Part shown: piece by piece, positions 1-64,000 of the stretch
How the letters are laid out: each line of letters starts with the position of its first letter
Numbering within the stretch: position 1 is the stretch's first letter
NCBI RefSeq assembly: GCF_026130165.1
Contig: NZ_JAIHOM010000007.1
Coordinates: forward strand, 1-64,000
Reading direction: 5' to 3'
Source of the DNA: Spirulina subsalsa FACHB-351
Lineage (GTDB): Bacteria; Cyanobacteriota; Cyanobacteriia; Cyanobacteriales; Spirulinaceae
DNA length: 64,000 nucleotides
Notes under the pieces: model-generated
Database searches by the model: none
Told to the model about the DNA's origin: nothing
The model's input: only the letters and a program-made list of their open reading frames with translations
Made by a program: the position numbers and the translations under genes

Positions 1-65
1 GGGTGGGGCGCGCCCGAATTCACGCATCGGGAGAGATTCCCTCTTGGTTGGTTGGAGAAATCCTG

Positions 66-350
66 TCAGCTAACGGAGACTCGTAGAACGATGAATCCCC
101 CTGCCTTCAGGCGGGGGAGAACGTCAATCCGTTGGAGTTTGTCCAGAGAGGTGATCAGATCCCGGATGGCATGGCTATTGGCTTGGATTAATTCGAGATC
201 CAAACGTTGGTTATCTTGGATCTGTTGTGCCAAGGCTGCGATCGCCTCATTATTCGATTTCGCATATTGTTCTTGCAATTCCCGGGTTTCCGCCAGCTTT
301 TCCGCCAACGCCGCAATCACCCATTGCCGAGAATCATCTGGAAAGTTCAT
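66..350 (-). CDS. Small coiled-coil protein with a transposon-derived C-terminus
   Basis: I do not recognise a family. The 94-residue product is helical and rich in Glu, Gln, Ala and Leu, and reads as a coiled coil from about residue 10 to 72 (ALAEKLAETRELQEQ, then repeated heptad-like Leu/Ile). From about residue 74 the character changes to VLPRLKAGGFIVL, which is the translation of an IS200/IS605-type end hairpin present at 94-127. The natural stop was therefore probably lost when a mobile element inserted, and the last 20 or so residues are element sequence. It begins with ATG about 80 bases downstream of the cyclase stop, on the same strand. Function unknown; it could be a remnant. Confidence 0.55.
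   Translation of the reverse strand: MNFPDDSRQWVIAALAEKLAETRELQEQYAKSNNEAIAALAQQIQDNQRLDLELIQANSHAIRDLITSLDKLQRIDVLPRLKAGGFIVLRVSVS
94..127 (-). mobile_element. Solo IS200/IS605-type end hairpin
   Basis: On the minus strand this reads TTGAC, then a GC-rich hairpin (CCCCC-GCCT / AGGC-GGGGG), then GGGGGATTC. The same architecture occurs at 8320-8355 beside an intact tnpB and at 19134-19169 and 25448-25483. No tnpB lies next to this copy within the window, so it is a solitary scar or the edge of an element that continues to the left. Confidence 0.6.
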
Positions 351-430
351 GAGCCAAGTCTTAGGATTTTAAAAACGCCGAATTCTCCTCAAGTCCTGAA
401 ATCTCAAGTCTTGAGAAGAATCCACCCCAA

Positions 431-3325
431 TTATTTCGTCGTCATGGTAAATACCCCATCCCAATCATCATCCGGAGGAACTTCCAAGAAATGGCGACAG
501 CGTTCAATATGTAAACCCGCCGCCTTATCTCCCCCATTTACCTCTAAAATTGTGGCAAAATGACTTAACGCGAGGGCAAAATTGCGCTTCAAATAAAGCT
601 CCCGTCCCCGGTTATATAACTCAATAGTTTGTTCCTTCTCATAGGGTAATTTAGCATTCACCTGTTCCACCAACTCATAGACCCCCACAGGCGTAGTTTT
701 ACCCTTCACCCGAATACAATCTAACTCCCGCACAATCACCTTATCCGAACATTGTTTAAAGGTATTTTCACTAATTACAATGTCACAACCGTACTGTTTA
801 CTCGCCCCTTCCAAACGGGAACTCAAATTCACCCCATCCCCAATCGCTGTAAACTCCATTCGTTTACTTGACCCAATATTCCCGCTAATCACATAATCGG
901 AATTAATCCCGATCCCAATCCGAATAATATCTTTCCGTTCCGCTACCCGTTTTTCATTAAAATCTGCCAACCGATAGCGCATATCTAAGGAACTTTGAAC
1001 GGCCTTCCACGCATGATCTTCCAAGGGGAAAGGTGTCCCAAATACCGCCATAATGGCATCCCCAATATACTTATCCAAAATGCCTTTATGGGCAAAAATT
1101 GCCTCAACCATTGACTCAAAATATTCATTCAGCATACTGACCACTTCTTCAGCTTGCAATTTTTCCGTTAACGTGGTATAGCTACGAATATCTGAGAAGA
1201 GAACCGACACTTCCCGGCGTTCTCCCCCGAGTTCTAATTCCCCTTTTTCTAATAACTGTTCCGCTAATTCTTGGTTCATATAGCGGTACATGGTACTTTT
1301 TAGTCGCTTTTCATCACTAATATCATCCATGACCACCAACGCGCCATAGACATTATCTTCATCGGCTGCATCACTAATGGAGTTAATCGAAAGGTTTACA
1401 GAATGCTCCTCTCCCGCCGCCGAAATAATAGTTTGATCCGGATAATACTGTTCTCGATCTTTATCATCTTTCGGATGTAATGCCCGGTTAAACCATTCAG
1501 AAAACTCGCCTTTTTTAGCCACATCTCCCTTCTCAACAACATCTTTACCCTTAATTTCCACTAAGGCGTTCATAGGTTTTCCTTCGAGGGGGTTTCTATC
1601 ATCAAACCCCAACAATTCCCGGGCTTTTTCGTTGGCCGCAATAATCACCCCATTCTTATCGGTCGAAATCACCCCATTGGTTAAACTGCGCAAAATATCG
1701 CGCTGCATTTGTTCTTGTTGCTGCACTCGGGCAAATAAAGTTGCATTTTGTAAAGCAACCCCGGCCTGAATATTAAAGGCCTTCATGAACTCCTGATCAC
1801 TGCGGTTAAAACTGGCTTTCCAGCGTTCGGGAGGTTCGGGCCAATCTTCGGAATTATAGGGGGGATAATCCCCTTGTTTAATTTTGTTAATTAATTGTGT
1901 CACCCCAATTAACTCGCCATCGGAGTTATAAACAGGCATACAGAGCAAGCTACAAGTCCGATATCCGGTTCTTTGGTCTGTTTCTTTAGATTTTTCGGAT
2001 TCGGGGTGATTGTAGAGGTCAAAACCAATATTGAGGATTTCGCCCGTTTCTGCCACTCGTCCAGCATAACCCACACCAATGGGAATCCGAATTTCTAGTA
2101 AGGTGCCGTTGTCGAGGGGAATTTTTGTCCAGATGTCGTTTTTCTCGCGGTCAATTAACCAGAGGGTGCTGCGGTCGGCGTTCATTAGTTTTTTCGCCGC
2201 GTCCATCACCGTCCGTAGGGTGGTGTCGAGGTCTAAATTGCCCCGACTGAGGGAGTTTGTGGCCTCAATTAACGCATTGGCCGCTCGTTGTTTTTGGGTG
2301 GCTTTGTAGAAGGAGCGGGAGGATTCTAGAATTAAGCGGATGGAGGGGGCAAAGTTGGCAAAAACTTCTAGGTCATTCTCTGTAAATCCCGTATGGGAGA
2401 TCCGATGTTCTAGGTCAGCCGTGGGATTATAGTCTGGTTCGAGTTTATTAATAAGTTGGACTACGGCCACCAGTTCCCCTTCGTCGGTTAGGAGGGGCAG
2501 GGCTAACATACTATAGGTGCGGTAGTTGTTGCGCTTGTCAAATTCCTTGGCGGCGACAGATCGGGGATCGTCATAAAAATCGTAGGGAATATTGATCACT
2601 TCCCGTAATTGGGCGACTTCCCCAGCAATGCCTTTCCCGACGGGAATGCGAATTTCAATGGGTTTCCCGTCGTCTCCTTTGGCAACAATAGACCAGAGTT
2701 CATCTTGATCATCGTCAAGGAGGTAGATGGTGGTGCGGTCAGCGCCCAGCAGTTCCCCGGTTTTGAGGGTGATGGAGCGCAACATTTCGTCAAGGATGGC
2801 ATCAAACCCTTCGCTGTCTAATACGCTGTCGAGGAGGGAGAGGGTTTGATTGACGACTTTAAGTTTTTCCTCAACATCCATCACCACCTTTTGGAAGGTT
2901 TCTTTATTGAGGGGGGCGAGGAAGTTGGAGAAGGTGCCTTGAGCGGCGACTAGGGCGCTGGAGGATGACCCGTTGCCGTTGCTGGGGGGGGTGTTCTCGG
3001 GGGTGTTGGGGTCTGGGGTGGGGTTAATATCAATGGTGTTGCTGTTGTTATGACTAGACCCCTCAAATTTGGACGTTTTGGCGGTCGGGGGTGGCTCTTC
3101 TTCTGGTGTCACGTCAATATCAATGGTGGGGCCGGTTTGGGCAAATTTTTTGTTGTTTTGTTTGGGGTGAGAAGATGAAGGCTGATCATCCAGAATTTCC
3201 GGGTTGACTGATGCTCCCGTCGGGGTTTCTGCTGCGGGAGTTGGGTCAGGATTCTCATGGACATTGAGAGCCTGATTCGGATCATTAAATTGAGGTTTGT
3301 TGGGGTCAGGAGATGCAGCAGTCAT
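431..3325 (-). CDS. CyaB-type class III adenylate cyclase (GAF-GAF-PAS-cyclase)
   Basis: Predicted soluble enzyme making cAMP from ATP. Order: disordered Pro/Asn-rich N-terminus (1-120), GAF-A (about 165-335), GAF-B (about 360-530), PAS (545-675), class III cyclase domain (700-885) and a TPR-like helical tail (895-950). Both GAFs keep the NK...F-x3-D signature of cyclic-nucleotide-binding GAFs (F-TEND and F-NRSD). The catalytic domain has metal-binding D712 and D756, purine-specifying K752 and T826, and transition-state N833 and R837; the Lys/Thr pair points to ATP rather than GTP. This is the architecture of Anabaena CyaB1/CyaB2, where GAF-B binds cAMP and activates the enzyme; the same feedback here is inferred. 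The upstream spacer is 332 bases, so it probably has its own promoter. Confidence 0.93.
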   Translation of the reverse strand: MTAASPDPNKPQFNDPNQALNVHENPDPTPAAETPTGASVNPEILDDQPSSSHPKQNNKKFAQTGPTIDIDVTPEEEPPPTAKTSKFEGSSHNNSNTIDINPTPDPNTPENTPPSNGNGSSSSALVAAQGTFSNFLAPLNKETFQKVVMDVEEKLKVVNQTLSLLDSVLDSEGFDAILDEMLRSITLKTGELLGADRTTIYLLDDDQDELWSIVAKGDDGKPIEIRIPVGKGIAGEVAQLREVINIPYDFYDDPRSVAAKEFDKRNNYRTYSMLALPLLTDEGELVAVVQLINKLEPDYNPTADLEHRISHTGFTENDLEVFANFAPSIRLILESSRSFYKATQKQRAANALIEATNSLSRGNLDLDTTLRTVMDAAKKLMNADRSTLWLIDREKNDIWTKIPLDNGTLLEIRIPIGVGYAGRVAETGEILNIGFDLYNHPESEKSKETDQRTGYRTCSLLCMPVYNSDGELIGVTQLINKIKQGDYPPYNSEDWPEPPERWKASFNRSDQEFMKAFNIQAGVALQNATLFARVQQQEQMQRDILRSLTNGVISTDKNGVIIAANEKARELLGFDDRNPLEGKPMNALVEIKGKDVVEKGDVAKKGEFSEWFNRALHPKDDKDREQYYPDQTIISAAGEEHSVNLSINSISDAADEDNVYGALVVMDDISDEKRLKSTMYRYMNQELAEQLLEKGELELGGERREVSVLFSDIRSYTTLTEKLQAEEVVSMLNEYFESMVEAIFAHKGILDKYIGDAIMAVFGTPFPLEDHAWKAVQSSLDMRYRLADFNEKRVAERKDIIRIGIGINSDYVISGNIGSSKRMEFTAIGDGVNLSSRLEGASKQYGCDIVISENTFKQCSDKVIVRELDCIRVKGKTTPVGVYELVEQVNAKLPYEKEQTIELYNRGRELYLKRNFALALSHFATILEVNGGDKAAGLHIERCRHFLEVPPDDDWDGVFTMTTK

Positions 3326-3657
3326 TTCTCTTCACAGATTGGAGGACAGGGGTCTTAGCGGATGAGAGATGAGAGTTATTCGGGCTGAGTACGGCAAGCG
3401 GACTCCCGTTGTTCTAACTCAAGGGTCGGGCTTTTGACTCTGATGCTGATAAGTTTACGTCAAAATCATCAAAATATTCCTCAGTGGAATCAATAGTTGA
3501 TGGGGAATAAGAGAGAATTTGTGTTCGGCCGGTCCTGACTGAGGGCAAGGTGATTGGACTCTCGATGACTTGAGAATTCTGGTGCTTTCAGGTGGGGGAC
3601 TAGTGAACTACCCCACCCTGCCGTTGGCGAGGATGGGGCTTCCTGATTAAAGGAATT
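3326..3657. other. Spacer between recN and the cyclase gene
   Basis: These 332 bases should hold the cyclase promoter and leader (near 3326-3500) and, next to the recN stop, a solo IS end at 3602-3648. No ORF or RNA gene is apparent. Confidence 0.5.
3602..3648. mobile_element. Solo IS end, copy of 20661-20707
   Basis: A hairpin-forming block beginning CCCCACCCTGCCG and ending GATGGGGCTTCCTGATT. It is identical over about 38 bases, and nearly identical over 47, to 20661-20707, where it sits beside a tnpB remnant. That association identifies it as an end of the same IS family. Here it lies directly downstream of recN, where the stem might also act as a transcript 3' end. Confidence 0.6.
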
Positions 3658-5409
3658 TTAGCGTCCTTTTTCTAATCGGGCGGCGGCTTGGGCAAGGAGG
3701 GATTGAGCAAAGGCGATCGCATCTTTGGCCGAATCTCCTCCGGTAAGTTGGGCGAGTTCGGCGGTGCGACTGTCGCTATGGTCGAGGGAGGTAATTCGGA
3801 CGACGGTGCGTAGGGCGTTGGGGATGGTGTCGGGGTGGGTTGGGTGCTGTTCAATCACTTGTTTATCGACCCGGAAATGACTATCGGCGAGGGCGGCAAT
3901 TAGGGGCTGATGGGTGACACAGAGGATCTGATGCTGGCGGCTGAGTTGGTGCAGTTTTTCGGCGATCGCCTGAGCGACTTTCCCGGATACTCCGGTGTCG
4001 ATTTCATCAAATATTAAGGTTTTCTGACTTGTCTCGGGGGTGGTTGGGGAGAAGCAGGCTTTGAGGGCGAGGAGGAAACGACTCATTTCTCCCCCGGAGG
4101 CGGTGGTGGATAGGGGTTGCAGGGGTTCGCCGGGGTTGGGACTAAAGTAGTAGGTCACTTGATCCATGCCTTGGGCGCTGGGGGGGGTGGGGGTGAGGCG
4201 ACATTCAAAGCGGACTTTATCCATTGCGAGGGGTTTGAGTTGTCGGATTAGTTGATTTTCCAACTGTTGGGCGGCTTGTTGCCGCTCTTGGGTGAGGATG
4301 GCACAGAGGCGGATTAGGGTGGCTTCGGCGGCTTCGTAGCGGGCGCTGAGGTGTTCGAGGGATTGTTCTGCGGTGGTGAGTTGGGCGAGTTCGTTTTGTA
4401 GGTGATCCCGATGGGCGATCGCATGACTTAATTCGGGGCCATATTTGCGACAGATTTGTTTCAGGGTTTGAATGCGCTCCCCGACTTCTTCTAGGCGTTG
4501 GGGATCGGCTTCAAGGCGATCGCCGTAATGATTGATTTGTTGTCCAGCTTCTACGACTTGAGCGATCGCACCCTGTACCATTTCTAATACGGGGGTGAGT
4601 TGAGCATCATAACTCACCATAGCTTGCAGGTGATTTTCAACGTCGGCCAGTAAATCGGCTACGGCTACCCCTTCTTGATCATTTTGATAGAGGAGTTGAT
4701 ACACTTGATAGCTCAGGTTTTGGAGGTCTACTACATGGGAAAGGCGATCGCGTTCTTGTTCTAATTCGGTTAATTCGTCAGGATCTTCTAACTCGGCTCC
4801 CTCCAACTCCTGCAACTGATAATTTAACCAATCCAGTCGTTGTAAGCGTTCCTGTTCCGACTGCTGACGTTCCTCCAGTGCTTGCTGTGCGGCTTTATAG
4901 ACCTCGTAAGCCGTCTTGACCTCCTGCCGAGGGGTTTGTAGGGGTGTGCCGCCGTAGAGGTCTAATAAGTCCCGTTGACGTTGGGAAACGAGGAGTTCGA
5001 CGGTTTGACCTTGGGCGGTAATTTCCACGAGGCGATCGCGCAGTTGCTGGACAATTTTCCGATTCACCAACACCCCATTAATCCGGCAACGGGAGCGAAA
5101 ATGTTCCAATTTCGCCGACATCTCCCGACTACAGACTACCGTTTCCTCTTCTAATAATTCAATTTCCTGTTCCTTTAACCAATGGGTTAAACTCTCCGTC
5201 AAGCTAAAGGTGGCTTCTACTAGCGCCCGTTGACTACCAGTCCGCAACAAGCGACTACTGACTTTTCCCCCCAACACCACATCAATAGCATCGAGAATAA
5301 TCGACTTTCCCGCCCCGGTTTCCCCTGTCAACACATTTAACCCTGTGCCGAACTCTATCTCTAATTGATCAATCAGCGCAAAGTTTTCAATCCTTAGCGA
5401 CAGTAGCAT
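3658..5409 (-). CDS. recN: DNA repair protein RecN
   Basis: SMC-like ATPase acting in double-strand-break repair. The start chosen is the ATG giving MLLSLRIENF, the usual RecN beginning, preceded by GGGGGA; a TTG nine codons upstream is less likely. Walker A is GETGAGKS near residue 32, a long coiled coil fills the centre (about 150-360), and the ABC signature TTASGGEMSR plus Walker B IFDEIDTGVSG lie in the C-terminal third. The 583-residue length is normal for the family. It follows two M16 peptidase genes on the same strand with an 80-base gap, so co-transcription is possible but not shown. Confidence 0.95.
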   Translation of the reverse strand: MLLSLRIENFALIDQLEIEFGTGLNVLTGETGAGKSIILDAIDVVLGGKVSSRLLRTGSQRALVEATFSLTESLTHWLKEQEIELLEEETVVCSREMSAKLEHFRSRCRINGVLVNRKIVQQLRDRLVEITAQGQTVELLVSQRQRDLLDLYGGTPLQTPRQEVKTAYEVYKAAQQALEERQQSEQERLQRLDWLNYQLQELEGAELEDPDELTELEQERDRLSHVVDLQNLSYQVYQLLYQNDQEGVAVADLLADVENHLQAMVSYDAQLTPVLEMVQGAIAQVVEAGQQINHYGDRLEADPQRLEEVGERIQTLKQICRKYGPELSHAIAHRDHLQNELAQLTTAEQSLEHLSARYEAAEATLIRLCAILTQERQQAAQQLENQLIRQLKPLAMDKVRFECRLTPTPPSAQGMDQVTYYFSPNPGEPLQPLSTTASGGEMSRFLLALKACFSPTTPETSQKTLIFDEIDTGVSGKVAQAIAEKLHQLSRQHQILCVTHQPLIAALADSHFRVDKQVIEQHPTHPDTIPNALRTVVRITSLDHSDSRTAELAQLTGGDSAKDAIAFAQSLLAQAAARLEKGR

Positions 5410-5489
5410 CTGTTGCAGTCCCCCATTTTCAGTCAACTGTCATCCGTCATCAGTAAACAGGCGAACCATTCACTGTTAACGATGCACGA

Positions 5490-6746
5490 TTAACTAGCTA
5501 ATTCTAACGCTTGGGCTGGTCCAACGAGGGAAATATAGGGGTCTGTGCTGAGATAACGCTGGGCGACGTTTTGGGCTTGTTGGGGGGTGATTTGCTGAAC
5601 CACAGCCTGAAAATCATCGTCAAATTCAATCCCCACGGAGATGGTTTCATACCAACCTAATATCTGGGCGATTTCGGCGTTGGTTTGTTTGCCGAGGGCG
5701 TATTGTCCTAACAGTTTATTTTTAGCGGACTGAAGTTCTTCCTCCGCTAAGGGGGCTTCCCAGAGTAATTTAACTTCTTGTTCAAGTCCGGCAATGGCCA
5801 CGGGGGTATTATCGGGGGCAGTACCCATATAAACCACAAATTGGGAGGGTTCTAAGCGGGTGGGATAAAAGGCGGAGACATCGTAGGCTAACCCCCGTTT
5901 TTCTCGCAATTCTACGAAGAGACGACTGGATAAACCATTGCCGAGGTAGGTGTTGAGGAGTTTCAGGGTGGCGTAGTCTTCCCGTTTGTAGACCGATGGA
6001 CCGAGGTAGCCCAACATGATGATGGATTGTTGGCTCTCTTGGGGGAGTTTGTCGGTTTGGGGGTGACTGGAGAGGGGGGGGAGTTCTAGGGTAGGCAGGG
6101 GGTGGGAGGGCGCTGGCCAATCACCGAGGGTTTGTTCAATGAGGTTGATGGCCTGTTCGTGGTCAATGCACCCGGAAAGGCTGACTACAAGGTTATCGGG
6201 GCGAAAATAGGTCTGATGGTACTGGTGAAGGTCGGCGGGGGTTAATTGGGTGACGGTTTCTTCTGTGCCGAGGATGGAAACGCCGTAGGGGTGGTTGGGG
6301 TACATGGCGCTGCGCAGTTGTTGGAAGGCTAGGTTAAAGGGGCGTTCTTTTTGGGAGTGAATGCTTTGTAGGGTGAGGTGTTGCTCTAGTTCAAATTCGT
6401 TGGGGGGGAAACTGGGCGATCGCAAAATTTCGGCCGCAAGGTCTAAAATTTCCCCAAAGTCGGCGGTGACGGTTTTCAAACTCATCACAAAATAATCGGT
6501 CGAAGCATCGGCCCCTAAGCTGGCTCCAATGGACTCGACTTTTTCGGCAATTTCGGCGGAATTGAGGGTGTGGGTGCCTTTGGTCAGCAGAACCGCGAGC
6601 AAGTGGGACATACCGGACTTTTCTAGGGGTTCCCAGCGCCCTCCAGCCCGGAAAAATAAACGAGCGGCAATAATATCCGTGGCTCGGTTTTCGACGGTTA
6701 GCACAGTAATCCCATTAGACAGGGTGGTGCGTTGAACGGTTTGCAT
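5490..6746 (-). CDS. M16 peptidase family protein, non-catalytic subunit
   Basis: Insulinase/processing-peptidase fold of 418 residues. The zinc motif HxxEH is destroyed: the equivalent segment reads HLLAV (residues 48-52), so this chain cannot bind zinc conventionally. In contrast it keeps the R...Y element in the C-terminal half (SSRLFVELREKRGLAYDVSAFY region, which contains LREKRGLAYD), typical of the substrate-binding partner chain in heterodimeric M16B proteases. The adjacent upstream gene supplies the intact HxxEH. The two are separated by about 110 bases on the same strand and very likely form one heterodimer; the substrate is unknown. Confidence 0.85.
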   Translation of the reverse strand: MQTVQRTTLSNGITVLTVENRATDIIAARLFFRAGGRWEPLEKSGMSHLLAVLLTKGTHTLNSAEIAEKVESIGASLGADASTDYFVMSLKTVTADFGEILDLAAEILRSPSFPPNEFELEQHLTLQSIHSQKERPFNLAFQQLRSAMYPNHPYGVSILGTEETVTQLTPADLHQYHQTYFRPDNLVVSLSGCIDHEQAINLIEQTLGDWPAPSHPLPTLELPPLSSHPQTDKLPQESQQSIIMLGYLGPSVYKREDYATLKLLNTYLGNGLSSRLFVELREKRGLAYDVSAFYPTRLEPSQFVVYMGTAPDNTPVAIAGLEQEVKLLWEAPLAEEELQSAKNKLLGQYALGKQTNAEIAQILGWYETISVGIEFDDDFQAVVQQITPQQAQNVAQRYLSTDPYISLVGPAQALELAS

Positions 6747-6855
6747 AGCTTAAGTGTCAGGAGGTGAACAAGAGGAAGGTTATTTTTAGGTCGGTTGGAA
6801 AATTCCCCTTACAGTGACTCTGGAATGGGACTAGAGAAGAGTAACGGGAGGATGA

Positions 6856-8235
6856 TCAAAGACCGAGCATAACAGTGACAGCGTATTTTTCAGGAGAGAG
6901 GTATTTTGCCGCGACTCGTTGTAAATCAAAGCCTTGAATTTGTTGGATACGTTGGGGATAACTCACGGAAAGTTCTGCGGCGCTGATGGTGTTGTAGTAG
7001 CCATAGAGTCCAGCCATTTGACTGGGGGTTTCGGTGGAGAAGGCGTAATCATTACAGAGCAGTCGCTTAGTGCGTTGTAATTCGGCTTCGGTGATGGGTT
7101 CGGAGATGATTTCTTGCAGGCGATCGCGAATAATGGCCTCGACTTGCTCTAAATCCCCTTCCTCTAACCACGCTGTAATAGTAATTAAACTAGCATCTCG
7201 TTGTAAGGAAAATTCACTGGCAATATCTAACACCAGTTGTTTTTCTTCGCGCAACTCTCGCACTAGCCTAGAAGACCGACCACTCGCTAAGATCACCGAT
7301 AACATATCTAGACAACAGGCCTCACTTAATTGGGCTACACCAGGGCCTAACCACCCCATCATTAACCGGGCATGACCTAAACGGGGTAAACGGAGTTCGG
7401 TGCGTTGGATTTTTTGCAGGATGGGTTTACTTTTCTGGCGGGTGGGGGGACATTCTGAGCGAATCTCGAAATTTCCGAAGTTCTCACTCACTAAGGATAA
7501 TGCCTTTTCTTGTTCAATGCCCCCCACTAAAACAACGGTCATATTTTCCGGTTGGTAGTGGGTACGGTGAAAACAACGCATTTGATTGGGCGATCGCATC
7601 CTCACCTGTTCCTCTGTCCCTAAAATAGAACGCCCATAGGTATAGTCTCCATAAATCGTCTCACACAACGATTGAAAGCCCAACCAGTCCGGATCATCCT
7701 GGCAGGAGCGAATTTCCTCTAACACCACTTCCCGTTCCCGGATAAACTCATCATCGGGAATCTGAGCATGAAGGAGAATCTCCGCAAAATAAGGCAAGGT
7801 TTCCGGTAAATACTCAGCCGCCGTGGTAATAAAAAAGTGGGCATAATCATGACTGGTTGCTGCGTTCGTCATCCCCCCACTGTTCTCAATCACCCAGTCA
7901 AACACCCCCGGCCCAACGGTTTTACTCCCCTTGAAGATCATATGCTCTAAAAAGTGAGCCATGCCATACCAATCATCAGGTTCTGCCGCCGCCCCTGCTC
8001 TCACCCAGACATCCACCACTGTGACGGGAGTTGCAGGAATATGTTGATGTATAACGGTTAAACCGCTTTCCAAGCGAAAGATATGGGCAGGGAAAGGGAT
8101 TGCAGTGTGTTGTTGAACCAGTCGGGTAAGTTGTTGCAAGGTTAAGCTCGCTGAGTGACGCGCCAATGTATAATTCTTTATTCTAACCCGTCCCCTCTTG
8201 TAATATAGATCACTTTTATACAGATTTTGTGACAT
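6856..8235 (-). CDS. M16 family zinc peptidase, catalytic subunit
   Basis: Zinc metalloprotease of the pitrilysin/mitochondrial processing peptidase family, 459 residues. The inverted zinc motif is intact: HFLEH at residues 94-98, with the third ligand Glu in EVVLEEIRS near 173-174. The N-terminal 45 residues before the M16 fold carry basic residues and are not a clear signal peptide. In its C-terminal half the segment matching the partner's RGLAYD reads QLVLDI, so the Tyr is absent here. This gene and the next are complementary: one keeps the zinc site, the other the R/Y pair. Likely cleaves peptides; substrate unknown. Confidence 0.88.
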   Translation of the reverse strand: MSQNLYKSDLYYKRGRVRIKNYTLARHSASLTLQQLTRLVQQHTAIPFPAHIFRLESGLTVIHQHIPATPVTVVDVWVRAGAAAEPDDWYGMAHFLEHMIFKGSKTVGPGVFDWVIENSGGMTNAATSHDYAHFFITTAAEYLPETLPYFAEILLHAQIPDDEFIREREVVLEEIRSCQDDPDWLGFQSLCETIYGDYTYGRSILGTEEQVRMRSPNQMRCFHRTHYQPENMTVVLVGGIEQEKALSLVSENFGNFEIRSECPPTRQKSKPILQKIQRTELRLPRLGHARLMMGWLGPGVAQLSEACCLDMLSVILASGRSSRLVRELREEKQLVLDIASEFSLQRDASLITITAWLEEGDLEQVEAIIRDRLQEIISEPITEAELQRTKRLLCNDYAFSTETPSQMAGLYGYYNTISAAELSVSYPQRIQQIQGFDLQRVAAKYLSPEKYAVTVMLGL

Positions 8236-8245
8236 TTTCAGGTAG

Positions 8246-8316
8246 GGCTTGCTGAGAAGGTCTGCTTGTCGGGGAGTCGGGAGCAGGGGAGCGGGGGAGC
8301 AGGGGAGAGTCGGGAG
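8246..8316. repeat. GC-rich heptad repeat block with dispersed flank
   Basis: Starts with GGGCTTGCTGA and runs into imperfect 7-mers of the type GGGGAGC/GGGGAGT. Related blocks occur at 16018-16050, 19108-19133, 27432-27549 and 43684-43727, some carrying the companion TTGCTGAATAA or its complement. Confidence 0.6.
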
Positions 8317-8359
8317 TTATTGACATACTCCCCGACCTAAAGGTGCGGGGATTCTGGGA

Positions 8360-9484
8360 TCAAGCAACGATTGCGGGCATTGCCCGTCTAACATCATCTA
8401 ACCCAGCAGTTGATGCCCCAACTGCTTGAATATTCTTAGCGGCGTTTTCATCTCGCCCGTTCACAGATTGGCAGGACGGACAACGCCATTCTCGCACCGA
8501 CAAATCCAACTCTTTAAGGACATACCCACAATGCGAACAGGTTTTCGAGGAAGGATACCAAGGGTCGATGAACACAACTTGCTTGTGCTTCTTTTTGGCA
8601 ACCCATTTTAGAATCTCCAAGAACTCTCCGAAGGCGAGATCGGAAATTTTGCGTCCCCAAATTCGTTGCATCCCTTTCAGGTTCAACGTCTCAAAACACA
8701 GCACATCAAACTTGTCCGTGAGCCACTGCGCCAACTTCCAAAACCAATCAGAACGCCGATTGACAACATCCTCGTGCTTGCGAACTAGGTTCAATCTTGC
8801 CCGTTCCCGATTAGCTGAACCTTTCCGTTTCTTAGAATGCTGACGACTCGCTTTCTTAATGGCATTGAGCGACTGTTTCAGGAATTGCGGTGATTCAATC
8901 TTGGAACCGTCTGAGCAAGTGAGAAACGTTTTCAGACCGAAATCAAATCCAGCGATTCTACTCGTCTCGAATTTGGCTTCAGGTTCAACAACGCTATCAA
9001 CGACTATGACCATGAACAACTCACCTAACAGAGTGCGTTTAATGGTCAAAGTTTTGATTTTCCCCTCAATGGGTCGAGAGTTCCAATACTGATACACACG
9101 ATTCCCGATTTTGATTCGATTGCCACCGAGAAACTTATAGCCGGCTTGCTTGAGAGTGAACGATTTGTATCGTCTGACTTTCTTAAACCCCGGTGGTCGC
9201 ACTCCTTTACCGTGATGTTTGAAGAACAGTTGATACCCCTTCTCAATGCGTTGACAGATATCCTGAACCGCCTGAGAACCAACCAACTGCCAGAAATCTT
9301 TACGCTTTCTGAGTTTAGCAATATGAGCTTGAAGTTTCGCGCCATTCAAATGCTTTCCCCACATACGGTAGTACCGTTTATGGAGTGCAATGCAATGGTT
9401 GTAGATCACCCCAGCCGCATTGATGGTGCGCTTGAGATGTCGATTCCGCTTGCTTTGATAGAGTTTGAACTTCAGAGTTTTCAT
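8360..9484 (-). CDS. tnpB: RNA-guided endonuclease TnpB
   Basis: Full-length TnpB of 374 residues starting at MKTLKFKLYQ; a start 12 codons upstream would overlap the divergent gene and is unlikely. The RuvC catalytic residues all look intact: D181 (GFDFGLKT), E265 (LCFETLNLKGM) and D345 (GRDENAAKNI). A four-cysteine zinc finger sits between the last two (C316, C319, C335, C338). TnpB proteins are OmegaRNA-guided DNA nucleases that help IS200/IS605 elements persist. The last residues after about 355 probably read through the element end. On the minus strand TACAAT lies six bases before the ATG, suggesting a leaderless transcript. Confidence 0.93.
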   Translation of the reverse strand: MKTLKFKLYQSKRNRHLKRTINAAGVIYNHCIALHKRYYRMWGKHLNGAKLQAHIAKLRKRKDFWQLVGSQAVQDICQRIEKGYQLFFKHHGKGVRPPGFKKVRRYKSFTLKQAGYKFLGGNRIKIGNRVYQYWNSRPIEGKIKTLTIKRTLLGELFMVIVVDSVVEPEAKFETSRIAGFDFGLKTFLTCSDGSKIESPQFLKQSLNAIKKASRQHSKKRKGSANRERARLNLVRKHEDVVNRRSDWFWKLAQWLTDKFDVLCFETLNLKGMQRIWGRKISDLAFGEFLEILKWVAKKKHKQVVFIDPWYPSSKTCSHCGYVLKELDLSVREWRCPSCQSVNGRDENAAKNIQAVGASTAGLDDVRRAMPAIVA

Positions 9485-9494
9485 GCTACCATTG

Positions 9495-9511
9495 TATATC
9501 ATATAGATATA
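9495..9511. promoter_or_regulatory. Palindromic divergent promoter/operator between tnpB and the RHH gene
   Basis: TATATC-ATATA-GATATA is a perfect 6-base inverted repeat centred in the 34-base gap between the two start codons. It overlaps a -10-like TATAAT for the plus strand (9510-9515, four bases before the ATG at 9519) and abuts TACAAT for the minus strand (9496-9491). Binding here by the ribbon-helix-helix protein is inferred. Confidence 0.5.
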
Positions 9512-9518
9512 TAATGCC

Positions 9519-9659
9519 ATGAAAAAGAGTGTCTTTTTTCGACTGACTGATGAAGAGTTTGAAAAACTAGAAGCCTATTGCGAATCAACAGGTCGTTCCA
9601 AATCAGATGTTTTGAGAGAACTCATCAGAAGCCTTCAGATCAAGAAAAAGCCGTCCTAG
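9519..9659 (+). CDS. Ribbon-helix-helix (CopG-like) small protein of the IS
   Basis: A 46-residue product. It begins MKKSVFFRLTDEEFEKL, a beta strand followed by a helix, and continues with STGRSKSDVLRELIRS, the second helix of an RHH/Arc/CopG fold. Such proteins dimerise and bind short DNA palindromes. It is divergent from tnpB with only 34 bases between start codons, and the palindrome at 9495-9511 is a natural operator. Its stop codon lies inside the terminal hairpin of the element, so the gene belongs to the IS. A plus-strand TATAAT is so close to the ATG that the mRNA may lack a leader. Autoregulation and control of tnpB are inferred. Confidence 0.75.
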   Translation: MKKSVFFRLTDEEFEKLEAYCESTGRSKSDVLRELIRSLQIKKKPS

Positions 9660-9827
9660 AAGGACGGGGCTTTAGACCCAGTTCCTCGGTAATAATTCTC
9701 TATTCTCTCGTAGTACCCTGTCTGCCAAAAGGGAGAATTTAGCACCCGTGAGAGAAAAACGGAAACTATTGACCAAAAACTGCATCATTAGATCATCGAT
9801 CACCGATTCACTTGTTAATTAGTATTT

Positions 9828-11192
9828 ATGTTCTCACTGTTATCCCTTTTGTTTTTAGCCCAAACCCCAACCCCACCGCCGCCCCAAGAGATTGTACGCC
9901 CCCAAGAAGTGCGCCCCTTACCGGGGGAACTAGATCAAGTTCCCGTCTTTAATAGCAATAGTCCCGAATTGGTACTAGAAAGGGGAATTTTGCTCTCCAC
10001 CTTTCCCCCCGAGGAAAAAGCCCATCCCGAGGCTCATTTGAACTTTGGCTTTGAAGGGCGCTTTGATGTATTTGCCCACCATGTCGCCAAGGCACCCACC
10101 CCGGAAGACTTACGCACCCTGTATTTAGGGGTATTGATCCACAATCCCGGCGATCGCCCCGTCACCCTGAGACTGCGGCAAGCAGCCAGCTACCTCAGTC
10201 AACCCGATGCTCCCTTTATTAGCCTTCCCCCCGTGCGAGAAAACCGTTTTGGGGAAGTTTATGCCGGCCCAGGCAGTCGAGTGATGAGTGATTTAGTCCG
10301 CGGCCGACGACAACGACAATTTCCCGCCCAAATCATCATCCCGGCCGGAGAAAGTCGGATGTTGATGAACCTTCCCATCCCCGTGAGAACCCTAGAACCC
10401 CCCTTAAATGGACGCTCAAGCTATTTTCGTTTAGAAAGTACCGGGAAAGTCTACGTCGCTAGTTTGGCTCAATTTGCCCCCACTGATGAACAAGGAGAAG
10501 AACGTTCTCCTACCCTAGAAGAGTGGCAAGAATTGTTAGTCAATGGACAATTAGCCACACCTCGCGATCGCACCCCCACCCCTCCAGGCTCCACCGAAGG
10601 CAGCTTTATCTATGGTCGCGTGGCCGGAGTCGCCCAAGGCTCCCAATGGCAAGCCCGACTCACAGATCCTGACCGGGATTATCTAACCATTCCCGAGGTC
10701 GGTCAAGCCTTTTCCTACGGCATCAGTACCTTAGATCGAGGCACCCTCGGCACCGGACAAATTCAAAGCGCCCCCATGTTAGTCCGTTATCCCGACACAG
10801 CCTATAAAGCCCACGGCAACTACGGCATCGAATACCGTTTAACCTTACCCCTCCATAACCCCTCCGACCAACCCAAAACCGTCACCCTCACCCTAGAAAC
10901 CCCCATTAAACAGAATGAATTAGAGGGGGGACTGCGCTTTTTTGACCCCCTCCCCACCGCCACCTTTTTCCGGGGAACCGTACAAGTACAATATCCTGAC
11001 TCAACAGGAAATTTCCAAACCCGTCATTTCCACCTCGTCCAACGTCGTGGACAGCAGGGAGTGCCGTTAGTTACTTTAAATTTAGACCCCCAAGAAACAA
11101 AAACCGTGGGCTTTAATTTCCTCTATCCTCCCGATGCTACGCCCCCCCAAGTCGTGACGGTGCAAACATTACCTATCAACAGTAATCAGTAA
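9828..11192 (+). CDS. DUF3370 family exported protein
   Basis: Cyanobacterial protein of unknown function, 454 residues, matching the DUF3370 family by its overall pattern (LVLERGILLSTFPPEEKAH, HLNFGFEGRFDVFAHH). The N-terminus MFSLLSLLFLAQ is a short hydrophobic segment that could be a truncated signal peptide; no further membrane segments are visible. The body is beta-rich with many Pro and Thr residues, which suits an extracytoplasmic domain. It starts beyond the IS end, with about 150 bases for its promoter. It is followed only by a decayed tnpB, so it is probably monocistronic. Confidence 0.8.
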   Translation: MFSLLSLLFLAQTPTPPPPQEIVRPQEVRPLPGELDQVPVFNSNSPELVLERGILLSTFPPEEKAHPEAHLNFGFEGRFDVFAHHVAKAPTPEDLRTLYLGVLIHNPGDRPVTLRLRQAASYLSQPDAPFISLPPVRENRFGEVYAGPGSRVMSDLVRGRRQRQFPAQIIIPAGESRMLMNLPIPVRTLEPPLNGRSSYFRLESTGKVYVASLAQFAPTDEQGEERSPTLEEWQELLVNGQLATPRDRTPTPPGSTEGSFIYGRVAGVAQGSQWQARLTDPDRDYLTIPEVGQAFSYGISTLDRGTLGTGQIQSAPMLVRYPDTAYKAHGNYGIEYRLTLPLHNPSDQPKTVTLTLETPIKQNELEGGLRFFDPLPTATFFRGTVQVQYPDSTGNFQTRHFHLVQRRGQQGVPLVTLNLDPQETKTVGFNFLYPPDATPPQVVTVQTLPINSNQ

Positions 11193-11197
11193 TCAGT

Positions 11198-11522
11198 ATG
11201 AAGCTAAGGTGTCGATATCGAATCTACCCAACAGACCAACAAAAGAGGCTGATGTCTCAGTTGTTCGGTTGCTGCCGGGTAGTTTTTAACGATGCCTTAG
11301 CTTACTGTTAAGAACAATACCGTGCAGGTAACAAAAAACCTAATATTAAGGAACTTTCCCAAAAGCTAACAGACCTCAAGAAGACGAATTAAAAGCAATG
11401 GTTAACAGAAGTTTCCTCTGTTCCCTTGCAACAGTCTTTGAGAGATTTGGAATAAACTTACTCCAACTTTTTCAAATCCTGTAAAGGACAAAGAAAAGGC
11501 TATAAAGTTAAAAGATGTTAAC
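11198..11522 (+). pseudogene. Decayed tnpB N-terminal fragment
   Basis: Reading from the ATG at 11198 gives KLRCRYRIYPTDQQKRLMS, then FGCCRVVFNDALAYC, the classic N-terminus of TnpB. The frame continues through KKPNIKELSQKL and QQSLRDLE to SCKGQRKGYKVK, but is broken by three in-frame TAA stops (for example C-stop-EQYR, where CAA for Gln is expected). There are no frameshifts. The rest of the gene, including all RuvC residues, is missing. It is an IS fossil, distinct in sequence from the intact tnpB at 8360-9484 and closer to the remnant at 20753-21095. Confidence 0.85.
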
Positions 11523-11648
11523 ATGGGTGGAGGGGAGATGAATCTCTCCTAGGGTACTGGGGAAGCATGGTGAAATCGCCGATAATTAAATAATAATGAC
11601 GATGTTTTTGCTCTTGTCTGCGGATGTTTAATGCCCTAACTTAAGATT

Positions 11649-12581
11649 ATGCAAGCCACTCTTCATCAACTTCGAGTCTTTCAAGCAGTTGCTCATCATG
11701 GTAGCTTTACCCGTGCCGCAGAGGAACTTCTGATTACTCAGCCGACAGTATCGAGTCAGATTAAACAGTTGAGCCATCATGTGGGTTTGCCGTTGTTCGA
11801 GCAAATTGGCAAGCAGTTATATTTAACTGAAGCCGGAGAAGCATTGCTAGCGACTTGCGATGATGTTTTTGAACGCCTTGAACAGTTTGAAATGACGGTG
11901 GCTGACTTGAAAGGCATTAAGCGGGGTCGTTTGCGTTTGGGGGTGGTGACTACGGCAAAATATTTTGTCCCTCGGGTGTTGGGGTCTTTTTGCCAACGGT
12001 ATCCGGATGTGGATATTGCGCTACAAGTGACGAATCACCAGAAATTAGTTCGCCGAATGCAGGAGAATCTGGATGATCTTTATATTCTCAGTCAGCCGCC
12101 GACGGATATTGATTTAAACACCCATCGTGTTTTAGAAAATCCTTTAGTGGTCATTGCCCATCGGGATCATCCTCTGGCGAAAAAGTCTCATATTGCGTTG
12201 AAACAGCTTCAGGATGTGCCGTTTATTATGCGGGAGTCGGGGTCGGGAACTCGTCGTGCTGTTCAACAGTTGTTTAATCAATATAAAATTAATGTGCAGG
12301 TGCGTTTAGAGTTGGGGAGTAATGAAGCGATTAAACAGGCGATCGCAGGGGGTCTAGGAATTTCGATTTTGTCCCAGCATACTCTCAACACAGAAGGCGA
12401 TCGCAGTGAGTTAGCCATCCTCAACGTACAACACTTTCCCATCCAAACTCATTGGTATGCGGGCTATGTACGCGGGAAACAGCTATCGGTCATCACTCAG
12501 ACCTTTTTAGACTATTTACTGGCAGAAAGTCCTAAAATCACCCTGCCCCATAGTCTTGAACAATCCATGAAGTCAGCGTGA
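11649..12581 (+). CDS. LysR-family regulator, CmpR/RbcR-like
   Basis: Transcription factor of 310 residues. The winged helix-turn-helix is at residues 5-65, with LHQLRVFQAVAHHGSFTRAA and ITQPTVSSQIKQL as recognition region, followed by the linker helix and a two-lobed effector domain (about 95-300). The sequence resembles the cyanobacterial CmpR/RbcR/NdhR group that senses carbon status via small metabolites (2-phosphoglycolate, RuBP, 2-oxoglutarate). Which paralogue it is cannot be settled here, because no bicarbonate transporter, rubisco or ndh operon adjoins it. It ends about 115 bases before dnaK on the same strand, but dnaK appears to have its own promoter. Confidence 0.88.
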   Translation: MQATLHQLRVFQAVAHHGSFTRAAEELLITQPTVSSQIKQLSHHVGLPLFEQIGKQLYLTEAGEALLATCDDVFERLEQFEMTVADLKGIKRGRLRLGVVTTAKYFVPRVLGSFCQRYPDVDIALQVTNHQKLVRRMQENLDDLYILSQPPTDIDLNTHRVLENPLVVIAHRDHPLAKKSHIALKQLQDVPFIMRESGSGTRRAVQQLFNQYKINVQVRLELGSNEAIKQAIAGGLGISILSQHTLNTEGDRSELAILNVQHFPIQTHWYAGYVRGKQLSVITQTFLDYLLAESPKITLPHSLEQSMKSA

Positions 12582-12625
12582 CCGACTCCCCCTTGCTCTC
12601 TCTCTTTTCTCTTTGCTCTCCCCGC

Positions 12626-12653
12626 TTGAGTTAAACATCTGGCAAGATACAAT
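12626..12653 (+). promoter_or_regulatory. Candidate sigma-70-type promoter of dnaK
   Basis: TTGAGT (12626-12631) and TACAAT (12648-12653) are separated by 16 bases and lie about 45 bases before the dnaK ATG. No CIRCE operator (TTAGCACTC inverted repeat) is visible nearby. Confidence 0.5.
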
Positions 12654-12696
12654 GAGAACAGCGACTTAACATTTATTAAGGATATTGACAGCACGC

Positions 12697-14886
12697 ATGG
12701 GTAGAGTAGTTGGCATAGACTTGGGGACAACAAACTCGGTAGTTGCCGTAATGGATGGCACTAAACCGATCGTGATCGCCAATTCCGAAGGAATGCGAAC
12801 CACCCCCTCCGTTGTTGGCTTCAATAAGGATGGGGATTTACTGGTGGGGCAAATGGCACGCAGGCAGGCCGTCTTAAACCCCCAAAACACCTTTTATGCT
12901 GTCAAACGCTTTATCGGTCGCAAATATGGGGAATTAAACCCCGAATCCAAACGGGTGGCCTATACAGTGCGTCGGGATGAACAGGGGAACATCAAAATCC
13001 CCTGTCCGCGCCAAGAAAAGAATTTTTCCCCCGAAGAAGTGTCCGCTTTTATTCTTCGTCGTCTGGCCGAAGAGGCCGAACGCTATTTAGGGGAACCGGT
13101 CACGGGGGCGGTGATTACGGTGCCGGCCTATTTTAATGACTCCCAACGCCAAGCCACACGGGACGCGGGGCGGATTGCGGGGTTGGAAGTGTTACGGATT
13201 ATTAACGAACCGACAGCGGCCTCCTTGGCCTATGGTTTAGACCGCAAACAAAATCAGACCATTATGGTGTTTGATTTGGGGGGCGGGACCTTTGATGTGT
13301 CCATTTTAGAAGTGGGCGACGGGGTGTTTGAGGTGCGTTCCACCAGTGGGGATACTCAGTTAGGGGGGAATGACTTTGACCGGAAAATTGTAGACTGGCT
13401 AGCGGAGAAGTTCCTAGAAGCCGAGGGCATTGATTTACGACGGAGCGATCGCCAAGCCCTCCAAAGACTAACCGAAGCCGCCGAGAAAGCCAAGATTGAA
13501 CTCTCTGGAGTCGCTAGCACAGAGATTAACTTACCCTTCATCACGGCCACCGAAGACGGTCCCAAACACATTGAAACCAGCCTTTCTCGCCCAGAATTTG
13601 AGTTCCTCTGTGAAGACTTACTCGCTCGTCTCCGTCGTCCGGTCAAACGAGCCTTCAAAGATGCAGGCCTCACCCCTATGCAAATTGATGAGGTGGTCTT
13701 AGTCGGGGGGTCTACCCGGATTCCGATGGTGCAGAATTTAGTGCGGAATTTAATTAATCGGGAACCCAACCAAAATGTTAACCCCGATGAAGTGGTGGCC
13801 GTGGGGGCAGCGATTCAAGCGGGAATTTTAGCCGGAAATGTCAAAGATATCCTCTTACTCGATGTTACGCCCCTCTCACTGGGTCTAGAAACCGTCAGTG
13901 GGGTGATGAAAAAATTAATCCCCCGCAACACCACTATCCCCGTCCGTCGTTCCGATATTTTCTCGACGGGGGAGAATAACCAAACCATGGTAGAAGTCCA
14001 TATCTTACAAGGAGAACGGGAAATGGCCCGGGATAACAAATCCTTGGGACGCTTTAAATTAAGCGGAATTCCCCCAGCCCCTCGGGGGATTCCTCAGATT
14101 CAGGTCGCCTTTGATATTGATGCGAACGGCATCTTACAAGTGACGGCAATGGATAAAACCACCGGACGAGAACAGAGTATTGTCGTTCAAGGGGCTTCTA
14201 CCTTAAGTCAGACTGAAGTAGACGAAATGATTGAGGAGGCCGAACGCTTCGCCCAGTTAGACCGGGAACGGCGGGAACGGGTGGAAAAACGCAATCGGGC
14301 CAAAGCTTTAGTAGACCAGTCCCAACGGCGTTTAAAAGAGGTGGCGCTAGATTTTGGGACCCAATTTGCCAGTTACTACCGCCGTCAAATTGATTCCCTC
14401 ATTCGGGAGTTAGAGGAGAGCCTGCAACGGGAAGATGAACGGGGGATAGACCGGGCGGCGGCGGATTTACAAGATGCTCTCTATGAACTGAATCGGGAAG
14501 TCCGCCTTCAGTATGCGGCCGAGGAAGAGGATGATTTCTTTGGCTCCATTAAGCGCACCTTCTCGGGGGATAAGAAACGGGATGAACGAGGGTCGTCCTA
14601 TTATGATTATGACCCCTATAATAGTCCGGGACGGGGGGCAGAACCGCCCGCCTATGGCTCATCCGGTCGGGGGTATGAATCCCGCCCCTATGAATCTCGC
14701 CCCTATGAACAACCTCGGGGGGAACAAGGACGCTATGATGCCCGTCCCTATGAGGCTCGACCCTCTGAGCGGGGGCGACCGGAACGGGATCCCTATAATG
14801 ACCCGGTGAATAGTCGGCGAGAGCGCCGTCCCACTCGTCCCGTCTATGAAAATGACTGGGATGAAGACGATGATGATTGGTTCTAA
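12697..14886 (+). CDS. dnaK: Hsp70 chaperone DnaK with extended C-terminus
   Basis: ATP-dependent chaperone. The ATG at 12697 ([14 protein letters not shown]) is chosen over an in-frame TTG four codons upstream. The nucleotide-binding domain spans about 1-380 with [22 protein letters not shown] and the VGGSTRIP adenosine motif, followed by the substrate domain and lid. The protein is 729 residues, longer than a standard DnaK. From about residue 630 it carries a Tyr/Arg/Pro-rich tail with repeated RPYE units ending in an acidic DDDDWF. Cyanobacteria have several DnaKs; a long tail and an adjoining dnaJ fit the DnaK3/DnaK1-like class, DnaK3 being thylakoid-associated, but I cannot assign the paralogue firmly. 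Confidence 0.95.
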
Positions 14887-14958
14887 ATTCTGCCCTAGGG
14901 GACAGATTTAAGCTGGCTCGCTGTTCCCCTTGTCCTATTCCCTGTTCCCGATGCACCT

Positions 14959-15942
14959 ATGGAAAATTTTCGCAATTATTACGACATTTTAGAAGTTGCC
15001 CCTAATGCGCCCAATACGGAGATTAAGCAGTCCTTTCGCCGACTCGCCCGGCGTTATCATCCCGATTTGAATCCGGGGGACAAAGGCGCGGAAGAGAAGT
15101 TTAAGGCGATTAACGAGGCCTATGAGGTGTTGTCTGACGAAAATCGGCGATCGCAATATGACCAATTTAGTCGTTTTTGGCAGCAAAGCGGCTTTAAGCG
15201 CCACGGGAAAACCACCGTCCGACGCAACGGCAAAACCCCCAGTCCCGACCTTGACCCCAAAGATTACCCCGACTTCAATCGGTTTGTCGAAGAACTCCTC
15301 AAACGTCAAGAAAAAGCCCGGTCAGCCCCCCGCACCAGCACCCGCGTTAACCCCAAAGACCCCGACGCTTTCCGCCCCGGCCGCACCAAAACAGAATATT
15401 CCGTCGGTCGAACCGCCGTCAAAGACCGTCCCCGAGATGTAGAAGCCCGTTTGACCCTCCCCCTCGAAAAAGCCTATCGCGGAGGACGGGAACGCATTCG
15501 TTTAGAAGATGGACGCTCCCTAGAAGTCGATATGCCCCCCGGAATGTTAGACGGTCAGAAAATCCGTCTGAAAGGCCAAGGTATTCAAGGGGGCAACTTA
15601 TATCTAAAAATTTCCATTGAACCCCATCCCCGTTTTGAACTCCAAGGCCCCGACATCTTTTGTCGCGTCCCTGTCACCCCTACCGAGGCCGTATTAGGGG
15701 GCATGGTGGAAGTTCCCACCCTCGACGGTTTAGTTAAGATGAATGTCCCCAGTGGAGTGCGTTCCGGTCAACTCCTCCGTCTCGCGCAAAAAGGATTCCC
15801 CACCGAAAATCAAGGTCGGGGTGATCAATTAGTCGAAATTGAGGTAGTCATTCCCAAAACCATTACCCCCGAAGAAAAAGAACTCTATGAAAAGTTAAGA
15901 GCAATTGAGTCCTTTAAACCCCGTCGGGAATGGGTCGATTAG
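14959..15942 (+). CDS. dnaJ: DnaJ co-chaperone, type II
   Basis: Hsp40 of 327 residues that stimulates the ATPase of DnaK. The J domain occupies residues 5-72 with the essential HPD (RYHPDLNPG). A linker of about 90 residues rich in Pro/Lys/Arg replaces both the Gly/Phe region and the cysteine zinc finger, so this is type II (DnaJB-like). Two beta-barrel substrate domains follow (about 165-310: VDMPPGMLDGQKIRLKG, then VPSGVRSGQLLRLAQKG). It lies 72 bases after dnaK on the same strand and is almost certainly co-transcribed as its dedicated partner. Confidence 0.93.
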   Translation: MENFRNYYDILEVAPNAPNTEIKQSFRRLARRYHPDLNPGDKGAEEKFKAINEAYEVLSDENRRSQYDQFSRFWQQSGFKRHGKTTVRRNGKTPSPDLDPKDYPDFNRFVEELLKRQEKARSAPRTSTRVNPKDPDAFRPGRTKTEYSVGRTAVKDRPRDVEARLTLPLEKAYRGGRERIRLEDGRSLEVDMPPGMLDGQKIRLKGQGIQGGNLYLKISIEPHPRFELQGPDIFCRVPVTPTEAVLGGMVEVPTLDGLVKMNVPSGVRSGQLLRLAQKGFPTENQGRGDQLVEIEVVIPKTITPEEKELYEKLRAIESFKPRREWVD

Positions 15943-15950
15943 GGCTAGTG

Positions 15951-15992
15951 CAATCTTGACAAGTTAAGCCTTTTCTCCTCTTGTCAAGATTG
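15951..15992. repeat. Dispersed palindrome / probable dnaKJ terminator
   Basis: Perfect 13-base arms CAATCTTGACAAG / CTTGTCAAGATTG around a 16-base loop. The loop and inner stem recur on the opposite strand at 46622-46664 downstream of radA. It starts 9 bases after the dnaJ stop, so it may terminate dnaKJ transcripts, though there is no long T-run. Confidence 0.6.
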
Positions 15993-16059
15993 CGTGAACG
16001 CTAACGCGAAGTGGCACAGCAAGCCCTATATAACTTCGGGAGTCGGGAATAATGTCATT

Positions 16060-16335
16060 ATGGAATTCGAGTGGAACCCAGATAAAGCGGTTATCAATCT
16101 GAGAAAGCACGGTATTTCTTTCCAAGAAGCTGCCACCGTATTTGACGACTCGTTATCTGCAACATTTCCTGACCCTGATCATTCCATAGGAGAAGACCGC
16201 TACGTTATCATTGGGATGTCTGGGTCAGGGCAGTTGTTGGTTGTCTCCCACACTGACCGAGGAAACCGCACTCGTATTATCAGCGCTAGAAGAGCGACTC
16301 GCCAAGAAAGGAGATTTTATGAGGAAGGAAGTTGA
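16060..16335 (+). CDS. BrnT-family toxin
   Basis: Product of 91 residues from the ATG giving MEFEWNPDKAVINLRKHGIS. This is the characteristic BrnT opening (FEWDxxKxxxNxxKHGISF), and the family ribonuclease fold follows (EAATVFDD, EDRYVIIGMS, RTRIISARRATRQERRFYE). BrnT is a RelE-like ribonuclease toxin that blocks translation. The start was preferred over an ATG 22 codons upstream because that extension lies in a dispersed repeat (16018-16050). Its last 17 bases overlap the next gene, the usual coupling in toxin-antitoxin pairs. Catalytic Arg and His residues appear to be present. Confidence 0.88.
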   Translation: MEFEWNPDKAVINLRKHGISFQEAATVFDDSLSATFPDPDHSIGEDRYVIIGMSGSGQLLVVSHTDRGNRTRIISARRATRQERRFYEEGS

Positions 16336-16558
16336 TGAGCTAGATGATGAATTACGCCCTGAATATGACTTCTCCAAGATGACGGGAGGTGTCAGAGGTA
16401 AGTATGTTGAACGATACCGAGCAGGAACAAATTTAGTGCTTTTGGAGCCTGATGTTGCCCGAGCCTTTCCAACTGATGAATCTGTAAATGAAGCATTACG
16501 GTTACTGCTCCAAATTGCTCAACGACAGCAACCTAATAACCCGATTGGAGCGGATTAG
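16319..16558 (+). CDS. Putative antitoxin partner of BrnT
   Basis: Product of 79 residues beginning MRKEVDELDDELRPEYDFSK and overlapping the BrnT gene. AGGAGA (16309-16314), inside the BrnT coding region, is a suitably placed ribosome-binding site. The middle part includes GTNLVLLEPDVARAFPT followed by SVNEALRLLLQIA, which resembles a short strand plus helices of a RHH-like DNA-binding domain. By position and size it is the antitoxin that would neutralise BrnT and autorepress the pair. It is not obviously BrnA, so the assignment rests on context. Confidence 0.75.
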   Translation: MRKEVDELDDELRPEYDFSKMTGGVRGKYVERYRAGTNLVLLEPDVARAFPTDESVNEALRLLLQIAQRQQPNNPIGAD

Positions 16559-16585
16559 CAAGTTTGGTGAGTTGTGCCGCAAAAG

Positions 16586-17170
16586 TTAAGAATCTCCCTT
16601 GGTTTTAGCTTTCCCTAGAAAACTGCGAAAACGGCGCAGATTTGCCCGTATTACTTTCCATTGATCAAGGCTATGTAAGAGAATAAACGCTAGAAACGTA
16701 TAACTTAGCCAGAAATGCAAATTGCGGGCTAATCCCACAGCACTGGAATCCACTGGGAAAATATCGGGTAATGGTAGCCCAAAGAACTTGACATTATTGG
16801 GGCGGAAAGAGTTGGAGAGGAAATAGCCCGCAACCGGAACTCCCCACATAAAGACATAAAGTGATGTATGTAGGGCTACTGTTTGAAACCAAGGAAGCGT
16901 CAGTTTAGGGAAACGTCTCGTGTATTTCTTCCACCACACCCGCAAGAGGGTTAAAATCCGCCAAGTTAACAAGGCCATTGTTAAAACTCCCATTGATTTA
17001 TGGAAGCTATACATGGGGCTGCGAATGTCTAAATTCGCGGGTAATTGCACCATGATCATCCCTGTGGAGAAAATAATTACATAGCAGGCGGCCATCCACC
17101 AGTGAACGGTCATGAGATGTTTAAAAGCGGAGTTTTTTCTGGATTTCGTGATGGGGTTGGGTACGGTCAT
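16586..17170 (-). CDS. Cytochrome b561-type membrane protein
   Basis: Integral membrane diheme cytochrome b of 194 residues with four transmembrane segments (about 20-42, 55-78, 95-118, 148-170). Candidate heme ligands lie in them: His in TVHWWMAACY, His in YSFHKSMGVL, His in VALHTSLYVF, and two in LHFWLSYTFLAFILLHS. The pattern is that of the prokaryotic CybB/Ni-hydrogenase-type cytochrome b561 family, which passes electrons between quinones and soluble acceptors. The ends are Lys/Arg-rich and probably cytoplasmic. It converges with the BrnT module. The physiological electron partner is unknown. Confidence 0.85.
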   Translation of the reverse strand: MTVPNPITKSRKNSAFKHLMTVHWWMAACYVIIFSTGMIMVQLPANLDIRSPMYSFHKSMGVLTMALLTWRILTLLRVWWKKYTRRFPKLTLPWFQTVALHTSLYVFMWGVPVAGYFLSNSFRPNNVKFFGLPLPDIFPVDSSAVGLARNLHFWLSYTFLAFILLHSLDQWKVIRANLRRFRSFLGKAKTKGDS

Positions 17171-17463
17171 GTCCTGAATGTCCTTGGGTTGACATCGCTG
17201 AAACTCAAGGCTGATCAGCCTTAATGAGAAATGAGAATTTCTACTGTTCCGGAATCGTGAAAGTTTTAGATTTTGAAAGTTTTAGATTTTCTTCACGATT
17301 CGGCTTTATTGTAGCTTGCCTCTTTCCAATCTGACCTCCCCTAGTTGGCTCTTCTCGTTCCGAGATGCTACGCGAACGGAGATGTTCTGTCGGGGTTAAT
17401 CTGGAATGAGCCGGATCAGAGTCTGTGAGGCAAGAGGACCCGTACCTTTGAGGTTGGGGATGG
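17171..17463. other. Spacer with direct repeats
   Basis: Contains GAAAGTTTTAGATTTT twice in tandem (about 17266-17298), the pair bracketed by ATCGTGAA and TTCACGAT, which could form a stem. GCTACGCGAACG near 17368 belongs to a short motif common between cyanobacterial genes. No gene seen. Confidence 0.4.
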
Positions 17464-18987
17464 TCAAAGTGCCTGACCAGAACGGTGTTGGGCATACTGC
17501 CAATAGGCTTGATACTCTACGGCTTTTTCTTGAGCGAGATCGTAGTGGGGACTTCTGGAATCAACCGCCTGCATTAGCTGAATGGCCATTTCCCAGTGGG
17601 TGGCGGCTTTTACCCAGTCTTCGGGACTTGTGGCACCTTGACTGGATTTAACGGCCTGTAGGGCGTTATTTACGGCAATCCGGAACACTTCATTGGGGTT
17701 GGTTGCCCGATCTTTGGCATAGTCGAGATAGCCTTGATATTCATGAATTTTCTTCTGGGCGACGGCATAATGGCGATCTGTGGATGGCACTACTTTGAGC
17801 AGTGCGATCGCCTGTTGCCACTGTTGAGCAATCTGATCCCAATCCTGGGGCAATTGCGCCCTTTCCAATAACTTCACCGCCTCACTCGCCGCGTTAATCG
17901 CTAGTCGGTAGGCTTCCTCTTTCGGGACTTCGGATGCAATGGGCTGCCATAAATTCCCCGCAATGGTGGCCGGAGTTAAGGGGTTATTCTCCCAACTCCA
18001 TCCCAACATGGCACTTACTCCCCATCCCCCCAATACAACGGGAATGAGAGCCAATAAGGCCGCTTCCGGGATGCGATTCCCCCGTTGGTGCCGTTTTTGA
18101 TATTCCAGTTGCAGGGAACGAGCAATTTTCTGCACGGGTTTTTCGGCTACAGTCGCCGCATGAGTTGCCGGAGTTGGGGCGGCTGCTGTGTCCTCTTCTG
18201 GGCTGGTGAAATCTGCCCCCAGATCAGATTCCTCCCCTTCGGCCCCGACCTCGGGTTTCTCGGTGAGTAATAAACTGGGAATCTCTTGCCACTGTTCAAC
18301 TTCCACCTGATTAGACTGTAGGGCGATTTTCTCTTTTAACCAGGCCTCAAATTTATCCTCAATCAGTCGTTGCCGTAAGGGTGGGCTTAACTCGGCGGAA
18401 ATATAACGCTCTAGCCGCACAATCACCAGCCATTGATCGACCCGAAAGGGGGGGGAAATTTGCCCCGGCTGACTAATGCGCAACATTTGCGCCAGTCGGG
18501 GGTGAATATTGCGTAATTCCAATGGCCCCACTAAGCCATTAGTGCGGGCTTCGGGGCCTTGGGAATACTGGGTAGAGAGTTCCGAAAAAGAAGCCTCGCC
18601 CTCTTGTAAGCGAAAATATAGTTCTTGCACAACTTCCACCGCTTCACTTTGAATCAGGGAGAAGAGAACCTGATCATAAACGTGGGAGTGATTGCGAAAT
18701 TCTTCCTCAACTTGCGCTCCCCAAGTTTCCTCCTTGAATTTGCCTAATCTCAGTTGGCGTTTTACCAACCAGTCCATCTGTTCGGGGGAATGGTGGGCAA
18801 ATTGGGGGAGTTGGGCAAGTTGTCGATAAGCGAGTTCAAATTCTGCTGGAGTATAGGAAACGGAGGCGATCGCCTGTTCAATCGCCAATTCGCGTAGAAG
18901 GTGGGGGAGGATTTGAGGAGACGTGAGTAACGACACCACTTCATCCGCACCTAGTTGTTGATTGCCAAGTTGTAACGCTGCACTCAT
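17464..18987 (-). CDS. Membrane-anchored PpiC-type peptidylprolyl isomerase with C-terminal repeats
   Basis: Product of 507 residues; the ATG is preceded by TTGGAGGCAACCG, a good ribosome-binding site. An N-terminal SurA/PrsA-like helical region (1-110) leads to a parvulin domain (about 115-215, with FSELSTQYSQGPEARTNG and VGPLELRNIHPRLAQM). An acidic Pro/Ala linker and a basic stretch precede one transmembrane helix (about 315-335, LLALIPVVLGGWGVSAML). After it come two tandem repeats of about 65 residues (W..A...W..AI.L...V....HY..AQ.K..EYQ.Y). No signal peptide is visible, so the isomerase domain is probably cytoplasmic and the repeats periplasmic or lumenal, the reverse of PrsA. Function unknown. 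Confidence 0.75.
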   Translation of the reverse strand: MSAALQLGNQQLGADEVVSLLTSPQILPHLLRELAIEQAIASVSYTPAEFELAYRQLAQLPQFAHHSPEQMDWLVKRQLRLGKFKEETWGAQVEEEFRNHSHVYDQVLFSLIQSEAVEVVQELYFRLQEGEASFSELSTQYSQGPEARTNGLVGPLELRNIHPRLAQMLRISQPGQISPPFRVDQWLVIVRLERYISAELSPPLRQRLIEDKFEAWLKEKIALQSNQVEVEQWQEIPSLLLTEKPEVGAEGEESDLGADFTSPEEDTAAAPTPATHAATVAEKPVQKIARSLQLEYQKRHQRGNRIPEAALLALIPVVLGGWGVSAMLGWSWENNPLTPATIAGNLWQPIASEVPKEEAYRLAINAASEAVKLLERAQLPQDWDQIAQQWQQAIALLKVVPSTDRHYAVAQKKIHEYQGYLDYAKDRATNPNEVFRIAVNNALQAVKSSQGATSPEDWVKAATHWEMAIQLMQAVDSRSPHYDLAQEKAVEYQAYWQYAQHRSGQAL

Positions 18988-19133
18988 CGGTTGCCTCCAA
19001 CTAGAGAGTAGTTGGGTGGATAGATGGGTAATTGAATCATCGGGGTACTGTCAGTTTAACGCTATCTTTTCAATTCAGCCAGTTTTTCTCTGTTGGTATA
19101 GAAGATAAGTCCGGGAGTCGGGAGTTGGGCTTA

Positions 19134-19169
19134 TTGACATCCTCCACCGTCGTCAACGACGGGGATTCC
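19134..19169 (+). mobile_element. Solo IS200/IS605-type end hairpin
   Basis: TTGAC, then a stem CCGTCGT / ACGACGG, then GGGGATTCC. Same layout as the end beside the intact tnpB at 8320, and like it flanked on the left by GTCGGGAGTT heptad sequence. No tnpB follows, so it is a scar. Confidence 0.65.
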
Positions 19170-19282
19170 TCGACCTTGTAATCTAGGCTTTCTGCTTCAG
19201 TGCCAGATAATTAATCATTAATAATTAATGATCAATTCCCTGTTGGGTCTAGCGTAGGGGTGTTATTCAGCAAACCCCACAT

Positions 19283-19318
19283 ACAGGAAAAGGATATGCT
19301 TAACATATCCTTTCCTGT
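19283..19318. terminator. Inverted repeat downstream of the 38-residue ORF
   Basis: ACAGGAAAAGGATATG and its complement CATATCCTTTCCTGT, with one bulged base and a 5-base loop. It lies 37 bases past the stop of the minus-strand ORF at 19355. There is no adjoining T-run on that strand, so a terminator role is plausible rather than clear. Confidence 0.5.
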
Positions 19319-19354
19319 CTTTAGTTGTCATTATTTTTTGCCGTCACTATACCG

Positions 19355-19471
19355 CTACACCACATAGGTCGTGCGACGGGCTAACAACCAGCACAAAATC
19401 GGTGACAGGATTGTACTAAAAATGGTCACAATCAGAATAACCCACAGGGCATCAATTAAATCTGGACTCAT
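19355..19471 (-). CDS. 38-residue single-span membrane microprotein
   Basis: The ATG is preceded by GGGAGGAAGAAGTT, a strong ribosome-binding site, which is the main argument that this is a gene. The product begins MSPDLIDALW, has one hydrophobic helix (about 8-31, containing VILIVTIFSTILSPILCWLL) and ends in a basic ARRTTYVV. Size and layout match the small single-span subunits of photosystems, cytochrome b6f and NDH-1, but it does not match PetG, PetM, PetN, PsaI, PsaM, PsbX or Psb30 as I know them. It has its own inverted-repeat 3' end. The function is unknown; binding to a larger membrane complex is a guess. Confidence 0.65.
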   Translation of the reverse strand: MSPDLIDALWVILIVTIFSTILSPILCWLLARRTTYVV

Positions 19472-19636
19472 AACTTCTTCCTCCCGTAACTGCAACACAG
19501 TTGAATGATGATGAATGGCTAGGAATAGGCAGAACCATCACCATCCCCCCTTTGAGCCTAACCTAGCTTTTGAGAGATTTGTGTCTTTTGTTACAGAAAT
19601 GTTAAGTATTTTGAGCATTTATCCGGATCTTAGCTG

Positions 19637-20635
19637 TCACGAAGGGGCAAGAGTCACTTTTTCCCCGGTTTCCACAGAGCGGCGAATGGCATCGGCAACG
19701 AGGAGGGCATAATAGCTCTGGCTGGGGTGAACGTACAAGGGCTTATGGTCTAGTAAGTAATCTAAGACTAACTGGGTGTCTTGCTGGAATAAACCGCGCC
19801 GACTGCTCACTTCTAGGGGGGTTTCCTGTTCTCCTTGGATGAGTTTTCCACGTTCCCTGACGAAGAGTAAGGTTCCTTGATCGCCGTGGAGTTCTAGGGT
19901 GCGGGTACTGTGCCAAAAGGTTTCCCCTTTGCCATAGACGAGATCGGCGATCGCACCGTTGCGAAATTCTAGTTGAGCGGTGGCTAAACAAGCCCGAAAA
20001 TACTCGCTTTCAGGAACATCCCAATAGCGCAAGGTTCCGGTGACAGTGGCGACTTCTCCCAAAATATCAGTTAGGCGATGAATGCGAGACAGGGCGGCTG
20101 TGAAGGGAAACCCAAACAGGCTTTTATGATAAGTCCACCGTTGAGAAACGGGACGCTGGGGGGTAATGGTGATATAGCGCCCATAGGACACTTCCCCAAT
20201 CTGCCCTAGGGCTTGGCCTAGGGCTTGATGAACGCCTCCCAACAGTTCGATATGTTCAACATGGAGCAATTTCCCCTGCTTGTCTGCTAGCGCTAGGAGA
20301 GTTTGACCGTCTTGGGGGGAGAGGGCGAGGGGATACTCTAAAACAACGTGCTTGCCTGCTTCTAGGGCTTTTTGGGCGATGGGGGCATGATCTTGATTGA
20401 CGGTAGCAATGATCACTAAGTCAAGCTGGGGATGCTCGACAAGGGCTTGCCAAGAAGGGGCCGCCGAAATTTGATACTCCTGACAAAATGCCTCGGTATT
20501 TGCCCGACTGTAGCCGGATACGGTGACAAGATGCGATCGCTCATCCCCTTGGATCGCCTCAGCCCGTCGTTTGGCCGCGTATCCTGTCCCCACAATACCC
20601 ACCCCAATGGCGGATTCTGATTTCTGCTCACCCAT
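19637..20635 (-). CDS. bvdR: Biliverdin reductase BvdR
   Basis: Gfo/Idh/MocA-fold oxidoreductase of 332 residues. The N-terminal Rossmann motif is GIVGTGYAAKRRAEA. Diagnostic stretches match cyanobacterial BvdR: VVLEYPLALS, LLHVEHIELLGGVHQA, GEVSYGRY, FGFPFTAALSRIHR and SSRRGLFQQDT. BvdR reduces biliverdin IX-alpha to bilirubin with NAD(P)H. In cyanobacteria its loss affects phycobiliprotein levels, so it influences the bilin pool used by phycobilisomes and bilin photoreceptors. It is transcribed alone, with a tnpB remnant upstream. Recognition is by similarity to the Synechocystis enzyme across the whole length. Confidence 0.92.
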   Translation of the reverse strand: MGEQKSESAIGVGIVGTGYAAKRRAEAIQGDERSHLVTVSGYSRANTEAFCQEYQISAAPSWQALVEHPQLDLVIIATVNQDHAPIAQKALEAGKHVVLEYPLALSPQDGQTLLALADKQGKLLHVEHIELLGGVHQALGQALGQIGEVSYGRYITITPQRPVSQRWTYHKSLFGFPFTAALSRIHRLTDILGEVATVTGTLRYWDVPESEYFRACLATAQLEFRNGAIADLVYGKGETFWHSTRTLELHGDQGTLLFVRERGKLIQGEQETPLEVSSRRGLFQQDTQLVLDYLLDHKPLYVHPSQSYYALLVADAIRRSVETGEKVTLAPS

Positions 20636-20660
20636 AAGATTTTTCTTTCTCTTTTCCTAC

Positions 20661-20707
20661 AGTGAAGTACCCCACCCTGCCGTTGGCGAGGATGGGGCTT
20701 CCTGATT
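20661..20707. mobile_element. IS end hairpin beside tnpB remnant
   Basis: Nearly identical to 3602-3648 (CCCCACCCTGCCG...GATGGGGCTTCCTGATT). It lies 46 bases from the 3' side of the tnpB fossil at 20753-21095, linking this hairpin family to that tnpB type. Confidence 0.65.
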
Positions 20708-20752
20708 CAACGGGAACTGCATCTAACAAAACCGATGTTTTGCCAGGTTGTC

Positions 20753-21095
20753 TTACACTCCCTCCCCAGGCAATATCGCTGGTTCCCAACGACAATATCC
20801 GCAAGGCTTCTTTACATTCAGATTCTCTACAGCAATAACTTGGTTTTCGTTGACTATCTTGCGGGATAGTTTGTGTAGAAAGTCCTCACGGCAACGGGCA
20901 GTCTTGCTATGAACCTTAGCTACTTTTTGTTGGGCTTTAGTTCTATTCTGACTCCCCTTTGCCTGTCTTGAGATAGGTTTCTTGGCATAGGTTGAGTGCA
21001 AAATTCCCATACCAACGACAGCATCCAAAGGCCTTGGCGAGAGACGGTTTTTGGTCGTCGGTTGGGTAGATGCGATACTTGTATGCCTTATACAT
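20753..21095 (-). pseudogene. Truncated tnpB remnant
   Basis: Two TnpB pieces in different frames. The N-terminus MYKAYKYRIYPTDDQK with FGCCRWYGNFALNLC starts at 21095 and runs about 48 residues. It then shifts to a frame carrying NRTKAQQKVAKVHSK, REDFLHKLSRKIVNEN and IAVENLNVK, which is the region before and at the RuvC-II Glu. The segment between them, including the first RuvC Asp, is deleted, and the zinc finger and last Asp are missing. It is inactive. The surviving 3' edge ends near the IS hairpin at 20661-20707. Confidence 0.85.
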
Positions 21096-21518
21096 TATCT
21101 TTATTGGCTGTTGCCGATCAAATTGTAGCTGCTCATCCGCTCCCTGCAAGCGAGGAAGGGGAATTCCGCAACATTTTGTTAAATTATGTTAATAATAATT
21201 TAAACTAATTATAAGAAATTAGGCAATTTCTGGATCTCTGACTTCCCCCTTAAGATATAAAAACCTAGACTGTTCGAGATTCGGGAAAAAATTGCTTTCC
21301 CCTAGGGGGGCAATCCGTTCTTAGCATAAAGCATAATTAAAACTTATTATAGGATTGATTCAGAATTCCATTACTAATGCTCTCTACACTGATCATAATT
21401 TTCCCGTAGTATCAAAAATGGAATTGACTTCCCCCAGCATCAGGGCATAACCTTGAGCGGGAAAGTTGAATCATGGCTGCTATCTTAGCAATCCAAAAAT
21501 TTCTAGAGGAGTTCACAC
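21096..21518. other. Upstream region of petF
   Basis: AT-rich, no ORF. Contains an inverted repeat at 21291-21314 (ATTGC...CCCCTAGGGG...GCAAT), a possible -35 TTGACT at 21424-21429 with a weak -10 16 bases on, and the petF ribosome-binding site GAGGAG about 8 bases before the ATG. Confidence 0.4.
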
Positions 21519-21818
21519 ATGGCGACCTATAAAGTTACGCTGATTAACGACGCAGAAGGGCTGAACACCACCATCGATGTACCTGATGATGAGTACATTT
21601 TAGATGCGGCTGAGGAACAAGGGATTGATTTACCCTACTCCTGTCGTGCTGGCGCTTGTTCTACCTGTGCTGGGAAAGTCACGGCTGGGACTGTTGATCA
21701 ATCCGATCAGTCCTTCTTGGATGATGACCAAATTTCTTCCGGGTATGTGCTGACTTGTGTGGCTTATCCCACCTCTGACTGCACCATCATGACTCACCAA
21801 GAAGAAGAACTGTACTAA
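21519..21818 (+). CDS. petF: Plant-type [2Fe-2S] ferredoxin
   Basis: Soluble electron carrier of 99 residues that takes electrons from photosystem I and delivers them to FNR, nitrite reductase, thioredoxin reductase and others. The cluster ligands are C42, C47, C50 ([14 protein letters not shown]) and C80 (YVLTCVAYP). The C-terminus EEELY is typical of photosynthetic ferredoxin I. A clear ribosome-binding site (GAGGAG) precedes the ATG, and a terminator hairpin follows 19 bases after the stop, so the gene is monocistronic, as is usual for petF1. Confidence 0.96.
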
Positions 21819-21836
21819 AACAAGTTTTTTCCGTTA

Positions 21837-21875
21837 GGACAGGGGGATCTCAAGGGATCTCCCTGTTCTTGTTTT
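21837..21875 (+). terminator. Rho-independent terminator of petF
   Basis: Stem ACAGGGGGATC / GGATCTCCCTGT with a short loop, followed by TCTTGTTTT. It lies 19 bases beyond the petF stop. Confidence 0.8.
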
Positions 21876-21892
21876 GAGATCAAACCCTTGGC

Positions 21893-22858
21893 TCACCGTA
21901 GCACTTGATTGCGTCCTCTCGCTTTGGCGAGCAATAGTTTTTCATCAGCCCGTTGTAACAGACTTCTACCTTGGGGATCATCATCTGATTTTAATTCGGC
22001 AATGCCTAAGCTAATGGTGACACTTAGGGAAAGTTCCGGTTCTACGAGAAAGGGTTGTTCGGCGACGGTACGGCGTAAACGTTGGGCGATGACTTCCCCT
22101 TGATCGAGATTGGCTTGTTTAAACACCACAACAAATTCTTCTCCACCGTAGCGAAAAATGGTGTCGAGGGGGCGCAGTTTGTGCTTGATACGGGTGATGA
22201 GTAGCTGGAGAATGCGATCGCCGACTAAATGCCCATAGTTATCATTCACCGCTTTAAAGTAGTCAATATCAACTACCGCTATAGACAGGGGAACATGGTG
22301 CTTACGGGCGTTGTAGACTTGGCGGGGTAAGTCCCAATCTAGAGCGCGACGATTGCCAATTTCTGTTAGGGGATCACAAAGGGCAATGGTGGATAAATAA
22401 TCGTTTTCTTGTATTAAGGTTTTGCATTTCTGACTCCACAATAAGCCGATTTCTAAATGAGATAAGAATAATTGCGCTTGGGCTTGGGCTTGATTTTTGC
22501 TCAAAATCTCCGGGGGGATAATATCTAAATACCCATCGACTCCTTGAGCCAAAAAATGTATTTTTTCTGAGCAATAAGCCTGCAAATCAGGATGGGTTTG
22601 ACTTGAGTACTTTTGAGACTTTATGGCTAAAAAATAGATCCATCTACCATAGGCTTTTTGTTTGACAGATTGACATAATCCTTGGTCAATTAATAGACTA
22701 TTTTCTAAGATCACAACATCCGGTAAATGGGTTTTAATCGCCTGTATCACTTCATCCATAGATTCTCCTTCTACCCAGGTCGAAAGGAGCGACGCATTGT
22801 GTTCTGTCAGGGTTGACAGGAGCTTATGATTGCCAATTAGTAAGATTGAAGTAGTCAT
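21893..22858 (-). CDS. Diguanylate cyclase with degenerate receiver-like N-terminus
   Basis: Product of 321 residues. The C-terminal GGDEF domain (about 155-318) has the active-site variant GGEEF, normally functional, with metal-binding Asp in VVDIDYFKAVND. It also has an intact inhibitory I-site RPLD five residues before GGEEF, so product inhibition by c-di-GMP is expected. The N-terminal 120 residues have the size and pattern of a receiver fold (ILLIGNHKLLS..., PDVVILENSLLID) but lack the acidic pocket and phospho-acceptor Asp, so this part probably senses something other than phosphate. It is monocistronic and convergent with petF. Confidence 0.88.
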   Translation of the reverse strand: MTTSILLIGNHKLLSTLTEHNASLLSTWVEGESMDEVIQAIKTHLPDVVILENSLLIDQGLCQSVKQKAYGRWIYFLAIKSQKYSSQTHPDLQAYCSEKIHFLAQGVDGYLDIIPPEILSKNQAQAQAQLFLSHLEIGLLWSQKCKTLIQENDYLSTIALCDPLTEIGNRRALDWDLPRQVYNARKHHVPLSIAVVDIDYFKAVNDNYGHLVGDRILQLLITRIKHKLRPLDTIFRYGGEEFVVVFKQANLDQGEVIAQRLRRTVAEQPFLVEPELSLSVTISLGIAELKSDDDPQGRSLLQRADEKLLLAKARGRNQVLR

Positions 22859-23246
22859 AACCCATTGATCTAGTGTGAAGAAGAAAGGGAGTCATATAGG
22901 ATCAAGTGGCTACATAAGGGGTTGGGCTACTAGGTAAAATTGGGGATGTTGATGGATGATGCCGAGTCCCTGATTGCCAAGAGAGACAGTCTCTAGAATT
23001 TTGTACAAGGCAACTATGAAGAATTTCTGAATAAGTCAGGATCGGGCAGTACGAGACTATCAAAACTTCATAAAAAGGGTATTTTTATAAAGTTTTGATG
23101 AATGTTCATAGACTCCAAAAATCAGTATTTATACGCATATTTTTCTAAGATAAAAATTAGTTTGCGTACATATACGGAAACCCTTAAGAGATAAAACTAG
23201 GATTTGGAACTCAGAGATTTTTGGTGAGTCTTACTGGGTCATGGGG
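22859..23246. other. Spacer with long inverted repeat
   Basis: No ORF. The notable content is an AT-rich hairpin at 23059-23099. The promoter of the GGDEF gene should lie between it and 22859. Confidence 0.4.
23059..23099. repeat. 18-base-arm inverted repeat
   Basis: ATCAAAACTT / AAGTTTTGAT plus ATAAAAA / TTTTTAT with one mismatch and the loop GGGTA. It is about 150 bases downstream of the CPBP gene and 200 upstream of the GGDEF gene. It could be a bidirectional terminator or an operator. Confidence 0.6.
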
Positions 23247-24803
23247 TTAACTATTTCCGAGTAAAAACAAACTGATCAAGGTGCCACTGTTCCAAAGACT
23301 ATGGAGACAGATGGAGGCGAGGAGATTGCGCGATCGCACATAAACAAACCCTAACACCATCCCTAACACCGTCAGAGGTAGCACTTCTGAGATATTCAGG
23401 TGAGCAATAGCAAACACTAAACTACTCACGGCAATGGCACCCCAAACCGGAATATAGCGCGTTAGGGAAGGGAGGAAAAAGCCGCGAAAGATGATTTCTT
23501 CAAATAAGGGAGCGGCGAGGGAAGCCGTGGAGAAAAAGATCAGCAGGGCGAGGGTATCCTGAGATTGGAGAGCGAGGGAAATAATGGGATTACTGCCCCC
23601 CTGTCCTTGCCAAATTTGTTGATTCACCAGAGAAATCACCACCACAAGGGGAATGGCCGCAAAATACCCCCCCACTCCCCACAGGGGCCAATTACTGAAC
23701 CATTTAACCTTAAACCAACCTTCAGGTAAGGGAAAAAAGGGCTTGAGTGAGAGATAAAGAACCGCTAATCCTCCCACCATCATCAGAACATAACTGGTCA
23801 ACACATAAAAGGCTTTTCCCCGTAAGTCGAAGCTGAGGGGATCTAAGCCCATCCCTTGGACAATCAGGGGGAGAAACTCGGGCAGGAGGATCTGACTAAT
23901 GAAGAAAAACCCGACAATTAAGACTTGCCAAATGGTTTCCCCATCCCAAGGTGTCTCCCAGAGGGCGTTTTGTGTTCCGGCGAGGAGCGATCGCTCTTTT
24001 TGTAGGATCAACTGGATAATCAATCCCACCACAATGAACACCCCTAAAATGCCACCTAACAGGGGAATCCCCCCAATCAGGGTTAATTTCAATAAGGCTT
24101 GTTCTGCGGCTTGTTGCCGTTGGGTGGCCAACATAGCCAAAGCGGTATTATTGCCTTGTACTTGGTACAAATGACTTAAGCTTTCATCCCGAAACCAGCC
24201 CTGTAGATGGTTTTGAATCAGACGTTCTGCATCGGGAGCAATTAAGGGCGCCGCTGACCATAAACCCATTAAAACCTCTGCCGTTGCCTCCCAATGACTG
24301 CGAGGATAGGTCATCATGACTTCTTCCCAACTGCCTTGAGCCGCCTGAACTTGCTCTTGTTTCGCCTGCAAAATGCCCTTATTTAAGCCAATTTCTGCCC
24401 GCAATCCGGTCATTTCTACCAAGACGTTTTGTAAACGGGGTTGAGCTTCGGCGGAGGGATTATCGGCTCCCACCAGTTGAGGATCTCCAGCCACGGGGGC
24501 AGTTTCTAACAGGGTTTTGAGTTGACTTTCGAGTTGCTCAAAATTGCGGCGAATTTCCGCCTCTGCCTGTTCATATTGTTCTTGAGCCTTGCTGTAGGGG
24601 TTTTCTCCTAACAGGTATTGTAAGGGGAGTGGGTTAGACTCCCCTTCTATTTGCAATTCGGCCGCCTGTAAGATCAAATTAGTTTGATAAAGTTGCAAAC
24701 GGCTTTGAACTTGGGGTTGATTGACACTGAATAGCAGGGAAAAGAGGAGTTTTGCCACAGCTAGGCCAGTGAGGAGAATCAAAATAATACGTTTTGGGGT
24801 CAT
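23247..24803 (-). CDS. CPBP family intramembrane metalloprotease
   Basis: Membrane protein of 518 residues. After an N-terminal anchor (about 5-25) comes a long extramembrane coiled-coil region (about 40-230, many Gln/Glu), then about seven transmembrane segments. The CPBP/Abi (CAAX protease-like) motifs lie in the C-terminal part: EEIIFRGFF (motif 1, EExxxR) and FAIAHLNI (His-x-x-Asn, motif 2). Bacterial members cleave within the membrane or serve in bacteriocin immunity and protein sorting; many cyanobacterial ones are uncharacterised. It follows txlA on the same strand with a 35-base gap and may be in the same transcript. Confidence 0.87.
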   Translation of the reverse strand: MTPKRIILILLTGLAVAKLLFSLLFSVNQPQVQSRLQLYQTNLILQAAELQIEGESNPLPLQYLLGENPYSKAQEQYEQAEAEIRRNFEQLESQLKTLLETAPVAGDPQLVGADNPSAEAQPRLQNVLVEMTGLRAEIGLNKGILQAKQEQVQAAQGSWEEVMMTYPRSHWEATAEVLMGLWSAAPLIAPDAERLIQNHLQGWFRDESLSHLYQVQGNNTALAMLATQRQQAAEQALLKLTLIGGIPLLGGILGVFIVVGLIIQLILQKERSLLAGTQNALWETPWDGETIWQVLIVGFFFISQILLPEFLPLIVQGMGLDPLSFDLRGKAFYVLTSYVLMMVGGLAVLYLSLKPFFPLPEGWFKVKWFSNWPLWGVGGYFAAIPLVVVISLVNQQIWQGQGGSNPIISLALQSQDTLALLIFFSTASLAAPLFEEIIFRGFFLPSLTRYIPVWGAIAVSSLVFAIAHLNISEVLPLTVLGMVLGFVYVRSRNLLASICLHSLWNSGTLISLFLLGNS

Positions 24804-24838
24804 AGCGGCTTTAAAAACATCTGGTCGATTATCCCAGA

Positions 24839-25411
24839 TTAAGACCCGCCATGACTACGGGGATCTTCGCCGCTTTGGGGTTTCACCTTGGCTTGAAAGG
24901 CGGACACTTTCCCGGTTTGGTTGGCGTAGGGGAGAGTCTGCTGGGCAATGAGGGCCTCTAGATCCGCTTTGAGAACGGATTTGGGCTGTTCTCCGATGGT
25001 TTGGGCGATCGCCTCTCCCTGACTGTTAAAATAGACAAAATGGGGAATCCCATCCACCCGATAGCGCAAGACCTCGGGCAACCATTTAGTATTGTCTACA
25101 TTCAACATCGCAAAATTAACCTGATTGCCATAGTCGGCCTTGACTTCCCCTAAATCTTTGGCCATTGCCTGACAACTGGTACACCAATTAGCATAAAATT
25201 CCATCAGTGTGGGTTTGCCATTGTTTAGAGCCACTTCTAGGGGAGTCGCTTGGGCGGCCTGGGTTTCAAGGGACGATACTCCCGTTTCTGTTTGCAAGCC
25301 CCAAACAAGGGTAGCACTTAATAACACAGCCACCAGAGCTAGAACAAGGTTGCGTAGCCGTTGATAGGGTTTAGGATTGGATTCTGTGGGGTTCGTGGTG
25401 GGATCTGTCAT
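24839..25411 (-). CDS. txlA: Thioredoxin-like membrane protein TxlA
   Basis: Membrane-anchored thioredoxin-fold protein of 190 residues: one N-terminal transmembrane helix (about 22-40), then a thioredoxin domain with active site WCTSC (C77 and C80) and the cis-Pro in VDGIPHFVYF. TxlA and its plant relative HCF164 pass reducing equivalents across the thylakoid or cytoplasmic membrane and are needed for cytochrome b6f/photosystem assembly. The catalytic domain probably faces the lumen or periplasm. The last 25 residues are polar and not part of the fold. It is the first gene of a possible txlA-CPBP pair. Confidence 0.9.
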   Translation of the reverse strand: MTDPTTNPTESNPKPYQRLRNLVLALVAVLLSATLVWGLQTETGVSSLETQAAQATPLEVALNNGKPTLMEFYANWCTSCQAMAKDLGEVKADYGNQVNFAMLNVDNTKWLPEVLRYRVDGIPHFVYFNSQGEAIAQTIGEQPKSVLKADLEALIAQQTLPYANQTGKVSAFQAKVKPQSGEDPRSHGGS

Positions 25412-25447
25412 AGAATTACTGGGCGATAAAATGACTCTGGGTCTATT

Positions 25448-25483
25448 TTGACATCTTCATCGCCCTAGAAGGACGATGATTCC
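25448..25483 (+). mobile_element. Solo IS200/IS605-type end hairpin
   Basis: TTGAC, then stem CATCG / CGATG around CCCTAGAAGGA, then GATTCCC. The loop resembles the CCTAGAAGG core of the hairpin at 9647-9673. No tnpB sequence is adjacent. Confidence 0.55.
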
Positions 25484-25583
25484 CAAACCGGATCAAAGGT
25501 TGTCCTGCTTCTTCCCTGCGGTAGCATAGTAGTAATGCCCCTTCATGGCCTGGTAAGGGGATGGGGTTTCTCAGAGGAAGATC

Positions 25584-25988
25584 ATGAAAAAGCGAGTCAC
25601 TCTTACTTTCCCCAGACGGGCGGTGCAAATGCCTGTCACTTATCGACTAGCCAAAGATTTTAATGTGGCGACTAATATTATTCGCGCTCAAGTCGCCCCC
25701 AATCAAGTGGGGAAGTTAGTCGTGGAATTGTTGGGGGATATTGATGAAATGGATGCGGCCATAGAATGGATGCGATCGCAAGATATCACCGTTTCCCTCG
25801 CCAGTCGCGAAATCCTGATTGATGAGGAAAGTTGTGTAGACTGTGGTTTGTGTACTGGAGTTTGCCCCACTCAAGCCTTAATCTTAGATCCAGACACCTA
25901 TCAACTCAAATTTACGCGATCGCGCTGTGTCGTCTGCGAGCAATGTATTCCCGCTTGTCCTGTGCAGGCTATTTCTACTAATTTTTGA
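25584..25988 (+). CDS. NIL domain-containing 2x[4Fe-4S] ferredoxin
   Basis: Product of 134 residues preceded by AGAGGAAGATC. The N-terminal NIL domain (about 3-75) is a small ferredoxin-like fold, known as the methionine-binding regulatory domain in MetN transporters. The C-terminal bacterial-type ferredoxin has eight cluster cysteines: C84, C87, C90, C94 and C115, C118, C121, C125 (CVDCGLCTGVC and CVVCEQCIPAC). NIL-ferredoxins are widespread in cyanobacteria and their electron partners are undefined. It ends about 17 bases before the next gene, a kinase-like protein, and is probably co-transcribed with it. Confidence 0.92.
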   Translation: MKKRVTLTFPRRAVQMPVTYRLAKDFNVATNIIRAQVAPNQVGKLVVELLGDIDEMDAAIEWMRSQDITVSLASREILIDEESCVDCGLCTGVCPTQALILDPDTYQLKFTRSRCVVCEQCIPACPVQAISTNF

Positions 25989-26005
25989 GGATCCGGGTTT
26001 TTCCC

Positions 26006-27391
26006 ATGTCCATGCACAATTCCCTCAATTCTTCCCCTGTCTCTTACTTCAGTTCCACCCTCCACGACCTCAGTTTAGAGTCTACCCTCGCCCAATTATC
26101 CCTATTTTCCTGTGTCGTCTCTACTGAACAAACAGGAACAGAATTAGCCGCCATTTTTGAGCAGTATCCTCAGTTACCGGGTGCCATTTTAGTCGATACC
26201 CAAGACAAAACCCCCCAATTTGTCGGCATGATCTCTCGGCGACAACTCCTAGAATACTTGTTACTCCCCCACGGTATCGAGTTATTTTTACCCCGTCCTC
26301 TCGCTATTTTACACCACTACCAGCGCGGCGAAACCCTAGTTCTCAAGGGAGATACACACATCTTAGAAGGCAATCGTCAAGCCTTAAGGCGATCGCCCAC
26401 TCTCATCACAGAACCCATTATCGTCCAATTAGACCCCCAAACCTACCATATTTTAGACTTTGGACAACTGAGTTTAGTCGCTTGGCAAATTCGCGGCATT
26501 GAGACACAAATCCGTTACGAACGCAGCCAAGCCCAAATGATTCAAAGTGAAAAAATGGCTAGCTTAGGGCGCTTAGTCGATGGAGTCGCCCACGAAATTT
26601 TAGATCCCGTCGGCTTTATTTGGGGCAACCTCACCTATATTTCCCGCTACAGCGATCAACTCATGGAACTTCTTCAAGCTTATGAGAAGATTTTACCCAC
26701 CCCCCCCACTTGGATTCAAGACCTACAAGAAGACATCGAACTGGACTATCTCAAACAAGATTTGTCCCGTATTGTTAACAGTATTACCACCGGAGCGCAA
26801 CGGCTGAAAACCTTAGCCAGTAGCCTACAAAACTTTTGTCATGTTGATGAAGTTTACCCCAAACCTGCGGATATTCATAGCTGCTTAGATGGGATTTTAT
26901 TACTCCTAAAAAGTCGGATTAGTCGTGAGATAAGAATTGTAAAAAAATATGGACAATTGCCCCCAGTTATGTGTTACTCAGGCAAACTGAGTCAAGTTTT
27001 TATTAATATTTTTACCCAAGCCATTAACTCATTATTAGAACAAGCTGTTACTCAAGAAATAGCCCAAGAATTTGATCATCCTATCCCCAACCATGATCCC
27101 GCTCAAATTACCATTATTACCCAAGTTATTTCCCGCAATATGTCATCAGAATCAACCCTAGAGATGCGTTTCATCTCCATTCGCATTATTGATAATGGTC
27201 CCGGGATGAGTCAAGCTGAATATCAACAATTTATGGATTCTTTTTCTCTTAAAAATAGGGCAGATATTGAAACCAGTTGGGCGGTGAGTTACCAGATTAT
27301 CACCGCCAAACACGGGGGAGAATTTTGGGTTAAATCCCAGTTAGGATTCGGCACAGAATTTGAAATATTACTCCCCCTTGGTGAAGGGTGA
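26006..27391 (+). CDS. CBS-like/histidine-kinase-like protein with degenerate ATPase motifs
   Basis: Product of about 461 residues; the ATG (MSMHNS) is chosen over an upstream TTG. The N-terminal 150 residues resemble the CBS-pair-like input domain of several cyanobacterial regulators (FVGMISRRQLLEYL, LFLPRPL). After a short coiled coil comes the HisKA region with MASLGRLVDGVAHEI, the His in place. The ATPase is damaged: the N-box reads NIFTQAINSL (Gln where the Mg-binding Asn is expected), the G1 box DNGPGMS is intact, and the G2 box (normally GTGLGLA) reads TSWAVSYQ. The kinase at 43723-46365 has the same subfamily layout with all boxes intact. This one is probably catalytically weak or dead. 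Overall a pseudokinase-like partner of the NIL-ferredoxin. Confidence 0.8.
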   Translation: MSMHNSLNSSPVSYFSSTLHDLSLESTLAQLSLFSCVVSTEQTGTELAAIFEQYPQLPGAILVDTQDKTPQFVGMISRRQLLEYLLLPHGIELFLPRPLAILHHYQRGETLVLKGDTHILEGNRQALRRSPTLITEPIIVQLDPQTYHILDFGQLSLVAWQIRGIETQIRYERSQAQMIQSEKMASLGRLVDGVAHEILDPVGFIWGNLTYISRYSDQLMELLQAYEKILPTPPTWIQDLQEDIELDYLKQDLSRIVNSITTGAQRLKTLASSLQNFCHVDEVYPKPADIHSCLDGILLLLKSRISREIRIVKKYGQLPPVMCYSGKLSQVFINIFTQAINSLLEQAVTQEIAQEFDHPIPNHDPAQITIITQVISRNMSSESTLEMRFISIRIIDNGPGMSQAEYQQFMDSFSLKNRADIETSWAVSYQIITAKHGGEFWVKSQLGFGTEFEILLPLGEG

Positions 27392-27402
27392 TTGGTGGAC
27401 TC

Positions 27403-27549
27403 ATAATTGATAATTGATAATTGATAATTATTTCCGACTCCCGACTCCCCTGCTCCCCTGAGAATTGATAATTGATAATTGTCAATTGTCAATTGTCAAT
27501 TCCCCACTCCCCCGCTCCCCTGCTCCCCAACTTATTCAGCAAGTCCTAT
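27403..27549. repeat. Heptanucleotide tandem repeats
   Basis: Three neighbouring 7-mer arrays: AATTGAT units at about 27404-27430; AATTGAT turning into AATTGTC units at about 27463-27501; and GC-rich CTCCCCT/GCTCCCC units at 27435-27460 and 27502-27530. The block ends with AACTTATTCAGCAAGTCCTA, also seen in variant form at 43705-43727. Confidence 0.85.
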
Positions 27550-27550
27550 G

Positions 27551-28537
27551 CTAGCTCAAGGTTAACATCCAAATCATGCCCCCCACCGCAATTAACCAGC
27601 CCAAAAAACACCAACGCATTAATCCTAAAGCTTGGTAAATAATCTCCGGTGTAATGGGATTAATTGCCTCTCCTAATAACGGTTTTGTCCTCACTTCCCC
27701 TTGATAAGAATTAACCCCCCCTAATTGCACCCCTAAAGTAGCGGCATAAACGCATTCACTCCACCCAGAATTAGGGCTAGGATCTTGTGTCGCATCACGA
27801 CGACATACTCCTAATATATAACAGGGACGGGTAGAAAATAAGGCAATAGTTAGCACCGTTAAACGACAAGGCAACCAGGTTAAACGATCTTCTAATTGGG
27901 CGCTAAACCAGCCTAAATCTCTGTAAGGTTCGCGTAAATAACCAATCATAGAATCAAGGGTACTAGCGGCTTTATAGGCCATACAAAAGGGAACCGTACC
28001 AACCGTAGGGATAAAGATACCTAGGAGGGCATAAAATAAGGGGGCTGTGACTCCATCGGTGGCGTTTTCGGCGATGGTTTCTAATACAGCGCGCAAGATT
28101 TCCGGTTGAGATAGTTGGGCAGTATCTCGCCCTACATATAGACTTAATTTAGCCCGTGCCTGTTCTATATCTCCGTGAGATAAAGGAGTTAAAACATCCT
28201 CAGCTGCCCGCCGTAAACTTCGACCTGCAAAGCAACTAGCCAGTAAAATAATTTGTAATAAAGTGGCTAAAAGGGGGTTAATTTTTTGAGTTAAATAAAG
28301 CCCTAGCCAAGTTAAAAATCCTGTACCTATAATTAGGATCAGTCCTAAGAAAACTCCAGCGATTTTGCGAGCGGTTTTTGAATTAAATTGTTGTAGAATA
28401 ATTTGGCTCAGTTTTTGAATGATCCAGCCCATAAACTGGACGGGGTGAGGAAAATTCCAAGGATCTCCGATTAAATAATCCCAAAAGGCAGCTACACAGA
28501 CTAGAATGAATGCCTTTTCTACAACCGCATGGTACAT
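27551..28537 (-). CDS. cbiB: Adenosylcobinamide-phosphate synthase CbiB
   Basis: Integral membrane enzyme of 328 residues that attaches aminopropanol (phosphate) to adenosylcobyric acid late in (pseudo)cobalamin synthesis. Conserved stretches include DYLIGDPWNFPHPVQFMGWII at the N-terminus, SLYVGRDTAQLSQPEI, ETIAENATDGVTAPLFYALLG and the YKAASTLDSMIGY segment typical of CbiB/CobD. About five transmembrane helices. The ATG lies inside the end of the upstream TPR gene (19-base overlap), so the two are translationally coupled. No other cobalamin gene is in the window. Confidence 0.94.
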   Translation of the reverse strand: MYHAVVEKAFILVCVAAFWDYLIGDPWNFPHPVQFMGWIIQKLSQIILQQFNSKTARKIAGVFLGLILIIGTGFLTWLGLYLTQKINPLLATLLQIILLASCFAGRSLRRAAEDVLTPLSHGDIEQARAKLSLYVGRDTAQLSQPEILRAVLETIAENATDGVTAPLFYALLGIFIPTVGTVPFCMAYKAASTLDSMIGYLREPYRDLGWFSAQLEDRLTWLPCRLTVLTIALFSTRPCYILGVCRRDATQDPSPNSGWSECVYAATLGVQLGGVNSYQGEVRTKPLLGEAINPITPEIIYQALGLMRWCFLGWLIAVGGMIWMLTLS

Positions 28538-28992
28538 TCTAGAATGAGTTTCTGGTTAATGGTTGCATAGGGTTGGATTTCTAAGGCTTTGCGGAAGGCA
28601 TGAATGGCAGGTTTATATTTACCTACGGCGGCATAACATAAGCCTAAACCATGCCACGCGCCAAAGTGAATGGGGTTAAGTTCTACTACTTTTTGACAGT
28701 CTTTTTGTGATTTTAAGTAACGAGATTGGGTATAATACAAAACAGCGCGGCGATTCCAAGCTTCGGCAAAATCAGGGTAGTTTTGAATGGTTTTAGTCAG
28801 AATTTGTTCTGCTTTGGTGAACTCTCCATTATCTAATAAAGCTTGAGCGCGCTTTAAGTATTCTAAGCCTAATTCCCCTTTTTGGTTTAACCACAAGTTC
28901 CAAAATTCTGCGGTGGCTTGTTCGCGAATGCCCTCATCTGGATCTTTGAGTTGGGCAAGGAGTTGCAGGGTTTGAATATCAAAGTCTTTCAT
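28519..28992 (-). CDS. TPR-repeat protein overlapping cbiB
   Basis: Small protein of 157 residues with about three tetratricopeptide repeats in residues 45-150 (GEFTKAEQILTKTIQNYPDF, AEAWNRRAVLYYTQSRYL, HFGAWHGLGLCYAAVGKYKP and AIHAFRKALEIQP). TPRs mediate protein-protein contacts. The N-terminal 35 residues contain a HEAT-like stretch (LLAQLKDPDEGIREQATAEF). No signal peptide. The 3' end overlaps the first 19 bases of cbiB in another frame, which argues for co-expression, though no functional link to cobalamin is known. Confidence 0.8.
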   Translation of the reverse strand: MKDFDIQTLQLLAQLKDPDEGIREQATAEFWNLWLNQKGELGLEYLKRAQALLDNGEFTKAEQILTKTIQNYPDFAEAWNRRAVLYYTQSRYLKSQKDCQKVVELNPIHFGAWHGLGLCYAAVGKYKPAIHAFRKALEIQPYATINQKLILECTMRL

Positions 28993-29047
28993 AGATGTTA
29001 GGGGATAGGGATTGGGGGAAATACGGGCATAATTGGCCAGCTTTGTG

Positions 29048-29077
29048 GTAGGGGGTAACTCGTGAATTACCCCCTAC
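29048..29077. repeat. Perfect palindrome
   Basis: GTAGGGGGTAA / TTACCCCCTAC, 11-base perfect arms and an 8-base loop. Palindromes of this type (GTAGGGG...CCCCTAC) are dispersed between genes in many cyanobacteria. It may also serve as the terminator of the small gene at 29195. Confidence 0.65.
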
Positions 29078-29194
29078 AATATGGGTTAAATGTCCAAAAC
29101 TATGACAACTTCAATAGGATGGTGATAATTGACAATTGATGGGCGTTAACCTACTAACAATTTGGACGGTTAATCTTAGCGGTTGATCAGGGAT

Positions 29195-29395
29195 TTACTG
29201 GTCTTTTTTGTCGTCTTTGTTGAGGTCAGGAATGAAGTCGGGGCGATCTTTGTCTTCCCAGCCGGGGGGACGTTTGGAGTTATACCAGGCGAGGGAACCG
29301 AAGACGACGGCGGCAATGAAGCCGACGACGTAGACGGCGGTGAAGGAGAAGGGGAGGGCGTTGGCGGCGGCGAGGATGTCTAAGGGTGTTTCCAT
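29195..29395 (-). CDS. psb35: Small single-span protein, probably Psb35
   Basis: Product of 66 residues with one transmembrane helix (about 15-40, LPFSFTAVYVVGFIAAVVFG) followed by SLAWYNSKRPPGWEDKDRPD and a charged tail rich in Lys and Asp. The TAVYVVGF...AWYNSKRP..WE..DRP signature is, as I recall it, that of the cyanobacterial Psb35 (Ssl2148) family, a small photosystem II assembly factor linked to CP47 and high-light-inducible proteins. The ATG is clear but the ribosome-binding site is weak. Family assignment is from memory of the motif. Confidence 0.7.
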   Translation of the reverse strand: METPLDILAAANALPFSFTAVYVVGFIAAVVFGSLAWYNSKRPPGWEDKDRPDFIPDLNKDDKKDQ

Positions 29396-29453
29396 AATTG
29401 GCTTGTCAACTTTTGATGCTCATTAGTGGCGATCCTACCAGAATTTGGGGGGA

Positions 29454-30380
29454 TCAGGGGAGGGGTAGAAAGGGGGTAAGGGCTTCTAGGATGGGCTGGG
29501 GGCAACTGGCGGCGGCATCGTGGCCGCAGTTGGGGAGGATTTGCAGTTGGGCGTTGGGAAGGGCTTGCTGGAGGGTTTTTCCTTGGGGTAGGGGGAACCA
29601 ATGATCTTGATCTCCCCAGAGGAGGAGGGTGGGCTGGGTTATTTGGGGGAGTTTGGCTTGAATGTTGCGGATGGTGTTGGGTTTTTGTTGGACGAGGGAC
29701 TCGATTTCTCGACAAGCTTGTTGGAGGGCTTGGCCGTATTGGGCGATCGCACCGGGAAATTCAATATAAGGGTAGGTAATCCAGTACACATCTTCGAGGG
29801 TGATTAAACTGGGATCGGTGACTAATTCCCGTCGGGAAAAACGGGTAATTTCCCGAATGAGGGGGGCGAGGGGTTTACTGAGACGGGCTTGATCAAACCA
29901 TTGGATGAGGGAGAAGGGCAAGCGGGCGATCGCAGGCATCCACCAACTGGGCAGGGTATCCAAGAAAATCGGTACGTTGATCAACACCATTTTCTCGCAT
30001 AACTGGGGATATTCTTCCACCAAGCCTAAGCTGATTAATGCTCCCAAGGATTGGGCGATGAGAATGACAGGTTGATCACATAAGGCCCTAATTACCCGTT
30101 GTAATTCGATAATTTCATGACCGATGGGTTCAATTTGTTGGGGTTTGTCGGAAAAGCCATTCCCTTTGAGATCCACGCAAATCACCCGGAAAGATTGGGC
30201 TAGAGGGTCAATCAGATGTCGCCAGCTATAACTCCAACTGCCGATTCCATGCACTAATAACAGGGGCTGCCCGGTGCCTTTTTCTCCGTAGGCGATTTTA
30301 ACCTCTCGTCCGGTGGCATCGGGGATGATCAGGCTTTGTTGTCCTTGGGGAAAGGTGGTTTCCCACCAGTTGCTTGGCAT
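29454..30380 (-). CDS. Alpha/beta-fold hydrolase
   Basis: Cytoplasmic hydrolase of 308 residues. The oxyanion-hole motif is LLVHGIGSWSYSW, the nucleophile elbow is IAQSLGAL (Ser, with Ala in place of the usual first Gly), a candidate acid is the Asp in LWGDQDHWFP, and the catalytic His is in NCGHDAA. Between them lies a cap of about 90 residues. Related cyanobacterial proteins are often annotated as haloalkane dehalogenase or epoxide hydrolase-like, without evidence. The substrate is unknown. It lies between the psb35-like gene and a membrane protein, all on the minus strand but with spacers. Confidence 0.85.
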   Translation of the reverse strand: MPSNWWETTFPQGQQSLIIPDATGREVKIAYGEKGTGQPLLLVHGIGSWSYSWRHLIDPLAQSFRVICVDLKGNGFSDKPQQIEPIGHEIIELQRVIRALCDQPVILIAQSLGALISLGLVEEYPQLCEKMVLINVPIFLDTLPSWWMPAIARLPFSLIQWFDQARLSKPLAPLIREITRFSRRELVTDPSLITLEDVYWITYPYIEFPGAIAQYGQALQQACREIESLVQQKPNTIRNIQAKLPQITQPTLLLWGDQDHWFPLPQGKTLQQALPNAQLQILPNCGHDAAASCPQPILEALTPFLPLP

Positions 30381-30456
30381 AAGGGCGAGGAATGAGTAAA
30401 AATCAACAATTATTAATTATTAATTCTCAAGAGGACTCGGGGCTTTTCCGCGTCTA

Positions 30457-31695
30457 CTAAAAACTTTGCCCGACGAAGATGGAACGCACCTCCCCATCCC
30501 GGCGAATAATGGCATTTTGACCGTTAGCATCGACTAGGGTCCAACCACTCTCCCCGATGGTTTCCCCGATGGTGATGCGTTGGGTGCTGCTACCAATGCG
30601 GAAGAGGGCGGCGGTGCGATCGCCAGATTCCAAAATTCCGACCAGTTTATGGGTATTCCCTAAAGCGGTTTGAGTGGGGCTAGGACTGGCTTGGGGGGCA
30701 TCAGGAGAGGCTACATCTTCCGGTTCCGGCACGTTGGGCAATTCGGAACGACTGACACCAGCCCGCGCCGCAGGGGTTTCCGGAGCCGCAGCGACTGGAG
30801 AGGGAGAAGGGGCGGGGGATTGGGCGGCACGAGGAGAGGGTGCAGGGGGGGCGGGAGGACTGGGAGCCGCTTGAGGACTCGGACTGGGGCTAGGACTGGC
30901 TTGAGGGGCAGGGGAAGCGGCCGGAGAGGGTGGTAATAGGCTGCTAACGGAAGGATTGGGGGGGTAAATGGGGATATACACCCGTTCTACGACTTGGGGG
31001 GATTGACCGGGGATGGCGGGTAAACCACTGGCTACGGGGGAGGTGCTGCCTTCTGGGGGGGCGGATCTGGCTTTGGTTTCGATGACTTCAAGCGATCGCT
31101 GCATATAGCGCACAAACTGGGCATCTTCCCCAGAAATCGGCACCCAGACGTACTGAGAGCGAGAACGCACCCCCTGTAAAAAGGCTGGAGGCCATTCTAG
31201 CTTACCTTCGTTCACCAGCCACGCCACAACCCCGACAAAGGAAACACAGGCCACCCCGAATACAATCTTATCGGCGTGTTCAAGCCATGAGATATTTTTG
31301 AAGGTGGTCGCCCACTTTCCGCCTTTCCCCGTGGCTGTTGGGTCTGCTTTAGCCCCTTTGTGGCGCGTTTTGCCGCTCCCTTGACTGGACCGAGATTGGG
31401 TAGACTGGAGTTGGGTGGTCTGGCTGTTGGTCGTGGGATTTTCAGCTAAGGAGGACTGAGGGCTATTGGCGGCTGGTAAGGTTAAGGAGGGAACAACGAC
31501 CGACTCCAAGGCAACATAATCTGATTTAACCGTCTTAGTGGGTAGTTTAGCCCCTCCATCTAGGAGACGATCCACATCATCAAAAAGGTCATCCATCAGA
31601 GCATCTGCATCCTGTTCAATCGACCACGGCTGAAGGGGAGCCGTTTCAGGAAAGGGTTGTCTTGGGCGATTGTTATAGCTCACATCCTCAGACAT
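30457..31695 (-). CDS. Membrane protein with Pro/Ser/Ala-rich linker and PilP/GspC-like C-terminus
   Basis: Product of 412 residues from the ATG preceded by AGAGGAAACGATTT; an ATG ten codons upstream lacks a site. The acidic N-terminus contains EQDADALMDDLFDDVDRLLD. One transmembrane helix lies near residues 142-162 (VFGVACVSFVGVVAWLV). A long linker (about 225-340) is almost entirely Pro, Ser, Ala and Gln. The C-terminal 70 residues form a small beta domain (HKLVGILESGDRTAALFRIG, TIGESGWTLV) like the homology-region domain of GspC and PilP, which links inner-membrane to outer-membrane secretin complexes. A role in type IV pili or envelope trafficking is inferred. Confidence 0.7.
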   Translation of the reverse strand: MSEDVSYNNRPRQPFPETAPLQPWSIEQDADALMDDLFDDVDRLLDGGAKLPTKTVKSDYVALESVVVPSLTLPAANSPQSSLAENPTTNSQTTQLQSTQSRSSQGSGKTRHKGAKADPTATGKGGKWATTFKNISWLEHADKIVFGVACVSFVGVVAWLVNEGKLEWPPAFLQGVRSRSQYVWVPISGEDAQFVRYMQRSLEVIETKARSAPPEGSTSPVASGLPAIPGQSPQVVERVYIPIYPPNPSVSSLLPPSPAASPAPQASPSPSPSPQAAPSPPAPPAPSPRAAQSPAPSPSPVAAAPETPAARAGVSRSELPNVPEPEDVASPDAPQASPSPTQTALGNTHKLVGILESGDRTAALFRIGSSTQRITIGETIGESGWTLVDANGQNAIIRRDGEVRSIFVGQSF

Positions 31696-31829
31696 AAATC
31701 GTTTCCTCTGTAACACAAGCAACACTAAGAACAGTTACAGGATAGCCGAAGAACGGGCTATCCTGTGTACATTTTTTGCAAATCTATGAGTTTGGCTCTC
31801 TTGAATCGGGGGCATGAGGATTAATAACC

Positions 31830-34800
31830 ATGAAACAGTATGACTGGCACGAAAAAATTTATGAAGGCTCTCTCTCTATCGTTTACCGAGGAGTCGATCG
31901 GGTAGCCAAACGTCCGGTCATTGGCAAAATTCTGAAAGCGGATTATCCCACCCCCGAACAGTTAAGTCGCTACCACCAAGAATATCAAATTACGCGATCG
32001 CTTAATCTGTCCGGAGTCGTCCAAGCCTACGCCCTAGAACGCTATCAAAACAGCTTAATGATTATTCTAGAAGACTTTGGAGGAGAATCCCTAGAACAGT
32101 TACTACAGCGTCGTTCCTTAAGCTTATCAGAGTTTTTGGCGATCGCCCTTCAAGTGACCCAAACCCTCGCCCAAATCCACGCCGCCCACATTATCCACAA
32201 AGACCTTAACCCATCCAACCTTATTTATAATAGCACAACCGGACAAGTTAAAATCATTGATTTTGGCCTATCCAGTGGGTTAACTTCTGAAGTCACTTCC
32301 CCCCAAATTTCCCCCTCATTTGTCGGCACATTAGCCTACATTTCCCCAGAACAAACTGGACGGATGAACTGTTTACTAGACTATCGCACCGACTTTTATT
32401 CCTTGGGGGTAACATTTTACGAATTACTTACCGGAGAACTCCCCTTTAAAACCCAAGATTCCTTAGAACTAATTCACTGTCATATTGCTAAACAACCCCC
32501 TCCACCTAATCATTGTCCTGAAGTTCTCGCTCAGTTAATTCTAAAGCTCCTTGAAAAAAATCCCGAATCCCGCTATCAAAGCGCAACGGGGATTTATGAA
32601 GACCTAAAATGTTGCTGGGAGCAGTTAAGAACCCAGCAAAAAATTAAACCCTTTCCTTTAGGAAGATTTGATTATTCTGACTTCTTTAAAATCTCACAAA
32701 AACTCTACGGAAGAAGCCAAGAAATTGATTTTTTACTGCACTACTTTGAGCGACATCTCCAAGGAGTGCAAACCTCCCTTAACTCAACTCCATCAGAAAA
32801 ACCAGCCCTACCATTTTTATTAGTTTCCGGTGCCCCCGGTATTGGTAAATCCGCTTTAGTCAAAGAACTCTACAAACCCATTACCGAAAAACGCGGAGTT
32901 TTCTTATATGGTAAATTTGAACAATATAAACGAGACAGACCCTATAGTACCATTATTGATGCTTTTCAAAGCCTAATCAAAGCCATCTTGACCGAAAATG
33001 AGCAAATTATCACCCAATATCGCAAAAAAATCTTAGAACATATCGGGAAAAATAGCTCAATCCTTATAGAAATTATCCCCGAATTAGAACTAATTCTTGG
33101 GACTCAATCTCCTGCACCAATTTTGTCCCCTAATGAGTCTAAAAATCGCTTTAATTTAGTCCTACAAGATTTTATCTCTATCTTTGCCAAACCCGAACAT
33201 CCTCTAGTCTTATGTCTCGATGATTTACAATGGGCAGACCTAGAAACTTTAGACCTCATTCGCCTATTAGTAACTCGTCCGCTTCCCCAAGCACTTTTTA
33301 TCATAGGGACTTATCGAGATAACGAAATTTCCCCCCTGCATCCCCTCAGCCTAATGCGTGAGGAAATTGACCATTTAGGCTACTCTCTCCCTGAGATTAC
33401 CCTACAACCGTTAGATTTTCTCTCCATTGGTCAATTAGTCGCAGATACTCTAAATCTATCCATCTTCGAGGTGATGCCATTAGCCGAACTTTTAGGACAA
33501 AAAACCAATGGTAATCCCTTCTTTTTAGTGCAATTTCTCAAAACTTTATATGATCAAAAATACATCGTTTTTGATCATAAAGCCCGATGTTGGATTTGGG
33601 ATTTAGTCCAATTACAATCCTTGCAAATTACCGATAATGTCGTTGAACTTCTCGCCACTCGCATTCAACAACTCCATCCCATAACCCAAGAATTCTTACA
33701 GCAGGCAGCCTGTATTGGGAACTGCTTTGAAGCCGATCTTTTAGCCGTTTTAAGCAAACAATCAGCCCTTAATATTCAAAATGCCCTACAAGAAGCCTTA
33801 GAAATGGGGTTAATCTTTCCCGTTGGCGAGCAATCTTATTATACCATGAGAATCGGCAATCAACAGGATTTAGAACTATCCAGTTATACCCTCTTAGGTT
33901 GCCAGTATAAATTTATTCATGATTATATCCAACAAGCCGCTTATTCCTTAGTTCCAGAAGAGCAAAAACCGATCATTCACCAAAAAATTGGCGAATATTT
34001 ATTACACAATACACCGGAAGTTGAACGGGACGACAAATTGTTTGATATAGTCAATCAACTAAATCTAGGATTATGTCAATTGCCGTCAGATACTGTGGCA
34101 GAAGAGAAAAAAATAGAACTAGCTCAGTTGAACTGGGAAGCGGGGATAAAAGCCAAACAATCAACCGCCTATGCTATAGCTTTTGAATATCTTCAGACGG
34201 GCGTAAGCTTGTTACCTGAAAACAGTTGGCAAAACCATTATGATTTTACCTTACAACTGTTTATCTCTACCGCAGAAGTAGCTTATTTAAGCAGTCATTC
34301 TACGGAGCTTGACCAATTAATCAATAAAATTTTACCTCACACAGCAACCCTTTTAGATCAAGTTAAAGTTCATGAAATTAAAATTCAAAGTTTAATTGCT
34401 CAGGGAAATCTATCAGTCGCCCTTAATATTGGCTTAAAAACCTTGAGCTTGCTGGGGCTTAATTTACCCCCTAGACCGAGCAAAAATCTAGTTCAGGAAA
34501 AGATTAAGCAAACTCAGCAAAACTTAATCAACATTTCGGTTAAAAATATCTTAGAATTACCCCCAATGGTCAACTTAGAAGTTGAAGCCATGATGGGACT
34601 TTTAGCCAATATTTGTGCCGCATCTTATTTACATCGTCCCAGTTTATTCCCCTTCACGGTTTGTACGATGGTTGATCTCAGCTTACAATATGGCAACAGC
34701 ATGATCTCTCCTTTCGCTTATGCCGCTTATGGTTTAATTTTATGCGGAATTCTAGGTGATATTGACGCAGGATATGAACTAGCAGATGTTGCTTTAGACT

Positions 34801-37800
34801 TGGCTCATAAAATCAAAGCAGATTCAGTTTTAGCTCGCACTATGTTTGCTGTTAATAATGAAATTAAAAGCTGGAAACTGCATTTTCGGGAGGTATTAAA
34901 CCCCCTCAAACATTGTTACCAGATTGGGGTAGAAAACGGTGATTTAGAGTTTGCAGGCTATGCCGCAATGTATTACTGTAGTTATCTATACTGGGTTGGA
35001 ACCCCATTAAGTAAAATGAAAACGGTTTTAATGGAATACATTAAAGCCTTGCAAAAAATCCAACAACCGACGGGAGTTCATTATCTAGAAATTTTACTCC
35101 AGCTAGTATATAAATTAACGGATCAATCTGCTGATCCTACCCATTTATTAGGGAAAGTTTATACTCCCTCTAAATTCAGTTGGCTAAACGGGGCTAAAAT
35201 TCGCACTGTCCTTTTATTCTTCTATCTCCATCAAGTTTATCTCGCCTATATCTTCGGGGATTATGACTTAGCCTTAGAACAATTAAAATTTGCTCAAGAA
35301 TACAGTGATGCTCTTCCCGGATGTCCTCAAGTTGCCATTGTTGATTTTTATAGTGCTTTAGTTTTATTAGAACAGTATCATAAAATCACAGATTCTGAAC
35401 AAGAGAGTCTGTTACAGCAAGTCTATCAACACCAAGCAAGCCTGAAAAAATATGTAGATTTTGCACCGATGAATCACTGGCATAAATACCAATTAATTGA
35501 GGGAAAAATTCACTGTATAAAGGGGGAGTATTTCCAAGCTATTCGTTGCTATGAAGAAGCCATTCAGGAGGCTAAAAATAATCGCTTTATTCAGGATGAG
35601 GCAATGGCTTATGAATTAATAACCCAATGTTATAAAGCCCAAAATAACACGATTGTAGCTCGGGCTTATATTCATGAAGCACACTATCATTATCGCTCTT
35701 GGGGAGCAGTTGCCAAGGTTAAGCAGATTGAGCAGAAATATAATGAATTATTGATCGGACTGAAGCACCCTAGCAACAATCTGAGTTCTAGTCAGGAGAA
35801 TAATGAGGATTCTACCCTAGATATTAACAGTGTCCTCAAGGCTTCTCAAGCCTTGGGCAGTGAGATTATTTTTGAACAACTGCTCACCAAGATGATGAAA
35901 ATTGTCATTGAAAATGCCGGAGCAGATCGAGGGGTTTTATTGTTAGGGTATAATGACCAACCTTGGCAAGTGGTAGCGGCGGAAACCATTGGCAAGGAAG
36001 TTTCAGATTTTTTGCAATCTCCTCTAGAAAGTTTACCCTCTAATGCCCTGCCTAAGTCGATGATCTATTATGTCATGCGAACTCAAGAAAATTTAGTTTT
36101 AGCGGATGTAATGGAGGGCAAATTTAGCCAAGACCCCTATATTATACAATATCAACCCCAATCGGTTTTATGTATGCCGTTATTGAACCAAGGTCAGTTA
36201 ATTGGAATTCTCTATCTAGAGAATAAGTTAATTGCTGGGGCATTTACGGAATATCGCCTCAAGATTTTAAGAATTTTAGCCGCTCAAGCGGCGATTGCTT
36301 TAGAAAAGTCTCTATTATACCAAGATTTAGAGCAGGCGAAACAACAGGTTGAGGACTACTCAAAAACCTTAGAACAAAAGGTCAAAGAAAGGACAAAAGC
36401 ACTCCAGATTAGTGAGTCTCGTTATCGGGCTATTGTGGAGGATCAAACGGATTTGATTTGCCGCTTTAAGAAGGATGGAACATTACTGTTTGTCAATGAT
36501 GCTTATTGTCGTTATTTTGGCGTAGAACGATCCCAAATTTTATCGCAGTCTTTTGTGCCGATTATTCATCCAGAGGATCGGGAAAAGGTGCAAGATATTA
36601 TTGAGGCTTTGAGTTCAGAAAATCCGGTGATTAGTGTGGAACAGCGCACGTTAAGTCCAGAGCATCCTGATGATCCTGAGACAGTACGTTGGCAACAGTG
36701 GATTAATCGGGTGATTATTAATGAACAGGGGGAAGTGGTGGAATATCAGGGGGTAGGACGAGATGTTACCCTGCAAAAAAAGGCGGCTTTTGAATTAGAA
36801 AAAGCCAAAGAAGTGGCTGATGCAGCTAATCGCGCTAAAAGTGAGTTTTTAGCGAATATGAGTCATGAGTTACGAACTCCTTTAAATGCGATTTTAGGCT
36901 TTAGTCAACTGTTACAACGGGAAACTGAAGGTTTAGATCATCCCAAGGTGCATGAATATATCCAGATTGTTAATCGCAGTGGGGAACATTTGCGGGATTT
37001 AATTAATGATATTCTGGATATGTCGAAGATTGAGGCGGGTCGTTTGACGTTGAATCAGACGGATTGTGATTTGTCTGGTTTATTGCGAATGTTAGAGGAT
37101 TTATTTCAATTAAAGGCGCAACAAAAGGGGTTAGCGTTATGTATGGATTGTGATCCCGCTATTCCCCCGTTGATTGTGGTAGATCAACGAAAATTACGTC
37201 AAGTTTTAATTAATTTATTGGGGAATGGGATTAAGTTCACGGTAGAGGGAGAAGTTCGTTTAGGGGTAATGTTAGAGGGTGCAAGTTCTGCGGACAATTT
37301 GCGGTTACGCTTTGAAGTGAGGGATACAGGGGTAGGGATTGGGGAGGAAGATTTACCGATGCTATTTGAACCGTTTGTACAGACGGAGGTGGGGAGACAG
37401 TCGAATAGCGGCACGGGATTAGGTTTGGCGATTAGTCAGCAGTTTGTGGAGTTAATGGGGGGGAAAATTACGGTACAAAGTCGGGTCGGTGAGGGGACGG
37501 TGTTTGAGTTTACAATTCCTGTGCTGCTTGCGGAGGGTTCTCTTCCGGTTGTTTCTCCTGTGGGTCAGCGTATTATCGGTTTAGAACCGGATCAACCGAA
37601 TTATCGTATTCTGGTAGTGGATGATCGTTGGTCAAATCGCCATCTTTTAGTACAATTGCTCGAACCGTTTTTTGAGGTTCAGGAGGCCAAAAATGGGGAG
37701 GAGGCGATCGCACTTTTTCAGAGTTGGCATCCCCATCTGATTTGGATGGATGTTCAAATGCCGGGGATGAATGGCTACGAAACCACCCGTTACATTAAAT

Positions 37801-38228
37801 CCACCCCAGAAGGTCAAAATACACCGATTATTGCTCTGACAGCTAGTATCTTTGATGAGGAACAAGCGGTTATTGTCTCCGTGGGATGTGATGACTGGGT
37901 GCGTAAACCCTTTGCCAGTCGGGTGATTTTTGAGAAAATTCAGCAATATCTGGGGGTGCGTTATCGTTATGGGGAGGAAGTCCTCAATCCTGCGGTGACT
38001 ATGCTGAAGGAAGTCCCTCTGACGCGGCAAGACTTGGCCGCACTGCCTCTGCCATTGCAGCAAAAACTCCACGAGGCAGCTTTAACGCTTAAGTATCATG
38101 TGATGATTGAGGCGATCGCACAAGTCCCCCCAGAATCAACTAAACTCAGGGATGCTCTCCGCCAATTAGCTGATAATTTCCGATATGACACTATAATTGA
38201 CTTGACTGAGCCTTGCTTAGAATCCTAG
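31830..38228 (+). CDS. Giant Ser/Thr kinase-AAA-GAF-PAS-histidine kinase-receiver protein
   Basis: Signalling protein of 2132 residues. Order: Ser/Thr kinase (1-265; K33, HKD 123-125, N130, DFG Asp 144, so all catalytic residues are present though the Gly-rich loop is weak); AAA/STAND-type ATPase (290-590; Walker A GAPGIGKS, Walker B LVLCLDDLQWAD); helical TPR-like region (about 700-1290); GAF (about 1337-1493); coiled coil; PAS (1528-1653); HisKA with H1679 (NMSHELRTPLN); HATPase (GTGLGLAI intact); receiver with phospho-acceptor D1974; and a C-terminal helical tail of about 80 residues. This is the architecture of the HstK-type dual kinases of filamentous cyanobacteria. The next gene is a receiver-GGDEF-EAL protein and a likely partner. 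Confidence 0.93.
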   Translation: MKQYDWHEKIYEGSLSIVYRGVDRVAKRPVIGKILKADYPTPEQLSRYHQEYQITRSLNLSGVVQAYALERYQNSLMIILEDFGGESLEQLLQRRSLSLSEFLAIALQVTQTLAQIHAAHIIHKDLNPSNLIYNSTTGQVKIIDFGLSSGLTSEVTSPQISPSFVGTLAYISPEQTGRMNCLLDYRTDFYSLGVTFYELLTGELPFKTQDSLELIHCHIAKQPPPPNHCPEVLAQLILKLLEKNPESRYQSATGIYEDLKCCWEQLRTQQKIKPFPLGRFDYSDFFKISQKLYGRSQEIDFLLHYFERHLQGVQTSLNSTPSEKPALPFLLVSGAPGIGKSALVKELYKPITEKRGVFLYGKFEQYKRDRPYSTIIDAFQSLIKAILTENEQIITQYRKKILEHIGKNSSILIEIIPELELILGTQSPAPILSPNESKNRFNLVLQDFISIFAKPEHPLVLCLDDLQWADLETLDLIRLLVTRPLPQALFIIGTYRDNEISPLHPLSLMREEIDHLGYSLPEITLQPLDFLSIGQLVADTLNLSIFEVMPLAELLGQKTNGNPFFLVQFLKTLYDQKYIVFDHKARCWIWDLVQLQSLQITDNVVELLATRIQQLHPITQEFLQQAACIGNCFEADLLAVLSKQSALNIQNALQEALEMGLIFPVGEQSYYTMRIGNQQDLELSSYTLLGCQYKFIHDYIQQAAYSLVPEEQKPIIHQKIGEYLLHNTPEVERDDKLFDIVNQLNLGLCQLPSDTVAEEKKIELAQLNWEAGIKAKQSTAYAIAFEYLQTGVSLLPENSWQNHYDFTLQLFISTAEVAYLSSHSTELDQLINKILPHTATLLDQVKVHEIKIQSLIAQGNLSVALNIGLKTLSLLGLNLPPRPSKNLVQEKIKQTQQNLINISVKNILELPPMVNLEVEAMMGLLANICAASYLHRPSLFPFTVCTMVDLSLQYGNSMISPFAYAAYGLILCGILGDIDAGYELADVALDLAHKIKADSVLARTMFAVNNEIKSWKLHFREVLNPLKHCYQIGVENGDLEFAGYAAMYYCSYLYWVGTPLSKMKTVLMEYIKALQKIQQPTGVHYLEILLQLVYKLTDQSADPTHLLGKVYTPSKFSWLNGAKIRTVLLFFYLHQVYLAYIFGDYDLALEQLKFAQEYSDALPGCPQVAIVDFYSALVLLEQYHKITDSEQESLLQQVYQHQASLKKYVDFAPMNHWHKYQLIEGKIHCIKGEYFQAIRCYEEAIQEAKNNRFIQDEAMAYELITQCYKAQNNTIVARAYIHEAHYHYRSWGAVAKVKQIEQKYNELLIGLKHPSNNLSSSQENNEDSTLDINSVLKASQALGSEIIFEQLLTKMMKIVIENAGADRGVLLLGYNDQPWQVVAAETIGKEVSDFLQSPLESLPSNALPKSMIYYVMRTQENLVLADVMEGKFSQDPYIIQYQPQSVLCMPLLNQGQLIGILYLENKLIAGAFTEYRLKILRILAAQAAIALEKSLLYQDLEQAKQQVEDYSKTLEQKVKERTKALQISESRYRAIVEDQTDLICRFKKDGTLLFVNDAYCRYFGVERSQILSQSFVPIIHPEDREKVQDIIEALSSENPVISVEQRTLSPEHPDDPETVRWQQWINRVIINEQGEVVEYQGVGRDVTLQKKAAFELEKAKEVADAANRAKSEFLANMSHELRTPLNAILGFSQLLQRETEGLDHPKVHEYIQIVNRSGEHLRDLINDILDMSKIEAGRLTLNQTDCDLSGLLRMLEDLFQLKAQQKGLALCMDCDPAIPPLIVVDQRKLRQVLINLLGNGIKFTVEGEVRLGVMLEGASSADNLRLRFEVRDTGVGIGEEDLPMLFEPFVQTEVGRQSNSGTGLGLAISQQFVELMGGKITVQSRVGEGTVFEFTIPVLLAEGSLPVVSPVGQRIIGLEPDQPNYRILVVDDRWSNRHLLVQLLEPFFEVQEAKNGEEAIALFQSWHPHLIWMDVQMPGMNGYETTRYIKSTPEGQNTPIIALTASIFDEEQAVIVSVGCDDWVRKPFASRVIFEKIQQYLGVRYRYGEEVLNPAVTMLKEVPLTRQDLAALPLPLQQKLHEAALTLKYHVMIEAIAQVPPESTKLRDALRQLADNFRYDTIIDLTEPCLES

Positions 38229-38532
38229 CTCCCCCAGAAAAAATCGTCTCCCACTCACTAGATTGCCCCAAGTTACGTCATTTATCACTCACTCTATTTT
38301 ATCACTCACTCTATTTTTTTTCAAAAATTGTTGGCAAAATTCACTCAAAAAAGTAGAGAAAAAATTCAGGATAAAATTTTTCGTTTCTTGTTTCTTCAGA
38401 TAGTAAAGGTCGTCTTTTTCCTGAGTCTATCAAAGGGATTTGCTAAATTTAAATGTGTCACTTGTCTCCTAACATCTTTAACTTATTTGCTCTCTTCTTT
38501 TGTTTAACCATCATTAAAAATGACGATTAAAA
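38229..38532. other. Spacer before the REC-GGDEF-EAL gene
   Basis: Contains two exact 17-base tandem copies of TTATCACTCACTCTATT (38282-38298, 38299-38315) followed by a T-run, and a 13-base tandem duplication at the downstream start codon. No ORF over 20 codons. Confidence 0.5.
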
Positions 38533-40362
38533 ATGACGATTGAGACGACCGAATCTCGAAAAGCGAATATTTTAATTGTTGATGATACTCCAGATAACTT
38601 ACGATTTCTCGCCCAAACTTTAGAGATCAGAGGCTATGAAGTACAATGCGCTCTGTCAGGGGCGTTAGCTCTGCGTGCTGCTAAACTGGAACCCCCAGAT
38701 TTAATTTTGTTAGATATTAAAATGCCGGGGATGGATGGGTATGAGGTTTGTCAACAATTTAAACGTTTAAAAGAAACCCAAGAAATTCCCGTCATTTTTA
38801 TTAGTGCGTTAGATGAAGTTTTGGATAAAGTAAAGGCGTTTCAAGTCGGGGGTGTGGATTATATTACAAAGCCTTTTCAAGAGGAAGAAGTCCTAGTGAG
38901 AATTGAAAACCACTTGATGTTACAAGCGGCAAAACAGGAAATTTCTCAACTCAATTTAGAATTAGAAAAGCGGGTTCAAGAGCGAACAGCAGAACTAGCT
39001 CAGGAAATTAAACAACACCAACAAACTCAACAACAATTGCTCCATATTGCTTTGCATGATGAGTTAACAGGGCTACCTAATCGGAGTTTATTAATTGAAC
39101 GCTTAAAAGAGTCTTTAAAAGCCTATAAAGCTAATCCTAGCCAACGTTTTGCGGTTTTATTTTTGGATTGCGATCGCTTCAAGGTAGTCAATGACTCTCT
39201 CGGACACAGTGTAGGCGATCGCCTACTCTGTGCCATTGCCTCCCGTCTGCGCTGTTGTCTGCGTTTGGGGGATACCCTAGCTCGTTTGGGAGGAGATGAG
39301 TTTACCATTTTGTTAGAAAATATTGAACAACTCGAAGATGTATTACTGATTGTCCGTTCCATTCAATCAGAATTGCAATATCCCTTTAAGCTGGAACATC
39401 AAGACATTTTTATTGATATGAGCATTGGGATTGCAATGGTCAATGAAGACTATCAACAGGCCGAACATTTATTACGAGATGCTGATGCGGCTATGTATCA
39501 AGCTAAACGAGCAGGGAAATCTTGTTATCAAGTATTTCAGCCGGAAATGTATCGCAATGCACTGATTCGGTTTCAAGCAGAACGAGACTTACGGCACGCC
39601 ATTGAACGGCAAGAGTTTCGGGTGTATTATCAACCCCTAATTTCTCTGATGACAGGTCAATTAACAGGTTTTGAAGCCTTGGTGCGTTGGCATCATCCTG
39701 AACGGGGGCTAGTGTCTCCGGGGGAATTTATCGACATTGCAGAAGAAACCGGATTTATTGTCCCTATTGGTTTCTGGGTTTTACGAGAAGCGTGCGCCCA
39801 GTTCCAAACTTGGCAAGATACGATTGCTATTCCTTCTAATTTAACCCTCAGCGTCAATCTTTCAGTGAAACAATTTGCGCAACCGAATTTATTAGATTGG
39901 ATTGATAGTATTTTAAAACAAACTAATATTAAATCTCAACAATTGAAGTTAGAAATAACAGAAAGTGTTATACTAGAAAATACAGCCTCAGTTCAAGGCA
40001 TTTTTAATCAACTACATCAACGAAAAATTTTATTAGCGATTGATGATTTTGGCACGGGTTACTCCTCCCTGAGTTATCTCCACCGTTTCCCAATGGATAC
40101 GTTAAAAATTGACCGTTCTTTTGTTGATTTTATGACCCAAAGTCCGGTAAATTTAGGCATTGTTAAAACCATTATCAATCTTGCTCATCAACTGGGAATG
40201 AGTGTCGTGGCAGAAGGCATTGAGACAGAACACCAAGCCCGCACTTTACAAGAGATGGGTTGTGAGGAAGGGCAGGGGTTTTTATTTTCTAAACCCCTGC
40301 CTGTGGAAGCGGCAACGGAATTGCTCCAACAATTTCCTGTCTTGTTGGTTTCTAGAGATTAG
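38533..40362 (+). CDS. Response regulator with GGDEF and EAL domains
   Basis: Product of 609 residues. The receiver (10-130) has the acidic pair D17/D18, phospho-acceptor D61 and a conserved Lys in YITKPF. A coiled coil (135-170) leads to a GGDEF domain with GGDEF at 253-257 and an I-site RLGD upstream. An EAL domain follows with EAL at 381-383, NLSVKQF, LEITES, DDFGTGYSS, KIDRSFV and VVAEGIET, all intact. It could both make and degrade c-di-GMP, with phosphorylation setting the balance. Its partner is probably the hybrid kinase encoded 300 bases upstream. The start region is a duplicated ATG block without a clear ribosome-binding site. Confidence 0.93.
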   Translation: MTIETTESRKANILIVDDTPDNLRFLAQTLEIRGYEVQCALSGALALRAAKLEPPDLILLDIKMPGMDGYEVCQQFKRLKETQEIPVIFISALDEVLDKVKAFQVGGVDYITKPFQEEEVLVRIENHLMLQAAKQEISQLNLELEKRVQERTAELAQEIKQHQQTQQQLLHIALHDELTGLPNRSLLIERLKESLKAYKANPSQRFAVLFLDCDRFKVVNDSLGHSVGDRLLCAIASRLRCCLRLGDTLARLGGDEFTILLENIEQLEDVLLIVRSIQSELQYPFKLEHQDIFIDMSIGIAMVNEDYQQAEHLLRDADAAMYQAKRAGKSCYQVFQPEMYRNALIRFQAERDLRHAIERQEFRVYYQPLISLMTGQLTGFEALVRWHHPERGLVSPGEFIDIAEETGFIVPIGFWVLREACAQFQTWQDTIAIPSNLTLSVNLSVKQFAQPNLLDWIDSILKQTNIKSQQLKLEITESVILENTASVQGIFNQLHQRKILLAIDDFGTGYSSLSYLHRFPMDTLKIDRSFVDFMTQSPVNLGIVKTIINLAHQLGMSVVAEGIETEHQARTLQEMGCEEGQGFLFSKPLPVEAATELLQQFPVLLVSRD

Positions 40363-40413
40363 CAAAAAGGACGCAACATCTTGCGTCCTTTCCGTTGTAT
40401 GATGGGCCAATCC

Positions 40414-41823
40414 CTACAACTGTTTCACTTCAGACACTAACTGAGTCACCACATCTTTGGCACTGCCAAACAACATCATGGTTTTGTCCTCATAAAATAA
40501 CTCGTTGTCTACCCCAGCAAAACCCGCCCGCATACTGCGCTTAATGACAATGGTATGCTTGGCGTGATCTACCTCCAAGATGGGCATTCCGTAAATGGGA
40601 CTACTGCGGTCATGACGGGCGGCTGGATTGACTACATCATTGGCCCCAATGACTAAAGCGACATCGGTTTGATCAAATTGGGGGTTGATGTCGTCCATGT
40701 CGTAGAGTTGGGGATAAGGCACATTGGCCTCTGCCAGTAAAACGTTCATGTGGCCGGGCATCCGACCCGCGACGGGGTGAATCGCATATTTCACTTCTAC
40801 CCCTAAACCTTCCAATTGGTCGGCTAATTCCCGGACGGCGTGTTGCGCTTGAGCAACGGCCATACCATACCCGGGTACAATGACCACAGAACGGGCATAG
40901 CCCAACATCATGGCCCCTTCTTCGGGATCAATGCTATGGACGGTCTTCTGGATGCCATCTCCTCCGGCGCTGCTCACTTCCCCTGAATCTGAACCAAATC
41001 CGGCAAATAGGACATTGGCCAAAGAACGGTTCATGGCTTTACACATGATATTGGTCAGGATTAGCCCGGAAGCTCCCACTAGGGCCCCGGCAATGATCAA
41101 CATATTGTTATTGACCACAAATCCAGCCGCGGCCGCGGCCAGTCCAGAGTAGGAGTTTAAGAGGGAAATGACTACGGGCATATCCCCCCCACCAATGGGG
41201 ATGACAAATAACACCCCGAGGATGAGGGAAATGGCAATTAGACCGTAGAAAATGGGCAGGGTATGGGGGGCAAAGAGGAAGTAGGCACTGCCCCCTAAAA
41301 AGGCGGCGAGGATGAGGAAGTTCACCACCTGCTGGAGGGGGAAGAGGACGGGCGCCCCGGGCATGATGCCCTGAAGTTTGGCGAAGGCGATAAAACTCCC
41401 GGTGAGGGTGACTCCACCAATGAGTACGCCGAGGATAATGGTGACGAGGGAGGTGGTGGAGAGGGGGGCGTTGCTGCTGAGGAGTCGCCAAAATTCGGCG
41501 ATCGCAACTAGGGCCGAAGCCCCCCCGCCTAAACCGTTGAAAATCCCCACCATTTGGGGCATGGCGGTCATTTCCACTTTCGAGGCAGCAACGGCCCCAA
41601 TCACGGAGCCAATCACAATCCCAATCAAAATGATCTGATAGTTCAAGACTTGCTGTTCTAGCAAGGTGGCGACAACGGCTAAGAACATCCCAATGGCGGC
41701 TAGTTGATTGCCTTGGCGCGCTGTGGCCGGGGAGCCTAAGCGTTTTAAACCCAAAATAAACAGGGACGCGGCCACCAGATAACTCAATTGAATCCCAGTG
41801 GGCAAAAATTCGCTCAGATTCAT
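40414..41823 (-). CDS. pntB: NAD(P) transhydrogenase beta subunit
   Basis: Membrane subunit of 469 residues that couples proton movement to hydride transfer from NADH to NADP+. About nine transmembrane helices occupy residues 1-260. The C-terminal NADP-binding domain includes SVVIVPGYGMAVAQAQH, the dinucleotide-binding motif, and VALVIGANDVVNPAARHD. The ATG overlaps the stop of the gene before it (ATGA), so translation is coupled. It is the last gene of a three-gene pnt operon. Confidence 0.97.
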   Translation of the reverse strand: MNLSEFLPTGIQLSYLVAASLFILGLKRLGSPATARQGNQLAAIGMFLAVVATLLEQQVLNYQIILIGIVIGSVIGAVAASKVEMTAMPQMVGIFNGLGGGASALVAIAEFWRLLSSNAPLSTTSLVTIILGVLIGGVTLTGSFIAFAKLQGIMPGAPVLFPLQQVVNFLILAAFLGGSAYFLFAPHTLPIFYGLIAISLILGVLFVIPIGGGDMPVVISLLNSYSGLAAAAAGFVVNNNMLIIAGALVGASGLILTNIMCKAMNRSLANVLFAGFGSDSGEVSSAGGDGIQKTVHSIDPEEGAMMLGYARSVVIVPGYGMAVAQAQHAVRELADQLEGLGVEVKYAIHPVAGRMPGHMNVLLAEANVPYPQLYDMDDINPQFDQTDVALVIGANDVVNPAARHDRSSPIYGMPILEVDHAKHTIVIKRSMRAGFAGVDNELFYEDKTMMLFGSAKDVVTQLVSEVKQL

Positions 41824-42116
41824 GCTTTAGCCTCCTTTTTCTTAAACATGAGCAACATCCGGTCTGTCACCAGAAAACCGCCGACGACGTTAATGGTGGC
41901 GAGAATGACGGCGATAAAGCCCAAAATGACGGTTAAGTTCCAATCCTTGGCCCCAGAGACTAAAATCGCCCCTAATACGGCAATACCGGAGATGGCATTA
42001 GCTCCAGACATCAGGGGGGTGTGTAGGGTGGGGGGGACTTTGTTAATCACCTCAAAGCCCACAAAGGAGGCCAAGACAAAAACAAACAAACAAGTAATTA
42101 AGGTTGCTGTGGTCAT
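41820..42116 (-). CDS. pntAB: NAD(P) transhydrogenase alpha subunit, membrane part
   Basis: Product of 98 residues with three to four transmembrane helices, corresponding to the C-terminal membrane segment of the single-chain E. coli PntA (family DUF3814/PNTB_4TM-like: LIVFVLASFVGFEVINKVPP in spirit, here CLFVFVLASFVGFEVINKV, then TPLMSGANAISGIAVLGA). Cyanobacteria encode this part separately. It overlaps pntB by four bases (ATGA) and follows pntAA by 28 bases. Confidence 0.95.
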   Translation of the reverse strand: MTTATLITCLFVFVLASFVGFEVINKVPPTLHTPLMSGANAISGIAVLGAILVSGAKDWNLTVILGFIAVILATINVVGGFLVTDRMLLMFKKKEAKA

Positions 42117-42144
42117 AGTTTTGACGAAATTAACAGATCAAGCT

Positions 42145-43296
42145 TTAAACGGCGACACTTTCAAGACCCAGGGCGGCTTTCACTCGTTCATTGCGCAGTT
42201 CCCCGCCGTGGGTGACACAGGTTTCATCTACAATGTCATCGCTAAAATCAAGGTTTAGGCTGCCGTCCTCTTGGATGAGGTATTGCAGCAGAGTGGCGAT
42301 GTTTTTGGAGTACATTTCGCTGGCATGGACGGGCATGGAGGAGGGCAAGTTCACCGGTCCCATCACGGTCACGCCTTGATACTGGATATTTTTCCCCGCT
42401 TCACTGACGGCACAATTGCCCCCTTGTTCGGCGGCCATGTCTACAATCACGGTGCCAGGTTTCATGGCGGCTACCATGTCCTCGGTGACTAAGAGGGGGG
42501 CTTTTTTCCCCGGAACTTGGGCGGTGGTAATCACCACATCGGCACTGGCGACGTGCTGGGCAATGACGGCCTGGGTGCGTTGTTTGGATTCTTCCGAGAT
42601 TTCTTTAGCGTAGCCTCCTTTGGCGGTGGTTTCTTCTTCAAGTTCCACCTCCACGAATTTGGCCCCTAAGCTTTGGACTTCTTCCTTGACGGCGGGACGA
42701 ATATCAAAGGCTTCGACTACGGCACCTAAACGCCGGGCTGTAGCGATCGCCTGAAGTCCCGCTACCCCAGCCCCAATGACAAACACCTTGGCCGGGCGGA
42801 TGGTTCCGGCGGCGGTGGTCAACATGGGGAAGAATTTGGGTAAGGTGGCGGCTGCAATCAGGACGGCTTTATACCCGGCTACCCCCGCTTGGGAGGAGAG
42901 CGCATCCATACTCTGAGCGCGACTGGTGCGGGGAATCAGTTCCATACTAAAGGTGGTGATTTTGCCCTCGGCTAGCTTTTGGGCGGTTTCTGGTTGTCCC
43001 AAGGGGTTGAGGAAACTAATCAGGGCGGCTCCTTCGTGGAGTTGCTCTAGTTCGTCATCCTTGGGGGGGGCGACTTTGACGATTAGATCAGCTTCTCGCC
43101 ACAGTTGCCCTTTATCGCCTATGATTTGCGCTCCGGCTTGGCTATAGTCTTCATCGCTAAAAAAAGAGCCTGTTCCTGCTCCGGTTTCTACACAAATTTC
43201 CCAGCCTTTTTTGGTCAGCCGGGATACCATATCAGGGATTAGGGCAACTCGGCGTTCTCCTCCTTCTAAATCTTCTCGGGCGATCGCAATTCTCAT
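42145..43296 (-). CDS. pntAA: NAD(P) transhydrogenase alpha subunit, NAD-binding part
   Basis: Soluble NAD(H)-binding subunit of 383 residues, homologous to alanine dehydrogenase/PntA N-terminal parts. The Rossmann motif is KVFVIGAGVAGLQAIATARR. The RQD-loop region reads SRAQSMDALSSQAGVAGYKA and PVNLPSSMPVHASEMYSKN lies near the end. The ATG has an excellent ribosome-binding site (AAGGAGG). It is the first gene of the pntAA-pntAB-pntB operon. The membrane complex balances NADPH against NADH in the photosynthetic cell. Confidence 0.97.
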   Translation of the reverse strand: MRIAIAREDLEGGERRVALIPDMVSRLTKKGWEICVETGAGTGSFFSDEDYSQAGAQIIGDKGQLWREADLIVKVAPPKDDELEQLHEGAALISFLNPLGQPETAQKLAEGKITTFSMELIPRTSRAQSMDALSSQAGVAGYKAVLIAAATLPKFFPMLTTAAGTIRPAKVFVIGAGVAGLQAIATARRLGAVVEAFDIRPAVKEEVQSLGAKFVEVELEEETTAKGGYAKEISEESKQRTQAVIAQHVASADVVITTAQVPGKKAPLLVTEDMVAAMKPGTVIVDMAAEQGGNCAVSEAGKNIQYQGVTVMGPVNLPSSMPVHASEMYSKNIATLLQYLIQEDGSLNLDFSDDIVDETCVTHGGELRNERVKAALGLESVAV

Positions 43297-43722
43297 GTAA
43301 ACCTCCTTTCAATACTCCTGCTCAACCTTGGAATGGTTAACGGCGGGAGGAACTATCCTAATGCAGTGAATCGCAAGACTTCTGAGGGTGTTCTCATCGG
43401 CTTTAGCACAGACACAACAATGCACTTCTACTCTGAATCCTAGTGGTGATTTCTAGAGGAGAAGCCTGATCTTTAGCTTGTTTTATGGATTGTGAGACAA
43501 AAAGCAAAGTTTGATGAAGCGTGAGAAGGGATGGCTTGGGGGACTTTCTGTTATGGGAAGCGATCGCGTATGGGAAGCCATCTTCAGTTGAAGGGATGGC
43601 TTCGGGGGGCTTTTCTGATACATCCCCCAGACTAACGTTTCCCCCTCGCCATGACAGGACTCATCCTGAGTCATTGAGGGACTTTTTCCTGACTCCCAAC
43701 TCCCGAAGTTATTCAGCAGACC
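43297..43722. other. Spacer between pnt operon and the CBCR kinase
   Basis: Carries the pnt promoter region on the left and, farther right, an imperfect direct repeat GAAGGGATGGCTT-x-GGGG-x-CTTT-x-CTG at 43525-43550 and 43590-43617, plus the heptad-associated block at 43684-43727. No gene seen. Confidence 0.45.
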
Positions 43723-43727
43723 CTACT
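43684..43727. repeat. Heptad-associated dispersed repeat
   Basis: CTGACTCCCAACTCCCGAAG followed by TTATTCAGCAGACCCTA. It abuts the stop codon of the kinase gene. Related to the blocks at 8246, 16018, 19108 and 27502-27549. Confidence 0.6.
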
Positions 43728-46365
43728 TAGGACTATTAATCGGTAGATAAATCACAAACTCCGTTGTTTCTCCCGGTTCGGAATAACAGAAGATTTGCCC
43801 TTGATGTTTTTCGACAATGGTTTGATAACTCATAGCGAGGCCTAATCCTGTCCCTTCACCAATGGGCTTAGTCGTAAAGAATGGATCAAAGATTTGGGAG
43901 ACAATTTCTGGAGGAATCCCAATCCCATTATCTTTAATTCGAATACAAATTTGAGGAGTTTCTGGATCTTGTTTATCCTCAAGGCTCGTTTCTAAAACAA
44001 TAGTTGGCACAAAAGTATTTGACTGAGTTAGTTTTTCTTCTAAGGCATCAATGGAATTATCCAGTAAATTCAAAAAAACCTGATTCAGCAAGCCGGGATA
44101 ACACTCAATTTCAGGTGTATTTCCATATTTCTTTTCTACTTTAATGGGGATTTTTTGATTATTAATCCGACTTTTCAGCATCATCAAGGTACTGTCTAAT
44201 CCTTCATGAATATCTACATCCTTGCGTTCAGCTTCATCTAAACGGGAAAAGTTACGCAAGGATAAGATAATATTGCGAATTCGTTCTACGCCCGATTGCA
44301 TAGACTGGAGGAGTTTCGGAAAATCTTCCTCAATAAATTCATAGTCAATGGCTTCGTAACAGGCTTGAATTTCTGGGGAGGGATTCTGGCAGTATTTCCG
44401 GTAGTGGTCAATCAGTTCAAATAAGTCCTCGGCATATTCAGCGCTGTGGGTGATATTCCCGGCAATAAAAGCCGTGGGGTTATTAATTTCATGGGCAATG
44501 CCTGCGACTAATTGCCCAAGACTGGACATTTTTTCAGTTTGAATCAGTTGGGTTTGGGTATATTGGAGATCCCGGAGTGCCTCGCTGAGTTGTTCAGTTT
44601 GGGCTTTCAGTTGGGTTTCGGATTGGCGTAGGGCTTCTTCAGTGCGCGATCGCTCTTCTAACTCATTTTGCAGTTGATTAAACAGTGCCGCTTGACGAAT
44701 GGCGATCGCCAACTGTACCGCCAGAGGTTTCAAAAGTTCAGTTTCCCAATGTTGCCATTGTCGAGGAACTCGACAATGATGGAGAATGAGTAACCCCCAC
44801 AACTTGTCCCCATGAGCAACAGGTAGCACTAAATTGGCTTTGACTTGTAAGCTTTCCAACAGTGCTTGATGGCATGGATCTAACTTTTCAGCCGCCACAT
44901 TGGGAATGGCACGTACACGACCCTGTTGATAATCTGGAACATAAGAGGATAGGAAACAATCATCTTGAATATTCATCCCTAAGACCGATTTCCACCCACG
45001 TCCGACAGACTCAACGACGACATCCCCACTCCAATCTTCATTAAAACGGTATAGCAACACCCGATCCGTATCTAAAACTTGACGGATTTCCTCAACGGCC
45101 GTTTGTAAGACCTCTTCAACATCCAACGACTCCCGAATCCGATGAGCCATTTCACTGACTAATTTTTGTTGGGTGGCCAGAGCAATTAATTCCCGTTGAA
45201 TCGATTTTTGATGGGTAATATCTTGAGTGGTGGTCATCCCTCCGGAAATCTCCCCGTTTTCATCCCGGACTGGAACAATATGGATCAGAAAATCGTGGTC
45301 TTCGTAGCGATACTCCACGACGGTAGATTCCCCCGTTAACGCCCGTTGATAAGCTCCCATAAAGGTCTTACTCACCACCGGAGGAAAGGCTTCCTGTAAG
45401 GTTTTTCCTTCGATTTTATCTTTGGAAAGTCCGACGGTTTCCAATCCTTTCCCTTCGGCCAAAATATAACGACAGTTCTGGTCAAAGAGCATCACACAAC
45501 CGTTTGGGATATTTTGGGCGAGAACATGATAGAGTTCGTCTTTTTTCCGGAGTTCGGCTTGGGCTTGTTTGCGATCGCGAATATCCCGGGTAAAAGCGCA
45601 ATTATAGGCCTTACCATTGAGTTCAATATAATTAACCGTAATTTCAACCGGAATGTTCTCCCCATTCCGCGCTTGATTAATCGCCTCAAAGGTGAAAGAT
45701 CCCTCAATTTCAATCATTCGCCAATGATTCACCCAGTCTTCCTGTGAAAAACCCGGCGCTATATCGGGAATCGTCTTTCTACACAGTTCTTCTGTCGAGT
45801 AACCCAACAAATCACAGGCTGCTTGGTTAGCATAGATAATCATGCCCTCTGGATTAATGAAAAATATAGCATCACCTGCTCGTTCCACCGAAAACTGCAT
45901 CAAGTGACTCAGTTCAGCATTAATCATGGCATCTGGGGGGGTAATCATCTGATAGGTACTCATCAGATGAGTCACTTCCCCCGCCTCATCACAGAGCGGA
46001 ACAAAGCGAATACCTTGCCATTGAGCCGCTTGGGGTTGATCAAATATTGGTAAAGTTAAATACTGCTCCGTGCGTGTGGTGATGGCAATATGCAGCGCAT
46101 TCCACAGGATTTGTTGATTCCGAATGGGAAAAGACTGTCCGAGCAAATCCTGTTTTGAGCGACCCATCATTTGAGCAAAGGGTTCGTTACACTCAATGAT
46201 AATTAGTTCAGTCGCTTGAACGGAGCAAATCACTACCCCTTGATCAGTCAACGGCAATAAGTGATGACAAATCCATTGCAGTTGAAGATGAGATAGGGGG
46301 TGAACAGTAGAAGACGTTCCAACCAAGTTTGAAGAGTCCATTGTAAGTTGAAAGTGAAGTGTCAT
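43723..46365 (-). CDS. Sensor histidine kinase with DXCF-type cyanobacteriochrome GAF domain
   Basis: Product of 880 residues: three PAS domains (about 35-135, 155-265, 275-385), a GAF (about 405-560), coiled coil (560-612), HisKA with H625 ([10 protein letters not shown]) and HATPase (N766/N770, DNGIG at 812, GEGTGLGLA at 836). The GAF carries the cyanobacteriochrome signature: C498-H499 ([10 protein letters not shown]), the canonical bilin-attaching Cys, then VKANLVLPV and WGLLILHHC. It also has D468-D469-C470-F471, the DXCF second-Cys motif of blue/green- or blue/teal-type photoreceptors. So a bilin-binding, light-sensing kinase is predicted. No receiver or output domain; the cognate regulator is unknown. 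The later part parallels the degenerate kinase at 26006. Confidence 0.88.
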
Positions 46366-46666
46366 AGGAGAGTGTGAAGAAAGGCTGAGATCAGGTTATC
46401 ACTGGGTTCAGGGACAATTTTCTAAGATAATTTTTAAGTAAAAATACTGAGCTAGATCCTCGAATCCATATCCGCGCTGAGGCCATTCTAGCAATAATAT
46501 TAAGAAAATATAAAAGATCCTGAAAAAAATATGACGGCTTGTTATTCTGTGTGGGAAATCGATAGTTTATAACTGATAATTGATATTTATTCCCTAGTAA
46601 TCAGTCATCAGTAATCTATTCCCTGACCTTGACAAGAGGAGAAAAGGCTTAACTGGTCAGGATTGC
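46366..46666. other. Spacer between radA and the CBCR kinase
   Basis: AT-rich; should hold the kinase promoter. Near the radA end are short AGTAATC-type heptads (about 46599-46616) and the dispersed palindrome at 46622-46664. Confidence 0.45.
46622..46661. repeat. Dispersed palindrome, second copy
   Basis: Arms CCTGACC / GGTCAGG around a core (46629-46654) identical to the reverse complement of the copy at 15951-15992. It starts just 3' of the radA stop and may act in radA 3' end formation. Confidence 0.6.
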
Positions 46667-48190
46667 CTATTCCCCATGCCCTAAATCCATTTCCTCATCA
46701 GGAGACAAGGCCGCACCAAAACGGGGCTGGGGGGGAATGGCCGCTACAATGGCATCAATGACCTTGTTCACCGGAATGACCTCTAAGCCCAAATCATCAG
46801 CAAAGGCCTGTCCTTTGGGGACAATCGCCCGTTTAAAGCCTAATTTAGCCGCTTCCTTTAACCGTAACTCCATTTGAGAGACAAGGCGCACCTGTCCCCC
46901 TAATCCCACTTCGCCGATTAATACTGTGCGAGGGTCCACAATGCGATCGCGAAAACTAGCCACCACAGCCACCGCAATCCCCAAATCGGCTGCCGGTTCC
47001 GCCACCCCTAAACCCCCGGCCGAAGCCACATAAGCATCTAATTTAGATAAAGGCACCCCTAACCGTTTCTCCAGCACCGCTAAAATTTGCTGTAAACGGC
47101 TATAGTCCACCCCCGTAGTCGCCCGACGAGGGGAAGCATAACTCGTGGGACTCACCAGCGCCTGCAACTCCACCACAATAGGGCGAGTCCCTTCACAGGC
47201 CACCACCGTAGCCGTACCCGGAGACGATTCTTCCCGGTTGCCGAGGAACAATTCTGAGGGATTATCCACCTCCCGTAACCCATTTTCCACCATCTCGAAA
47301 ATACCGATTTCATGGGTCGCCCCGAAGCGATTTTTCACCGAACGCAGAAGACGATGGGAGGCATAGCGATCGCCCTCAAAATACAGTACCGTATCCACTA
47401 AATGCTCCAACACCCTAGGTCCGGCGATCGCCCCCTCCTTCGTCACATGACCTACAATTAACAGCGTAATATTTTCCCGTTTCGCCACCTGCATCAACGC
47501 TGACGTACATTCTCGCACCTGAGCCACAGAACCCGGCGCCGACGTTAAAGACGAAAAGTAAAGAGTTTGAATACTATCAATCACCGCCACCTGGGGCCGC
47601 AAAGACTCCAACTCCCGTAAAATCTCCTCCAAATCCGTCTCCGGCAACACATAGAGATGATCATTCACCACCTTAGCCATCGTCCCCTTGCCGTTTTGTT
47701 GTTCCTCCTCCGTCAACTCATCCAAACCCACCCACAAACGGCCAGCGCGCAACTTCACCTGTTGCCCCGACTCCTCCGCACTCACATACAAAATGCGGTG
47801 ATCTTTCGCCAACTGGTGCGCCGTTTGCAACAAAAGCGTAGACTTGCCAATCCCCGGATCCCCCCCAATCAAAATCAACGCCCCCGGCACAATCCCCCCC
47901 CCCAACACCCGGTCAAACTCCCCATACCCCGACGGGAAACGGCTCTGCTCCCCCTGGGAAATATCCGAAAAGCGCATAGAAGAACGGGGTTGGGTGGAAG
48001 CCTTGGGGGAACTGTTGTTATTATTGCGTTTTTGGGACTGCCACCCCACCCGAGCATTCACCAGAGAATCACTGGCGACAATCTGCTCCTCTAGGGAACC
48101 ATAGGTGCCACAGTTCGGGCATTTACCAAACCATTGGGGCGTTTCGGCTCCACACTCGTTACATAAATAGCTCGTTCGCGATTTGGGCAT
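46667..48190 (-). CDS. radA: DNA repair protein RadA
   Basis: Recombination ATPase (Sms) of 507 residues that drives branch migration of recombination intermediates. The ATG giving MPKSRTSYLCNECG is chosen; a TTG six codons upstream is less likely. The N-terminal zinc finger is CNECG...CPNCG. The RecA-like core has Walker A GGDPGIGKSTLL, and the RadA-specific KNRFG motif is present (SVKNRFGATHEIG). A Lon-protease-like C-terminal domain occupies about 320-490. The length is normal. It diverges from rpaB, with about 265 bases between the starts. Confidence 0.96.
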   Translation of the reverse strand: MPKSRTSYLCNECGAETPQWFGKCPNCGTYGSLEEQIVASDSLVNARVGWQSQKRNNNNSSPKASTQPRSSMRFSDISQGEQSRFPSGYGEFDRVLGGGIVPGALILIGGDPGIGKSTLLLQTAHQLAKDHRILYVSAEESGQQVKLRAGRLWVGLDELTEEEQQNGKGTMAKVVNDHLYVLPETDLEEILRELESLRPQVAVIDSIQTLYFSSLTSAPGSVAQVRECTSALMQVAKRENITLLIVGHVTKEGAIAGPRVLEHLVDTVLYFEGDRYASHRLLRSVKNRFGATHEIGIFEMVENGLREVDNPSELFLGNREESSPGTATVVACEGTRPIVVELQALVSPTSYASPRRATTGVDYSRLQQILAVLEKRLGVPLSKLDAYVASAGGLGVAEPAADLGIAVAVVASFRDRIVDPRTVLIGEVGLGGQVRLVSQMELRLKEAAKLGFKRAIVPKGQAFADDLGLEVIPVNKVIDAIVAAIPPQPRFGAALSPDEEMDLGHGE

Positions 48191-48456
48191 GGCGATCGCC
48201 GTTGACAATTTCTCTCAATTTAACCCGATGGCGAAAAAATAAACAATCCGCGCCGGAATGAAATAAATCTTAACAATAAATACAAATCTTAAAAACTCCT
48301 AAATTTAGTCCCAAAAAGGCTAGGGAGGGCTTGAGATTAAACCTGAACAGGATATCCTAATTATAAGTAATCGCCATTTCATTGCACGATAGCTAAATTG
48401 GCGATCGCGTAATTGTTAATGAGTAGTCCCCCCGTAGAGAAGGAGAGTTGAGTTCC

Positions 48457-49185
48457 TTGGAAACTCATAAGGAAAAGATCCTCGTTGTCGATGATGAAGC
48501 CAGTATCCGCCGCATCCTAGAAACCCGTCTTTCTATGATTGGGTACGATGTTGTCACCGCCGCCGATGGAGAAGAAGCCATAGAAACATTCCGCACCACC
48601 CAGCCCGACTTGGTGGTACTAGATGTCATGATGCCCAAACTAGACGGTTATGGCGTTTGCCAAGAACTGCGCAAAGAATCAGACATCCCCATTATTATGC
48701 TCACCGCCCTCGGTGATGTCGCCGACCGCATTACCGGATTAGAACTCGGAGCCGACGACTATGTAGTGAAACCCTTTTCACCCAAAGAACTCGAAGCTAG
48801 AATTCGCTCCGTTTTGCGCCGAGTCGATAAAAACGGAGCATCAGGAATCCCCAGTTCCGGCGTGATTCAAGTTGGTTCCATAAAAATTGACACCAACAAG
48901 CGGCAAGTTTATAAAGGAGACGAACGCATCCGCCTCACCGGAATGGAATTTAGTCTCTTGGAACTCCTAGTCAGTCGTTCAGGAGAAGCCTTTTCCCGCT
49001 CAGAAATCCTACAAGAAGTTTGGGGCTATACCCCCGAACGCCATGTAGACACCCGCGTTGTCGATGTCCATATTTCCCGCCTGCGTGCCAAACTAGAAGA
49101 CGACCCCAGCAATCCCGAGTTAATCCTCACCGCACGGGGTACAGGCTACCTGTTTCAACGCATCTTAGAACCCGGTGAAGAATAA
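48457..49185 (+). CDS. rpaB: OmpR-type response regulator RpaB
   Basis: Essential cyanobacterial transcription factor of 242 residues, controlling high-light and photosystem genes through the HLR1 motif. The receiver has D12/D13, phospho-acceptor D56 and K in VVKPF. The C-terminal winged helix (about 135-235) contains RLTGMEFSLLELLVSR and RHVDTRVVDVHISRLRAKL, matching RpaB (Ycf27) almost exactly. No ATG fits: the TTG at 48457 gives METHKEKILVV, which aligns with known RpaB N-termini and lies 11 bases after AAGGAGAG. An alternative TTG at 48448 is too close to that site. Its kinase in other cyanobacteria is NblS (Hik33), not seen here. Confidence 0.95.
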   Translation: METHKEKILVVDDEASIRRILETRLSMIGYDVVTAADGEEAIETFRTTQPDLVVLDVMMPKLDGYGVCQELRKESDIPIIMLTALGDVADRITGLELGADDYVVKPFSPKELEARIRSVLRRVDKNGASGIPSSGVIQVGSIKIDTNKRQVYKGDERIRLTGMEFSLLELLVSRSGEAFSRSEILQEVWGYTPERHVDTRVVDVHISRLRAKLEDDPSNPELILTARGTGYLFQRILEPGEE

Positions 49186-49280
49186 TTTCGAGTGAGTCCT
49201 ATACTAATTCTCCCCTGCCACCACCCCTTGATTGAGTGGTTGGGGAATTCCTGAATCTCTCACTGAACCCAAAACGCCCT

Positions 49281-49928
49281 ATGGCACAATCTGACCCCAA
49301 TCGTGTCCTCCGTTTACTCCCCCTCATTACAGGGGGACTCGGAGCCATCCTATTATTATTTAACCGTTTTTCCACCTCAGAAATTACAGCCACCCAATCC
49401 CGTTCCGATGCCTTGGGAGTCATTTTAAGCGCCCTACTGATTCTTGTAGGGTTAATCTGGCAACAAATTCAACCCAAACCCCCCGAAACAGTCACACTGA
49501 TTGGAGAAGAACAGTTTGAGCTAGCCGAAGACCTACCCGACGAAGTGAAAATAGAACTCGCTTGGGCTTCTCACCTCCTCTTAACCAATACCGTCACCCG
49601 TAGCGTTGTTCTCTACTACCAACAGCGCACCCTCCTCAGACGCGGCATCCTCCCCCCCAAACCCGAGGTAACAGCCGGAGGTATTATCCGGCGAGTATTA
49701 GAACAACAAAAACCCGTCTATCTCGTAGAGTTAAAGGTTTATCCCGGTCGCATTGAGTTTGATTATCTACCCGAGAACACACAAGGAGTTATTTGTCAAC
49801 CCCTTGGCAAAAACGGCGTTCTCATCTTAGGTGCCAATGCCCCCCGTAGCTACACCAAACAGGATGAAGTGTGGATTGAAGGGATTGCCGACAAACTTAC
49901 AGAAACCTTAGAACGTTACTTTTCATAA
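49281..49928 (+). CDS. CCB-type cofactor assembly protein (complex C subunit B)
   Basis: Membrane protein of 215 residues from the ATG giving MAQSDPNRVLRLL; a GTG 15 codons upstream is the alternative. Two transmembrane helices (about 10-30 and 42-65) are followed by a soluble domain with VTLIGEEQFELAEDLP and SHLLLTNTVTRSVVLYYQ. The pattern is that of the cyanobacterial/plastid CCB2/CCB4 family, which helps attach heme ci (heme cn) to cytochrome b6. Expected partners CCB1 and CCB3 are not nearby. The gene follows rpaB by about 95 bases and its 3' end overlaps the convergent gene by 13 bases. Confidence 0.82.
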   Translation: MAQSDPNRVLRLLPLITGGLGAILLLFNRFSTSEITATQSRSDALGVILSALLILVGLIWQQIQPKPPETVTLIGEEQFELAEDLPDEVKIELAWASHLLLTNTVTRSVVLYYQQRTLLRRGILPPKPEVTAGGIIRRVLEQQKPVYLVELKVYPGRIEFDYLPENTQGVICQPLGKNGVLILGANAPRSYTKQDEVWIEGIADKLTETLERYFS

Positions 49929-50659
49929 TCAAACTTAAATTCTGTTGTCTTGCCTCCACATTCTAGTTTCCCATAATACAATCTCGGTTTTGGCAGAGGA
50001 TCTGACAGGTTTTTCCCGTGACAGATAATAGATTTGAATTGAATTTTATTGGGTTCATCATCCCCATTATCCTCCCCATTGGGGTCAGGGGAAAATACAC
50101 CCACGATATAAGCATCAACTTTATCTTTTATCTCCTCATTGGGAATCCCAGATATAAAAACAGCATCCTCTGTTAAACTCGTGGAATAAGTGTATTTCTT
50201 CGTCCGCACTGGAATCTCTCTTAGTGGATTCGGCTTTTCACTAAAAGACTGGTACATTTGAAAATAACCTTCTTGTTGACTCTGAACTGATGAAAGGTAT
50301 GTTGATGCGAAAAAGCTTTCGCGTTTTAAGTAGTCGCTAGCCTGGATTTGTGCGAATGGAATCAGCACTAAAAGAATAAGAAAATAGCTAAACAAAACAA
50401 CAATTGTGTCACAAAAGTGATATTTTTGTGATGCTTTCTGGGTTGACTTTTTATCCACAAAACTATCAAATAAGGTACGACTTACTTTAACCGATGGGAT
50501 ATAAAAAACGAGCATCCAGAACAGTATTATAAGAAACACAAACTTATTGTCATAAACTAGCATATCTCCTTGTACAGTGAATAAGCCGGAGAAGCTTGAG
50601 ATAATATAACCCACAAAAACAAACCAACTTATAACAATGAGAAGTGCGATACAATTCAT
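49916..50659 (-). CDS. Unknown four-span membrane protein
   Basis: I do not recognise this family. The 247-residue product has hydrophobic helices at about 3-25, 40-60 and 85-105 and a large extramembrane C-terminal domain (110-247) with a low-complexity acidic stretch (PDPNGEDNGDDEPN) and a pair of Cys (ICHG and LECGG). Base composition is clearly more AT-rich than its neighbours and codon use differs, which suggests recent acquisition. Its 3' end overlaps the convergent CCB gene by 13 bases. Neighbouring decayed sequence at 50692-50945 supports an acquired patch. Confidence 0.65.
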   Translation of the reverse strand: MNCIALLIVISWFVFVGYIISSFSGLFTVQGDMLVYDNKFVFLIILFWMLVFYIPSVKVSRTLFDSFVDKKSTQKASQKYHFCDTIVVLFSYFLILLVLIPFAQIQASDYLKRESFFASTYLSSVQSQQEGYFQMYQSFSEKPNPLREIPVRTKKYTYSTSLTEDAVFISGIPNEEIKDKVDAYIVGVFSPDPNGEDNGDDEPNKIQFKSIICHGKNLSDPLPKPRLYYGKLECGGKTTEFKFDYEK

Positions 50660-50691
50660 TGATTTTGCTCCAGAGATTTAATTAAGTAGGT

Positions 50692-50945
50692 TCAATCGGA
50701 CACCTGTTCCATAAAGCGAACCATTTCCTGACCATTTTTGAGACAAACTTTAACCAGTTTATCGGCATCTCTCCGTCCGGTTTCGGTGTCTCGAATAATT
50801 TGAAGTTTCTCAGCAGACCTTAAGTAAATTCAATTAGACACCTGTTCCATGACAATCCCCTCGAATGTGTTAAGGGAATCTACGGTATTTGAAATCCCGA
50901 CTGAAAGGACTCCGGCAACTTCATCATCCAGTCAAATTGATATAT
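50692..50945 (-). pseudogene. Decayed coding fragments with tandem 3' ends
   Basis: On the minus strand one frame reads LDDEVAGVLSVGISNTVDSL, then FEGIVMEQVSN-stop, then continues in frame as LRSAEKLQIIRDTETGRRDA, KLVKVCLKNGQEMVRF and MEQVSD-stop. The two ends (MEQVSN-stop, MEQVSD-stop) are a duplicated sequence GGAACAGGTGTC about 130 bases apart. No intact start or family is recognisable. This looks like debris of a duplicated small gene, perhaps from a mobile or toxin-antitoxin source. Confidence 0.4.
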
Positions 50946-50951
50946 TTTCTT

Positions 50952-51422
50952 TTAGGATTCTTGACACAATGCCTTTAAATAGTCCATTGCGGCGGCTAAC
51001 TTAGAAGGATAATGATAGGCAAACTCTTCAAACCATAATCCCTCATCTGAATCTGGATCTAACTGTTTTAACCACATTTCGGCCTGACGTTTTAACGCCT
51101 TTTCTTGTTGTTGCCGTCGCCATGCTTGCTCCCGTTCAATTCTAAGCAACTTCTCTTTTTCTTGGAGTTGCTGCGCTAAATCTGGCTCAGATTTTGGTTT
51201 TTGCCACTTCTCTAATAAGTGATCAAAATCTAGGTCAACCGTAGGCTCTTTAGGTTGACTGACCTGGGAAAATTGCGCTTGCAACTCCTGCAAAAAGTCA
51301 TCGGTTGCCGCAGAAACGGGCGGTTTCGGTTGAGAGACAGGTGGGGATTGAGTCGGCGGGCGAACAAACTGATTCTGGAGGTTAGTTAAAAAGCTATCAA
51401 GTTCCCCTTGTTGCTCTGACAT
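50952..51422 (-). CDS. Slr1339-family salt-stress-associated protein
   Basis: Product of 156 residues from the ATG preceded by GAGGAGGAAGCCACCC; a start 18 codons upstream lacks a site. The N-terminus has two similar short motifs (LDSFLTNLQNQF and TDDFLQELQAQF). A long charged helix (about 80-125, rich in Gln, Glu, Lys, Arg) is followed by a conserved end (WLKQLDPDSDEGLWFEEFAYHYPSKLAAAMDYL). The ending matches what I know as the Slr1339 salt-stress family; the biochemical role is unknown. Its neighbours, the VWA protein and ndhN on the same strand with short gaps, suggest one transcript. Confidence 0.72.
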   Translation of the reverse strand: MSEQQGELDSFLTNLQNQFVRPPTQSPPVSQPKPPVSAATDDFLQELQAQFSQVSQPKEPTVDLDFDHLLEKWQKPKSEPDLAQQLQEKEKLLRIEREQAWRRQQQEKALKRQAEMWLKQLDPDSDEGLWFEEFAYHYPSKLAAAMDYLKALCQES

Positions 51423-51503
51423 GGGTGGCTTCCTCCTCTGGGCTAGAATATCATTAGGTTGAGGTTCTACTTTCATATTAACCCCGTTACGGCTTTCCCC
51501 CCA

Positions 51504-52109
51504 TCAATCGACAATGGCATGAATGAGAACATCCGTTAACGTCATTTCCCCCATTTCATCAATCGTCAAAGTGTCCACAATATCAAAACGCGCTCCCGCC
51601 CCTTGCAACTGATCATCTAATACCTTTAAAAAACGGGTCGCCTCTCCATTATGACCGACTTGAATAAAGGAAATCGCTAACTCATCATCTCGCTCAATCC
51701 GTTGTGAAGCGTCTAGGATTAAACGAATTAAGCGCCCTCGATCTTTAATATTGCCATCAGTTACGACTAAAAATGTCTCTCCATTGGGCTTAGACTGCCC
51801 TAATGCCTTTCGTTCAAAATAACTATGTAGGGCATCCTCTAAGGCGCTACAAAGCCCGGTGTGACCTGTGGGGGTGTTTTCCTGAAAGATTCGTGCCACT
51901 CGGTCAGATGTAACATGATCATAACGACGAAAACGCCCGGAAAATACATAAACTGTAATGCCATCGGGGTCAAACATCTCGCACTGTATGGCTAAAGCAA
52001 GGGTAGACTCCTGCATGATTTCCCAGTGACTTTTGCCTACTCGCGGGTCAATTTGTGACATACTGCCACTTTTATCAATAATCAGGGTGTAGTCACGGGC
52101 TTCTAGCAT
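51504..52109 (-). CDS. VWA-domain protein with MIDAS motif
   Basis: Product of 201 residues forming a single von Willebrand factor A domain. The metal-ion-dependent adhesion site is intact: D12-x-S14-x-S16 (IIDKSGSMS), with Thr in TGHTGL and Asp in VVTDGNIKDR as later ligands. VWA proteins usually bridge proteins in a Mg2+-dependent way. The ATG is preceded by GGGGAGACTCCC. It lies between the Slr1339-family gene and ndhN on the same strand (40 bases from ndhN), a partnership worth noting but untested. No signal peptide or membrane segment. Confidence 0.88.
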   Translation of the reverse strand: MLEARDYTLIIDKSGSMSQIDPRVGKSHWEIMQESTLALAIQCEMFDPDGITVYVFSGRFRRYDHVTSDRVARIFQENTPTGHTGLCSALEDALHSYFERKALGQSKPNGETFLVVTDGNIKDRGRLIRLILDASQRIERDDELAISFIQVGHNGEATRFLKVLDDQLQGAGARFDIVDTLTIDEMGEMTLTDVLIHAIVD

Positions 52110-52149
52110 GGGAGTCTCCCCGCTTCTGCAAGGTTGAAAGAATGGAGAG

Positions 52150-52626
52150 TTAGGCAGCGCGAATGACATCCTGAAGGGGTTGCCACCGGAAATAACGCTC
52201 TCCTCCTAATTCTAAGACAACTTTCAATCGGGGTTCTTGTTTGGGCAGATTGACCAGATATTCAATTTCTTGGTTGGACAAAATCATGCCTTCAAGAATC
52301 CACAAGACTAGACCTTTAGCGGTGGGTGGCAGGGTTTCTAATTGGGAGAGTGCGATCGCCGGAACATAATACACCGGCCCCACAGCCGCACTCTGGGCAA
52401 TATTCTTCTTGCCTAAATGAGGAGGTCGCACCCCATGCACCCCCGTTAAATAGGACGCTACATCCCCCAAGCCCCGCGCTGTCAAGTGGAGGGAATAATA
52501 CCCCGTAGCCCGTAAGCGTCGTTGATAGCGACCCTCAAAACCCCCTTCTAAGGGCGCGTACACACCTAAAGCACCATGCTTTTCTAAATCCCGAATAAAG
52601 GGTTTCCCCGTCGTCAGTAGCGGCAT
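52150..52626 (-). CDS. ndhN: NDH-1 subunit N
   Basis: Peripheral subunit of 158 residues of the photosynthetic NDH-1 complex, which accepts electrons from ferredoxin and works in cyclic electron flow and CO2 uptake. The sequence follows known NdhN closely: FIRDLEKHGALGVYAPLEGG, FEGRYQRRLRATGYYSL, GVHGVRPPHLGKK and YFRWQPLQDV. It diverges from the ribosomal cluster, with 575 bases between the two starts, and is probably the first gene of the ndhN-VWA-Slr1339 series. Confidence 0.95.
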   Translation of the reverse strand: MPLLTTGKPFIRDLEKHGALGVYAPLEGGFEGRYQRRLRATGYYSLHLTARGLGDVASYLTGVHGVRPPHLGKKNIAQSAAVGPVYYVPAIALSQLETLPPTAKGLVLWILEGMILSNQEIEYLVNLPKQEPRLKVVLELGGERYFRWQPLQDVIRAA

Positions 52627-53201
52627 AACCTTCTCACATTGCTAAAAAACGGCTTGATCTCCTTGCCAATTATAAAGACTCCCGGCTCAATTCCCAATCT
52701 CTCTCCCATCCCTTGACTCTTTGCGTCAAAACCGCTATAGTGGACGATTGTGACCTCATAAACACCCTAAGCGTGTTGAGGTTGAACGTGAGGTTCAATC
52801 AGTGACCACCTGAAGAAACAAAAGGGTTTCAACCCCCAGAGTTCCAGCGTGACACTAGATGAATGCCTCGTTCAAGATACTGAGGAGAGCTTAATTGAGT
52901 TCCTTAAGTCCTGAGCGAAACACGGCAACTCGTTAGCTAATTACTTGGTTTGACCGTTCACAGAACTCCTAGATTTCTAGTCCCTGCAAACAGGTTAAAC
53001 CCGATAGCAAAACGCGAAAACCGTTGATCTTCCGTGATCATCATGTTCCGGTCATCCCGTCTGGATGATCCTGTGCGTGGTCGTCATGGACGTTTCTTGT
53101 GAAGTGCGGGCAACATCGGAGGACGAACCTATCTCCGGGCCCAAATCTTTAATTCAAGTTGATTCAAGTAGTGTTGTCTAGCAAAAGAGAGGGGTAAACC
53201 C
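52627..53201. promoter_or_regulatory. Divergent promoter region and long leader of the S10 operon
   Basis: No ORF of note. The right half (about 52960-53200) looks like a structured mRNA leader. GATCATC (53036-53042) pairs with GATGATC (53064-53070), and an alternative, nearly perfect pairing GGTCATCC / GGATGATCC (53050-53071) is mutually exclusive with it. Ribosomal-protein-mediated control of rplC onward through these structures is plausible but unproven. Confidence 0.5.
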
Positions 53202-53840
53202 GTGTCTTTCGGTATCCTCGGTACCAAACTGGGCATGACTCAAATTTTTGACCAAGAAACCGGAAAAGCGATTCCGGTGACAGTCATTCAAGCAGGTCCA
53301 TGCACCGTTACTCAAATTAAAACACCAGAAACCGATGGCTACACCGCCGTTCAGGTCGGCTACCAAGAAGTTCGACCCAAAGCGTTAACCAAGCCAGAAC
53401 TCGGTCACTTAGAAAAATCTGGGGCTGCGCCTCTGCGTCATCTCACAGAGTATCGCGTCTCAGAATCCAATACATTTGAACTGGGACAAGCCATCAAGGC
53501 TGATATTTTTAGCCCCGGTCAACTGATTGATGTTCATGGAACGAGCATCGGTCGTGGTTTTGCGGGCTATCAAAAGCGGCATAACTTCCGACGCGGCCCC
53601 ATGTCTCACGGTTCCAAAAACCACCGACAACCCGGTTCTACCGGTCCGGGGACAACTCCCGGTCGGATTTTCCCCGGGAAACGCATGGCTGGACGCTATG
53701 GCGGAACCAAAGTGACCATCCGCAAGCTGGAAGTGGTGCGAGTGGACGCAGAACGCAACCTGTTACTGGTGAAAGGCTCTGTCCCCGGCAAACCCGGCGC
53801 ATTGGTCAGCATTACGCCCGCCAATATTGTCGGTCAATAG
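53202..53840 (+). CDS. rplC: Ribosomal protein L3
   Basis: Large-subunit assembly protein of 212 residues near the peptidyl-transferase centre. It starts with GTG ([16 protein letters not shown]) after AGAGAGGGG and carries the L3 signature [17 protein letters not shown]. First gene of the cluster; the S10 gene (rpsJ) that leads it in E. coli is absent, as in other cyanobacteria. Confidence 0.98.
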
Positions 53841-53901
53841 AGCCATCAGTCCAATCCTAGAACAGAAAACGAACCAGAAAATAGGAACCAGAAAATAAAC
53901 A

Positions 53902-54534
53902 ATGGTTACTTGTGTAGTGAAAAACTGGGAAGGGGAAGCGGTTGGTGAAGCCACCCTAGAACTGAAGGTTGCTAAAGAAGAAAATGCAGCCCATATTGTT
54001 CACCGCGCCCTAGTGCGTCAACTGGCCAACGCCCGACAAGGTACCGCCTCCACCAAAACCCGCGCCGAAGTGCGTGGGGGGGGACGTAAACCTTGGCGGC
54101 AAAAAGGCACCGGACGCGCCAGAGCCGGATCCATTCGTTCTCCCCTGTGGCGGGGAGGCGGGGTCATTTTCGGACCCAAACCCAGAGATTATAGCCAAAA
54201 AATGAACCGCAAAGAGCGGCGGCTGGCTTTGAGAACAGCGATCGCCAGTCGGGCAGAGGACATCATTGTAGTGGAAGAATTTGCCGAACAATTTGCTCGC
54301 CCCAAAACCAAGGATTTAGTCACCGCTTTAAACCGTTGGGGTGCAAACCTTGACCGGAAAGTGCTGCTCATCCTTAACGAAAAAGTGGAGGGGGTTTACC
54401 TATCCGGTCGGAATATCGCCAATCTGAGAATGATTTCAGCGAATCAGTTAAACGTTTACGACTTACTGAACGCCGACCGCATTGTTACCACTCCTTCAGC
54501 ACTGGCAACGATTCAGGAGGTCTACAGTGACTGA
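53902..54534 (+). CDS. rplD: Ribosomal protein L4
   Basis: 50S protein of 210 residues. The [19 protein letters not shown] loop that reaches into the exit tunnel is intact. In E. coli L4 represses its own operon by binding the leader; whether the leader here responds likewise is unknown. Its last codons overlap the start of rplW (GTGACTGA). Confidence 0.98.
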
Positions 54535-54829
54535 GTACAATCCCCGTGATTTAGCCGATCTGATCATCAAGCCGATTGTGACGGAAAAAGCAACCCTGTT
54601 GCTTGAACAAAACAAATACGTCTTTGATGTGGTTCTCAAAGCCACCAAACCCGAGATTAAAGCGGCCATTGAGAGTTTATTTAACGTCAAAGTGACGAAA
54701 GTGAACACAGCGCGCCCCCCGCGTAAGAAAAAACGGGTCGGGCGGTTTGTGGGCTATAAACCCCAATACAAACGCGCCATCGTCACCTTAGCCGAAGGGG
54801 ATTCCATTGTTCTCTTCCCAGATGTTTAG
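54527..54829 (+). CDS. rplW: Ribosomal protein L23
   Basis: Exit-tunnel protein of 100 residues that docks trigger factor and SRP. The start is the GTG at 54527 giving [13 protein letters not shown]; it overlaps the rplD stop by eight bases, so translation is coupled. A GGAGG site lies seven bases before it. Key stretches: [36 protein letters not shown]. Confidence 0.97.
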
Positions 54830-54870
54830 GTCAGACCAACAACTACCACATCTAAAATCTAAAATCTAAA

Positions 54871-55704
54871 ATGGGTATTCGTTCTTATCGACCAATGACT
54901 CCTGGGACTCGGCAAGCCAGTGTTTCTGACTTTGCGGACATCACCAAGAGTAAACCAGAAAAATCCCTCACCCAGTATAAGCACCGCAAAAAAGGTCGCA
55001 ATAACCGGGGGGTAATTACTAGCCGCCGTCGGGGGGGTGGACACAAACGCCTCTACCGTTTAATTGATTTTCGGCGGGATAAACACAACATTCCAGCGCG
55101 GGTGGCGGCCATTGAATATGACCCCAACCGCAGCGCTCGCATTGCTTTGCTCTACTACCAAGATGGAGAAAAGCGTTACATTATCTGTCCCGACAAATTA
55201 CAAGTCGGGAGTACCGTAGTCTCGGGTCCCACGGCCCCCTACGAAGACGGCAACGCCCTGCCCTTAAGTAACATCCCATTAGGGACCGATGTTCACAACA
55301 TCGAGTTATACCCCGGTCGGGGAGGGCAAATGGTACGAGCGGCTGGCGGTTCAGCCCAAGTAGTCGCCAAAGAAGGGGATTACGTCACCCTGCGCTTACC
55401 CTCCAAAGAGGTGCGCATGGTGCGCAAAGAATGCTACGCCACCATTGGTAAAGTCGGCAACGCCGATGCCCGCAACTTGAGTTTAGGGAAAGCCGGACGC
55501 TCCCGCCACTTAGGCCGTAGACCGGAAGTCCGAGGCAGTGCCATGAACCCGGTGGATCACCCCCATGGTGGTGGTGAAGGCCGCGCTCCCATCGGTCGTC
55601 CCGGCCCAGTCACGCCTTGGGGTAAACCCGCCTTGGGTCGTAAAACTCGTAAACGCAATAAACCGAGCGATCGCCTGATCGTCCGGCGACGTAGCTCAAG
55701 GTAG
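54871..55704 (+). CDS. rplB: Ribosomal protein L2
   Basis: 50S protein of 277 residues needed for subunit joining and peptidyl transfer. The C-terminal signature [15 protein letters not shown] (residues 227-241) includes the functionally important His. The 41-base gap after rplW contains tandem AATCTAA units, another short heptad expansion. Confidence 0.98.
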
Positions 55705-55716
55705 GAGGCAAAAACT

Positions 55717-55998
55717 ATGAGTCGTTCTCTGAAAAAAGGTCCCTTCATCGCGGACAGTTTATTAAGCAAAATCGAAAAGCTGAATGAAAAAGGCGAAAAA
55801 CAGGTGATTAAAACCTGGTCCCGCGCCTCAACCATTCTGCCCAACATGGTAGGTCACACCATTGCCGTTCATAACGGGAGGCAGCACGTCCCCGTTTATG
55901 TGTCCGAGCAAATGGTGGGTCATAAATTAGGCGAATTTGCACCGACCCGGACCTTCCGCGGCCACGCCAAAAGTGACAAAAAAGCCGGGAGACGCTAA
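55717..55998 (+). CDS. rpsS: Ribosomal protein S19
   Basis: 30S head protein of 93 residues ([16 protein letters not shown] start). The [17 protein letters not shown] ending is typical. It follows rplB by 12 bases with AGGAGG before the ATG. Confidence 0.98.
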
Positions 55999-56010
55999 GG
56001 GGAGAAAACT

Positions 56011-56370
56011 ATGGCAGTTGAAACACAAGAAGAAGTTAAAGCGATCGCCCGCTACATTCGGATGTCCCCCTTTAAAGTGCGGCGCGTACTCGACCAAATT
56101 CGGGGTCGCTCCTACCGGGAAGCCCTGATTATCCTCGAATTCATGCCCTATCGAGCCTGTGAACCGATCACCAAAGTCCTCCGTTCTGCGGTGGCCAATG
56201 CGGAACACAACAACGGTTATGACCCCAGAGACCTGGTAGTGACCCAAGCCTACGCCGACCAAGGTCCCAAACTGCGGCGGTTTCGCGCTCGCGCCCAAGG
56301 CCGGGCTTATCAAATCCATAAGCCCACCTGTCACATCACCGTTGCCGTTGCCCCATTACTAGAGGAATAG
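56011..56370 (+). CDS. rplV: Ribosomal protein L22
   Basis: 50S exit-tunnel protein of 119 residues. It has [20 protein letters not shown] near the start and the long beta-hairpin region ([19 protein letters not shown]) that lines the tunnel and affects macrolide sensitivity. GGGGAG precedes the ATG, 12 bases after rpsS. Confidence 0.98.
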
Positions 56371-56381
56371 AGGAAAAAAAC

Positions 56382-57101
56382 GTGGGACAGAAGATTCATC
56401 CAACTGGTTTCCGTTTAGGAGTCACCAAAGAGCATAAGTCCTGTTGGTATGCCGATACCAAACGCTATCCCGAACTCCTGCAAGAAGATCATCAGATTCG
56501 GCAGTATGTCGAGAAAAACCTCAACAACGCCGGAATCTCTGATGTGCGCATCGAACGGAAAGCCGATCAAATCGACCTAGAAATTCATACCGCTCGCCCC
56601 GGCGTAGTGGTCGGTCGGGGCGGCAGTGGTATTGAATCCCTCCGCACCGGACTGCAAGAACACCTCGGCGGCAACCGCCAAATCCGCGTCAACGTGATCG
56701 AAGTCTCCCGCGTCGATGCCGATGGGGTCTTAATCGCCGAATACATCGCCCAACAACTGGAACGACGGGTTTCGTTCCGGCGCGTAGTGCGTCAAGCCAT
56801 TCAACGCGCCCAACGAGCCGAAGTGCAAGGCATCAAGATCCAAGTCAGTGGCCGCTTAAACGGGGCAGAAATTGCCCGGACCGAGTGGACTCGCGAAGGT
56901 CGGGTTCCCCTGCACACCCTGCGCGCTGATATCGACTACGCCTATCGCACCGCCCGCACGATCTACGGGATCTTAGGCATTAAGGTCTGGGTCTTCAAAG
57001 GGGAAATCATCCCCGGTCAAGAAGAAGCCCCCAGCGCCGCTCCCGCGCAAACCCCCCGTCGTCAACGTCGCCGTCAACAATTTGAAGACCGCTCCGAATA
57101 G
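56382..57101 (+). CDS. rpsC: Ribosomal protein S3
   Basis: 30S protein of 239 residues at the mRNA entry site, starting with GTG ([13 protein letters not shown]). The KH motif is [13 protein letters not shown]. The end carries a 25-residue Pro/Ala/Arg-rich tail ([18 protein letters not shown]), longer than in E. coli. Confidence 0.97.
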
Positions 57102-57183
57102 GTGGATCTTCCGAATTGTTAACGGTTGAGGATGACCGGGAGCAAGGATAAGGGTTGCGGTCGGGATCATTGTTCCCAGCCTG

Positions 57184-57211
57184 CACCCATCACCCATTAC
57201 CGATTACCCAA
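57184..57211 (+). repeat. Heptad array before rplP
   Basis: Four 7-base units (CACCCAT, CACCCAT, TACCGAT, TACCCAA) filling the 28 bases just before the rplP start codon, inside a ribosomal operon. They leave no visible ribosome-binding site next to the ATG. Confidence 0.7.
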
Positions 57212-57213
57212 CC

Positions 57214-57633
57214 ATGTTAAGTCCTAGAAGAACAAAGTTCCGGAAACAACACCGTGGGCGGATGAGAGGTCTGGCCAAAGGAGGTACTACCTTTAATTTT
57301 GGTGAGTTTGCGCTCCAAGCCACAGAACCCTCTTGGATTACTGCCCGCCAAATTGAGGCCGCCCGTCGTGCCATGACCCGTTATGTCCGCCGGGGTGGGA
57401 AAATCTGGATTCGGATTTTCCCCGATAAACCCGTGACCATGCGACCCGCCGAAACCCGGATGGGTTCAGGGAAAGGCTCCCCCGAATTCTGGGTAGCCGT
57501 AGTTAAACCCGGTCGCATCATGTTTGAAATGGCCGGGGTGAGTGAAGAAGTCGCCCGGGAAGCCATGCGTCTGGCCGCCCAAAAACTGCCCATCAAGACT
57601 AAGTTTATTGTTCGTCCCCAGGAGGAAGTCTAA
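57214..57633 (+). CDS. rplP: Ribosomal protein L16
   Basis: 50S protein of 139 residues near the A-site. Start [17 protein letters not shown]; contains [17 protein letters not shown] and [16 protein letters not shown], the family signatures. It is preceded by a 112-base gap with a heptad array and no clear ribosome-binding site, unusual for this cluster. Confidence 0.98.
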
Positions 57634-57636
57634 ATT

Positions 57637-57879
57637 ATGGCACTTCCTAAAGTTTCAGATGCCCGCAAACTGAGCGATCAAGAATTGAGCGCGGCCATTG
57701 TGGAAGCCAAGAAAAAACTGTTTGATTTGCGCTTACAACAAGCCACCCGACGGTTAGAAAAAACTCACGAGTTTAAACATACTCGCCGTTGGATTGCTCA
57801 ACTGCTCACCGTTGAAACCGAACGTCAAAAAATGGCTGATGCTTCAGCCTCCACCCCTGTAGCTCAAGAAGAGGAGTAA
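57637..57879 (+). CDS. rpmC: Ribosomal protein L29
   Basis: 50S exit-site protein of 80 residues, three bases after rplP. The core ([31 protein letters not shown]) matches L29; a Ser/Ala/Glu tail extends it relative to E. coli. Confidence 0.95.
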
Positions 57880-57886
57880 CCCCCTG

Positions 57887-58135
57887 ATGGCAGCGAAAGA
57901 GCGTGTGGGAAACGTAATCAGCACCAAAATGGATAAAACCATTGTGGTGGCTGTGGAAAACCGTTCTCCCCATCCCAAGTACGGCAAAATTGTCGTCAAA
58001 ACCAAGCACTATAAGGCGCATGATGAAGAAAATCAGTGCCAAGAAGGCGACCGTGTGCGCATTCAAGAAACCCGCCCTTACAGCAAAACCAAACGCTGGA
58101 TCTTGCGCGAAATCATGAACCGCACAGTGGTCTAG
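57887..58135 (+). CDS. rpsQ: Ribosomal protein S17
   Basis: 30S primary binding protein of 82 residues. [17 protein letters not shown] near the start, and [18 protein letters not shown], the family signature, are present. Seven bases after rpmC. Confidence 0.97.
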
Positions 58136-58187
58136 CCTTCTTTATTCATCCTCTTGTTTATTACTGGCGACTGATTGCAAACCAGCC

Positions 58188-58556
58188 ATGATTCAACAAC
58201 AAACCTATCTCAATGTTGCCGACAACAGTGGCGCTCGCAAACTCATGTGTTTGCGCGTCCTCGGAACAGGCAACCGTCGCTACGGTGGCATTGGTGATGT
58301 CATTATTGCCGTCGTAAAAGATGCGATCCCCAACCAAGGGGTCAAAAAATCCGATATCGTGCGCGCCGTCATTGTGCGCACCCGCCATTCTCTCCGCCGG
58401 GATAGTGGCATGAGCATCCGCTTTGATGACAACGCCGCCGTGATTATTAACAACGACGGCAACCCCAAAGGAACCCGGGTTTTTGGTCCGGTGGCTCGCG
58501 AACTTCGGGATAAAAACTTTACGAAAATCGTTTCGTTAGCTCCGGAGGTGATCTGA
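58188..58556 (+). CDS. rplN: Ribosomal protein L14
   Basis: 50S protein of 122 residues ([18 protein letters not shown] start) that contacts 16S rRNA in an intersubunit bridge and binds the silencing factor RsfS. Signature [18 protein letters not shown] is intact. It ends one base before rplX. Confidence 0.98.
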
Positions 58557-58557
58557 T

Positions 58558-58911
58558 ATGGCAACTAAAGCAAAAGCAACCCCCAAAGCCTACAAAATGC
58601 ACGTCAAGAAAGGCGACACCGTACAGGTGATTTCGGGACGGGATAAAGGCAAAGTCGGGGAAGTGCTAAAAGCCATGCCCAAAGAAAGTAAAGTGGTGGT
58701 TAAGGGCGTGAACGTGCGCACCAAGCACGTTAAACCCCAACAAGAAGGCGAGTCTGGGCGGATTGAAACCTTTGAAGCCCCCATTCATAGCTCTAATGTG
58801 ATGCTCTATTCCGATAAGGAAAAAGTCACGAGCCGCGTTTGCTACACCTTCACCGAAGATGGCCGCAAAGTGCGAATGCTGAAAAAAACAGGCGAGATTT
58901 TGGACAAATAA
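58558..58911 (+). CDS. rplX: Ribosomal protein L24
   Basis: 50S assembly initiator of 117 residues with a KOW motif ([20 protein letters not shown]). The ATG lies two bases after the rplN stop, with GGAGGTGATCTG just before it. Confidence 0.97.
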
Positions 58912-58970
58912 CCCCCCTTCTCTCCGATTCACCCTCGTTCCTGACCAAGCCCAGGAAGCACTAAACAACC

Positions 58971-59516
58971 ATGACACAACGACTGAAAACCCTGTATCAA
59001 GAAACCATTGTTCCCAAATTAACGGAACAATTTGGTTACACCAATATCCATCAAGTTCCCAAAGTGGTGAAAATCACCGTCAACCGGGGACTCGGAGAAG
59101 CATCTCAAAACGCCAAAGCATTAGAATCGTCGATTAATGAACTGGCAACGATTACCGGACAAAAGCCTGTGGTGACCAAGGCCAAAAAGGCGATCGCCGG
59201 ATTCAAAATTCGTCAAGGAATGCCCGTCGGCGTAATGGTCACTCTCCGTTCTGACCGAATGTACGCCTTTTTAGACCGCTTAATTAGCCTGGCCTTACCT
59301 CGGATTCGTGACTTTCGGGGCATTAGTCCCAAAAGTTTTGACGGACGAGGGAACTACAGCCTTGGCGTGCGTGAACAGTTGATTTTCCCAGAAATTGATT
59401 ACGACAGCATTGATCAAATTCGAGGAATGGATATCTCCATCATCACCACCGCCAACACCGATGAAGAAGGACGCGCCCTCTTGAAAGAGATGGGAATGCC
59501 CTTCCGTGACAACTAA
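58971..59516 (+). CDS. rplE: Ribosomal protein L5
   Basis: 50S protein of 181 residues that binds 5S rRNA ([37 protein letters not shown]). The rpsN gene (S14) that usually follows in E. coli is missing; rpsH comes next. Confidence 0.98.
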
Positions 59517-59564
59517 GCCCAGCAGCCTTGCATCAGCACTATAAGGAGGAAAAAGCTTTCACCT

Positions 59565-59966
59565 ATGGCGGCTAACGACACCATTTCCGATATGCTCACC
59601 CGCATCCGCAATGCGGGGGCAGTCAGACACCCCACGACCCATATTCCCTCAACCCGAGTCACCCGCGATATTGCCAAAGTTCTCAAAGCGGAAGGCTTTA
59701 TTGGAGACTACGAAGAAGTCGGGGAAGGCGTGAAGAAAGAACTGGTTCTGACCCTGAAATATAAAGGCAGAACCCGCAAACCCATCATCACCGCCCTCAA
59801 ACGCATTAGCAAACCCGGGTTACGGGTTTACAAAAACCGGAAAGAACTCCCCCGCGTCCTCGGTGGCATTGGCATCGCCATTATTTCCACCTCCAGTGGA
59901 ATCATGACCGACCGGGAAGCCCGGCAGCGAGGCATTGGCGGCGAAGTTTTGTGTTACGTCTGGTAA
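59565..59966 (+). CDS. rpsH: Ribosomal protein S8
   Basis: 30S central-domain protein of 133 residues, with the C-terminal signature [20 protein letters not shown]. In E. coli S8 represses the spc operon; no such site was identified here. AAGGAGG lies upstream of the ATG. Confidence 0.98.
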
Positions 59967-59970
59967 GAAT

Positions 59971-60033
59971 CAGTGAACAGTAAACAGTAAACAGTGAGCC
60001 GTGAGCCGTGAACAGTCAGCCGTAAACCGTAAA
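59971..60033 (+). repeat. Nine-unit heptad array between rpsH and rplF
   Basis: Exactly nine 7-base units of consensus C-(A/C)-GT-(A/G/C)-A-(A/G), beginning five bases after the rpsH stop. A second array of five TGATTAC-like units follows at 60096-60130. Together they fill most of the 190-base gap. Confidence 0.8.
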
Positions 60034-60095
60034 TCCTTTGCTCGACTAACGCCTGATAACTGATCACTCATTAGGAAACACTGATGACTAACTCA

Positions 60096-60130
60096 TGATT
60101 ACTGATTACTGGCAACTGATGACTGATCAA
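60096..60130 (+). repeat. Five-unit heptad array upstream of rplF
   Basis: Units TGATTAC, TGATTAC, TGGCAAC, TGATGAC, TGATCAA. It ends about 26 bases before the rplF start; the ribosome-binding site AAGGAG follows it. Confidence 0.75.
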
Positions 60131-60156
60131 GGACTGAAGTAAGGAGTAATGAGGTA

Positions 60157-60699
60157 ATGTCTCGTATTGGTAAACGCCCTATAGAGATCCCCGATAAAGT
60201 CACTGTCACCATTAATGGTTCCCATGTGGCCGTCAAAGGGCCTAAAGGTCAATTGGAGCGCGTCCTGCCCTCCCAAGTCAGCGTAGAACAAGAAGACAAA
60301 GTGGTGCGCGTATTGCGCAAAGACGAATCCCGCTTGTCTCGCCAGCGTCATGGTCTATCCCGTACCCTCGTCGCCAATATGGTCGAAGGGGTGTCTAAAG
60401 GCTATGAAAAACGCCTAGAAATCCAAGGGGTAGGTTATCGCGCCCAAGTTCAAGGCACAAAACTAATCTTGAACGTTGGCTACAGTAAACCCGTAGAAGT
60501 AGACCCCCCCGAAGGGATTCAACTGACCCTCGGAGAGAAAAACACTGAAGTGATTGTCAGTGGGATTAATAAAGAAATTGTGGGCAACGTGGCCGCCAAA
60601 ATTCGCGCCATCCGTCCCCCTGAAGTCTATAAAGGCAAAGGTATTCGCTATAAAGGCGAATTTGTCAGACGTAAAGCAGGTAAAGCAGGCAAGAAATAA
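60157..60699 (+). CDS. rplF: Ribosomal protein L6
   Basis: 50S protein of 180 residues near the factor-binding site ([17 protein letters not shown] start; signature [20 protein letters not shown]). It is separated from rpsH by 190 bases of repeats. Confidence 0.98.
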
Positions 60700-60702
60700 A
60701 CC

Positions 60703-61065
60703 ATGAAACGTACTCGCAAAGCATCCGTACAGCGCCGTCATCGGCGGCTGCGTAAAACCGTCACCGGAACCGCCGAACGTCCCCGTCTCGCGGTCTTTCG
60801 GTCCCAACAGCACATCTATGCTCAAGTCATTGACGATGTGGCACAACATACCCTAGCCGCCGCATCCACCCTTGAGCCTGAACTGAAACAGCAACTGGCC
60901 TCTGGGTCAACTTGTGAAGCGTCTTTGGCTGTGGGTGCCGCGATCGCAGAACGAACCCTCGCCAAAGGGATCACTCAAGTCGTCTTTGACCGGGGAGGCA
61001 ACCTCTACCACGGTCGCGTGAAAGCCCTCGCCGATGCTGCCCGCGAAGGCGGATTAAACTTCTAA
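60703..61065 (+). CDS. rplR: Ribosomal protein L18
   Basis: 50S protein of 120 residues that binds 5S rRNA ([40 protein letters not shown]). It starts three bases after rplF. Confidence 0.98.
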
Positions 61066-61102
61066 ACCCATCCAGTCTAGGTTCAATCGAGGAAACTTAA
61101 CC

Positions 61103-61630
61103 ATGCCCAAAGGCAAGAAAAAAGGCCGTAAAAACCAAAAAGAACAAGAAAACGCCTTTCAAGAGCGCGTGATCCAAATTCGTCGGGTGAGCAAAGTCGT
61201 CAAAGGCGGTAAAAAACTCAGTTTCCGCGCCATTGTGGTAGTCGGCAATGAACGAGGTCAAGTCGGCGTAGGCGTTGGTAAAGCTGCCGATGTCATCGGA
61301 GCCGTGCGCAAAGGCGTAGCCGACGGGAAAAAACAACTGGTAGACATCTCCCTCACCAAATCCAACTCCATCACCCACCCCGCTCGCGGTGTGGCCGGAG
61401 GAGCTAAAGTCATGATGCGCCCCGCCGCACCGGGGACTGGGGTAATTGCCGGGGGAGCCGTGCGCACCGTGTTGGAACTCGCCGGAGTGAAAAACATCCT
61501 CGCCAAACAACTGGGATCCAACAACCCTTTAAACAATGCTCGGGCCGCCGTAGATGCGCTGCAAACCCTGCGCACCTTTAAAGACGTGGCCGAGGAACGA
61601 GGCATTCCAGTGGAAAACCTCTATATCTAG
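61103..61630 (+). CDS. rpsE: Ribosomal protein S5
   Basis: 30S decoding-accuracy protein of 175 residues. It starts [20 protein letters not shown] and has an S5 double-stranded RNA-binding domain ([20 protein letters not shown]). No rpmD (L30) gene follows, as in other cyanobacteria. Confidence 0.98.
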
Positions 61631-61654
61631 ATAGCAAGCGGGAGAACAGAAGGA

Positions 61655-62113
61655 ATGAGACTTAACGACGCAGTACCCAAAAAAGGCTCTAGAAAGAGTC
61701 GTCGCCGGGTCGGTCGGGGCATTGCCGCCGGACAAGGGGCCAGCTGTGGTTTTGGGATGCGGGGTCAAAAATCCCGCTCCGGAACCGGCACCAAACCCGG
61801 TTTTGAAGGGGGTCAAATGCCCCTTTATCGCCGCGTCCCGAAATTAAAGCACTTTACGGTGATTAATCCTCGTCGGTACACTACGATCAATGTAAGTAAG
61901 CTAGCTTCCTTGCCAGCCAATGCAGAAGTCACTTTAGAATCCCTGTTAGAACAAGGATTATTAACAGCCAGTAACCAAGGCCCATTAAAAGTCCTGGGCA
62001 ACGGTGAAATCAATGTGGCCCTAAACGTCAAGGCAGCCGCCTTTTCTGCTAGTGCCAAAGAAAAAATTGAAGCTGTCGGCGGGAGTTGTGAAGTGATTGA
62101 GGCAAAAGCCTAA
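61655..62113 (+). CDS. rplO: Ribosomal protein L15
   Basis: 50S assembly protein of 152 residues ([20 protein letters not shown] start; [13 protein letters not shown]). AGAAGGA lies upstream. It is followed by a short reading frame that overlaps the start of secY. Confidence 0.98.
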
Positions 62114-62130
62114 GCAAAGGAGCAAGGCCT

Positions 62131-62172
62131 ATGGCTCATAGTTTAAGTGAGGTAAACCTTCATGGTCGTTAG
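62131..62172 (+). CDS. 13-codon upstream reading frame overlapping secY
   Basis: ATG at 62131 preceded by AAAGGAG, reading MAHSLSEVNLHGR then TAG at 62170-62172. It overlaps the first 11 bases of secY (ATG 62162), so ribosomes finishing it stop inside the secY start region. It could couple or tune secY translation. Whether it is translated is unknown. Confidence 0.35.
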   Translation: MAHSLSEVNLHGR

Positions 62173-63493
62173 CCGCGATAAAACACCAACGGCTCAAGAA
62201 ACATTTATGCAGATGGCGCAAGCGGCCGGATTAAGAGGTCGCTTGCTCGTCACGTTAGGATTGCTCATTTTAGTGCGCCTTGGGGTCTATGTTCCCATTC
62301 CGGGAGTGGATCGACCCCGTTTTTTGGCTGAAATTGAAGGCAGTCCTGTGATCGGGTTTCTGGATGTCTTCTCCGGTGGGGGACTTTCCCTATTGGGGAT
62401 TTTTGCTTTAGGGATTCTGCCTTTTATTAATGCTTCGATCATTATGCAGTTACTGACGGCGGCTCTGCCCTCGTTGGAAAATTTACAGAAAAATGAAGGG
62501 GAAGCAGGACGGCGGAAGATTTCCCAAATTACCCGTTATGTGGCGACAGGTTGGGCCGCCCTACAAAGTACCATGTTGGCCGTTTGGGTGCAGAATTATG
62601 CGATTAATCCAGGGCCAGTTTTCTTTGTGCAAACGGTTCTAGCTTTTACGGCTGGGGCTATGTTTGTCATGTGGGTGTCGGAACTGATCACGGAACGAGG
62701 CATCGGCAACGGAGCATCTTTGTTGATTTTTGTCAACATTGTGGCCGTGTTACCGATGATTTTGGGCAATACCATCGGCTTTGCTCAAGAAGATGAGCAA
62801 GGCATTGTCAAGGTGGTGATCCTGTTATTGTCGTTCTTGGCCATGATTGTGGGGATTGTTTTTGTTCAAGAAGGGACAAGGCGCATTCCCATTATCTCCG
62901 CCCGTCGTCAAGTGGGACGGCGGCTCTACCGCGAACGCAAGAACTATTTACCCCTGCGGCTCAATCAAGGGGGCGTAATGCCGATTATTTTTGCCTCGGC
63001 GGTGTTGTTTTTACCAGCGTCCCTCGAACAGTTTACCCGGACGGGTGAGGGCTTTGTGGGTCAACTCCATCAAGTGTTCGGCCCCATTGCCAATGCCTTA
63101 CGCTTTGATGGACCAACCCCTTGGATTTATGTCTTGGTATTCTTTACCTTGATTGTATTCTTTAGCTATTTTTATGCGTCCCTAATTGTCAATCCGGTGG
63201 ATATGTCCCAAAATCTCAAGAAGATGGGGACCAGCATTCCGGGTATTCGTCCGGGGAAAGCCACCAGTGAATATTTAGAACGGGTGATTAACCGTTTGAC
63301 GTTCTTAGGGGCGATGTTCTTGGGCGTGGTGTCTACGGTGCCGACGGCCATTGAAAGCGCGACCGGGGTCGAAACCTTAAGGGGTTTAGGGTCTACTTCG
63401 CTGCTGATTTTGGTTGGGGTCGCCATTGATACCGCCAAGCAAATCCAGACCTATGTGATCTCTCAGAGATACGAGGGAATGGTGAAAAAATAG
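62162..63493 (+). CDS. secY: Preprotein translocase subunit SecY
   Basis: Channel-forming subunit of the Sec translocon, 443 residues, about ten transmembrane helices. It serves both cytoplasmic and thylakoid membranes in cyanobacteria. Conserved parts include YVPIPGVD, FSGGGLSLLGIFALGILPFI, GIGNGASLLIF and GIRPGKATSEYL. The start MVVSRDKTPTAQETF is preceded by GAGG and overlaps a short upstream reading frame. It ends about 87 bases before adk. Confidence 0.97.
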   Translation: MVVSRDKTPTAQETFMQMAQAAGLRGRLLVTLGLLILVRLGVYVPIPGVDRPRFLAEIEGSPVIGFLDVFSGGGLSLLGIFALGILPFINASIIMQLLTAALPSLENLQKNEGEAGRRKISQITRYVATGWAALQSTMLAVWVQNYAINPGPVFFVQTVLAFTAGAMFVMWVSELITERGIGNGASLLIFVNIVAVLPMILGNTIGFAQEDEQGIVKVVILLLSFLAMIVGIVFVQEGTRRIPIISARRQVGRRLYRERKNYLPLRLNQGGVMPIIFASAVLFLPASLEQFTRTGEGFVGQLHQVFGPIANALRFDGPTPWIYVLVFFTLIVFFSYFYASLIVNPVDMSQNLKKMGTSIPGIRPGKATSEYLERVINRLTFLGAMFLGVVSTVPTAIESATGVETLRGLGSTSLLILVGVAIDTAKQIQTYVISQRYEGMVKK

Positions 63494-63580
63494 GGGTTGT
63501 GGGGGGCAAGGGGGACTGTTGCCGTCGGGCAGAACCTCACCCTCTCGGCTCAATGTTCAACGCCAAATCTTAAGGAATTT

Positions 63581-64000
63581 ATGAGCAAGCGCATTATTTT
63601 CTTGGGTCCACCTGGCTCGGGAAAAGGCACTCAAGCCAAAATCTTAGCCCATTCCATGGACATTCCCCATATTTCGACAGGGGAAATTTTGCGTCGGGCG
63701 GTGGCGGAAGAAACCTCTTTGGGCAAAAAAGTGAAGGACTTTTTGGAACAGGGGGACTTGGTGCCAGATTCTCTGTTAGTGGATTTGATTCGCGAACGTT
63801 TGAACAGCGAGGATGCCGATGAAGGCTGGATTTTAGACGGCTTTCCTCGGACGATTGCCCAGGCCAATTTTTTGGAGGAGTTGTTACAGGAGTTCCAAGA
63901 AACCCGCAAGGTGGTGTTTAATCTGGAAGTTCCTGAACCAGTTTTAGTGGAACGCTTACTCCATCGAGCCCAGGAGGAAGGGCGTGCCGATGATACGGAG
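63581..64000 (+). CDS. adk: Adenylate kinase (truncated by window end)
   Basis: Converts AMP and ATP into two ADP. Only the first 140 residues are in the window: P-loop LGPPGSGKGTQAK, AMP-binding STGEILRRAV and ILDGFPRT. AAGGA lies upstream of the ATG. The secY-adk order is the usual one after the spc operon. Confidence 0.96.
   Translation, partial: MSKRIIFLGPPGSGKGTQAKILAHSMDIPHISTGEILRRAVAEETSLGKKVKDFLEQGDLVPDSLLVDLIRERLNSEDADEGWILDGFPRTIAQANFLEELLQEFQETRKVVFNLEVPEPVLVERLLHRAQEEGRADDTE

What the first reader, a model, noticed from the sequence alone, without database searches (positions are those of the whole stretch)
9484..9659. Divergent TnpB / ribbon-helix-helix pair sharing a palindromic, possibly leaderless promoter
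An intact TnpB (three RuvC acids and a four-Cys zinc finger) starts only 34 bases from a 46-residue RHH gene on the other strand. Between them is a perfect TATATC-N5-GATATA palindrome. Both -10-like boxes sit four to six bases before the start codons, so transcripts would begin at or just inside the ATGs. The RHH stop lies in the IS end hairpin, so the gene travels with the element. An IS-encoded repressor that times guide-RNA nuclease expression is an under-described arrangement. Also odd: the target-like TTGAC lies on the 3' side of tnpB, whereas in ISDra2 the target motif flanks the left end.
Basis: partly seen in the sequence, partly recalled or inferred. Interest (0 to 1): 0.6.

Follow-up and report, generated by a model that had tools for sequence, protein, structure and literature searches.

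The report
Swappable repressor guarding a TnpB nuclease
A small jumping DNA element in a cyanobacterium-like genome carries, next to its RNA-guided DNA-cutting gene, a tiny gene that looks like an off-switch for it; related elements swap this off-switch together with its matching DNA landing site, which suggests that such elements control how much of the cutting enzyme they make.

Summary
The 46-aa RHH gene is under purifying selection and fills the slot that tnpA fills in sister elements: of 80 named cyanobacterial members of this TnpB clade, 47 carry a divergent RHH gene, 10 a divergent Y1 tnpA, 23 neither, none both. The window's palindrome alone is not significant (524 of 5000 shuffles reach it). 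Comparison makes the case: each RHH subtype has its own repeat at the shared promoter, and within the elements no site was found elsewhere. The window's TATATC-N5-GATATA recurs in 8 of 8 elements whose RHH has the same predicted DNA-contact residues but whose TnpB is of another family. tnpB has a -10 box 5-7 nt before its ATG in 68 of 88 members against 2 of 135 control ORFs, so leaderless tnpB is likely, with or without RHH. TTGAC is the element's own right end. Best reading: an exchangeable RHH repressor-operator cassette that regulates itself and TnpB, and probably the guide RNA. No binding was measured. Nine searches of an open-access library listed no description of it.

The parts
8320..9688 (-). 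whole IS200/IS605-type element (tnpB direction; 1,369 bp), right end TCAA at 8320-8323 (+ strand TTGA), left end at 9688
   Evidence: same ends in 4 left-end and 5 right-end copies of this genome, whose sequences part exactly there, and in clade members by pattern search; sister genome G001 has only 47 bp between matches to 8244 and 9735
9689..9692 (-). TTAC target motif abutting the left end
   Evidence: 4 of 4 left-end copies of this genome; also in clade members, though the pattern used there asked for TTAC-like starts
8360..9484 (-). tnpB, 374 aa, RNA-guided nuclease with D181/E265/D345 and four-Cys zinc finger
9519..9659 (+). RHH (CopG-like) gene, 46 aa, predicted repressor; occupies the tnpA slot; predicted contact residues S4, F6, R8
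   Evidence: PF01402; AlphaFold2 model closest to CopG; median dN/dS 0.089 over 5 pairs of its subtype
9485..9518 (.). shared divergent promoter region
9495..9511 (.). predicted operator TATATC-N5-GATATA
   Evidence: 0 mismatches in 7 of 7 clade members of this RHH subtype and at most 2 in 8 of 8 elements with another TnpB family; within the elements only at the promoter
9491..9496 (-). tnpB -10 box TACAAT, 6 nt before ATG (leaderless prediction)
9508..9513 (+). RHH -10-like box TATATA, 5 nt before ATG (alternative TATAAT 9510-9515, 3 nt)
   Evidence: the strict rule does not score it
9650..9670 (.). left-end subterminal hairpin; contains the RHH stop codon
8320..8488 (-). predicted omegaRNA scaffold (3' end of tnpB plus right end); the guide would begin at 8319 and run downwards
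   Evidence: 22-sequence alignment folds with 16 of 43 pairs showing a change on both sides; part of it is coding; no Rfam match

Best explanation
The 46-aa RHH protein is an element-encoded, CopG-like repressor. It binds the repeat between the two genes, shuts the overlapping divergent promoters and so limits itself and TnpB. The guide RNA is probably cut from the tnpB transcript, so one operator would set both nuclease and guide. The RHH gene, its operator and the adjoining promoter form a cassette that is exchanged among elements and sits where tnpA sits in sister elements; the element itself is then moved by a TnpA supplied in trans. Shown: gene content, boundaries, slot exchange, matching of RHH subtype and repeat, repeats confined to the promoter within the elements, purifying selection. 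Inferred: binding, repression, leaderless transcription, guide from the same transcript, trans-mobilisation.
For: Repeat by RHH subtype, at most 2 mismatches in 70 nt: A1 7/7, A2 7/9, A3 18/22, B 9/11; matches in a wrong class are 4 in all. Same contact residues S,F,R, distinct promoters only: 9/9 with the window's TnpB family, 8/8 (five genomes) with another family, 2/80 with other residues; a viral locus found later has 1 mismatch. Arms are more alike than spacer and flanks for S,F,R and R,S,R. Within the elements sites lie only at the promoter; none in left end+RHH or tnpB+right end. At least 38 class changes on the TnpB tree; in independent tree pairs the repeat follows the class (A3 6.9 of 8, Y 7.5 of 9). 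dN/dS medians 0.09-0.15. Fold closest to CopG bound to DNA, probability 0.98 but E 0.16. [quoted passage not shown] TnpA-like genes sharing the left-end hairpin are in this genome (intactness not tested).
Against: No binding, expression or 5'-end data. The window palindrome alone is within chance. For R,D,R the outer arms are also two outward -10 boxes, and its motif matches 11/35 and 3/49 promoters of other RHHs. For K,T,R the rule holds in 19/20 with the window's TnpB family but only 2/5 outside it, and its second arm (0.74) is hardly more conserved than the spacer (0.70), while the left flank, the RHH start, is 0.83. Sign tests on supported branches miss 0.05 for A1, A2 and B (medians 0.125, 0.25, 0.0625). 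23 of 80 clade members have neither RHH nor TnpA, so RHH is dispensable. TnpA-bearing sisters also have an inverted repeat at this promoter (10/12), so a repeat there need not mean an RHH. RHH and repeat move as one block, so part of their matching is plain linkage.
Confidence: 0.75

Rival explanations
1. The RHH is a transposition accessory, like NikA or TraY for relaxases: it marks the ends and recruits a TnpA acting in trans, and its promoter site is only autoregulation.
For: The element lacks tnpA; NikA-like and TraY models are among the weak Pfam matches; RHH and TnpA exclude each other in the slot.
Against: No operator-like site in the left end+RHH or tnpB+right-end parts in any of the four subtypes scanned (whole sites only, half-sites were not scanned); NikA-like is below its gathering score. 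23 of 80 clade members have neither gene.
Confidence: 0.08
2. RHH and TnpB act as an antitoxin-toxin pair: RHH loss frees TnpB, which harms the cell and keeps the element.
For: RelB-like antitoxin models are among the best NCBIfam matches; several antitoxins are among the structural matches.
Against: The best is below cut-off (25.8 against 50 bits). At 46 aa there is no room for a toxin-neutralising tail (inference). The genes are divergent, not an operon. Many sisters have TnpB without RHH.
Confidence: 0.06
3. The RHH is a captured passenger, and the palindromes are merely two outward -10 boxes or inherited linkage.
For: TTGTA..TACAA arms coincide with -10 boxes; the palindrome alone is within chance.
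Against: A3 and B repeats are direct repeats upstream of the -10 box. For S,F,R and R,S,R arms outlast spacers and flanks. Purifying selection. Repeats switch with RHH class within one TnpB clade and, for S,F,R, persist across TnpB families.
Confidence: 0.11

Closest known systems
IS200/IS605 family, IS605 with divergent tnpA/tnpB (IS605c of PMC9956272) and ISHp608 (recalled)
   Same: TnpB clade, subterminal hairpins, TTAC at left end, TCAA at right end, divergent gene upstream of tnpB
   Different: the divergent gene is an RHH regulator, not the Y1 transposase
IS1341 group (tnpB without tnpA)
   Same: no tnpA in the element
   Different: carries a second gene with its own operator; for 18 IS1341 elements the survey PMC9956272 (section 3.2 read) reports only one structure
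CopG / Arc type RHH repressors
   Same: Pfam RHH_1, size, predicted fold, repeat at its own promoter
   Different: lives in an IS and faces an RNA-guided nuclease gene; binding not tested
TldR (nuclease-dead TnpB transcription factors; PMC13418256, passages)
   Same: links TnpB to transcription control
   Different: here TnpB keeps its catalytic residues and is the regulated party

Membership tests
IS200/IS605 family | TnpB with RuvC D/E/D and zinc finger | tested here: met
IS200/IS605 family | subterminal hairpins and fixed cleavage-type tetranucleotides | tested here: met
   hairpins near both ends, TTAC and TCAA at the points where own copies diverge and by pattern in the clade
IS200/IS605 family | own Y1 transposase (IS605 type) | tested here: not met
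   none divergent to tnpB and no match to the clade's Y1 profile in the window; so the tnpA-less, IS1341-like branch of the family
IS200/IS605 family | mobility | tested here: met
   several copies with different flanks; element absent between the same genes in a sister genome, though the exact empty site is not resolved
CopG/RHH_1 repressors | RHH domain | tested here: met
   PF01402 above gathering score; 10 of 16 aligned members match it at E 0.01; CopG is the best structural match
CopG/RHH_1 repressors | specific binding to own promoter | not testable with these tools
   only comparative support
type II antitoxin (RelB-like) | curated model score and adjacent toxin in an operon | tested here: not met
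   25.8 bits against 50; the RHH gene ends in the left-end hairpin, so no gene follows it within the element
relaxosome-type accessory (NikA/TraY) | sites at the processed ends | tested here: not met
   0 whole sites outside the promoter within the elements

The most novel reading that the evidence does not exclude
Many cyanobacterial tnpA-less TnpB elements are governed by exchangeable RHH repressor-operator cassettes that took the place of tnpA. Two ribbon residues (positions 4 and 6, with R8 fixed) predict the operator across unrelated TnpB families, and one operator sets the dose of both nuclease and guide RNA from a leaderless transcript. The incompatible operator types would let different element families in one cell be controlled separately.
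Probability: 0.48. Interest if true: 0.75.

Novelty: new variant of a known kind. Interest (0 to 1): 0.63.

Why it matters
TnpB is the ancestor of Cas12 and is thought to keep its transposon in the genome by cutting empty sites; how an element limits so dangerous an enzyme is open. A 46-aa repressor with a readable operator, swapped between elements like a cartridge, would be a direct and testable answer, would bear on how tnpA-less elements persist, and would give small matched repressor-promoter pairs for cyanobacteria.

Tried and rejected
TTGAC as an inverted target: rejected; it is the right end. Palindrome as evidence by itself: rejected. Rfam for an omegaRNA: no family reached its threshold in the window. 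Profile search of PDB sequences with the RHH alignment: only two weak matches to chains named F4132-2 and T32-15-1, of no use. RHH-side leaderless start as a general rule: not supported outside the window's subtype. RHH next to TnpBs outside this clade as a general rule: 1 of 38 loci chosen by similarity to the window TnpB; a few of these lack the upstream part. Non-cyanobacterial relatives: the two plasmid loci read (Geoalkalibacter, Rhodothermus) show no RHH; other phyla were not searched for the pair. A TATAG-N7-CTATA rule for Q,N,R: rejected; 21 of 93 promoters of other RHHs match it too. Of 36 viral RHH loci, 3 are close divergent pairs with TnpB (L343, L347, L348) and 12 have the RHH 650-900 bp away; the latter were only looked at. 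Literature: (nine accepted searches); no paper listed describes an RHH gene paired with tnpB; two likely papers are not held.

Rows dropped: of 105 clade loci, 11 were left out of the motif counts (three viral loci 46-53% alike and eight re-fetched relatives, some duplicates or degraded) and 6 more had the same 40 nt upstream as another, leaving 88; the tree used 85 with at least 300 aa. Of 132 RHH loci 66 had no divergent TnpB N-terminus and 12 of the 66 pairs were duplicates. still counted some loci twice (103 rows, 97 distinct promoters); one search repeats it on distinct promoters, and its counts are the ones used. In that set five rows have a TnpB too broken to place; of the R,D,R rows, three of four such match the R,D,R motif. 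RHH profiles were built from these loci, so class assignment is not independent of them. The list was capped; I read 30 loci and 60 further places from it. In one search, 34 of 59 relatives had an RHH match; many of the 30 loci read had no TnpB beside it.

Full report
WHAT IS THERE. The window lies in a 279-contig, 5.26-Mb draft genome; the 80 named loci closest in TnpB are all from cyanobacteria. The pair sits in one element. Its right end, GGGGAGTATGTCAA on the tnpB strand, stops at 8320; its left end starts at 9688, right after TTAC (9689-9692). In this genome there are four left-end copies (window, C173, C268, C278) and five right-end copies (window, C274, C201, C175, C41); their flanks differ from exactly these points on. 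Six of the seven extra copies run into a contig end, as expected for a repeat in a draft; the seventh is a 90-bp piece. A pattern search finds the same ends in clade members, but its patterns asked for TTAC-like and TCAA ends. A sister genome of the same genus has 47 bp between matches to 8244 and 9735, where the window has 1,490 bp, so the element is absent there; 121 bp of flank are missing or unlike too, so the exact empty site is not resolved. The RHH gene is inside the element and its stop is in the left-end hairpin. TCAA is also the commonest right-end cleavage site named in a survey of 39 IS elements (16 of 39; PMC9956272, abstract and section 3.2 read). That TTAC and TCAA are the sites of ISHp608 is recalled.

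THE TWO GENES. TnpB has all three RuvC acids and the four cysteines, and so do 48 of 48 RHH-bearing clade members aligned. The RHH protein passes Pfam's RHH_1 cut-off. AlphaFold2 (mean pLDDT 83.8) gives two helices after an N-terminus without secondary structure in the monomer; the nearest solved chains are the CopG repressor bound to DNA (probability 0.98, TM 0.72, E 0.16). Median dN/dS is 0.089 in the window's subtype and 0.098-0.149 in the others (1 to 14 pairs per subtype). So the RHH gene is a real, selected protein.

THE SLOT. A scan of named genomes with the TnpB alignment kept the best 80 of 244 relatives. The gene divergent to tnpB is RHH type A in 39, RHH type B in 8, a Y1 TnpA in 10, none recognised in 23, and never RHH plus TnpA. 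Some of the RHH and TnpA genes counted are truncated. On a tree of 85 TnpBs the six classes need at least 38 changes (5 is the least possible; shuffled mean 50.7). The regulator and tnpA are therefore swapped in and out of one position. In this genome separate TnpA-like genes end in the same left-end hairpin with the same last residues KPS (read by eye; one on the same contig C113 matched the Y1 profile). A TnpA in trans may thus be at hand; whether one is intact was not tested.

OPERATORS. In 88 non-identical promoters, counted as at most 2 mismatches within 70 nt of tnpB: TATATC-N5-GATATA in 7 of 7 A1 (the window's type, all with 0 mismatches); TTGTAC-N11-GTACAA in 7 of 9 A2; direct repeat GCCGTCA-N4-GCCGTCA in 18 of 22 A3; direct repeat CTACCC-N5-CTACCC in 9 of 11 B; GTAGAT-N11-ATCTAC in 10 of 12 TnpA elements. 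Matches in the wrong class: A2 and Y motifs in one A1 each, A1 and B motifs in one 'none' element each. Shuffled rates are 0-1.25%. In one search the sites within the elements are all in the promoter stretch and none in the left end plus RHH (1,295-3,966 bp per subtype) or tnpB plus right end (8,190-25,740 bp); the flanks outside hold 1 to 3 sites per subtype, as chance would give. Column identity: S,F,R arms 0.88 and 1.00, spacer 0.67, flanks 0.52 and 0.72 (16 sequences); R,S,R arms 0.90 and 0.83, spacer 0.60, flanks 0.36 (9 sequences); K,T,R arms 0.95 and 0.74, spacer 0.70, flanks 0.83 and 0.45 (23 sequences), so K,T,R shows it only for the first arm; R,D,R had 3 sequences, too few. Independent tree pairs go the same way in 6.9 of 8 (A3), 5.5 of 8 (B), 7.5 of 9 (Y), 4 of 4 (A1) and 3 of 5 (A2), almost never the other way; the median sign test is below 0.05 only for A3 and Y.

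A CONTACT CODE ACROSS TnpB FAMILIES. RHH repressors read DNA with alternating residues of the N-terminal ribbon (recalled from CopG, Arc and MetJ). Here these are positions 4, 6 and 8, the last always R in 12 of 12 aligned. On distinct promoters: RHHs with S,F,R have the window's operator in 9 of 9 cases with the window's TnpB family (0 mismatches) and in 8 of 8 with another family (0-2 mismatches; five genomes), against 2 of 80 for other residues. K,T,R: 19 of 20 and, outside the window's family, 2 of 5; 5 of 72 others match, and the six rows concerned are A3-like RHHs that are truncated or have one of the residues changed. R,D,R: 6 of 8, plus 1 of 1 in another family and 3 of 4 beside broken TnpBs; but 14 of 84 others match, because its outer arms are also -10 boxes and the S,F,R operators share them. 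Q,S,R: TAGCAA-N12-TTGCTA in 3 of 5 (L005, L081, L274), 1 of 92 others. A viral locus found later with S,F,R has the S,F,R operator with one mismatch. Because RHH and operator move as a block, linkage explains part of this; the arm-versus-spacer contrast of S,F,R and R,S,R and the promoter-only sites are what point to binding.

LEADERLESS tnpB. A -10 box (at most 1 mismatch to TATAAT, T-A-T core) ends 5-7 nt before the tnpB ATG in 68 of 88 members, 2 of 135 control ORFs of the same loci, and 2.25 of 88 shuffled. The control starts are the first ATGs of ORFs of at least 200 aa and were not verified, which makes the control look lower than it may be. The box is there in RHH-A (32/38), RHH-B (7/11), TnpA (8/12) and empty (21/27) elements, so it belongs to tnpB, not to the RHH. 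In 45 of 88 an in-frame stop precedes any other start; in 43 a longer start cannot be excluded (in the window the ATG at 9520). In the other TnpB family the same kind of cassette lies further upstream (gap 51-55), leaving room for a leader. On the RHH side a box 5-6 nt before the ATG is found in 5 of 7 of the window's subtype and in none of the A2, A3 and B rows scanned.

GUIDE RNA. The last 181 bp of the element align in 22 loci and fold into a shared structure with 16 of 43 pairs changed on both sides; part of it is coding, so codon constraint adds to this. It matches no Rfam family at threshold. TnpB can cut its omegaRNA out of its own mRNA (PMC10278001, passages). If so here, one operator sets both nuclease and guide; this is inference.

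MECHANISM. Most likely: with little RHH both promoters fire; RHH dimers fill the two half-sites (centres 11 bp apart in A1, A3 and B), cover the -10 or spacer region, and hold TnpB and its guide low. Entry into a new cell or loss of RHH would give a burst of TnpB. Binding, repression and the burst are inferred.

KNOWN OR NEW. The element belongs to IS200/IS605, in its tnpA-less branch, and the protein to the RHH_1/CopG family. Nine accepted searches of an open-access library (listings read) and seven papers opened (passages of six, abstract and one section of PMC9956272) showed no account of an RHH gene paired with tnpB; two central TnpB papers are not held and may mention it. On cyanobacterial plasmids some of the matching RHH genes are annotated as CopG family, while the closest one, on a Nostoc plasmid, has no gene in PLSDB's incomplete table. 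I call it a new variant of a known kind.

Noticed in passing
L169, L190, L194, L195, L212, L239, L241, L244, L246, L103 (upstream of tnpB): TnpA-bearing sister elements have their own inverted repeat GTAGAT-N11-ATCTAC, mostly starting right at the tnpA ATG, in 10 of 12 promoters. What binds it is unknown; TnpA autoregulation or a hairpin are possible.
   Followed up: partly
window 11207-11308 (+) and 20807-21092 (-): Remnants of two further TnpB genes: an N-terminal piece and a broken copy in two frames.
   Followed up: no
own genome C171 (L005): A second, unrelated RHH-tnpB pair lies in the same genome; its RHH (Q,S,R) faces a promoter with TAGCAA-N12-TTGCTA, but the tnpB that aligns starts 261 bp away, as if the original tnpB start had been broken.
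   Followed up: partly
G004 contig C2 (L102, L130, L131, L132 and others): One relative has 34 matches to this TnpB, fragments included; the four read have neither RHH nor TnpA beside tnpB. High copy number without the regulator may be no accident.
   Followed up: no
12 of L362-L378 (viral contigs): Near-identical RHH genes lie 650-900 bp from a TnpB-like gene in opposite orientation; not the same arrangement.
   Followed up: no
own genome, L015-L036: The left-end hairpin of this element is shared by several other IS200/IS605-type elements of the genome, some ending a TnpA-like gene with the same KPS stop.
   Followed up: partly
L167, L223, L286: Three R,D,R RHHs keep only the right half-site GTACAA and share a different left part (CCSGG-like, by eye), perhaps a further operator type.
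   Followed up: no
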